Positions 1 to 35,276 of a stretch of DNA of 35,276 bases are shown piece after piece (positions within the stretch are counted from its first letter, which is position 1; every line of letters starts with the position of its first letter). The DNA lies in assembly GCA_015231515.1 (NCBI GenBank), contig JADGBM010000007.1:25669-60944 (forward strand), written 5' to 3'. The position numbers were made by a program, and so were the translations under genes. This DNA is from Desulfobulbaceae bacterium. GTDB lineage: Bacteria; Desulfobacterota; Desulfobulbia; Desulfobulbales; VMSU01. A model generated the notes under the pieces. The model saw only the letters and a list, made by a program, of their open reading frames with translations, did not search any database and was not told the DNA's origin.

Positions 1-2
1 AT

Positions 3-806
3 GAACAGAAAGATTTTTTAAAGCTGAAATCAATTCAGGCCCCAGACCACTGGTGTGATGAGTATGAGCTTACCTGGGCCTGGGAGAGTGATCTTGTCTG
101 GATACGCCAGCAAAGTCCTGAACCGTTTTACTGGGCGCCAGTAGGTGACTGGCATAAAATTGATTGGAATGGCCGCCTCTCTTCGTTAAATGAAAAAATT
201 GATTTTGTTCGAGTTCCGGAAGAACTAAGTGCTCGTATTGTCGATTTAAATTGTTCGATGTCATCTATTGAACAACGGGATCATTGGGATTATCTCTATT
301 CTGTCAAAGAGCTCGTTCGTCTCAAGGGTAAGCAGTTTCATGATAAAAAAAATCTTCTGCACCAGTTTCAAAAGAACTCCTGGAGATATGTTCCCCTTGA
401 TCAGGGTTTGATTAAAAGGGCCTTATTTATGCAGTATGATTGGTGTGCCTGGCGAAACTGTGAGGCTTCAGCCGGTTTGGCTGCAGAGAATCGAGTGATC
501 ACCAAGGTGCTCAAATCGTTTGACGAGTTGACTCTTTTTGGTGGAGCTATTGAGATTGACGGCAGTGTCGTGGCTTTTACAGTAGCCGAGCAGCTTTCAC
601 CGAAGATGCTGGTAATACATTTTGAGAAAGCTTTGAACGGTTACAAAGGTCTTTATCAGGCAATCAATCGAGAGTTTCTTGCGGCGCAAAAAGGTTTTGA
701 TATCGTCAATCGAGAACAGGATTTAGGCAATGAAGGGCTGCGAAAAGCCAAGTTATCATATAATCCAGTTGATTTTATTAAGAAATTTAGACTGTCTTGG
801 GTGTGA
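3..806 (+). CDS. DUF2156 / phosphatidylglycerol lysyltransferase-like protein, 5' end cut by window
   Basis: The reading frame is open from the first bases of the window to a TGA at 806, so the gene starts outside; the ATG at 258 is internal because conserved-looking coding sequence (Trp-rich, for example WAWESDLVWIRQQ) continues upstream of it in the same frame. The C-terminal half has the look of the DUF2156 fold: FGGAIEIDGSVVAFTVAEQL, then NREQDLGNEGLRKAKLSYNP near the end, the usual closing motif of this GNAT-like family. Known members relate to the catalytic domain of MprF, which transfers amino acids from tRNA to phosphatidylglycerol; stand-alone soluble members such as this one have no settled substrate. 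No membrane segment is seen in the visible 267 residues. Family assignment is fairly secure, function is not. Confidence 0.8.
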   Translation, partial: EQKDFLKLKSIQAPDHWCDEYELTWAWESDLVWIRQQSPEPFYWAPVGDWHKIDWNGRLSSLNEKIDFVRVPEELSARIVDLNCSMSSIEQRDHWDYLYSVKELVRLKGKQFHDKKNLLHQFQKNSWRYVPLDQGLIKRALFMQYDWCAWRNCEASAGLAAENRVITKVLKSFDELTLFGGAIEIDGSVVAFTVAEQLSPKMLVIHFEKALNGYKGLYQAINREFLAAQKGFDIVNREQDLGNEGLRKAKLSYNPVDFIKKFRLSWV

Positions 807-865
807 CAGTTTTTTCATGGTAAATATACCAATCGCATTCGATATTCTGCCCCCGTAATTTTTAT

Positions 866-895
866 TTGACACCGTGTAAGGATTAAGCCTACACT
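866..895 (+). promoter_or_regulatory. Probable sigma-70 promoter of the PilZ gene
   Basis: TTGACA at 866-871 and TACACT at 890-895 are separated by 18 bases. The -35 is a perfect match and the -10 matches at four of six positions. It lies in the 141-base gap between the DUF2156 stop and the PilZ gene and points towards the latter, about 55 bases upstream of its start. Inferred from sequence only. Confidence 0.5.
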
Positions 896-957
896 TTTAA
901 TGGAGAGAGAGTTCTTAACTATTTTCGGCTTTACTAAACGACAAAAGGGTGTGGGGC

Positions 958-1320
958 ATGAAACATACACAAGAACGAAGGAGAAATGTTCGTTATAAGC
1001 TTGGAGACAGTGCTATCGCGGTTTTTGGCGAAAGCCCCGGTCATATAAGCGATATCAGCGTGGGTGGGCTTTCATTTATTTATCTTGATAGCGACCGGCC
1101 CAGTCCGGAAAGTGATAGTGTTGACATACTCGATGGTCAGCAGAGTTTCTTCCTGGAAAAAATTCCCTGTCGTACGGTAGTTGAGCGTTTGGTCGTCAAC
1201 GAATCCCCTTATAATTTGATTAAGATGGTAAGGCGAAGTCTGGAGTTTGTCGGGATTTCGGATCTTCACAAAAACCAGATAGAATCATACATTAATTCTC
1301 ATTCTTCCAGCCTTGCCTAG
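958..1320 (+). CDS. PilZ domain protein (c-di-GMP receptor candidate)
   Basis: A 120-residue single-domain protein. It has both PilZ signature elements: an arginine cluster near the N-terminus (RRRNVR, residues 7-12, fitting RxxxR) and a D-x-S-x-x-G motif about 20 residues later (DISVGGLSF). In the family these bind cyclic di-GMP. No effector domain is attached, so it probably acts by binding a partner. The frame also opens with a GTG at 949, but the purine-rich AAGGG at 945-949 fits as a ribosome binding site for the ATG at 958, so I start there. The next gene is a hemerythrin 96 bases downstream with its own strong binding site; cotranscription is possible. Confidence 0.85.
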   Translation: MKHTQERRRNVRYKLGDSAIAVFGESPGHISDISVGGLSFIYLDSDRPSPESDSVDILDGQQSFFLEKIPCRTVVERLVVNESPYNLIKMVRRSLEFVGISDLHKNQIESYINSHSSSLA

Positions 1321-1416
1321 CCGGTTTTGACCCAGTTTGGTTTTTTTATATCGATCAGATTGAAGATTGTTACAGTTTGGCCCCGGGAGGGGAAGATTGA
1401 ATGAAAGGAGCGTGAT

Positions 1417-1824
1417 ATGCCGCGAATTGAGTGGAATAAAGATTATAGCGTAGGGTTTCGAGATATTGATGTTCAGCACCAGAATTGGATCGATATTCAC
1501 AATGATCTGCATGAGTTGTTGATCAGCGGTAACAGTAACGATGTCCGCGGGGCGACGATGTCGACCCTTAAAGCAATGAGGGATTATGCTGTGAAGCATT
1601 TCTCTTTTGAGGAAGAGTATATGCAGACAATTGGTTATCCGGATAAAGAGAGGCACGCGCAGATTCATCGAGCCTTTGAAGGCATGGTTGAGAACTATGT
1701 TGATGATATCAAAAATGGAGATGTTGTGCTTAATACCGATATTATGAAAATTTTACGGAGCTGGTTGGTCAACCATATACTTAATGAAGATAAAAAATAC
1801 GGTGAATTTGCAGCGGCAAATTGA
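1417..1824 (+). CDS. Bacteriohemerythrin
   Basis: A 135-residue single-domain hemerythrin, a non-heme di-iron protein that reversibly binds O2 and in anaerobes is thought to carry or scavenge it. All seven expected iron ligands can be placed with family spacing: His21, His61 with Glu65 (HxxxE), His80 and His84 (HxxxH), His120 and Asp125. The start is well supported by AAGGAGCG just upstream. Length is typical of stand-alone bacteriohemerythrins. A strong intrinsic terminator follows the stop. Its position beside a PilZ gene and near a cytochrome module would fit a role in oxygen handling by an anaerobe, which is inference. Confidence 0.95.
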   Translation: MPRIEWNKDYSVGFRDIDVQHQNWIDIHNDLHELLISGNSNDVRGATMSTLKAMRDYAVKHFSFEEEYMQTIGYPDKERHAQIHRAFEGMVENYVDDIKNGDVVLNTDIMKILRSWLVNHILNEDKKYGEFAAAN

Positions 1825-1848
1825 TATATCACCCGCAATACCAGCATA

Positions 1849-1888
1849 AAAAAAAGTCCCGAGGAAGATACTCCTCGGGACTTTTTTT
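1849..1888. terminator. Bidirectional intrinsic terminator
   Basis: A perfect 11-bp GC-rich stem (AGTCCCGAGGA at 1855-1865 with its complement at 1872-1882) encloses a 6-base loop. It is flanked by an A-run on the left and a T-run on the right that also pair, extending the stem to 17 bp. It can end transcription of the hemerythrin on the plus strand and of the cytochrome b on the minus strand, whose genes converge here. Confidence 0.93.
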
Positions 1889-1924
1889 ATGTACTGCCGA
1901 TGCTAGTTTATTTCTGACAATGGT

Positions 1925-2776
1925 TTAGTGGGCACCACTCAGAATATATTTGAACATGGTAACAATGATAAAGACCACTAATACAGAACCGGTGGTCACA
2001 ACAAAGAGTCCAAACACCGTAGAAAGGCGGCGCAGCCAGCCTTCAGGAGCCCTGCGGGTGGTCAGTTTGTCAAGCTCACCGCTTTCAACGAGTTGATCAT
2101 ACTCACGAGGGCGCTCATGCTTAAGCTCTTCCAGAGGGAATGATCCTATAAATATTACCGGATCAAGAGGGAATTTCTCAGGACGCAAATGAGTATTATA
2201 AAAGTGTATGGTAAATATAAAGCCGGAGGCAAGCAGGGCCTCGTCACTGTGGATTATGGTGGCGATATTGAGCCAGTATCCTGGGAAAAATTTTGAGAAT
2301 TGAACAGGGAACCAAAGAGCAAGTCCTGAACCACCAATAACTGCAATACCCCAAAAGACCGCCATGAAGTCGAACTTTTCCCAGTATATCCAACGTCCAT
2401 AATAGGGGCGTTTGCCCCCAAAAAACCATTTGATGGTTCCGATCATCTCCTTAAGGTCATTCAGGTTTGGTATAAGGCCTTCCGGGTCAAAAATAAATGC
2501 TATTAGCGATTTTTTGGACTCTTGCCATTTAGTGAACAGCAGAATCAGGGTCAGGAAAAAGTAGAAAAACGTAATAACGGCACAAAATCTATGTAAGGCG
2601 CCCAGTACCGCAAAGCCTCCAAAGCTGTATGCGATCCATTGGGCCCAGCCTTCAATGGCAAATTTAAGCGCCATTCCGGTGACAGCTAACGTGAGAAAAC
2701 TGAGAATAATAAGTAAGTGAATAAATCTCTGAAAGACAGAGAACCTCTCAATCCAAAGTGTTGGTGCTTTCGCCAT
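1925..2776 (-). CDS. Membrane cytochrome b (cytochrome b/b6 domain protein)
   Basis: A 283-residue membrane protein with about five hydrophobic helices (roughly residues 18-38, 48-90 as a helix pair, 132-155, 165-195 and 250-278). Candidate heme-b histidines lie in helices: His20 (FIHLL), His62 (ALHRF), and the pair in HSDEALLASGFIFTIHF, which is followed by NTHLRPEKFP, a stretch typical of the cytochrome b subunits of formate dehydrogenase and hydrogenase-like complexes. It follows the multiheme cytochrome c gene on the same strand after 149 bases, with AGAGGAT as ribosome binding site. The pair probably moves electrons between the menaquinone pool and periplasmic acceptors. The direction and partner are unknown. 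Confidence 0.88.
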   Translation of the reverse strand: MAKAPTLWIERFSVFQRFIHLLIILSFLTLAVTGMALKFAIEGWAQWIAYSFGGFAVLGALHRFCAVITFFYFFLTLILLFTKWQESKKSLIAFIFDPEGLIPNLNDLKEMIGTIKWFFGGKRPYYGRWIYWEKFDFMAVFWGIAVIGGSGLALWFPVQFSKFFPGYWLNIATIIHSDEALLASGFIFTIHFYNTHLRPEKFPLDPVIFIGSFPLEELKHERPREYDQLVESGELDKLTTRRAPEGWLRRLSTVFGLFVVTTGSVLVVFIIVTMFKYILSGAH

Positions 2777-2925
2777 GTCTATCCTCTATAAAGTTTTATT
2801 TAAATATAATTTTTGTGCATTCTGCCGAGCTGAATAGCAACTTTTTCCGTTAATTCGTAGCTAACAACTCAATTTCTCTGAAAACTTCAGGCACTGAAGA
2901 CAACAACATCAGTGCTAGTACAGAT

Positions 2926-4173
2926 TTAATGCCCCTTAGCCATTAGTTTGATACGTTCAACAATGGAACGTGGTATCCATAAAATCGTATGAAGTCCAAA
3001 GAAGCTGAATGTACCGACAAGCAAACCGGTCATGGCCCAGAAAGTGTAAAAAAGATACGGGTATTTTTCTTTGTCGTGAACAGAGTGGGTAGCATGGGGC
3101 AAATAAGTAGTAAAGCTTTGGTTCGCCTTTGGATGGCACACTGAACAGGTCTGTACAATATTGGCAGTATTGATTTTTGAGGCCGGGTTTTGAATGGGAA
3201 GGATGTCATGGGAACCATGACAATCAGAGCATTTCGCCGTTTGTTCTCCTCCCCAAAGCATGGATGCCCTGCCGTGATAGGTTTGAAAGTATGTCTCTGT
3301 TTCATGGGCATGGCAGTTGTTGCACTGCTCAGCTATAAGCAGGCGAAAATCTTTATTGGTGACGCGTGAGATGGTGTGTGCATTATGGCAGTCAATACAA
3401 ACAGGTAATTTCTTATCTGTTTTTGTAACTGTTGGGCTGTGCACTGAATCTTGAAATTTCTCAGCAATTCCAACATGGCACCCTTTACAGGTTTCAGTGA
3501 TATTGTCACGATTAACACTTGAGTTTGGTGAGGATGCCTTCTGAACATTGTGTCCAGTATGACAGCTTGAGCACACCGCTGTGACGATCAGGCCATCTTC
3601 GAAGAGGCCTTTGCCATGAATCGACATTGAGTAGTTTTGAACAATGTTGTGTTCGCTCAGGTCATGTGTGGAGGTCATATCAGAACCTTCACGGTGACAG
3701 CGGCCACAGGTAAAGGGAATATTCATCGGGTAGGTTGTGGAACGCCGATCTTTTGGTGAAAGGATGCCGTGTTTTGTGTGGCAGTCCTGGCACTTGGGAG
3801 CCATTGCATCATTTTTTTCAATGGCCGCTTCGCCATGGGCGCTTTGCATGTATGTTTCACCGATTGCATCGTGACAATCATTACAATTCACCGGCGACAG
3901 GGGGAATGGGTGTTCCTCTCCCTCAACATCCGCATCAACATGACAGGAGACGCAGCCGTTTTCAGCATGTACCGTATCTTTATAGGTATCTATGTCGACA
4001 TACAGGCTTATAGTTTTCCCATTTTTTTCGGTAGTCAGCTCAACGTCAGTGTGACAACCAATGCAATCCTCATTGGTTAAGGCGTATGCGTTACTCCATG
4101 ATATAAATAGGGCCAGCAGCATGAAGCGAATAATCGCCCCAGCTCCTAAATGTTTTGGTACATTCTTGATCAT
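2926..4173 (-). CDS. Membrane-anchored multiheme cytochrome c (11 CxxCH motifs)
   Basis: 415 residues. An N-terminal signal sequence (hydrophobic stretch FMLLALFISW, likely cleaved after NAYA) is followed by eleven CxxCH heme-attachment motifs spread over residues 37 to about 348, then a C-terminal hydrophobic helix (YTFWAMTGLLVGTFSFFGLHTILWI) with a short basic tail. The heme domain would sit in the periplasm, anchored to the inner membrane. The heme pairs and scattered extra histidines resemble doubled-CxxCH and NrfB/cytochrome c3-type electron carriers. The start has GGAGG nearby. It is first in a two-gene operon with the cytochrome b, resembling the b plus multiheme-c pairing of Geobacter inner-membrane quinol oxidases such as CbcL, although there the two parts are fused. 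Physiological acceptor unknown. Confidence 0.93.
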   Translation of the reverse strand: MIKNVPKHLGAGAIIRFMLLALFISWSNAYALTNEDCIGCHTDVELTTEKNGKTISLYVDIDTYKDTVHAENGCVSCHVDADVEGEEHPFPLSPVNCNDCHDAIGETYMQSAHGEAAIEKNDAMAPKCQDCHTKHGILSPKDRRSTTYPMNIPFTCGRCHREGSDMTSTHDLSEHNIVQNYSMSIHGKGLFEDGLIVTAVCSSCHTGHNVQKASSPNSSVNRDNITETCKGCHVGIAEKFQDSVHSPTVTKTDKKLPVCIDCHNAHTISRVTNKDFRLLIAEQCNNCHAHETETYFQTYHGRASMLWGGEQTAKCSDCHGSHDILPIQNPASKINTANIVQTCSVCHPKANQSFTTYLPHATHSVHDKEKYPYLFYTFWAMTGLLVGTFSFFGLHTILWIPRSIVERIKLMAKGH

Positions 4174-4352
4174 CAGTAATGCCTCCGTGGTAAGTTGAAA
4201 AAGGTTATGGAAAATATAAAGTCGTAAATCACAATGCTTTGTCGGGCAAATACCTCATGGACTTAATTGTAAAATGATTGACCCCATTTAAGAGCCCTTG
4301 CCCTTTCCTCAAAAAAAAACTATTACACTTAATGCAACTTGCCAAAAAAATG

Positions 4353-4386
4353 CAAGAAAAAATGAATTGGTATTCATTTTTTCTTG
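4353..4386. promoter_or_regulatory. Long palindromic operator between the cytochrome operon and the 102-aa gene
   Basis: A perfect inverted repeat with 15-bp arms (4353-4367 and 4372-4386) around a 4-base centre TGGT. Its core at 4361-4378 is, on the opposite strand, AATGAATACCAATTCATT, the identical 18-mer found at 26782-26799 in front of the FadR-like tetR gene. It lies 38-63 bases upstream of the 4416 gene and about 180 bases upstream of the cytochrome c start. No clear -35/-10 pair could be assigned in this 242-base intergenic region. The hairpin is A/T rich and lacks a T-run beyond the stem, so an operator is favoured over a terminator. Confidence 0.75.
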
Positions 4387-4415
4387 TGTGGATATGAAAA
4401 TGTGGAGGATATTAC

Positions 4416-4724
4416 GTGCAACAAGAGTCTCACCGAAATGCAAAACCCGTCCCTCTCTACACGAAGATAGGCTGGATAGCTGCCTGGGTAGTTATGTCAG
4501 TGCTCATATTAATGATTTTGAGAAACTGCATGACTTCCGTGAAATATGGAAGCCAAACGGAGATTGGCACGGTGGATTCGTACTATCAGTTGGGGCTGAA
4601 GGAGGGGCAACTGGGTAAAGATTTTTTTCTGCCCGGTGATGTGATGAACAACCCTGTCCTGCGTAAATCCTATACCAAAGGTTACAGGGAGGGAATGGAT
4701 GCCAGAAAACTCCCTGAAAAGTAG
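4416..4724 (+). CDS. Small membrane-anchored protein of unknown function
   Basis: 102 residues starting at GTG, chosen because GGAGG at 4404-4408 sits seven bases before it. One transmembrane helix (about residues 18-37, IGWIAAWVVMSVLILMIL) follows a short basic cytoplasmic N-terminus. The rest is soluble and has Gly-Glu patterned segments: YYQLGLKEGQLGKDFFLPGD and later SYTKGYREGMD. I do not recognise a named family. It diverges from the cytochrome c/b operon across the palindrome at 4353-4386, so the two are probably co-controlled. An overlapping frame at 4298-4618 lacks a binding site and is taken as a shadow. Confidence 0.75.
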   Translation: MQQESHRNAKPVPLYTKIGWIAAWVVMSVLILMILRNCMTSVKYGSQTEIGTVDSYYQLGLKEGQLGKDFFLPGDVMNNPVLRKSYTKGYREGMDARKLPEK

Positions 4725-4767
4725 CCAGGTTTTTTTGTGTTTCAGAAACGGCGGCTTAATGCTGCTG

Positions 4768-7700
4768 CTATTTCTGTCTTAATCCCAGAGTGAAATCCGT
4801 TCGGTTGCCATCCCTTCCCATGTTTAGGGAGTCGATTATCTGGGCCTTTCCGGCCTTAAACTGATTTTCGGCAACGCCTTTAGATCTGAAATAAGCAATC
4901 ACTTCATCAATTCGTTGTTGAGCGAGTTCAAGAAGGTCCTTGTCAGAAACAATGAGTTTCTTCTTCTCGTCATCATACACAGCCTTTTTTGCAGCATAGT
5001 CGGAACTGAAAGGTTGGTCGATGACCTCTTTTCCGTAGGAGGTCGAAAGGGCTTGAGATAGTTTCGCCTCATGCCGGCGCTGTCTTTTGTCAATCTCGGC
5101 AATTTTCTCATCAATAAGAGCCTTTCTGTCGGAGTGGGAGTCGGAGTGCCCGGTTACAGTGATTTCCAGAAGAGGGCGGGAGTTCAGGATGGCCACCCAC
5201 TGGTTGAGGAGTTCCTGGTAGGCAGGGGAGATATTTTGGGCGCCGAAATTAAAAAAGAGAGACGGTGAGATTAAACCGCTCTGATTTTGAGAATCAAGTA
5301 AAGAAAAGGGCGAAACATGGGCCTTGAGCAGAAGTTTCTGGAACTCATTAATAAGGTCATCACCAAGGCTGTAATTCGAGTTGGGCTTAGCTGTTGTTGA
5401 AAAGGGCAGAGTCATGCCGTCCTCTTTGTCTTGCAAGAGGGCTTGCAGGAAGGGCGTGTCTTTCCATGTGTTACCTTTAATCGTAATCAAGCCTGGCTCA
5501 ATAGAGGGTCCGAGTTGAAGGCCGGAGATTTTGATATCCAGAGAGTGTTGGATGACCTCCTGGCTCAGATGAATTTTGCCGGTAAGATCAAACCTGCCCT
5601 GTTTGATGGTGTGACCGATAACAGGAGTCAGTAGTGAGTTCTTTTGCGGGGCGGGGTAACCCGTAATCTGATAGGCAGTCTGGAGCGTTTTAGATGGTGC
5701 TGAAAGTAAAGTGGTGCCTGTCAGGGATATTGGGGCTACAGAATCGAGGAGTCCTTCCAGCGAAAAGCTGTTTTCCTTCGTGTCAGAAAGCCTGGAAAAT
5801 GACCCGTTCACATTTTCAATCAAAGTTCGGGAGGGAGGGTCTGAAAGGGCATTGTTGAGAGAGACAGTACCGTCTTTAAGGTAAAGGGAGTCAAAGTTCA
5901 GAAAGTTGTTTTCTGACTTGGCATCCTGTTGCGCCGTAAATATTGAGAGCAGTGGGGCACTTTTGGGGCCTGGGGTATAGCTAAGATGTGGCTTTTTAAA
6001 CGTAATTTGATCGAGTGACAGCGCAAGAGGCTCTGCCTTTATGGTGATGCCGGCCGTACTAACCTGTTGCGCGTTAAAGGAATATGACGGGCTTGAAGAT
6101 GAAAGGTCTGTAATGTCGAGTGAACCAGTAAATATGGGGTTTGGGAGAAGAAAAGAACCCTCTAGACTCACAGCGCCACGAGAGTTGAACTGTTGATCAG
6201 GTACAAAAACTGTGCTGAGTAAATCAGCCGGGAGGTTTTCAGCTTTTATGGTGCCGTTTGCCGAAAAAGGTTTGCTTGAAAAGGTGCCTGAAACCTCTGT
6301 CGGCGTGTTGTTTGATGTGGCGCGTGCCACAAACTGATTTTGGCTGCCTTTAATAATCTGTGGGACAGACAGGTTGAAATTGTCAAGCGTATGCCCTTTA
6401 GAGGTCTGGCTCATATCATTGATTACGATTGTTGAATCTGAGACCTCTAATGATGAAAGGCTTACATGGGCAGTTGCCGTATCTTTCCAGTAGATCTGTG
6501 GTGCCGTTATAAGATTCTGCCAAGCCTTTTTGTCAGAAGGGGGATGCAGATAAAATTGTGCCTTCTTTATTGATACCGCACCAAACTGCAGCAGTGAGCT
6601 TGTACTGTTGAAAAAACCATTCTCACTTTGCCAGCCTCCCAAGGACGCCAAAGCTGTTTTGTTGTCGGTAATCCGAATGTCTCGGGCCCAGATCTGCATG
6701 TTCTCAAGTGTAAATATTTTTTTGCCGGGTTTAGGGTCATAACTAAAACCGGACTTGATCTGCTCAATCGTTCCTTTTGAGATAAGAGAGCCAGTGAACC
6801 AGCCCGGCAGTGTTGGTAAGTCGTTAACGTCAAGATCATTAGCCTCAAAAAGGCCTTTGCTAAGCTGTTCTGAACTGACAACCCATTGGGCGTTGACTGT
6901 GGTTTTAGGATCTTTCTCTGCGGATATTGAGAAACTGGACGTTTGCCGGTTCCCGTTGACAGTATTTAGCACCGAGGCAAGCACCTCGATATTGTCCCAT
7001 CGCTGTGCGGTATCTTTTGTTACCCTGTTTGTAAAAGTTATGGAGCCGTTACTGATTGCAAACTGGGGAAGTTGTTTGGTGTTTTCAGGTGCCAGCAATG
7101 CGTTTTCTATCTGGTTGAAAGGGAATGGGAACGTAAAAGCGTTTTGTGCTGATGATGTCAGGGTGAAGATAGGTCTTCTGAAAATAAGTTTTGTAATTGA
7201 AAAGTTTTGGGATAGCGGGAAAAACGAACCCTCTAGAAGTATCGAATCCACTGTTACTTCCTCAGGCGTTTCATTGAAAATAGCACCAGAGATGTCGAGC
7301 TCGCCTGATACTTTAAATTGCTCTTTTGCATTTTTAGAGTGTGGGTCGTAGCTAAGATGCATCTTTATGTCCGCCAGCCCACCTCGAATCCGACTGCCAA
7401 AATCAGCAGGAAAGTAGCTTGCGTAGGGCATAACGTCGATTTTTCCCATATGTAAGGCAAGCTGAATAACCGACGAATCAGGATTTTGATTTTGTGTGTC
7501 TGCTAAAGATACAGGTCTGCCGTTTATCATTGCCGAGAAGTGAGGCTGAAGTCGAGGTGATTGGTAATCGATAGTTGCCAGTGTTGGCAGGGTAATTTGA
7601 AGATTGGTGACGTGATGTTTTTTGCTGGTCGTGGCATCCGCAAAAACAATTTCTGCGTCCTTGACCGATATGTTGTTTAGTGAATAGTTATTTTTCAGGT

Positions 7701-8343
7701 ACTTGACAGCTGGGGAGAAAACGATTGAATCCAGAGTTGTTTTGTCTTGTTCTGCGAGACTGGCTGAAATCTGGTCCCATAACGCACTGATATTAGTACT
7801 GCCATCGGTGTCTTTTGTGATATGAACAAAAAGCTGCTGGAGGCGGAACTCTTCGCAGATGATGCCTTTGTAAAAAATAGAGCGAGGGTCAATCACAAGG
7901 GTCAGGCGTGAAAATGTGATGAACGGGTCAACTGTATCGGCGGGGTTATTGATAACTGGTCCGACAACACTGTTGTCGAGCTCAAGCCGAAAGTTAAGCG
8001 GGTTAAAACTGGCACGTCCAAAGGTGACTTCGCGTCCACACAGTTCGCTCAACTTTGTAGCGCCGTAGGTTTTAATAAGGGCCGGAAAAAGATAATATCC
8101 GCCAAGGAAATAAAGCCCCAGACAGAAAATGGTGGAAATCGTCAAGGCTTTGGTTATAGAGATAAAGCCTAGTTTCTTTTTCTTGGGGAGCACTGCTTTT
8201 CTGGAAAAAGGACGCTTTTGGTCAGGAGCAGTGGGAGCCGAAGTTGATGGGGTTATTTGGGTTGTGTCTACCTCTGGGGGCAGTTCAGACTCTTGTGATA
8301 TCTGAATTGATCCGAAAGGGTCGTTTTTTTGTTTTTGTGCCAT
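4768..8343 (-). CDS. Large AsmA-like DUF748 domain protein
   Basis: 1191 residues. A Pro- and Lys-rich cytoplasmic N-terminus (about residues 1-58) is followed by one hydrophobic helix (about 64-88, ALTISTIFCLGLYFLGGYYLF). Then comes the segment LSELCGREVTFGRASFNPLNFRLEL, the start of the DUF748/AsmA-type fold. The remainder is long, beta-rich and repetitive, as expected of a periplasmic bridge-like protein, and ends with a short basic region containing the charged stretch EKIAEIDKRQRRHEAKL and GNRTDFTLGLRQK. Family relatives (AsmA, YhdP, TamB) are linked to phospholipid traffic and outer-membrane maintenance. It is divergent from a plsC gene, which fits a lipid/envelope theme, though that is context only. 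No clear ribosome binding site at the ATG. Confidence 0.85.
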   Translation of the reverse strand: MAQKQKNDPFGSIQISQESELPPEVDTTQITPSTSAPTAPDQKRPFSRKAVLPKKKKLGFISITKALTISTIFCLGLYFLGGYYLFPALIKTYGATKLSELCGREVTFGRASFNPLNFRLELDNSVVGPVINNPADTVDPFITFSRLTLVIDPRSIFYKGIICEEFRLQQLFVHITKDTDGSTNISALWDQISASLAEQDKTTLDSIVFSPAVKYLKNNYSLNNISVKDAEIVFADATTSKKHHVTNLQITLPTLATIDYQSPRLQPHFSAMINGRPVSLADTQNQNPDSSVIQLALHMGKIDVMPYASYFPADFGSRIRGGLADIKMHLSYDPHSKNAKEQFKVSGELDISGAIFNETPEEVTVDSILLEGSFFPLSQNFSITKLIFRRPIFTLTSSAQNAFTFPFPFNQIENALLAPENTKQLPQFAISNGSITFTNRVTKDTAQRWDNIEVLASVLNTVNGNRQTSSFSISAEKDPKTTVNAQWVVSSEQLSKGLFEANDLDVNDLPTLPGWFTGSLISKGTIEQIKSGFSYDPKPGKKIFTLENMQIWARDIRITDNKTALASLGGWQSENGFFNSTSSLLQFGAVSIKKAQFYLHPPSDKKAWQNLITAPQIYWKDTATAHVSLSSLEVSDSTIVINDMSQTSKGHTLDNFNLSVPQIIKGSQNQFVARATSNNTPTEVSGTFSSKPFSANGTIKAENLPADLLSTVFVPDQQFNSRGAVSLEGSFLLPNPIFTGSLDITDLSSSSPSYSFNAQQVSTAGITIKAEPLALSLDQITFKKPHLSYTPGPKSAPLLSIFTAQQDAKSENNFLNFDSLYLKDGTVSLNNALSDPPSRTLIENVNGSFSRLSDTKENSFSLEGLLDSVAPISLTGTTLLSAPSKTLQTAYQITGYPAPQKNSLLTPVIGHTIKQGRFDLTGKIHLSQEVIQHSLDIKISGLQLGPSIEPGLITIKGNTWKDTPFLQALLQDKEDGMTLPFSTTAKPNSNYSLGDDLINEFQKLLLKAHVSPFSLLDSQNQSGLISPSLFFNFGAQNISPAYQELLNQWVAILNSRPLLEITVTGHSDSHSDRKALIDEKIAEIDKRQRRHEAKLSQALSTSYGKEVIDQPFSSDYAAKKAVYDDEKKKLIVSDKDLLELAQQRIDEVIAYFRSKGVAENQFKAGKAQIIDSLNMGRDGNRTDFTLGLRQK

Positions 8344-8410
8344 GCTGCATTGTGCCCCGGAGGTTACTCAAGTATCAGGTGCTGCCTTTGCCGTTGTTTT
8401 GTGCTTCAAG

Positions 8411-8440
8411 TTGTGCTAACTGGTATGCAACAGCAATAAT
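8411..8440 (+). promoter_or_regulatory. Possible promoter of plsC
   Basis: TTGTGC at 8411-8416 and AATAAT at 8435-8440 with an 18-base spacer, about 60 bases before the preferred plsC start. Only moderately similar to consensus. Confidence 0.3.
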
Positions 8441-8500
8441 TCTTTGAAACCTATCTTGCTCTGCGGAGTACACCAATTCCTTTTTTTATATGAAAAATCC

Positions 8501-9226
8501 ATGAAGATCATTAGCTCTTTTCGCTCAGTAATTGTCTTAATCCTTACACCAGTTCTGACATTTTTAACAAGTTTTTCGGCGATTGTTGGCATGTTTTTTT
8601 TCCGAGTATCCGGTGAAAAGATTCAGGTACTGCCACGATATTGGGCACGAATCATACTGTCTTTGGCCGGTGTCACTGTAAATGTTAAGGGCGGTCAGCA
8701 GCTTAACCCGAAAACACCCTATATTTTTGCAGCAAATCATCTGAGCCAGTTTGATATCTTTGCCTTGCAAGGGTATCTGACCATGGATTTTCGATGGCTG
8801 GCGAAAAAAGAGTTGTTTGACATTCCAGTTTTCGGCGCCGCCATGCGTATGGTCGGTTATATCCCAGTTGATCGGTCGCGTGGGCGCAAGGCCCTGGTCA
8901 GCCTCAACGAGGCCGCAAATCGGGTGGCAGCAGGTACCTCAGTGGTGATTTTCCCGGAGGGCACCCGCAGTAAGGACGGCAAACTTCATTCCTTTAAGAG
9001 CGGGGCAATGGTTCTTGCCATAAAGGCTGGAGTTCCCATTGTGCCTGTTGCCATTAAAGGGACCTATGAGGTCTTGCCGAAAGGAAAGCTGCTAGCCCGC
9101 TCAGGGCATGTGGAGTTGACGCTTGGCAATCCTATAGAAACTAAGGGGTTGAAGAGTGCTGACAAACAGGAACTGGCAACAAAGCTGGAGCAGGAAGTCG
9201 CCGGGATGCTTGTCTCAACCTCCTAG
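8501..9226 (+). CDS. plsC: 1-acyl-sn-glycerol-3-phosphate acyltransferase
   Basis: 241 residues from the ATG at 8501. The enzyme adds the second acyl chain to lysophosphatidic acid to make phosphatidic acid at the inner membrane. An N-terminal hydrophobic segment (about residues 10-32) is followed by the acyltransferase motifs: NHLSQFD (the NHx4D catalytic box), then VPVDRSRG-type sequence (YIPVDRSRGR), FPEGTRS (acceptor binding) and VPIVPVAIKGT. The frame continues upstream to a TTG at 8444, but the added residues are not family-like and neither start has a good ribosome binding site; ATG is preferred. Length is typical. Confidence 0.93.
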   Translation: MKIISSFRSVIVLILTPVLTFLTSFSAIVGMFFFRVSGEKIQVLPRYWARIILSLAGVTVNVKGGQQLNPKTPYIFAANHLSQFDIFALQGYLTMDFRWLAKKELFDIPVFGAAMRMVGYIPVDRSRGRKALVSLNEAANRVAAGTSVVIFPEGTRSKDGKLHSFKSGAMVLAIKAGVPIVPVAIKGTYEVLPKGKLLARSGHVELTLGNPIETKGLKSADKQELATKLEQEVAGMLVSTS

Positions 9227-9262
9227 CGCAGGGAAACCGACGTGCCAATCGTGACCTGCACT

Positions 9263-10192
9263 CTATTCAGTACGGCTTGCTTCAAGAAAACGTAAAACAC
9301 CTGAATTAGAATCCATCTGGGCTGCTCCCCCAACAGGCAAGAGAAGATTCTTTTTTCCATGGCCAACCGGAAATCCGGACCACACCGGGATGGTATCTGT
9401 TAACTCAAGAACCCGCCCCCAGATCAATTCACAATCATCTTGCTGTTGAAGGTCTGAGTTAAGAAACTGGCCGAGGATGATTCCTGAAAATTTATCAAGC
9501 ACCCCGATCATTTTCAGGTGAGTGAGGATACGGTCGATTTTGTAGGCCGGCTCATTAACATCCTCGATGAACAAAAGGGCATCCTGCCCGTCAGGCATAA
9601 ACTGAGTTCCGGTTAAATTTTGCAGGCAGGTCAGGTTCCCACCCAGAAGGTTTCCTTGCGCATTTCCATCCCGAAGAATTTCCAGAGGGCGGGCCTTGAT
9701 CTCTTCCTGGCTTGGCCCTGCAAGCTGGTTGAAAATCTCTCTGCCATTACCATCTCGTACCATGGTCGAGAGCATGGGTCCGTGAAAAGTGATTAAGCCT
9801 GTTTTTTCGAAAATGGTATTTAGCATGATCGTGAGATCGGAGAAACCAATGAGGATTTTTGGGTTTCCGGCAATGAGATCATAGTCAAGATGCTCGATCA
9901 GGCGGCTACAGCCGAAACCACCACGGGCAGCAATTATGGCCTTTACCTCGGGGTCTGCCCAGAGCTGGTGGAACTCTTTGAGGCGTCTTTCGTCACTGCC
10001 GGCCAGATAGTTTTCGTGGTTACCAATGTCATCGGCGTATGATACCTCCAGCCCTAGCTCCTTAAGCATGTTTAGGCCGTTAAGTAACATTCCTCTGTCA
10101 ATTGGTCCAGCGGGAGCTGCAATGCCAACCCGATCGCCTTTTTTTAAAACAGGAGGTTTGATTTTTTGTTTAACTGCCTTGAATGCGGTCAT
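9263..10192 (-). CDS. LD-carboxypeptidase, peptidase family S66
   Basis: 309 residues. Family S66 serine peptidases (LdcA, MccF) cut the bond before the terminal D-alanine of murein tetrapeptides during peptidoglycan recycling. Visible features: the N-terminal KKGDRVGIAAPAGPIDRG, the nucleophile region ARGGFGCSRLIEHLD (Ser in GCSR), GFSDLTIMLN, TFHGPM, and GGNLTCLQNLTGT further on, followed by the FIEDVNEPAYKIDRILTHL segment characteristic of the family. No signal peptide, so cytoplasmic. The frame opens at 10231 but the ATG at 10192 gives the usual N-terminus; this start lies inside the coaX gene (23-base overlap), so the two are probably translated as an operon. Confidence 0.92.
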   Translation of the reverse strand: MTAFKAVKQKIKPPVLKKGDRVGIAAPAGPIDRGMLLNGLNMLKELGLEVSYADDIGNHENYLAGSDERRLKEFHQLWADPEVKAIIAARGGFGCSRLIEHLDYDLIAGNPKILIGFSDLTIMLNTIFEKTGLITFHGPMLSTMVRDGNGREIFNQLAGPSQEEIKARPLEILRDGNAQGNLLGGNLTCLQNLTGTQFMPDGQDALLFIEDVNEPAYKIDRILTHLKMIGVLDKFSGIILGQFLNSDLQQQDDCELIWGRVLELTDTIPVWSGFPVGHGKKNLLLPVGGAAQMDSNSGVLRFLEASRTE

Positions 10193-10940
10193 ATATAAGC
10201 TGCAGTCCTTCCAGGGTGAGAAGCGGTTCAATCTGCTCGATAGTGTCGGAATAGGGTGCGATTAGTTGAGCCATTCCTCCTGTTGCCAGGACTAGTGGGG
10301 TTGAGGTGAAGGATGTTTTTAGCCGATTGACGAGGCCATCGATTAAACCACCATATCCATAGAGCATTCCCGATTGAATTGCTGAAACTGTCGAGGTTCC
10401 AATTGGTGGAGGAGGGGCAACGTTAATGTCCACCCGGGGCAGCTTTGCCGTACGAGTACCCAAGGCTTCCAGCGCAATAGCAATTCCAGGAGTGATTGCT
10501 CCGCCGAGATATTCTGCCTTCTCAGAAACACAGTCAAAGGTAATTGCTGTGCCAAAGTCGATTATGATCAGCGCACTGTTATATTTTTTAAAGCCGGCCG
10601 CCGCATTGACAAGTCTGTCCGCACCGACTTCACTGGGGTTATTCAGGCGAATTGTGATGCCTGTATCTGTCGTGTTATCAACAAATACAGGCGACAGTTG
10701 CAGGTTATTGGTAAAACCGAGCCAGGGGGTTTTAAGTTGCGGGACAACACTTGATATAATCAGGCCGGTTACGTTGCTGATTTGGCATTGTCTCAGAGCG
10801 AAGAGGCTGAAGATGGAGGCAGATATTTCATCGGCGGTGGCATTTTTGTCAGTTTGAACTCTCCAGCTATTGGTTAGCTTGCCATTGGCAAAAAGACCGA
10901 TTACTGTGTGGCTGTTTCCTATATCGATGGCGAGAAGCAT
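10170..10940 (-). CDS. coaX: Type III pantothenate kinase
   Basis: 256 residues. Phosphorylates pantothenate in the first step of coenzyme A synthesis; the type III enzymes belong to the ASKHA fold. Visible motifs: MLLAIDIGNSHTVIGLF at the N-terminus (phosphate-binding loop), PSEVGADRLVNAAAG (the GADR motif), IIDFGTAITFDCV, GGAITPGI, and near the end VLATGGMAQLI. The frame extends to 10979, but the ATG at 10940 gives the standard MLLxIDIGN start and the family's usual length. The downstream S66 peptidase gene overlaps its 3' end. Confidence 0.96.
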   Translation of the reverse strand: MLLAIDIGNSHTVIGLFANGKLTNSWRVQTDKNATADEISASIFSLFALRQCQISNVTGLIISSVVPQLKTPWLGFTNNLQLSPVFVDNTTDTGITIRLNNPSEVGADRLVNAAAGFKKYNSALIIIDFGTAITFDCVSEKAEYLGGAITPGIAIALEALGTRTAKLPRVDINVAPPPPIGTSTVSAIQSGMLYGYGGLIDGLVNRLKTSFTSTPLVLATGGMAQLIAPYSDTIEQIEPLLTLEGLQLIYDRIQGS

Positions 10941-11093
10941 AAGCAGACTCTTTGAGTAGTTTGTCAATATTGATGGCACTGCATTCGGGGAGAATGGTAA
11001 AGGGTAAAAGGGAAAAGGTAAAGCGGAAAAGATCTAAAATCTTCGGGGCTGATCAATCAGCGAATCAACTAAGCCGTTGTAAATAAAACATCT

Positions 11094-11300
11094 ATGACAG
11101 AGCCCAAACTTTCATATTCCCAGAGAAGACGGGGGAAAAAAGCCTTTGTTTGCCATTGTTGCAAAAAAGAGATGCCCTTTTGCTGGAACTGTCCCTGCGG
11201 CTTTCAAATATGTGATAACTGTTTTCAAGAAAACAAGTGGGGGTTGACCAATGGTCCTACCTGGGTTTGTCCGGATTGCGGACGGATCAGGATGATGTGA
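11094..11300 (+). CDS. Small Cys-rich zinc-ribbon-like protein
   Basis: 68 residues with nine cysteines in knuckle-like pairs: CHCCKKE, CWNCPCGFQICDNC, and a C-terminal WVCPDCG. This strongly suggests one or two structural metal sites, most likely zinc. Tryptophans and aromatic residues around the pairs (FCWNCPCG, ENKWGL) recur in small proteins I associate with sulfate- and iron-reducing deltaproteobacteria, but I cannot name a family. The N-terminus is basic (SQRRRGKK), so nucleic-acid or protein binding is possible. No ribosome binding site is evident. Its last 14 bases overlap the 3' end of the convergent thiD gene. Confidence 0.7.
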   Translation: MTEPKLSYSQRRRGKKAFVCHCCKKEMPFCWNCPCGFQICDNCFQENKWGLTNGPTWVCPDCGRIRMM

Positions 11301-12138
11301 AGCTCTCCGGGTAATCGTTCCCCCCCCTGAAAAAGAGATGGTGGGCCAACCCGCCCCTGCCATTGCCGGTGTTAAATGCGACACTGGCCTTGAGAAGTTG
11401 CCAGACAAAGCGGGACGATTGCATAAAGGCCTGGTGGTAGTCACCGGATTTTTGGTGGTAGGCCGCAAAGGCAGAGGCGTAAGTGCAGCCTGTTCCATGG
11501 GTGTTGTTTGATTCAACTCTCGGATGGGACTGTGCATAATGCAGAGTTTCTCCCGATCTGTTTTGGATAACGAGATGATCCGTTATCGTGCCCTCATTGT
11601 TTGGAGTGTGCCCACCCTTGGCAACGATACAGCGAAGGCTGGGGAAGGATTTTAAAATTGTCTGGCAGGCGGCAATAAGCGACTCCGTTGAGTTTGGACA
11701 GGTGCCGCTCAGGGCGCAGAGTTCGGCAAAGTTGGGGGTCAATACAGTTGCTTTTCCGGCAAGATGAGTGATGGGCAGAATGCTGTCTGTCAGATTGCTG
11801 CCATCGGAGGCTCGCAGAACTGGATCGAGAATAATCTCCCCAGCAAAGGACTCAAGTGATGAGAGAATGGCCTCTGCTATGTCTAACGTACCGATCATCC
11901 CGATCTTAATGTGACTGACATTAAGATCGCTTAAAACGCAATCAATTTGATCACGAACTATAAATGACGCAACTGGATGCGAGGCCTTAATGCCCCTGGT
12001 GTTTTGTACCGTTAGATTGGTTGGTACGGCAGCACCATAGGCACCAAGGACAGTAAATGTTTTAAGATCGGCTTGTAGGCCAGCCCCTCCGGAAGGGTCT
12101 GAGCCGGCAATGCTCAGAATAGTTTTGACAGGCATCAT
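11287..12138 (-). CDS. thiD: Hydroxymethylpyrimidine/phosphomethylpyrimidine kinase
   Basis: 283 residues from the ATG at 12138. ThiD phosphorylates HMP and HMP-phosphate to give HMP-PP, the pyrimidine half of thiamine. Motifs of this ribokinase-like family: SIAGSDPSGGAGLQADLKTF at the N-terminus, GMIGT, LDPVLRASDGSNL, LTPNFAEL, VAKGGH, and the anion hole/catalytic THGTGCTYASAFAA (GTGC). The open frame reaches a TTG at 12183, but upstream residues are not family-like. It ends in a slightly long tail that overlaps the convergent small zinc-ribbon gene. No other thiamine gene or TPP riboswitch is seen nearby. Confidence 0.95.
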   Translation of the reverse strand: MMPVKTILSIAGSDPSGGAGLQADLKTFTVLGAYGAAVPTNLTVQNTRGIKASHPVASFIVRDQIDCVLSDLNVSHIKIGMIGTLDIAEAILSSLESFAGEIILDPVLRASDGSNLTDSILPITHLAGKATVLTPNFAELCALSGTCPNSTESLIAACQTILKSFPSLRCIVAKGGHTPNNEGTITDHLVIQNRSGETLHYAQSHPRVESNNTHGTGCTYASAFAAYHQKSGDYHQAFMQSSRFVWQLLKASVAFNTGNGRGGLAHHLFFRGGNDYPESFTSS

Positions 12139-12202
12139 AGGGCAATGTCGTTCAGCAGAGAGCCAGTGGCAGACAGTTACCAACGGCTGAGGACGAACTC
12201 AA

Positions 12203-12652
12203 CTAATTGGCCTGTTGTTTGGCTACTGACTGAACTGTGACCTTGTAGGTCAGGGTAAGTCCGGCCATTGGGTGGTTGAAGTCGACAGTTATCTGTGTCT
12301 CGTCAACGGCGATAACGGTAGCCGGCACCCGCTGTTGCTGACCATCACGGTCAAGATTTAAACCCAGAACCATTCCTACCTTGATTTTGGCATGATCCTT
12401 GATGCCTTGCTTGTTGAAGGTGTGGATAAGCTCCGGGTTGCTCAGTCCGTGAGCTTCTCGTGGCGATAGTTTGAACTCTTTACTTTCCCCAGTTGACAGA
12501 CCAATGATATTTTCTTCAAAGCCTGGCAGGACATTGCCGGCGCCAAGGACAAGTTCAAGGGGGCCAGAGGATTCTGATGAGTCAAAAATCTCTCCATTTT
12601 CGGTTATGCCGTCGTAGACAACGGTGACTGTATCACCAAGTTCAGCTTTCAT
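12203..12652 (-). CDS. FKBP-type peptidyl-prolyl isomerase, SlyD-like
   Basis: 149 residues. Catalyses cis-trans isomerisation of prolyl bonds and, in SlyD relatives, acts as a chaperone through an inserted flap domain. Visible: VVYDGITENGEIFDSS, PLELVLGAGNVLPGFEENIIGL (FKBP core), an insert domain starting near HGLSNPELIHTF, and the closing DFNHPMAGLTLTYKVTV, diagnostic of the SlyD group. The His/Cys-rich metal-binding tail of E. coli SlyD is absent. Ribosome binding site AGGA eight bases before the ATG. The upstream gene ends two bases earlier, so the two are surely cotranscribed. Confidence 0.95.
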   Translation of the reverse strand: MKAELGDTVTVVYDGITENGEIFDSSESSGPLELVLGAGNVLPGFEENIIGLSTGESKEFKLSPREAHGLSNPELIHTFNKQGIKDHAKIKVGMVLGLNLDRDGQQQRVPATVIAVDETQITVDFNHPMAGLTLTYKVTVQSVAKQQAN

Positions 12653-12654
12653 AG

Positions 12655-14079
12655 TTATTTTCCTGTATTCGCTTTTTTGAAGGCGGTCTTCTTTTCGCCT
12701 ATTTTTTTGTATAGGCTGCCAAAGGTCTTCGGCATAGAGATTGTTGCCAAAGATATTAGTTCTGAAGGAAGGGCGTAATCGTACATGTGACGCTCTATTT
12801 CAGTGCCATATTGAGCAATCGTGCTCTTGGTTAATTCAAATATGTCATCATAGGGAAAGGGTCGATTGAAGTTTCCGACCAGGCCATGAATGAATTCGTG
12901 GAGTTTTTTGACATCCTTTGAGCTTTTACCATAGAAAACACTGCATCTGGTTATGGCGGTTTCCAGGATGACTTGCAGTTCAATCTCGTTGATTGATTCG
13001 TGCCCTTTAAGCGAAGTAACCATCAGCTTTATAGAGCGAATTATACCTTTGGCACCAACAAAAAAATCTTTTGTTTTCTTGGCGGACAACGATGTCGGGT
13101 TAAGTTTGGAACTGTGGATGTCGACTTCTTCGGAGATACTAGGCAGGAGCTTGTTTTTCAGGGCAAGTTGGTAGACGTTTAAATACTCAAGAGTGCCGGC
13201 GATGGTTTCGGTATTATCTTTAAGCTGTCGCTTCTGGCATAACCCGGTTATCAGGGCCCCTAAGGCAGATGCCTGCACCTGCAGACCGGGCAGAATATCT
13301 TTGCTGTCCAGGTTGTAGAGTCCACCTAACGCAATTTTTATTCGCTCTAAAGCGTTTATCTCGCCTGCAAGTCTTTCCTTGAGACCTGAAATAAAGGTGG
13401 TGATCTCTTTCGTTGTTGTCACGCCCAAGGAGATGTGGTGGAAAATAACTTCCTCTGCCAGGCGTGGAACTTTAGGCATGTCAATGTGAGTAAAGCGTGC
13501 CTCAAGCTTGTTGGCCTCGAGCAGGAGCTGGTCGACACATTTTTGTGTTGGGTCACCGCCGATTTCGGCAGTCATGAAACTTAAGGTTTCTAAGCCTACA
13601 GTAAACAGATTTGCTTTCGTGTCTGGACAGGCTTGAGCGATAGGCACAAGTGCTTGTAGTGTGAGAGCTTCGCGGATGAGTCGGTTTGTCTCAAAAAAAA
13701 CACTGATCTGTTGCTGCAACTCTGATTTGAGGTTTTCGAGTTCACCCGATTGCGCTTCAAGCAACTGAGCTTTTTCAAGAGCTTTTTGGGAATCTTTAGA
13801 ACCAATAAGGTCTGCTAATTGATTCCGGGCTTCATTGTCCCAGAGGCTGATATTTTTTGAGATATCTTTGGCTTTTTTGGGGTACTCTTTTAAGGCCTTA
13901 GTGATCTCCGGCACAGAAGCCCCGATGCTTTTCAAAATAAAGGCGTTTTTCTGTAAACTGATGTGCTGCCAGTCAGACACCTTTGGGTCTTTAAGCATTG
14001 CATATACTTCTTCTTTACCCTCTTTGAGAAAATTCTTCGTGTTGTTGAGAGTGATTTTGGCTAAATCGATAGAGCTCAT
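12655..14079 (-). CDS. Uncharacterised all-helical cytoplasmic protein
   Basis: 474 residues, no signal peptide, no clear membrane segment and no motif I recognise. It is rich in Lys, Glu, Leu and Ala and appears almost wholly helical; a likely coiled coil covers about residues 98-135 (SQKALEKAQLLEAQSGELEN onward). Other stretches alternate hydrophobic and charged residues as in helical repeat or bundle proteins (for example KEITTFISGLKERLAGEI). The C-terminus is strongly basic (KKIGEKKTAFKKANTGK). Only two bases separate it from the SlyD-like isomerase gene downstream, which suggests a shared job, perhaps in folding or stress, but this is guesswork. No ribosome binding site at the ATG. Confidence 0.7.
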   Translation of the reverse strand: MSSIDLAKITLNNTKNFLKEGKEEVYAMLKDPKVSDWQHISLQKNAFILKSIGASVPEITKALKEYPKKAKDISKNISLWDNEARNQLADLIGSKDSQKALEKAQLLEAQSGELENLKSELQQQISVFFETNRLIREALTLQALVPIAQACPDTKANLFTVGLETLSFMTAEIGGDPTQKCVDQLLLEANKLEARFTHIDMPKVPRLAEEVIFHHISLGVTTTKEITTFISGLKERLAGEINALERIKIALGGLYNLDSKDILPGLQVQASALGALITGLCQKRQLKDNTETIAGTLEYLNVYQLALKNKLLPSISEEVDIHSSKLNPTSLSAKKTKDFFVGAKGIIRSIKLMVTSLKGHESINEIELQVILETAITRCSVFYGKSSKDVKKLHEFIHGLVGNFNRPFPYDDIFELTKSTIAQYGTEIERHMYDYALPSELISLATISMPKTFGSLYKKIGEKKTAFKKANTGK

Positions 14080-14224
14080 TTGCTATGTGTATGTATATGT
14101 ATGGTTTGTTCGAATAAGTATGTTGGGGCCAAGTTTAGAATAGCGATTTAATCTGATTTTCACAAAAAAAATATTTGTTTGAACCAATTAAATTGAGTGA
14201 AAAAATAGTCAGGTTTTGTCGCGC

Positions 14225-14253
14225 TTGACAAAATTTGAATATAAGCATATTTT
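14225..14253 (+). promoter_or_regulatory. Probable sigma-70 promoter before the small Cys-rich ORF and hisI
   Basis: TTGACA at 14225-14230 and TATTTT at 14248-14253 are spaced by 17 bases, with a predicted start near 14260. It drives the plus strand towards the tiny ORF at 14305 and perhaps on to the hisI-hisG-engB operon. The surrounding 14080-14304 is A/T-rich and otherwise non-coding on both strands. Confidence 0.6.
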
Positions 14254-14304
14254 ACCTAGTTTTTACAAGGATAAAAGACTCAACTGGATATTGTGATAAA
14301 AAAA

Positions 14305-14448
14305 ATGGACCTCTTTTGTGAGAAATATACTGAAAAGATGAATTCGTCGCTGGCCTTCTGCAAACATCCAAACGAATATTGCAAATTTCGCTCATCCTGT
14401 TTGATTCATTTCATGTCGAAAGAAAATCGCGAAAAAGCAGGTAGGTGA
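14305..14448 (+). CDS. Tiny Cys-rich protein (47 aa)
   Basis: ATG at 14305 to TGA at 14448; an in-frame GTG at 14293 would add four residues (MIKK). The product has cysteines 5, 19, 26 and 32 and histidines 21 and 35, concentrated in the segment CKHPNEYCKFRSSCLIHF, which looks like a metal-binding knuckle (C-x6-C-x5-C-x2-H). A good promoter lies 50 bases upstream, but there is no clear ribosome binding site for either start. I know of no named family. The dense Cys/His pattern argues against a chance ORF. Confidence 0.55.
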   Translation: MDLFCEKYTEKMNSSLAFCKHPNEYCKFRSSCLIHFMSKENREKAGR

Positions 14449-14518
14449 TTTAGCATAGAATCCGTTTTTCTCTTACGAATTTTTTACAATTTAACGAAAA
14501 TACAACTAATCTCACGTT

Positions 14519-14896
14519 ATGGATACATTAAATTTTGAAAAATGCGGGGGCTTGCTGCCTGCGATTGTGCAGGATCATCAATCGAATGAAGTTCTGATGA
14601 TGGCCTATATCAATGCTGAGGCCTGGCAGAAAACAGTTGAGACGGGCAAGGCTCATTTCTGGAGTCGCTCGAGAAACAAACTGTGGCTAAAGGGCGAGTC
14701 TTCTAATCATTGTCAGGTTGTTAAGGAGATTCTGGTTGACTGTGACGAGGATACGGTTATCTATAGGGTCGAACAATTAGGTGGTGCTGCCTGTCATAAA
14801 GGGTATCGAAGCTGTTTTTTCAGGCGCGTTGAAGATGGAGTTTTTCAGACTACCGGGGAGAGGGTTTTCGACCCGGCGGAGGTTTATAAAAAATGA
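14519..14896 (+). CDS. hisI: Phosphoribosyl-AMP cyclohydrolase
   Basis: 125 residues, the stand-alone HisI without a HisE domain. Opens the adenine ring of PR-AMP in the third step of histidine synthesis. Visible: [40 protein letters not shown], then the metal sites [11 protein letters not shown] (DxDxD-like) and [13 protein letters not shown] (zinc-binding cysteines). The stop overlaps the hisG start by four bases (ATGA), so the two are coupled. No Shine-Dalgarno sequence is visible before the ATG. Confidence 0.97.
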
Positions 14897-15765
14897 ATGT
14901 GTTGAAAATAGGTATACCTAAAGGAAGCCTGGAAAAGGCAACTATTGAACTTTTCGAGAAATCCGGTTGGAAGATAAAGTTGTCTTCGCGAAATTATTTC
15001 CCCGAAATAGATGATCCTGAGCTGTCGTGTTCCATTTGTCGGCCACAGGAGATGTCGCGCTACGTGGAGAGCGGTGTCCTTGATGCTGGAATTACTGGAA
15101 TGGACTGGACACTGGAAAATGAGTCAGATGTTGTGGTTGTCGCTGATCTGGTTTATTCGAAGGCGAGCCGTAAACCGACTCGTTGGGTTGTTGCTGTGCC
15201 GGGGGATTCGGATATGCAAACCATTGAGGACCTTGACGGTAAAAAAATATCGACAGAACTGGTGAATTTTTCAAAGAAATATTTTTCTGAAAGAAATATC
15301 AATGTTGACATTGAGTTCTCCTGGGGGGCTACAGAGGCCAAGGTTGTTTCAAAACTTGCAGATGCTATCGTTGAGGTAACCGAAACAGAGTCGACAATCA
15401 GGGCTCATGGGCTAAAAATTATTCATGAAATGCTGCAATCGAACACGCAGTTTATTGTTAACAAAAAGGCGTGGAATGATCCATGGCGGCGTGAGAAAAT
15501 TGAAAATATTGCTATGCTTTTGCAAGGCGCTTTGCGGGCTGACAATATAGTTGGCCTGAAAATGAATGTTGCCAACGAAAAACTTGATAACGTTATCAAA
15601 TTACTGCCCAGCATGAATGCCCCTACAATTGCCCATCTCTATAAGAAAGAGTGGTGCTCTGTCGAGACTGTTATTTCAGAACACGAGGTCAGAGATATTA
15701 TCCCTAGGCTCTTAAAGGCCGGAGCTGAAGGCATTGTCGAATATTCCTTGAATAAGGTTGTGTAG
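14893..15765 (+). CDS. hisG: ATP phosphoribosyltransferase, long form
   Basis: 290 residues. Condenses ATP and PRPP in the first, feedback-controlled step of histidine synthesis. N-terminal [23 protein letters not shown] and [12 protein letters not shown] form the substrate domains; the PRPP loop region is [16 protein letters not shown]. Residues from about 210 on ([20 protein letters not shown] to the end) form the ACT-like domain of the long HisG that binds histidine, so no HisZ is needed. Starts within the end of hisI. Confidence 0.97.
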
Positions 15766-15768
15766 GGG

Positions 15769-16353
15769 ATGGTAGATTATTCGCAGGTTGAGTTTTTAAT
15801 TAGCGCCCATGCCCTGAAACAGCTGCCGGAACCCAGCCTGCCGGAGATTGCCTTTGCTGGGCGTTCCAATGTTGGTAAATCCAGTTTAATCAACAAACTG
15901 GTTAATCGCAAAAAACTTGTCAAGGTGAGTGCCCGGCCAGGGAAAACTCAGGCCCTGAACTTTTTTACGGTACAGGACAGTCTTTATCTTGTGGACCTTC
16001 CCGGGTACGGTTTCGCCAAGGTTCCCAAAGATGTAAAGGGTCTGTGGCATAAACTTATTGCCTCATATCTTGAAAGCAGAGAGTCCTTATGTTGTGTCGT
16101 GGTCATTCTGGATATTCGCCACCCCCTGAAGACCCTTGACCAAGAACTGATTGCCTGGTTGAAGGGAATCGGGGTCGGCTATCTGCCAGTATACACAAAA
16201 ATTGATAAGGTGCCGAGGGGCAAGCGACATCAGCATGCCGCTTCCCTGGATGCAGGGCTTGGTATCAGTCCCGAGGAAAGGGTGTTGTTCAGCGCCAAAA
16301 CAGGTGAGGGGAAGGAAGATTTGATTTCTTGCCTTGCAAATTTTATGAGTTAG
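15769..16353 (+). CDS. engB: Ribosome biogenesis GTP-binding protein EngB (YsxC/YihA)
   Basis: 194 residues. An essential GTPase that helps assemble the large ribosomal subunit. All G motifs are intact: GRSNVGKSSLIN (G1), ARPGKTQ (switch I threonine), DLPGYG (G3), TKIDKV (G4) and FSAKTGEG (G5). It begins three bases after the hisG stop, so it belongs to the same transcript as hisI-hisG. Confidence 0.97.
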   Translation: MVDYSQVEFLISAHALKQLPEPSLPEIAFAGRSNVGKSSLINKLVNRKKLVKVSARPGKTQALNFFTVQDSLYLVDLPGYGFAKVPKDVKGLWHKLIASYLESRESLCCVVVILDIRHPLKTLDQELIAWLKGIGVGYLPVYTKIDKVPRGKRHQHAASLDAGLGISPEERVLFSAKTGEGKEDLISCLANFMS

Positions 16354-16402
16354 TGGCAGATTAACGAACCTGTGAATATTTCAACTGAAGGAGGGGGCCT
16401 TT

Positions 16403-16636
16403 ATGAAAAATCTTGCATGTTGGGACATCATGAATTGCCATGATGAGTCGTGTGTTGTCCGGGGGATGGTTGACAAAGAGTGCTGGGAGATAGTTGCAGA
16501 ACTCGAAGATTACAGAGCCGAGTTTGATGTCTGTGCCGATTGTCTGGTGTATGTTTTGAAAACTGGCAGTATAACCCTTTCGGATCAGGAAGTTGCCGTC
16601 ATGGCTGCCAGCAAGTCATGTGTGCTCTCAACGTAA
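16403..16636 (+). CDS. Small two-CW motif Cys-rich protein
   Basis: 77 residues starting behind a strong GGAGGGGG. It has the paired motif CWDIMNC ... CVVRGMVDKECWE followed by FDVCADCLVY, a pattern seen in short 'two-CW' proteins and in domains attached to signalling proteins of anaerobic deltaproteobacteria. The seven cysteines probably bind a metal or iron-sulfur centre; biochemical role is unknown. It lies 49 bases after engB and is convergent with lepA. Confidence 0.8.
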   Translation: MKNLACWDIMNCHDESCVVRGMVDKECWEIVAELEDYRAEFDVCADCLVYVLKTGSITLSDQEVAVMAASKSCVLST

Positions 16637-16676
16637 ACCGGTGGCTACAGAATGAAAACCGTCAGGTCTGCTTTCC

Positions 16677-18470
16677 TTACTGATCAGATTTGAGGACGGC
16701 CAGAAAGGCGGTTTGTGGTATATCCACATTGCCCACGGTTTTCATTCGTTTCTTACCCGCCTTTTGTTTTTCCAGTAGTTTTCTTTTGCGGCTGATATCA
16801 CCGCCGTAACATTTTGCTATAACATCTTTGCGCAGGGCTGAAATTGTTGTACGTGCAATGACGTTTCCACCAATTGCGGCCTGGATGGCAATTTTAAACA
16901 TCTGTCTGGGGATCTCTTCTTTAAGCTTTTCGCAGGCATTCAGGCCTCGTTCACGGGCTCGATCCCGGTGTGTTAACTGAGATAAAGCATCAACTCGTTC
17001 ACCATTGACTAAGATATCGAGTTTGACCAGATCGCTTGGGCGATAGTCGATCAATGAGTAGTCAAAGGAGCCATAGCCCTGAGTCAGGGATTTAAGCTTG
17101 TCGTAGAAATCGTAGATTACCTCGGCCAAGGGTAGTTCACAGGTGAATTCAATTCGACCTGGGGTGGGATAGTGATAATTAGTGTTTTCTCCTCGTCGAT
17201 CCATGCACAAGGTCATGACAACCCCCATGTATCGTTCCGGAATCAAGATACTGGCCTTGATGTACGGCTCTTCTGTCCTTGCTATATGCGCAGGGTCGGG
17301 AAAGTAAGATGGATTGTCGATTTCTACCATGCTGTTATCGTTAAGATGAAAATGGTAACTAACGGTAGGCACGGTCAGAATTAAGGGAATGTCAAATTCG
17401 CGCTCAAGGCGTTCTTGGACGACCTCTAAGTGCAGTAGACCAAGAAAGCCACAGCGAAAGCCAAAACCCAGGGCCGAGGAAGAGTCCTTTTGGAAGGACA
17501 AGGCGGCATCATTGAGTTGAAGCTTATCCATTGCGGTAACTAGATTTTCGTACTCATCGGTTGAGATTGGATAGAGGGAGGAGAAAACCACCTGCTGGAT
17601 CTCCTTGAATCCTGGTAGCGGCTTGTCGCAGGGATTATCTCTGCTGGTGATAGTGTCTCCAGGACGTGTATCGCGGACTGTTTTGACGCCGGCAATAATA
17701 TAGCCAATCTGTCCAGCGGAAAGTTTTTTCTGGCGCGTGCGTTTTAAGTGAAAAAAACCGACTTCTTCAACTTTGTGTTCGGCGCCTGTATACATGAATT
17801 TGACAACATCTCCGGTCTTTACCTCTCCGTGTACGATCCGGCAGGAGATAATTGTCCCTCTGAATGCGTCATAATTAGCGTCGAAAATAAGCGCTTGCAG
17901 TGGGGCAGTTGGATCTCCCACAGGTGGCGGTAAATGATTAACGATGGCTTCAAGAATCTGGTCAACCCCTTGACCTGTTTTTGCAGAACATTTGATGATC
18001 TTTTCAGCATCAAGGCCGAGATCCTCTTCGATCTGAAAGGAAACACTTTCAGGGTCAGAAGCCGGGAGGTCAATCTTGTTAAGAACGGGGATTACTTCAA
18101 GGTTGTTTTCCATGGCCAGATAGAGGTTGGCCAGGGTCTGGGCTTCGACTCCCTGGGACGAGTCAACCAGGAGCAGGGCGCCCTCACAGGAGGATAGTGC
18201 CCGGGAAACTTCATAACTGAAATCAACATGACCAGGTGTGTCAACCAGATTCAGCATGTAGTCCTTACCGTCTTTGGCCTTATACGGCAGACAGATAGTT
18301 TGGCTTTTAATGGTTATGCCGCGCTCGCGCTCAATGTCCATTGTGTCAAGCATCTGGTCCTTGAACTCTCGAGAGGATACCATGCCGCACTCCTGGATCA
18401 TGCGGTCAGCCAAAGTGGATTTGCCGTGGTCGATATGGGCGATTATGCTGAAGTTTCGTATGTTGTTCAT
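16677..18470 (-). CDS. lepA: Elongation factor 4 (back-translocating ribosomal GTPase)
   Basis: 597 residues, the family length. LepA binds the ribosome and back-translocates or remodels stalled complexes under stress. N-terminal GTPase motifs: NFSIIAHIDHGKSTLADR (G1), RERGITIKSQT (switch I), DTPGHVDFSYE (G3), NKIDLPASD (G4), CSAKTGQG (G5). The unique C-terminal domain is present (ISRKRKLLEKQKAGKKRMK). No signal peptide is fused. The ATG lacks a Shine-Dalgarno sequence. Divergent from rpoH across 247 bases. Confidence 0.98.
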   Translation of the reverse strand: MNNIRNFSIIAHIDHGKSTLADRMIQECGMVSSREFKDQMLDTMDIERERGITIKSQTICLPYKAKDGKDYMLNLVDTPGHVDFSYEVSRALSSCEGALLLVDSSQGVEAQTLANLYLAMENNLEVIPVLNKIDLPASDPESVSFQIEEDLGLDAEKIIKCSAKTGQGVDQILEAIVNHLPPPVGDPTAPLQALIFDANYDAFRGTIISCRIVHGEVKTGDVVKFMYTGAEHKVEEVGFFHLKRTRQKKLSAGQIGYIIAGVKTVRDTRPGDTITSRDNPCDKPLPGFKEIQQVVFSSLYPISTDEYENLVTAMDKLQLNDAALSFQKDSSSALGFGFRCGFLGLLHLEVVQERLEREFDIPLILTVPTVSYHFHLNDNSMVEIDNPSYFPDPAHIARTEEPYIKASILIPERYMGVVMTLCMDRRGENTNYHYPTPGRIEFTCELPLAEVIYDFYDKLKSLTQGYGSFDYSLIDYRPSDLVKLDILVNGERVDALSQLTHRDRARERGLNACEKLKEEIPRQMFKIAIQAAIGGNVIARTTISALRKDVIAKCYGGDISRKRKLLEKQKAGKKRMKTVGNVDIPQTAFLAVLKSDQ

Positions 18471-18620
18471 AGTAATTATGCGGTAAGACGCTTTTAATGG
18501 CCGATTTTTAGTTTTTTTTACTGTTAAGGAATGTTTTTTTTACAGTTTATATGGGATTGGTGTAGATATTTTTGTAATCGTGTTTATAATCAGTGCTCTT
18601 AATTCTCATCGATATAAGGC

Positions 18621-18658
18621 ATGATACGCACACTTGTTAGTATGGCAATATGTATCAT
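18621..18658. repeat. Inverted repeat in the lepA-rpoH intergenic region
   Basis: ATGATAC at 18621-18627 and its complement GTATCAT at 18652-18658, 24 bases apart, lie 60-97 bases before rpoH. The spacing would suit a dimeric regulator site or simply a weak transcript hairpin. No confident promoter was found in the rest of 18471-18717. Confidence 0.3.
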
Positions 18659-18717
18659 ACATTGGCAGATAAAAACACTATTTTGTAGTCAGCAGGCTTT
18701 GGGTAACTATTTTAAAT

Positions 18718-19683
18718 ATGGAAGATAAAGAAAACGCATCCGAAAAATACATTGCAAGTGAAAATCTTCACCCGTTAGTAACGTTGTCTGAAGATCCTAA
18801 TCTTCCCGCAATTGCCCAACCGGGTCTCCACCGATATCTCCAGGAGATCAGTCAGTATGAATTGTTGAGTCGTGAAGAAACTGATGAGCTGGCCAAGCGT
18901 TTTCATGAAGAAGGCGATCAGGAGGCGGCTTATGCACTGGTTACTGCAAACTTGCGCCTTGTGGTAAAGGTTGCCATGGATTTTCAGAAATACTGGATGA
19001 CCAATTTTCTTGACCTGATTCAAGAGGGTAATGTCGGCCTAGTTCAGGCGGTGAAGAAATTTGATCCCTATCGCGGGGTTAAGTTCTCTTATTATGCTGC
19101 CTATTGGATCAGAGCGTATATTCTGAAATTTATAATGGACAACTGGCGCCTGGTTAAAATTGGTACGACCCAGGCACAGCGCAAGCTGTTTTTTAGTCTG
19201 AACAAGGAAAAAAAGCTACTGGAATCTCAAGGCTTTAAGGCCGAACCGAAGCTTCTGGCTGAGCGCTTGAATGTTAAAGAGCAAGAAGTTATTGAGATGA
19301 CCCAAAGGATGGATGGCTCCGACCTTTCCCTTGAGAGTCCGCTGCGCGATGACTCAGAGGATCAGCAGAAAGATTTTATCCAGGATATGAGCCCAACCGT
19401 TGAAGACAATGTCGCCAACGAAGAGATTAAGGAGCGCATAGCAATGGTTCTCGGCCAGCTGAAAGGCCGGTTGAATACCAAGGAGCTGACAATTCTGGCC
19501 GAACGTCTGCTCACTGATGAGCAGATGACTTTACAGACGATTGCCGATCAGTTTGGCATCTCCCGTGAGCGTGTGCGGCAGATAGAGGCTAATTTGTTGA
19601 AGAAAATGCGTAAGTATTTTGAGGAAGAAGTCCCTGATATCAGAAGTTTTCTTGATGAGGCTGTTGAACACTGGCGACACTAG
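18718..19683 (+). CDS. rpoH: Heat-shock sigma factor sigma-32
   Basis: 321 residues. Directs RNA polymerase to heat-shock promoters. Region 2 (ANLRLVVKVAMDFQKYWM, DLIQEGNVGLVQAVKKFDP, FSYYAAYWIRAYILKFIMDN), region 3 and region 4 (TLQTIADQFGISRERVRQIE) are complete. The RpoH box QRKLFFSLNK at residues 154-163 separates it from RpoD, RpoS and other group 2/3 sigmas. The acidic N-terminal 40 residues are slightly longer than in E. coli RpoH. No Shine-Dalgarno sequence before the ATG, which may leave translation open to control by mRNA structure. Confidence 0.95.
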   Translation: MEDKENASEKYIASENLHPLVTLSEDPNLPAIAQPGLHRYLQEISQYELLSREETDELAKRFHEEGDQEAAYALVTANLRLVVKVAMDFQKYWMTNFLDLIQEGNVGLVQAVKKFDPYRGVKFSYYAAYWIRAYILKFIMDNWRLVKIGTTQAQRKLFFSLNKEKKLLESQGFKAEPKLLAERLNVKEQEVIEMTQRMDGSDLSLESPLRDDSEDQQKDFIQDMSPTVEDNVANEEIKERIAMVLGQLKGRLNTKELTILAERLLTDEQMTLQTIADQFGISRERVRQIEANLLKKMRKYFEEEVPDIRSFLDEAVEHWRH

Positions 19684-19767
19684 GAGGCTGTCTGAGTCTA
19701 CTCCTGCCATGTGATTACAGATTATCAAAGTGGAAAAAACCTATAACCAACAACTACGAATTTATAT

Positions 19768-20964
19768 ATGAGAGTTCCTTTACTGGATTTAAAAGAGCAG
19801 TTACAGCCCTTGCGAGATGAAATTGTCGCTGGTGTTACAGAAATTATTGATTCCACTGGCTATATTTTAGGGGAAAAGGTCTCACTTTTCGAGAGCGAGA
19901 TAGCCCGTTATTGCCAGACTCGGCATGCTATTGGAGTCTCTAGCGGTACCGATGCCTTGCTGGCTACTTTAATGGGGCTTGGGATTGGCCCTGGTGACCG
20001 TGTATTGACGACACCATATACATTTATTGCCACTGTCGGGTGTATAATTCGACTGGGAGCAGTACCGGTTTTTGCCGATATTGATCCTTTGTCGTTTAAT
20101 ATCAACCCTGATGAGGTTGAACGAATTGTTGAGGAGTCCCATGGCAAGAACCAGATTAAGCTTATTTTGCCGGTACACCTTTATGGTCAATGCGCCCAAA
20201 TGGACAGGATTTTAGCAGTTGCTCAAAAGCATGATATCCCTGTTGTCGAGGATGCTGCCCAGGCGATTGGCGCCACGTTTCCTATGGTGGTAGACGGGAA
20301 AACGGTCTGGATGCGTGCTGGAAGCATGGGCACAGCTGGTTGTTTCTCGTTTTTTCCCAGTAAGAATCTCGGCGGCATTGGTGACGGAGGGATGATTACC
20401 TTACAAGATGATATTCTTGCCGAAAAAATTGAGCGCATCAGAGTGCATGGCGGTAAACCCAAATATCATCATGAGGTTGTCGGGGGTAATTTTCGGCTCG
20501 ACCCCATTCAGGCGGTGGCCCTGAGTGTGAAGCTGCCTCATCTGCCTCGCTGGCATGAAGGGCGCCGACAAAACGCGCGGCTTTATCGTACTCTTTTTTC
20601 CCAGGCGGGTCTGGGTATTGCCGACACTGTGGTTTTACCGAATGAAATATATGCGCAGCAGGCTGCAGGCGAACAGTCTCCACCTGATCACCACATTTAT
20701 AATCAGTTTGTTATTCGAGTTAGAAAAAGAGATCAACTGCTGAATTTTCTTCTAGAAAATCAGATTGGTGTTGAGATCTATTATCCCATTCCGATGCATC
20801 AACAGGGCTGTGTGAAGGGTCTGGGGTTGCCATTTCCGGAGTTTCCTGAAGCGGAAAAAGCGTCGGTAGAAACCCTGGCTTTACCTATATACCCGGAGTT
20901 AACTGCTGAGATGCAACAGTTTGTTGTCGATAAAATCGTTGAATTTTACAAGAAAGTTGTGTGA
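19768..20964 (+). CDS. DegT/DnrJ/EryC1-type sugar aminotransferase
   Basis: 398 residues. PLP enzymes of this family aminate keto-sugars bound to UDP or dTDP for O-antigens, capsules and glycans. Visible: VPLLDLKEQL, GVSSGTDALLATLMGLGIGPGDRVLTTPYTF, VEDAAQAIGA, and the PLP lysine in FFPSKNLGGIGDGG (Lys199), then GGNFRLDPIQAVAL. The full family length is present. Its stop overlaps the GTG start of the next gene (GTGA), so sugar amination and the large TPR/beta-barrel protein are translationally linked. Sugar substrate cannot be told from sequence. Confidence 0.95.
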   Translation: MRVPLLDLKEQLQPLRDEIVAGVTEIIDSTGYILGEKVSLFESEIARYCQTRHAIGVSSGTDALLATLMGLGIGPGDRVLTTPYTFIATVGCIIRLGAVPVFADIDPLSFNINPDEVERIVEESHGKNQIKLILPVHLYGQCAQMDRILAVAQKHDIPVVEDAAQAIGATFPMVVDGKTVWMRAGSMGTAGCFSFFPSKNLGGIGDGGMITLQDDILAEKIERIRVHGGKPKYHHEVVGGNFRLDPIQAVALSVKLPHLPRWHEGRRQNARLYRTLFSQAGLGIADTVVLPNEIYAQQAAGEQSPPDHHIYNQFVIRVRKRDQLLNFLLENQIGVEIYYPIPMHQQGCVKGLGLPFPEFPEAEKASVETLALPIYPELTAEMQQFVVDKIVEFYKKVV

Positions 20965-23900
20965 AGGCATCTGGTCGGTTTAAATTAGATCAATCGGTGA
21001 ACAGCGCTGCTGAAAACAGGTCAATATTTTTATCGGTTTTCGCCCTTGTCCTGACACTATTCCTCTGCCCTTTTTCCTCTTCCGCCCAGGAAATCCCTGA
21101 TGATCTGTCGTTTTTATACGGCTACGGCTTTGATCAGATGCCTGAATTGGCAACCTTGACTCGAAAATCCTCCCTTGTTCTGCTCACAGATGGTTTGCTG
21201 CCCGCTTGGAAAGTCGATGGGGATAGCGCTCGAGAGCACCTCCAGCAAGGCAATCTTGCCGACGCTGAAACACTGTATGGGAAAGTACTTGAGGCCAAGG
21301 ATGTTATGGAGGTTCGCTGGGAGCTTGCTAATGTTCTGGCTGCGACCAACCGTAACCAAGAGGCACTTGAACGTGTATCTGTTCTTGTTGAGGAGGATAC
21401 GACGCGCCAGGATTTTCTTGCTGCCTTGGCAGCGTTGCAGCTTCGAGTTGGAAAACTTGATCGTGCCGCTCAATCATATGGGTTGTTAGCAGAAGTTGAT
21501 CCTGACAGTAGTTTTGCTAACGCCGGAACTGTTTTCTGCTTGTTGAGTCAGAAGCAGTCCGCTAAGGCCTATCCCTTCATAAAACGTCTATCCGACAAGC
21601 ATCCTGATGATTTTTCACTTCAACAACTTTATGCCCAGCAGGCTTTTCTGCTCGGTTACACGGATCTTGCGGAGAAAAAGCTAAGCCAACTGGTGAAAAA
21701 ACCAAAGGCCAATGGTCTGACATTTTCTTTAGCGGCGCGGGTTGCTGAGAGGCTTGATAGAAAAACGCAGGCTGCCGGCTACTGGAATCAGCTCCTGAGT
21801 TTTGATGCTGAGAATATCGAGGCGCTCCAATGGTTGGCGACTTTTTATGAGAAAAATGGCGAGGTCGAAAAAGCACTACCGCATTTTCTGCTTTTGCACA
21901 AAATTGAGCCGGATAATGAGCAGGTTGTGCGCAAAATTGGCCAGTGTTACGTTGGCATGATGGAGTTTGCCAAGGCCCTGGTTTATTTTGAAGAGTACCT
22001 GGCCCGAAAACCTGAGGATAAAGAAGTTTCCCGCTTTGTTGTTAATATTCATGCTGCGCTTGGCAATAAGGATGAGACCCTTGCAGCGCTGGAGCATTAT
22101 TTTGAAATTGAGAGCTCACCGGATCAGGCAAATTTAAAAAAAGCAGCTCAGCTTTATGATGAGCATGGACTTGCCCAGGAGGCAATTGGCATTTATCGCC
22201 GTCTTCTCAGATTGTCGCCAAATGATCCGAAAATTCTTACGGCCCTTGCCAGTAATTTTCTTGAACTTGGCAAGGATGAAGATGCCTTGAAGATATGGAG
22301 AGAACTTGCCCGGATCGCTCCTGGAGTGGTTGAGGTGTACAAACCAATTGCCGCTTTACTCGAAAAACTTGGACGTGATGATGAACTTCTTGATGTTCTT
22401 GAGGTTATCGCTGAGCTCGATCCAGGCGATATCCCGGTTCATTTGCGCTTGGCGGAAATGTATCTTGGCAGAGGTGCTTTTGAGAGGTGCGGATCTGTCT
22501 TAGGAAAATTGACCGAATCCAAACTGAATGTGCCGATCGAGTTTTATCGTTTGCGTGGTCGTTTTATGGAGCATACAACTCAGTTTGAAAATGCACTTGC
22601 TGATTTTAAGACTGTGTTGGCTGGTTTTCCGGAGGATCTGACGGTACGAATTGCTGCACTTAATGCGGCGGGTATGCTCGGGGATCTTGGCGAAACAGAG
22701 AAGCAGTACACGATGCTTTTTGAGTCTGCTGGGGGGGAGTTAACTGATGAGCAGCTGCTCAAGTCTGCCCAGGCATTTATGCAGGCGGGATCCTTTGAAC
22801 AGGCGCGTGGACTTTTTCAAAAACTGGTCAGTCTGGAGGGTGCCGGCCAAGAATACAGACTCAAAAAGCTGGGTTACCTTGGACTGGCGCGATGTTTCCG
22901 CCAGGAGAATCTCTTTTATGAGGCCGAATCTGTTTTGCGCCAGGGTCTGAGTGAAACTCGTGACTTTGATCTCTTTGTCCCACACCTTGTCGAGCTTAAT
23001 CTCGAAAATGGCCACTTAGATGCTGCTGAAGCATGGTTGTCGGCAGTGGCGGATTCTATAGAATTTTCTGTCTGGCAAAGACAGTTTTTGGCAGCCCGAC
23101 TGCTATTGGCGAAGGGTGAAAGGCGAAAGGCAAAAATGCAGCTGCTTTCCCTCCTTGCAACCATAGATAATGAACGATCTTTTCCTGCGGAATCAGGAGG
23201 CGATACCTCTTCAGAACTATTAGGGCGCCTGGAGGCAATTCTTCCCCAATTAATGGAAGTAGGCTCAGCGCTTTCAGTTCGTGAGCTTTGTGAGCAGATT
23301 CTTGAACTATCCCCCGCCTCACCCGAGGCTATTGCGGGTTTGCAATTGACTGGTGGTCTTGATCCTGAAACAGAAAAGAGACTGGGCCTGTTTCATACCC
23401 AGGCCGCGCGTTTAATTGAATTATCCTTGATTTATGAAAAACTTGGTCGCTTCGAGCTAATGGGTGCAGCGGCCGAGAAGGCAGTTGCCCGCTGGCCAGG
23501 CTCTTTGAAGGCTATGCTCTTGGTTGCCAGGTCCTTAAGGCTTTCCGGCCAGGTTGAGCTGGCCGAAGAAAAGTTCAGGCTTTTGGCTCAGGATTTCCCT
23601 GATCATTCATTGATTCAGGCTGAGCTTGCCGCTATTTTGTTGTATCGAGGTAGTTTCGATGAAGTTATCGAGCGTGTTAAGACATTTCCTGGGCAGGCGC
23701 ATCGGTATACTCTCACTCTTTTGCAGGCTAGAGCTTTGTGGGCCAAAAACCAAAAGAAGGACTCTCTTCAGCGCTATGAGGCTGTAGTTGCAGGTGAAGA
23801 CCAACCGTTCCAGAGGTTTTACGGCCTCAGAGAGCAGTTTAATGTGCCTCTGCCGGAGATAGATAAACAACCGTCTTTTCTGGAAAAACTGTTCCGTTCT

Positions 23901-25199
23901 GCCGTTAAAAATCCCGAGGAGTCTCTTCTGGATTTTGTTATGACGCCTTCCTATCTTGTCAGTTCATTAAAGACGGCAGAAACTGGTTTTAATTATGAAC
24001 TTTCAGAGCTTTACGTTCAGTATTGCTGGCAGCAGCAGTTTTCACGGGAGCTGATTGTACGCAATGCTATCCGTAAAGAGGAGTATTTTTATGCCCAAAA
24101 GGTTTATGAGGATTTAATTCAGCTGTATCCCAACGATATGGTTCTTTTGTATGAACTTGCCGGGGTATATAAGCGTCTTGGTGAGTTCGGCCGTGAGGCA
24201 ATCGTCTATGAAAAGCTTACGGGGCATGGAACATTTATTGCCGGGCTTGATGAATCCATTTCTTTAAACAGGCTTAAGCAGCGCCCGCAACTTGCCTTCA
24301 CCACAGCACATTCTCGGGAACAGGGTCGTGATGGCTATAAAAATATCGCCAAAGATTGGCAGCAGTTACGTGTCTGGTATTCTCCGCAAACGAGACGAGA
24401 GACGACGCTTGATCTTTCACGAATAAATTATCGATCTGAATCGTGGGATGATGTGGTTCGTGCCAATCGACTCGCCCTCAATTATAAAGCGACTCTTTTT
24501 TCAGGGTTGACTCTTGGACTTTTAACTGGTGTTGAAAGGCAGGATTCAGGTGATACTGACACCTTTATGTTTGGCATTGAAGGCGTTGGCAGTATTGGAG
24601 ATGCCTTTGTCGGTTCTTTGTCGCTTAAGAGGGATATTGTGGCCGATACGACAGCAAGCGTACGCCGGGAAATTGTCCGTCAAGAGTTGTTGGCGGGAGT
24701 TGTGTTTGAGCCGTTTTATCGCCTTGATCTAGGTGGGGAGTATTCACTGGCTGATTTTTCTGATAATAACTGGACGACAGGTTACGGTTTATGGGCATCA
24801 TATCTTCTGCTTTCACAGCCGACCTATCTCCAGTTTATTTATAAATATGATTTCAAAGAGTCCAATGAAGGTGCGAGTCAGGGTGGCACTGTGACCAGCG
24901 ATGGTTTCTCAAAAGATGATCACCCTTATTGGTCACCCAAAAATTATTGGTCAAATCAGTTTGGGGTATTGTACAAACACGAATTTGGCAATGACTCAAT
25001 TATCCGTAAAGTGACAAAACATTATACCGTAGAATATTATCTAGGTCATGATTCTGCCGGGAATGGATTTCAAGGTGCAAAAGGCGGTTTTTTTGTCGAA
25101 ATTACGCCTGAATTGCTGTTGAGTGCGGAGGGCGAACTGGTTTCATCTCCAGTTTATCGAAAGAAACTGTACTCTCTTACCGCTAGTTATAGCTGGTAA
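20961..25199 (+). CDS. Giant TPR protein with C-terminal outer-membrane beta-barrel
   Basis: 1412 residues from a GTG that overlaps the DegT stop. A signal peptide (hydrophobic IFLSVFALVLTLFLCPFSS, likely cut near SSAQ) leads into about a thousand residues of TPR repeats (for example LADAETLYGKVLEAKDVMEV, EKALPHFLLLHKIEPDNEQV, GEFGREAIVYEKL). The final 250 or so residues switch to alternating, aromatic-rich beta strands (LALNYKATLFSGLTLGLLTG, YLQFIYKYDF) and end in SYSW, the terminal aromatic expected for BAM-inserted barrels. The plan matches exopolysaccharide export porins with periplasmic TPR scaffolds (PgaA, BcsC, PelB). I infer export of an amino-sugar polymer; no synthase is in the window. 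Confidence 0.85.
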   Translation: MKASGRFKLDQSVNSAAENRSIFLSVFALVLTLFLCPFSSSAQEIPDDLSFLYGYGFDQMPELATLTRKSSLVLLTDGLLPAWKVDGDSAREHLQQGNLADAETLYGKVLEAKDVMEVRWELANVLAATNRNQEALERVSVLVEEDTTRQDFLAALAALQLRVGKLDRAAQSYGLLAEVDPDSSFANAGTVFCLLSQKQSAKAYPFIKRLSDKHPDDFSLQQLYAQQAFLLGYTDLAEKKLSQLVKKPKANGLTFSLAARVAERLDRKTQAAGYWNQLLSFDAENIEALQWLATFYEKNGEVEKALPHFLLLHKIEPDNEQVVRKIGQCYVGMMEFAKALVYFEEYLARKPEDKEVSRFVVNIHAALGNKDETLAALEHYFEIESSPDQANLKKAAQLYDEHGLAQEAIGIYRRLLRLSPNDPKILTALASNFLELGKDEDALKIWRELARIAPGVVEVYKPIAALLEKLGRDDELLDVLEVIAELDPGDIPVHLRLAEMYLGRGAFERCGSVLGKLTESKLNVPIEFYRLRGRFMEHTTQFENALADFKTVLAGFPEDLTVRIAALNAAGMLGDLGETEKQYTMLFESAGGELTDEQLLKSAQAFMQAGSFEQARGLFQKLVSLEGAGQEYRLKKLGYLGLARCFRQENLFYEAESVLRQGLSETRDFDLFVPHLVELNLENGHLDAAEAWLSAVADSIEFSVWQRQFLAARLLLAKGERRKAKMQLLSLLATIDNERSFPAESGGDTSSELLGRLEAILPQLMEVGSALSVRELCEQILELSPASPEAIAGLQLTGGLDPETEKRLGLFHTQAARLIELSLIYEKLGRFELMGAAAEKAVARWPGSLKAMLLVARSLRLSGQVELAEEKFRLLAQDFPDHSLIQAELAAILLYRGSFDEVIERVKTFPGQAHRYTLTLLQARALWAKNQKKDSLQRYEAVVAGEDQPFQRFYGLREQFNVPLPEIDKQPSFLEKLFRSAVKNPEESLLDFVMTPSYLVSSLKTAETGFNYELSELYVQYCWQQQFSRELIVRNAIRKEEYFYAQKVYEDLIQLYPNDMVLLYELAGVYKRLGEFGREAIVYEKLTGHGTFIAGLDESISLNRLKQRPQLAFTTAHSREQGRDGYKNIAKDWQQLRVWYSPQTRRETTLDLSRINYRSESWDDVVRANRLALNYKATLFSGLTLGLLTGVERQDSGDTDTFMFGIEGVGSIGDAFVGSLSLKRDIVADTTASVRREIVRQELLAGVVFEPFYRLDLGGEYSLADFSDNNWTTGYGLWASYLLLSQPTYLQFIYKYDFKESNEGASQGGTVTSDGFSKDDHPYWSPKNYWSNQFGVLYKHEFGNDSIIRKVTKHYTVEYYLGHDSAGNGFQGAKGGFFVEITPELLLSAEGELVSSPVYRKKLYSLTASYSW

Positions 25200-25368
25200 A
25201 GTGAACAATTGATGGTTTTTTTAGAATGCACGTATCTGCCAAGAGATTGCTCTGTGCAGCATTGCATGTTACGCCTTAATTTGTTACTAATAGATGAGTT
25301 TAACGACTTGAGTGAATAGGGGTTCAACCTTTTCTGAGCAAAACTGACCCAATGAGTAGGAGTGAACA

Positions 25369-25533
25369 GTGGATGGCTGGCAGGAAGTTTTGAAAATAGT
25401 GGCAATCTTTGTTGTGATACTCTTTGTCGGTGGCTGGGTGGTCCCTAAACTTGGGATGACCTACTCCTGACGAGATGGTAACTGCAGGCCGGATCGGTCT
25501 GTTAAAAAAGTAAAAGATAAATTGACCAAATAA
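25369..25533 (+). CDS. Candidate 54-residue membrane selenoprotein (in-frame TGA as Sec)
   Basis: GTG at 25369 has AGGAG six bases upstream. Translation gives a single membrane helix (about residues 8-27, LKIVAIFVVILFVGGW) then VVPKLGMTYS and a TGA at 25468-25470. Ignoring the TGA, the frame continues RDGNCRPDRSVKKVKDKLTK to a TAA at 25533, giving U34-x4-C39 and a basic tail. A hairpin placed like a bacterial SECIS follows the TGA (separate entry). If the TGA is a stop, the product is a 33-residue membrane peptide. I infer a membrane-anchored thiol/selenol redox protein facing either side; no named family recognised. Confidence 0.5.
25485..25501 (+). promoter_or_regulatory. SECIS-like hairpin downstream of in-frame TGA
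   Basis: CAGGCC at 25485-25490 pairs with GGTCTG at 25496-25501 (five Watson-Crick pairs and one G-U), enclosing the 5-base apical loop GGATC. Twenty bases separate the TGA from the loop. Known bacterial SECIS elements place a G in the first two loop positions about 16-37 bases after the UGA, which this meets. A G-U pair and a TAA/TTA pairing below a bulge could lengthen the stem. Confidence 0.45.
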
Positions 25534-25549
25534 CGTAACCGGTTATCAT
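25522..25549 (+). promoter_or_regulatory. Probable greA promoter
   Basis: TTGACC at 25522-25527 and TATCAT at 25544-25549 with a 16-base spacer, overlapping the end of the preceding small ORF. Predicted start is near 25556, which would place the hairpin at 25568-25594 inside the greA leader. Confidence 0.5.
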
Positions 25550-25567
25550 AATAAAATTATATTTGTT

Positions 25568-25594
25568 AACCCTGCATATTATGGCAGGGTTTTT
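25568..25594 (+). terminator. Intrinsic terminator or attenuator immediately upstream of greA
   Basis: AACCCTGC at 25568-25575 pairs perfectly with GCAGGGTT at 25584-25591, followed by a run of Ts ending at 25594. The greA ribosome binding site begins only seven bases later. It can end the upstream transcript and, if greA starts at the promoter near 25550, would lie in its leader as an attenuator. Confidence 0.8.
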
Positions 25595-25611
25595 CCTTTT
25601 GGAGGGTAGTG

Positions 25612-26097
25612 ATGGTAGTTAGAGTACCAATGTCAAAAACTGGTCACACGCGTCTGCGTGAAGAGCTGACGCAACTTGAAAGACACGATCGAATGGATGT
25701 TGTAAGGGCAATTGAAGTTGCGCGTGCCCATGGCGATCTTAAAGAAAATGCCGAGTATCATGCCGCCAAAGAGCGTCAGGGTCATATTGAAGGTCGGATC
25801 ATGGAGCTTAAAGACAAGTTGGGGCGCTCCGAAGTTATAGACTGTACCCAGGTTCCAATTGACCGGGTTGTCTTTGGTGTTGTTGTAACCTTGGTTGATC
25901 TCGATTCGGATGAGCAAATTACCTATAAGCTTCTGGGGTCGGAAGAGTCTGATGTTAATGCAGGCAGTATTTCGGTGATGTCTCCAATTGGTCAGGCAAT
26001 TATTGGTAAAGAAGAAGGGGACGAGGTAACTGTTAAAACTCCTGGTGGGCAGAGGAAATTTGAGGTTATTGAGATAACGCTCTCAGAAGTGCCTTAG
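25612..26097 (+). CDS. greA: Transcription elongation factor GreA
   Basis: 161 residues from the ATG at 25612, which is spaced five bases after GGAGGG; a GTG three bases upstream is too close. GreA rescues backtracked RNA polymerase by stimulating transcript cleavage. The N-terminal coiled coil carries the tip residues in HGDLKENAEYHAAKERQ (Asp and Glu of DLKENAEY), and the C-terminal FKBP-like domain has SPIGQAIIGKEEGDEVTVKTPGG. Full length. Confidence 0.98.
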   Translation: MVVRVPMSKTGHTRLREELTQLERHDRMDVVRAIEVARAHGDLKENAEYHAAKERQGHIEGRIMELKDKLGRSEVIDCTQVPIDRVVFGVVVTLVDLDSDEQITYKLLGSEESDVNAGSISVMSPIGQAIIGKEEGDEVTVKTPGGQRKFEVIEITLSEVP

Positions 26098-26131
26098 GAG
26101 GGTGGAGGGTTTTTGCGAGTGCGCTGCCGGG

Positions 26132-26731
26132 TCAGGGTCCGCACTCGGGCCGAGCTATAATTCCGTCTAGGAAGATACTGCTGATTGTTTCGGCTGTTTG
26201 TTCGAGGGTGTACGTATGTGAGGGAGTGAGAATCCAGAGGCGCGAAACCTCATCAAGGGCGCCAAAGAAGGCTCTCTTTACAATGCCTGGGAGTAGGTTT
26301 GGGCGAAAGACGTTGTTTTTTTGACCGAGGTGAATGATTTCCGAAATAATATTCACGTAGTCAGCAAACTGATTAACTCTGTACTCTTTGACATGCTCGC
26401 TGCTCTGCCGTAACTCCATCTGAAGAACCTCTGCGAGTTCTTTCTTGTTAATCACTAACTGTAAATGATGTGTCGCAAAGATGTGCAGCATTTCGCGTGG
26501 GTCAGTGACTTTTGCGATAGCCTCTTTAATCTCTATGATAAGTTTGCCGATCTCTTCTTCAAAAAGTGTAAGAAGAATGTCGTATTTATTGTTGAAATAC
26601 AGGTAGATGGTTCCGTCCGCAACTTTGGCCTCTTTCGCTATGTCAGATATCCTGGCGTTAAAAAATCCCTTGTGCCCAAAAACTTTAATGGCTGAGTTAA
26701 GGATTTTTTGATGCTTATCGGCCTTCTTCAT
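26132..26731 (-). CDS. TetR-family regulator, FadR/YsiA-like
   Basis: 199 residues. An N-terminal TetR helix-turn-helix (ILNSAIKVFGHKGFFNARIS, then IAKEAKVADGTIYLYFNNKYDILLTLF) is followed by a helical ligand domain of the type in acyl-CoA-sensing Bacillus FadR, with LQMELRQSSEHVKEYR and FGALDEVSRLWIL. The recognition helix region VADGTIYLYF is, as I recall it, shared with Bacillus FadR, which represses fatty-acid oxidation genes and is released by long-chain acyl-CoA. A near-consensus promoter with a palindrome at its start point precedes the gene, so it probably represses itself. Ligand is inferred, not shown. Confidence 0.88.
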   Translation of the reverse strand: MKKADKHQKILNSAIKVFGHKGFFNARISDIAKEAKVADGTIYLYFNNKYDILLTLFEEEIGKLIIEIKEAIAKVTDPREMLHIFATHHLQLVINKKELAEVLQMELRQSSEHVKEYRVNQFADYVNIISEIIHLGQKNNVFRPNLLPGIVKRAFFGALDEVSRLWILTPSHTYTLEQTAETISSIFLDGIIARPECGP

Positions 26732-26779
26732 TGCTTTGGCACCTTATTCTTTGTATTTTAAAAACCGAAGCTGAAGCTT

Positions 26780-26801
26780 AAAATGAATACCAATTCATTT
26801 T
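26780..26801. promoter_or_regulatory. Operator of the TetR regulator
   Basis: AATGAATACCAATTCATT at 26782-26799, extended by A/T pairs to 9-bp arms (26780-26788 and 26793-26801) around ACCA. The centre lies at the expected transcription start of tetR. The same 18-mer, in opposite orientation, is the core of the palindrome at 4353-4386. The ATGAAT/ATTCAT half-sites resemble those known for Bacillus FadR. Confidence 0.8.
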
Positions 26802-26804
26802 TTT

Positions 26805-26833
26805 ATGATAAATTGTGGCTAGTTAACTGTCAA
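26805..26833 (-). promoter_or_regulatory. Sigma-70 promoter of tetR
   Basis: On the minus strand, TTGACA (26833-26828) and TATCAT (26810-26805) are exactly 17 bases apart: a perfect -35 and five of six at the -10. The operator begins four bases downstream of the -10, covering the predicted start point, the usual place for a self-repressor site. Confidence 0.8.
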
Positions 26834-26950
26834 GAACTAAAATTCCTGTCTCGTACGGGTCGTCTACGTTCCTAGTTGGCGGTAATATCAGCACATTTCT
26901 AAAAGTAATCTAATCAGAAGAAAAAAATATTTATCGAAAGGGGTGCGTTT

Positions 26951-28723
26951 ATGAAAGTTTTGGTTGTTGGCTCTGGAGGGAGAGAACATGCGTTGGTTTG
27001 GAAGTTAAACAGTAGTGAAAAAGTTGATCAGGTGTTTTGTGCACCAGGTAATGCTGGGATACGCTCTATTGCTACTTGTGTTGATATCGGAGCTAACGAA
27101 ATTGCAAAGCTCTCTGCCTTTGCCGAAAGTGAAGGGGTTGACCTTACCATTGTCGGCCCTGAAGAACCGCTGACGCTTGGTATTGTTGATTATTTCCAAA
27201 AGAAGGGGCAGCGTGTTTTTGGCCCTAGTCAGAAAGCGGCGGCCTTGGAAGGCAGTAAGGTGTTTATGAAAGATCTTCTGCAAAAATATGCTATTCCTTC
27301 CGGCTTTTATGGAGTTTTTACTGATCGTGACCAAGCTGTCGCCTATATTCATGAAAAAGGTGCGCCGATAGTTGTCAAGGCCGACGGTTTGGCTGCCGGT
27401 AAAGGAGTTATTGTTGCCGCTACAATTGATGAAGCTGTCGGTGCAGTTGATCTGATACTCCTTGATAAGGTTTTTGGTGCAGCTGGAAGCAGGGTTGTTA
27501 TTGAGGAGTTCCTGCCTGGTGAGGAGGCCTCGTTTCTCGCTTTTACAGATGGGAAGACTGTTCTGCCATTGCCCACTTCGCAGGATCATAAGGCTGCGTA
27601 CGATGGCGATAAAGGCCCTAATACCGGCGGGATGGGGGCCTATTCTCCGGCCCCGGTAGTCACAGCTGAACTCCACAAGCAAGCTATGGAAAAGATTATG
27701 ATTCCAACGGTAAAGGCCCTGGCAGCAGAAGGCGCTCCCTATAAGGGGATTCTTTACGCTGGACTAATGATTAAAGACGGTGTTGCCAAGGTTTTAGAGT
27801 TTAACTGCCGGTTTGGTGATCCTGAAGCACAGCCGCTTTTGATGCGTGTTAAAACTGATATTGTCGATATCGTCGAAGCGATTATTGATGACAGACTTGA
27901 CGAGGTTCAACTTGTAATTGATCCTCGTCCAACAGTATGTGTTGTTCTTGCTTCTGGTGGTTATCCTGGCTCCTATGAAAAGGGTAAGGTTATTCATGGT
28001 CTTAATAGTGACTTCGGTGAAGATCTGGTTGTGTTTCATGCAGGTACGGCCTTGAAGGATGGTCAGGTTGTTAGCGCTGGAGGACGGGTTCTGGGCGTTA
28101 CTTCAATAGCCGATACGCTTGAAAAGGCAATTAGTCGGGCCTATGCTGCTGTCGCTAAAATCAGTTGGGACGGGTGTTTCTATCGTAAAGATATTGGTCA
28201 AAAGGCCTTGGTTCGAGCTTTCAGCTCTACCGCTCAGGTTGGCATTGTTCTGGGTAGTGATTCGGACCTGCCTGTCTTTCAGGGCTGTATTGACTTTTTA
28301 AAGAAGATGGATGTTCGATTTGAGCTGATTGTAGCTTCTGCACATCGGACACCCGAGCGCGCCGGAGCGTATGCTGAAACAGCGCGACAAAGAGGCTTAA
28401 AAATCATTATTGCCGGTGCTGGTATGGCGGCTCATCTTGCAGGCGTATTGGCGGCACACACAACAGTACCGATTATTGGTGTGCCGATTGACTCCTCCTC
28501 ATTAAAGGGACTCGACGCATTATTGGCAACTGTTCAAATGCCCCCCGGCGTACCGGTGGCGACTATGGGGATTGGCAAGTCTGGTGCAAAAAATGCCGCC
28601 ATTCTAGCCTGTCAGATTTTGTCTGTTGCAGACAGTTCTCTTGTCGATAAATTAGCTGATTTCAAGGCTGAGATGGCTCGAGAGGTTGAAGAAAAATCTA
28701 AAAGAATAGAGATATGCTGTTAG
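26951..28723 (+). CDS. purD-purE: PurD-PurE fusion: GAR synthetase / N5-CAIR mutase
   Basis: 590 residues. Residues 1 to about 421 are phosphoribosylamine-glycine ligase: MKVLVVGSGGREHALVWKL, VGPEEPLTLGIVDYF, KADGLAAGKGVIVA (ATP-grasp), NTGGMGAYSPAP, EFNCRFGDPEAQ and the closing YRKDIGQKAL. After a linker of about eight residues, from residue 430 to the end is a class I PurE: VGIVLGSDSDLPVFQ, ASAHRTPERA, IAGAGMAAHLAGVLAAHT, and ALLATVQMPPGVPVATMGIG. The two act at separate steps of purine synthesis (2 and 6). The join is clean and in one frame, so it is a real fusion. Start supported by AAAGGGG. Confidence 0.96.
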   Translation: MKVLVVGSGGREHALVWKLNSSEKVDQVFCAPGNAGIRSIATCVDIGANEIAKLSAFAESEGVDLTIVGPEEPLTLGIVDYFQKKGQRVFGPSQKAAALEGSKVFMKDLLQKYAIPSGFYGVFTDRDQAVAYIHEKGAPIVVKADGLAAGKGVIVAATIDEAVGAVDLILLDKVFGAAGSRVVIEEFLPGEEASFLAFTDGKTVLPLPTSQDHKAAYDGDKGPNTGGMGAYSPAPVVTAELHKQAMEKIMIPTVKALAAEGAPYKGILYAGLMIKDGVAKVLEFNCRFGDPEAQPLLMRVKTDIVDIVEAIIDDRLDEVQLVIDPRPTVCVVLASGGYPGSYEKGKVIHGLNSDFGEDLVVFHAGTALKDGQVVSAGGRVLGVTSIADTLEKAISRAYAAVAKISWDGCFYRKDIGQKALVRAFSSTAQVGIVLGSDSDLPVFQGCIDFLKKMDVRFELIVASAHRTPERAGAYAETARQRGLKIIIAGAGMAAHLAGVLAAHTTVPIIGVPIDSSSLKGLDALLATVQMPPGVPVATMGIGKSGAKNAAILACQILSVADSSLVDKLADFKAEMAREVEEKSKRIEICC

Positions 28724-28735
28724 CTCTAGTTAACC

Positions 28736-29353
28736 ATGGGTAGTGCTGTGTTGTCAGACGGCTGTTTGCCTGAAACGATTATCCGGGCAGCAGCTGTGAT
28801 ACAGGCAGGTGGTGTCGTTGCTTTTCCCACGGAGACTTATTATGGGCTTGCTGTGGATCCCTTTAATGACGAAGCCTTGCAACGCCTTTTTGAAATCAAG
28901 AAAAGACCATTTTGTAAGCCGATTCTTGTTCTTATCAACACTTACAAGCAGTTGCCCTTATTAGTTGATTCCATACCTGTGCAGTATCAAAACATTATGG
29001 AACAGTTCTGGCCTGGCCCGCTCACTCTCATTTTTCCTGCTAAAGCAGGTGTCTCGACGATTCTAACCGGCAACACCGATACCGTTGGTGTTCGTATCTC
29101 TTCCAATCCCGTAGCCCAAAGGCTGGTGGCTAGTACAGGTATACCGATCACGGCCACCAGCGCTAATTTGTCCGGTGAGAATCCGGCCTCCTCGCCCTCA
29201 GAAGTTAGGCAGCAATTTGGTGAACAGTTGGACATGATTATTGACGGGGGAATGACTCGTGGAGGCTGCGGATCTACCATTGTAGGTTTTGCGGCGAAGA
29301 GTCTACAGATAATTCGTGCCGGTGTGATTTCTGCCTCTCGCCTTGGCATATGA
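28736..29353 (+). CDS. tsaC: L-threonylcarbamoyladenylate synthase (YrdC/Sua5 domain)
   Basis: 205 residues. Makes threonylcarbamoyl-AMP from threonine, bicarbonate and ATP for the t6A37 tRNA modification. Visible: GGVVAFPTETYYGLAVDPFNDEAL, the KKRPFCKPILVLI region (KRP with the KxR substrate site), WPGPLTLIFPAK, VGVRISSNPVAQRLV and PITATSANLSGENPAS. It has the YrdC domain only, without the C-terminal domain of Sua5. It starts 12 bases after purD-purE and has no visible Shine-Dalgarno sequence, so it may depend on coupling. Confidence 0.95.
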   Translation: MGSAVLSDGCLPETIIRAAAVIQAGGVVAFPTETYYGLAVDPFNDEALQRLFEIKKRPFCKPILVLINTYKQLPLLVDSIPVQYQNIMEQFWPGPLTLIFPAKAGVSTILTGNTDTVGVRISSNPVAQRLVASTGIPITATSANLSGENPASSPSEVRQQFGEQLDMIIDGGMTRGGCGSTIVGFAAKSLQIIRAGVISASRLGI

Positions 29354-29390
29354 GATAATGGTGAGCCTGCTGTTAATAGTCAGCTGAATA

Positions 29391-29433
29391 AGTTACACTG
29401 AAAACAAGATAAGTTGCCTGTGTAACTCTTTTT
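29391..29433 (+). terminator. Possible terminator after tsaC
   Basis: AGTTACAC at 29391-29398 pairs perfectly with GTGTAACT at 29420-29427, with a 21-base loop and a T-rich tail up to 29433. The stem is short and A/T-rich, so termination would be weak. Confidence 0.45.
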
Positions 29434-29484
29434 AAGCTAACATCAAGGGGTGGCAGTTTCGTTAATAATGTATATGAGGTGTGT

Positions 29485-29811
29485 ATGGCTGATTTGCAGT
29501 GGGATCAATCATTTGCTTTTGAACAGTCCGGTGAAGATAGAGAACTGTTGCTGGAGCTGTTGGGCTTGTTGAAAAGCTCTTCATTGTCTGATCTGGAAAA
29601 AATAAAAGTAGGCCTGGCCGATGGTGATGGTGACGCGGTGGCAGATGCAGCACACAGTATCAAGGGTGCTGCGGCAAGTCTTGGAGTAGAAGGGCTTCGT
29701 GGGGTAGCTTATGATATTGAAAAGAAAGGTAGAGCTGGACTACAGGCTGATATTGAGGTCGGAATTCTGGAAGACCTTGTTGGACAACTGGATACACTCA
29801 CTGTTACCTGA
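29485..29811 (+). CDS. Stand-alone HPt phosphotransfer protein
   Basis: 108 residues from the ATG at 29485, five bases after GAGG; the frame also opens at a GTG six bases earlier. A four-helix HPt domain with the phospho-accepting histidine His57 in AAHSIKGAAASLG. Such proteins move phosphate between receiver domains of hybrid kinases and response regulators. The hybrid kinase two genes downstream has one receiver domain and is the natural partner. Confidence 0.92.
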   Translation: MADLQWDQSFAFEQSGEDRELLLELLGLLKSSSLSDLEKIKVGLADGDGDAVADAAHSIKGAAASLGVEGLRGVAYDIEKKGRAGLQADIEVGILEDLVGQLDTLTVT

Positions 29812-29849
29812 TAGCGCCACAGCCAAAACTTTGAATGAATTGAACCTCT

Positions 29850-30701
29850 ATGTACACCCCTGAAAAACTTATAGATAAGTTTAAAGACGGAAAAACCCTT
29901 CCTCATGTGGCGATTAAAGTCACGCAGATGGTCAATGATGAAAGCACGACCATGCATGATTTTGAGGAAACCATTCAACTTGATCCAATTCTGGTTTCGC
30001 GTCTACTACGGTTGGTAAATAGCCCGTATTTTGCCTTATCTAATAGAATAGAATCCATTGCCAAAGCTGTTGTCTTTGTCGGGATGAAGAGCCTGCGAAA
30101 TCTTGTGGCAGTTGAGGCTTTGCGAGATATTTTTAATGATGACGACGATGCTGTGGGCTTTTCACGAAAGCATCTGTGGATGCACTCTGCCACTGTTGCC
30201 TTATTAACTGATATGATAGGTAAACGGATTTTTGGCGATTCACGGGAGGATCTTTTTCTGGCCGGAATCATTCATGATATTGGACTCATTGTTGAAGATC
30301 AGGTCGTTGGCGGATTATTGCGTGAGGCTTGCCAGCTCTATACTGCTGGAAAAGGAACCTTGGTGGAATGTGAGCGTCAGATAATTGGGACTGATCACAG
30401 TGAGGTTGGCTACAAGCTTGCCAAGGAATGGAAAATGCCGGATGATGTCCTGACGGCGATTCGGTATCACCATGCTTTGGGAAAAGAACCGCCCGCTAAC
30501 AGTGTTACAGGGATCCTCCAGTTGTCTGAATATATGGCTGGCAAAATGAAGTATGCCGTTATGCCCGAAAAAATTGAACCCCTTGCCCCTCATCTTGTTA
30601 AGCATGTCAAGTCGATGATGTCCAACTACAAGATCATAGTCCGAGACCTTCCGCAGGAGATGGAGAAGGCCAAAGACTTATACGATCCACAGGGTTACTA
30701 A
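29850..30701 (+). CDS. HDOD domain protein
   Basis: 283 residues, a single HDOD domain. The domain is related to HD phosphohydrolases, with [16 protein letters not shown] at the start, [20 protein letters not shown] (typical of the family), and [12 protein letters not shown] with HHALG further on. HDOD proteins act in signalling, often without catalytic activity, although the IHD motif here is retained. No receiver domain is attached. It starts 38 bases after the HPt gene, has no Shine-Dalgarno sequence, and its TAA shares one base with the start of the kinase (TAATG), giving tight coupling. Confidence 0.93.
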
Positions 30702-32476
30702 TGCTTGAGTTTGATCTTGATGATGTCTTTTCAGATCTGGAAGAAAAAGGTGCCCGTGAACATGAGTTCATGGAGGTTCTCGCCCCGATAATACCATCGC
30801 TACGCTTCCAACTTCAGAAACAGTCTGGGGAGGTTTTCACACGGAACCCAGAAGATGATCATGCTGTTACTGATTTTCCGGACGATATCTTCGAAAAAGC
30901 CACAAAGGATGGAGTTGTCCAGGTTAAAGTGCACAGCGGAACTCTTTGTGCTGTAGCTGTCGAAAGACTTGACGCGGTATTGCTCTGCTGGCCCTCAAAA
31001 GAAGGGAGAATAGACTGTAGCCAAGCGCTGGCGGAGTTGGTGGCTGCGGCGGTTAAATACGCATTGCTTAAAATCGAATCGAATGATGTGCAGACCGAAA
31101 ATGAGCAGCTTTCCCGGCAAATCGGTGTTTTAAAAACGCAGCATTTAGAGTTGGTTGATAATAATCACCGGCAATATCAGCAGATTCAGGAAAAAGAACG
31201 CGATTATGCTAAAAATTTAGAAAGTGAGATTGCCGAGAGAACTTCTGAGCTGAGAAAGGTGAACGAAGAGCTTATTGAAGCCAGTCGCCTTAAAAGTGAA
31301 TTTCTGGCAAATATGAGTCATGAACTTCGAACACCAATGAATTCGATTATCGGATTTTCTGATTTGCTGACAGATACGCCTCTTGATACCGAGCAGGCTG
31401 AGTATGTTAAGACCATAAAGCAGTCTGGTGATGGTTTATTAACCTTGATCAACGATATTCTTGACTTTGCAAAAATTGAGGCTGGTAAACTCGATATCGC
31501 CGAAGAAACTTTTTGTTTGTCTGATGTTGTTGAAAACGTAATGGCCATGTTTCTAAAGTCGGCTAACGATAAAAATATCCGTATCCATTTAGATATCGAC
31601 ACAGCGGTCTGCAACTGTGTTGTTGGAGATGGGGGGCGGTTGAAGCAGGTTCTGGTGAACCTGACCGGCAATGCGATGAAATTCACTGAAAAAGGTGAAG
31701 TTGCTGTTATTGTCAATTTGCTGAAGAAGACGGAGCAGAGTTGTGTTCTTAGATTTTTGATTAGTGACACAGGTATTGGTATTTCGGCTGAAAAACAGGT
31801 GGCTATTTTTGATAAATTTACCCAGGCAGATGGCTCAATTTCTAGAAACTACGGAGGGACTGGTTTGGGCCTTGCTATCAGCTGTCAGCTTGTCGAGCTG
31901 ATGGGCGGTAACATCTTCCTCTGTAGTGAAGTAGGTAAGGGGAGTATCTTCGGTTTTACTGTCAAGCTGGGAGTGGATTTGGCTGCCCAACAGAACCGGG
32001 AAGCAGCTTCAGTAACTCATGCAGCTGACCCCTCCGACAAGGAACAGGAGGAGGAGCAGCTCACCTCTGTCTTTAAGGTGCTTCTCGTCGAAGACAATGT
32101 GGTGAACCAAAGATTAGCGACGATCTTAATTAAACGCGAGGGCTGTGATGTGGATGTTGCCGGAGACGGCCTGATTGCCCTGGAAAAATTAAAGAACGAT
32201 GCCTATGGGCTGATCTTGATGGATATCCAGATGCCGAACATGGACGGTCTGGAGGCGAGCAGGAGAATTCGCGCTCTTGAGAACTCAAAAGAGAAAGATC
32301 AATACAAAGGTCTCTCAGGTGCCGAGGGTCCTGTCGTTATCGTAGGCCTGAGCGCCCACGCTCGAAAAGAAGATGAAGAGCAGGCCCTTGAGGCCGGGAT
32401 GGACGCTTTTTTGACCAAACCAATTGTGCGCCAGAAATTAGTCGATCTCTTGGGCAGCTATAAAACCAAAAAATAA
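30701..32476 (+). CDS. Soluble hybrid histidine kinase with C-terminal receiver
   Basis: 591 residues. The first 135 or so form an uncharacterised sensor region with no membrane helix, followed by a coiled coil (about 135-198). Then come HisKA ([20 protein letters not shown], phospho-acceptor His207), HATPase ([21 protein letters not shown]-box, DTGIGIS G1, [12 protein letters not shown]2) and a receiver domain ([13 protein letters not shown], phospho-acceptor Asp508 in [10 protein letters not shown], Lys in FLTKPI). A cytoplasmic kinase feeding an HPt relay, in an operon with the HPt and HDOD genes. The output regulator is not in the window. Signal unknown. Confidence 0.95.
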
Positions 32477-32520
32477 GGGTCTTCTGATTAGTATCTTGTT
32501 ATGTTAGTATGGTAGGTTTA

Positions 32521-32542
32521 AAGAACTTTTATCAAAGTTCTT
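32521..32542. repeat. Perfect 9-bp inverted repeat before the DUF362 gene
   Basis: AAGAACTTT at 32521-32529 and AAAGTTCTT at 32534-32542 around TATC. No T-run follows, so a regulator site is more likely than a terminator. A weak promoter-like TTGTTA/TAAAGA pair with 17-base spacing lies just upstream (about 32498-32524), which would place the repeat near the transcript start. Confidence 0.45.
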
Positions 32543-32574
32543 GCCGAAAAACATCAACCTAAATGAGGTTTTTT

Positions 32575-33489
32575 GTGGATCGCCGAAAATTCATAAAGGA
32601 AGTTCTTCTCTGGTCTGCAGGTCTTTCCCTCTCTGTCCCGCGTTTCATTGTGCCAGGCTCTATTCATGCTGCTGAAGGCGCAAAATCAACCTTAAGTTTT
32701 ACCGAAGGGCCTGACTATGAATCCCTGGTTTCACGGGCTCTTTCTTCCCTTGGTGGCATGAAGTCTTTTGTCAACCCAGGCGATACGGTTGTGGTAAAAC
32801 CAAATATCGGTTGGGACCGCACCCCGGAACAAGGAGCCAATACCAACCCCATAGTAGTTCGGGCTGTTGTGCAGCATGTTCTTGATGCGGGTGCTTCGAA
32901 AGTTTTGGTGTTTGACCGAACATGCAACGAGAAACGGCGCTGCTACACCAACAGTGGCATTGAAAAATCTTTAAAGAAATTAAACGATAAGAGGGTTGAG
33001 CTTGACCATATTGACCGCCGCAAATTTGTTCCGGTAGATATTGACCGCGGTAAGTCCCTTACTCGCCGGGAAATTTATCTGGAGGCCCTGAAGGCGGATT
33101 GCTATATCAATGTGCCAATCGCCAAGCATCATGGTTTAAGCAAGCTTACCCTCGGCCTGAAAAATTCCATGGGAGTTATTGGCGGTGATCGAGGTGAAAT
33201 GCACCATGATTTAGGACAAAAACTGGCTGACTTGGCAACTGTTGTCAGGCCCAAGCTGACCATTGTCGATGCCACGCGCCTTCTACTCCGAAACGGTCCG
33301 CAGGGAGGAGATATAAAGGATGTCAAAATCAGAAATGCCCTTATTGCCTCAACCGACCCAGTTGCAGCTGACGCCTATGCCACAACCCTGTTTGACATGA
33401 AACCGCAAGAAATCGAATCCACTGTCGCAGCCTATAAACTTGGTTTGGGAGAAATGGATATTGCCAAAATTAATATCCTTAAGTCCTGA
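32575..33489 (+). CDS. Tat-exported DUF362 protein
   Basis: 304 residues from the GTG at 32575. A GAGG at 32565-32568 six bases upstream supports this start; the ATG at 32563 overlaps that site and has no binding site of its own. The N-terminus MDRRKFIKEVLLWSAGLSLS is a Tat signal (twin Arg at residues 3-4). The mature part has the DUF362 pattern: VVVKPNIGWDR, VVQHVLDAGASKVLVFDRT, INVPIAKHHGLSKLTLGLKN. The function of DUF362 is unsettled; Tat export suggests a folded cofactor-bearing periplasmic protein. The polyferredoxin gene follows seven bases later, so the two probably form a redox unit. Confidence 0.88.
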   Translation: MDRRKFIKEVLLWSAGLSLSVPRFIVPGSIHAAEGAKSTLSFTEGPDYESLVSRALSSLGGMKSFVNPGDTVVVKPNIGWDRTPEQGANTNPIVVRAVVQHVLDAGASKVLVFDRTCNEKRRCYTNSGIEKSLKKLNDKRVELDHIDRRKFVPVDIDRGKSLTRREIYLEALKADCYINVPIAKHHGLSKLTLGLKNSMGVIGGDRGEMHHDLGQKLADLATVVRPKLTIVDATRLLLRNGPQGGDIKDVKIRNALIASTDPVAADAYATTLFDMKPQEIESTVAAYKLGLGEMDIAKINILKS

Positions 33490-33496
33490 TAGTCCA

Positions 33497-35050
33497 ATGA
33501 AAAGAAGACGATTGGCTCCTTTGCGGCGCCTAGGGCAAAGCCTCTTTTTGTGCCTCTTTCTATTTTTGTTTATTAAGACCGACTACCAAGGCAGTGACAA
33601 CCTACAATACGCCGTAAACCTAATCTTTCGTATTGATCCGCTGGTTGCGGCCGCCACAATGCTGGCCGCAAAAACATTTATTATCCTTCTTTTTCCGGCT
33701 CTCTTCACCATTGTATTTACCTTCCTTTTAGGACGATTTTTCTGCGGCTGGGTTTGCCCTATGGGAACGATTATTGATATGAGCCACAAACTGGCTCGCC
33801 CTGCACCAAACACCACCGACTGGAAGCACCAAAACCTGCGTTACTACATCTTGTTTTTTGTTCTGACTGGTGCGCTTTTTGGGCTACCGTTAGTGGGCTA
33901 TGTTGATCCCTTTTCTATTCTTGTCAGGGCCTTAACTCTGGCTTTGTATCCTGCTTTCAATTTTTCATCAGAATCATTTTTCACATTTACCTACCTGAAT
34001 GCTCCACCCTGGGTCAATTCAGTCACTGAGCCGCTTTATGCTTTTATGAAGAATTACATTCTTGCCTCTGATCCTCGAGTGTACACCCTGACATTGTTAT
34101 CACTTTCCATCCTACTTATCGTTCTACTGCTTGAAACTGTTGAACGCCGCTTTTTCTGTAGAAACCTCTGTCCCCTAGGTGCTATGTTTTCTTTGGTAGC
34201 ACGTTTTAGCCTGTTGCGAACCATAGGTGGGGAGAACTCACGTTGCGGTAAATGCCAAAACTGCCGATCAACCTGTCGCATGGCTGCTATTGATCACAAC
34301 AAAGCCGTGTCCATGGAGAAATGCATCTTCTGCCTGGACTGCATCGATGCCTGCCCCAAAAAGCAAATCTCTTTTGGCTTTGCATTTAAGCTTGCGCCGA
34401 TCTCTATGAATATCTCACGACGTGGATTTATCACTACAGCTATCAGCAGCGCTGCGATTCCTCTTTTTTTGCCTGGGAGGGCCATTTCTAAGCGCCCCAA
34501 TCCAAAGCTTTTACGGCCTCCTGGCGCCTTGTCAGAGCAAGATTTCCTGACCCGCTGTGTTCGCTGCGGTGAGTGTATGAAGGTCTGTATTGGCAACGGG
34601 CTTCACCCTTTATTTCTTGAAGCCGGCCTGGAAGGAATTTTTTCGCCAAAGTTGAGCCCGAGACTTGGTTATTGTGAATACAACTGCACCCTCTGCGGCC
34701 AAGTATGCCCTACCGGTGCTATTCAGAAACTGTCTCCCGAAATTAAGAAAAAAGAGCGCATCGGACTTGCAACCTTTGACAAGAATCGCTGCCTTCCTTA
34801 CGCAAAAGCAATACCATGTATTGTCTGCGAGGAACACTGCCCAATCGCCGACAAGGCTATCAAGTTTAAGGAAGTTGAGCTTGTAAACGATAATGGGCAG
34901 CGTCTGGTGATGAAGCAGCCCTATGCAATTGATGAACTTTGTATCGGCTGCGGCATATGTGAGTACAAGTGCCCTCTTGAGGGTGAGGCCGCAGTCTCAA
35001 TAAGCCGTCCGGATAATTCACGTCTACAGAAAGATGCACTTTCTTATTAA
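33497..35050 (+). CDS. NapH-NapG-like membrane polyferredoxin fusion
   Basis: 517 residues from the ATG at 33497; the frame opens earlier inside the DUF362 gene, but that ATG follows its stop. Residues 1 to about 300 look like NapH/NosR: four or five membrane helices, FCGWVCPMG, RNLCPLGAM, then two 4Fe-4S motifs (CGKCQNCRSTC, CIFCLDCIDACP). An internal twin-arginine motif SRRGFI (Arg308-Arg309) with a hydrophobic stretch follows, then a NapG-like part with four more cluster motifs (CVRCGECMKVC, CTLCGQVCP, CIVCEEHCP, CIGCGICEYKCP). It likely carries electrons from quinol to a periplasmic acceptor such as the DUF362 protein, which is inference. Confidence 0.9.
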   Translation: MKRRRLAPLRRLGQSLFLCLFLFLFIKTDYQGSDNLQYAVNLIFRIDPLVAAATMLAAKTFIILLFPALFTIVFTFLLGRFFCGWVCPMGTIIDMSHKLARPAPNTTDWKHQNLRYYILFFVLTGALFGLPLVGYVDPFSILVRALTLALYPAFNFSSESFFTFTYLNAPPWVNSVTEPLYAFMKNYILASDPRVYTLTLLSLSILLIVLLLETVERRFFCRNLCPLGAMFSLVARFSLLRTIGGENSRCGKCQNCRSTCRMAAIDHNKAVSMEKCIFCLDCIDACPKKQISFGFAFKLAPISMNISRRGFITTAISSAAIPLFLPGRAISKRPNPKLLRPPGALSEQDFLTRCVRCGECMKVCIGNGLHPLFLEAGLEGIFSPKLSPRLGYCEYNCTLCGQVCPTGAIQKLSPEIKKKERIGLATFDKNRCLPYAKAIPCIVCEEHCPIADKAIKFKEVELVNDNGQRLVMKQPYAIDELCIGCGICEYKCPLEGEAAVSISRPDNSRLQKDALSY

Positions 35051-35164
35051 AAAAAATTCAGCTTCATGCTCTTACCGCTCTTTAATCTGAAGTTCCATTT
35101 CCAGAATGTCGAATTTCTCTGTGATTCCGGCTATTTATTCGAAAAACCGGCGTGATCGTCCTGA

Positions 35165-35275
35165 CTACACTTTTATTGTCTGAAGCAATTCTAATGCTTT
35201 TTGTTGTTTTGGGTTAGGCTTGGTGTCCATTGTAAAAGTTGAAGATTTGTCCTCATCGTTAAGGCATCGACAAGT
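35165..35275 (-). CDS. 3' end of an unidentified gene at the right edge (possible transposase end)
   Basis: On the minus strand the frame is open from the window edge to a TAG at 35165-35167, giving 36 residues that end in DTKPNPKQQKALELLQTIKV. The polar, Gln/Lys-rich tail resembles the C-terminus of some IS transposases, but too little is visible to identify it. The rest of 35051-35164 shows no gene. Confidence 0.4.
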   Translation of the reverse strand, partial: TCRCLNDEDKSSTFTMDTKPNPKQQKALELLQTIKV

Positions 35276-35276
35276 C

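Follow-up and report, generated by a model that had tools for sequence, protein, structure and literature searches.

A FadR-like TetR regulator and a conserved palindrome predicted to govern sulfite reduction and energy conservation in Desulfobulbales

Described regulators and the FadR-like protein

Little is known about the control, in sulfate reducers, of dsrAB and dsrMKJOP, genes central to a major biogeochemical process. In Desulfovibrio, the CRP/FNR-family regulator HcpR acts mainly on hcp-frdX and controls sat and apsAB, but not dsrAB (PMC545781), and Rex is a repressor tied to sulfate reduction that acts at sat in Desulfovibrio vulgaris, as cited in PMC11451228. In the sulP clusters of Desulfobacteraceae, a TetR-type repressor has been described with a predicted 16 bp palindromic operator near the sulfate transporter (PMC11887813). 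No regulator of dsrAB was found in the open-access literature searched, which, for Desulfovibrio, places Rex at sat and HcpR at both sat and apsAB, and no earlier report of the regulon described below was found there.

The system reported here resembles HcpR in being a comparative-genomic predicted regulon touching sulfate reduction (PMC545781), whereas its regulator belongs to a different protein family, the TetR family, and aprBA carries no site, so that the sites do not correspond to an HcpR regulon. As with Rex, a repressor would be tied to sulfate reduction, but Rex belongs to another protein family, responds to NADH and recognizes another operator. The sulP-cluster protein of sulfate reducers is likewise a repressor of the TetR type for which a palindromic operator has been predicted, whereas by description it is local and proposed for sulfate uptake, not for dsr or ATP synthase (PMC11887813).

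We analyzed a 35,276-nucleotide stretch of the genome of a Desulfobulbaceae bacterium, referred to as the window. The regulator is a protein of 199 amino acids encoded at 26132–26731 on the minus strand, assigned as a FadR-like TetR-family regulator from family profiles, predicted fold and orthologues. The helix-turn-helix profile TetR_N (PF00440) matched with 49.1 bits against a gathering threshold of 24, which places the protein in the TetR family, and the FadR/YsiA-type ligand domain (PF08359) matched with 80.5 bits against 21. The NCBIfam FadR equivalog NF053878 matched with 174.1 bits (E 2.7e-51), below its cut-off of 200 bits, and the protein is therefore called FadR-like. The closest PDB entries to the predicted model (pLDDT 84) are those of Bacillus FadR (5gp9, 5gpa, and 3whb; TM 0.83–0.87), which was also the best match in the sequence comparison.

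The likeness to Bacillus FadR (YsiA; TetR family; PDB 3whb/3whc, 5gp9/5gpc) extends from the fold to the sequence (32–34% identity), with a near-identical recognition region, VADGTIYLYF, common ELRQSN and FGxxDE segments, and ligand domains that align end to end. The half-site element TGAAT is also common to both systems. The Bacillus FadR operator consensus, which we take to be TGAATGAMTANTCATTCA, has a spacer of 8 bp, which also occurs in many tetR operators of Desulfobulbales. Conversely, the main operator spacer here is 4, the equivalog score is 174 as against 200 bits, and the genes predicted to be controlled are those of dsrAB, dsrMKJOP, ATP synthase, and complex I, instead of beta-oxidation genes. 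Sites pointing to control of beta-oxidation genes, as in a Bacillus-type FadR, were seen only in other orders, and not in the source genome or its order.

Palindromes, flanking genes, and promoter geometry in the window

In agreement with the earlier note, the 18-mer AATGAATACCAATTCATT occurs exactly at two positions in the window, 4361–4378 (minus strand) and 26782–26799 (plus strand), and no further copy was found there at three or fewer mismatches. The chance level at this threshold was 0.11 matches in shuffles, and two matches arose in 2 of 100 shuffles. The two copies mark the predicted operators O1 and O2, neither of which is assigned to a strand. O1 (4353–4386) has the perfect 15-bp arms that had been described for it, CAAGAAAAAATGAAT-TGGT-ATTCATTTTTTCTTG, around the core AATGAAT-N4-ATTCATT at 4361–4378. 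The asymmetric 4-base centre, to which the earlier note pointed, is indeed identical in both window copies, but it is nearly free among 82 strict sites (defined below) from relatives, and was dropped as a feature of the motif.

The open reading frames bear out the placement of O1 between a cytochrome c/b operon and a gene for a small membrane protein. On the minus strand lies the predicted target, a multiheme c-type cytochrome of 415 amino acids (2926–4173; 11 CXXCH; Pfam Cytochrome_C7/Cytochrom_c3_2), followed, in what is predicted to be the same operon, by a membrane cytochrome b of 283 amino acids (1925–2776) that is weakly like formate dehydrogenase gamma or b561, with Pfam scores below the gathering cut-off. 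The divergent gene that shares O1 (4416–4724, plus strand) encodes 102 amino acids and belongs to no family; a comparable small open reading frame adjoins the site in the loci of the genomes G002, G008, and G001. The site was kept upstream of the window-type cytochrome in all nine own-family genomes with a full-length orthologue, and rarely beyond the family, which supports the proposal of the earlier note that the regulator would control this cytochrome module. A hemerythrin-like protein, identified by reading, is encoded at 1417–1824, adjoining the cytochrome c/b operon.

O2 (26782–26799) precedes the start of tetR by 51 bp and overlaps the predicted transcription start of that gene. The predicted tetR promoter, TTGACA-17-TATCAT (26805–26833, minus strand), matches at 11 of 12 positions and has the same geometry in orthologues, and the operator begins just past its -10 box. 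Across the order, the sites at both tetR and dsrA follow closely on a TTGACA/-10 promoter and overlap the start predicted from it, and the same arrangement is visible at dsrA and ppsA of the source genome. An operator in this position fits repression. In the source genome, the dsrC and tusA sites come before the likely -35 box, a position that is not in keeping with simple repression, so that activation or a dual role is possible there. A 590-residue open reading frame divergent from tetR (26951–28723) begins with a PurD-like part followed by a PurE-like segment, and several relatives (G036, G044, and G053) also have a PurD-like gene in divergent orientation to tetR.

The palindrome might also be a bidirectional terminator or a chance A+T-rich inverted repeat, since the hairpin formed by O1, followed by a T tail, was flagged as terminator-like and the window contains seven perfect 7-4-7 palindromes, compared to about two expected for even base composition. 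However, the O1 stem has only three G-C pairs, and the motif stands at promoters, not at gene ends, with a fixed spacer in dozens of genomes, which makes this reading exceedingly improbable. For O1 itself, the conservation of the motif upstream of start codons rules out a terminator.

Sites in the source genome and in Desulfobulbales

The 3.4-Mb assembly of the source genome was searched by pattern, and the stretches around the sites were then read. At two or fewer mismatches, 33 near-copies of the 18-mer were found, compared to 14 for a reversed control pattern. Most of the copies with two mismatches fall within genes and were discounted as probably due to chance, whereas about a dozen sites are set at promoters. 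In addition to O2 and O1, these are found before dsrAB (DsrA, 580 bits), before RsbRD-dsrM (dsrMKJOP; DsrM, 524 bits), before dsrC, twice before the ATP-synthase b/b'-delta-alpha operon (atpF'F-H-A), once ahead of a second ATP-synthase cluster, of atpI type, where the site falls at the hemL end, before tusA, which is divergent from a YeeE-type transporter gene, before a multiheme cytochrome pair, before ppsA, and, more weakly, before a gene that reads as QmoA. The dsrMKJOP operon begins with a gene for an RsbRD_N-domain protein (L021:5085-5633, G000:C49), as do the site-bearing dsrM operons of ten relatives. The aprA match of the source genome (G000:C18:2985-4910) carries one internal TAA, which may be an assembly error or the true end.

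The earlier note had taken the two window copies for a two-site regulon through which the FadR-like protein would couple fatty-acid oxidation to the window cytochrome module, and had named fatty-acid genes as the finds of a genome scan that would support it. The number two holds for the window only, and none of the sites in the source genome was found at a recognizable beta-oxidation gene, including its sole acyl-CoA dehydrogenase gene. Acyl-CoA dehydrogenases are few in most of Desulfobulbales, and an exact site was found at 0 of 30 such loci in the order. The link between fatty acids and electron transfer is thus not supported for the source organism. The likeness of the protein to FadR, and the occurrence of the motif, outside Desulfobulbales, before FadB-type, EtfB, FadD, and Fe-S oxidoreductase genes, speak for the two-site fatty-acid model, which nevertheless appears improbable given the sites found here.

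The conservation of the core motif, TGAAT-N4-ATTCA, was counted at one or fewer mismatches upstream of genes in 58 genomes, mostly of Desulfobulbales, the order of the source genome. The core was found upstream of tetR in 28/30 loci, of dsrA in 28/29 readable loci, and of the ATP-synthase b-subunit operon in 28/30 loci, and, for tetR loci from named genomes, in 70/80 as compared to 17/1415 control windows. These results confirm that the tetR gene carries the palindrome, and sites are kept at both the orthologous cytochrome and the tetR genes, where the earlier note would have counted a lack of conservation against its reading. Conversely, aprBA had a site in 0/30 loci and sat in a single Desulfobulbales genome, so that sulfate activation was rejected as part of the core regulon, and dsrC, at which sites are patchy and confined to some genomes, was rejected as a universal target.

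The spacing of the half-sites is constrained. At dsrA, 31 of 36 sites were exact at a spacer of 4 and two or fewer at any other spacer, whereas at tetR, 50 of 81 were exact at a spacer of 4, 29 of 81 at a spacer of 8, and almost none otherwise; the signal is thus lost when the spacer is swapped. Many tetR operators are composite (L333, L353, L374, L396, and L408), with TGAAT and ATTCA elements that fit a 4-bp as well as an 8-bp spacer and look like two overlapping dimer sites, whereas the dsrA operators almost all have the 4-bp spacer only.

The strict pattern WMTGAATNNNNATTCAKW occurred 200 times in the 58 genomes, compared to three times for reversed controls. A site was assigned to a target when a reference gene start lay within 450 bp. 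In this unbiased count, 37 of the 82 strict sites in the order were near a reference sulfate, energy, or tetR gene, the other 45 having no assignment to a reference gene. The assigned targets were RsbRD-dsrM (10), ppaC (7), nuoA (6), tetR (5), and dsrA (3), with one site each for tusA, sat, sulP, atpI, atpF, and pyruvate:ferredoxin oxidoreductase, and no FadB-, EtfB-, or FadD-type gene was found among the targets of the 82 sites. Overall, the finding of the earlier note is real and larger than first described.

Co-occurrence, ligand, and other orders

A close TetR orthologue, one per genome and 52–80% identical, was present in about 53 of the 58 relatives. In an association drawn from 198 genomes of the phylum, strict sites were found in 60/70 genomes with a close TetR protein, as compared to 14/105 without one (Fisher P ~1e-22, a value that ignores relatedness); ten genomes with a close TetR protein thus had no strict site. 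One complete genome of the same order (G019, a single 2.77-Mb contig) has neither the TetR gene nor the sites at dsrA and atp, whereas three congeners with TetR keep the dsrA site. G019 is a natural loss of the regulator.

The Rex consensus operator is TTGTGAA-N4-TTCACAA. This sequence is unlike the motif, the motif tracks the FadR-like TetR protein across the phylum, nearly all close TetR orthologues have a site at their own promoter, and the order has only one close TetR homologue per genome, all of which argue against a different factor, such as Rex or a second TetR protein, occupying the palindromes with tetR merely one of its targets. Such a factor would be in keeping with the control of sat by Rex in Desulfovibrio vulgaris (PMC11451228) and with the persistence of sites in genomes without detectable TetR. 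A small genome of 1.7 Mb (G026) has exact core sites at dsrA and atp (G026:C17, G026:C15; L314, L320) and contains dsrA, with no detectable TetR and no aprA, and two drafts (G034 and G048) have sites with no TetR match. On balance, another factor seems unlikely, though slightly less so than the two-site fatty-acid model.

The palindrome thus very probably belongs to a FadR-like autoregulator governing sulfite reduction and energy conservation in the order, as judged from the sequences compared. The motif, its conservation, the promoter positions, the co-occurrence with TetR, and the identities of the targets were computed, and binding by TetR, repression, and the ligand are inferred. The autoregulated, probably repressing, protein would act as a global regulator in Desulfobulbales, with a regulon of dsrAB, RsbRD-dsrMKJOP, ATP synthase, complex I, inorganic pyrophosphatase, and tusA, to which sat, sulP, and dsrC would be added in some species and the window cytochrome c/b operon in the source family. 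A TetR homodimer, or two overlapping dimers, bound at TGAAT-N4-ATTCA just past the -10 box would block transcription, and acyl-CoA or a related CoA thioester would free the DNA of TetR, so that sulfate respiration would be expressed when oxidizable carbon is present.

The common recognition region and ligand-domain motifs of Bacillus FadR, together with the absence of a conserved cysteine from the orthologues, make a CoA thioester the leading guess for the ligand; a thiol switch was set aside for lack of that cysteine. That a FadR-type acyl-CoA sensor is the master switch of sulfate respiration across the order, with carbon-donor status, in the form of acyl-CoA, directly gating sulfite reductase and its electron-transfer complex as well as ATP synthase and complex I, is put forward tentatively, at a little under even chances. 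A variant of the same regulon, which does not exclude it, would have the protein sense the status of the electron donor or of sulfur in place of an acyl-CoA, or activate at some promoters. The scarcity of acyl-CoA dehydrogenases in most of the order and the position of the dsrC and tusA operators favor this variant, whereas the end-to-end alignment of the ligand domain with that of Bacillus FadR and the motifs in common speak against it, and a persulfide switch, like a thiol switch, is unlikely; we regard the variant as possible, at roughly one chance in three.

In other orders of the phylum, 41 strict sites included 11 before FadB-type, two before EtfB, two before Fe-S oxidoreductase, and one before FadD genes, so that, judged by target identity, the predicted link to fatty acids does hold for this motif there. 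As regards the ancestry of the regulator, the guess of the earlier note was thus a good one. In the regulator tree, the proteins from Desulfobulbales group as a single clade within those of other members of the phylum, including family f29, in which the motif stands before FadB-type genes. This nesting agrees with vertical inheritance and a switch of targets, and less well with a separate paralogue. That the operator belongs to a former beta-oxidation repressor that has become, in Desulfobulbales, an autoregulator of sulfite reduction and energy conservation appears likely; the regulon would have arisen by rewiring of a repressor whose ancestral type is still seen in other orders.

The analysis supplies one protein by name, the sequence of its predicted operator, and a list of targets, which are testable in cultivated Desulfobulbales. 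The regulon also appears to be a case of rewiring, in which a conserved regulator and a conserved motif serve sulfate respiration in one order but fatty-acid oxidation in certain others. In family f16, outside the order, sites are found between the divergent sat and aprBA genes (L491 and L497) and near an RnfC-like gene, suggesting that sulfate activation may have come separately under a regulator of the same motif.
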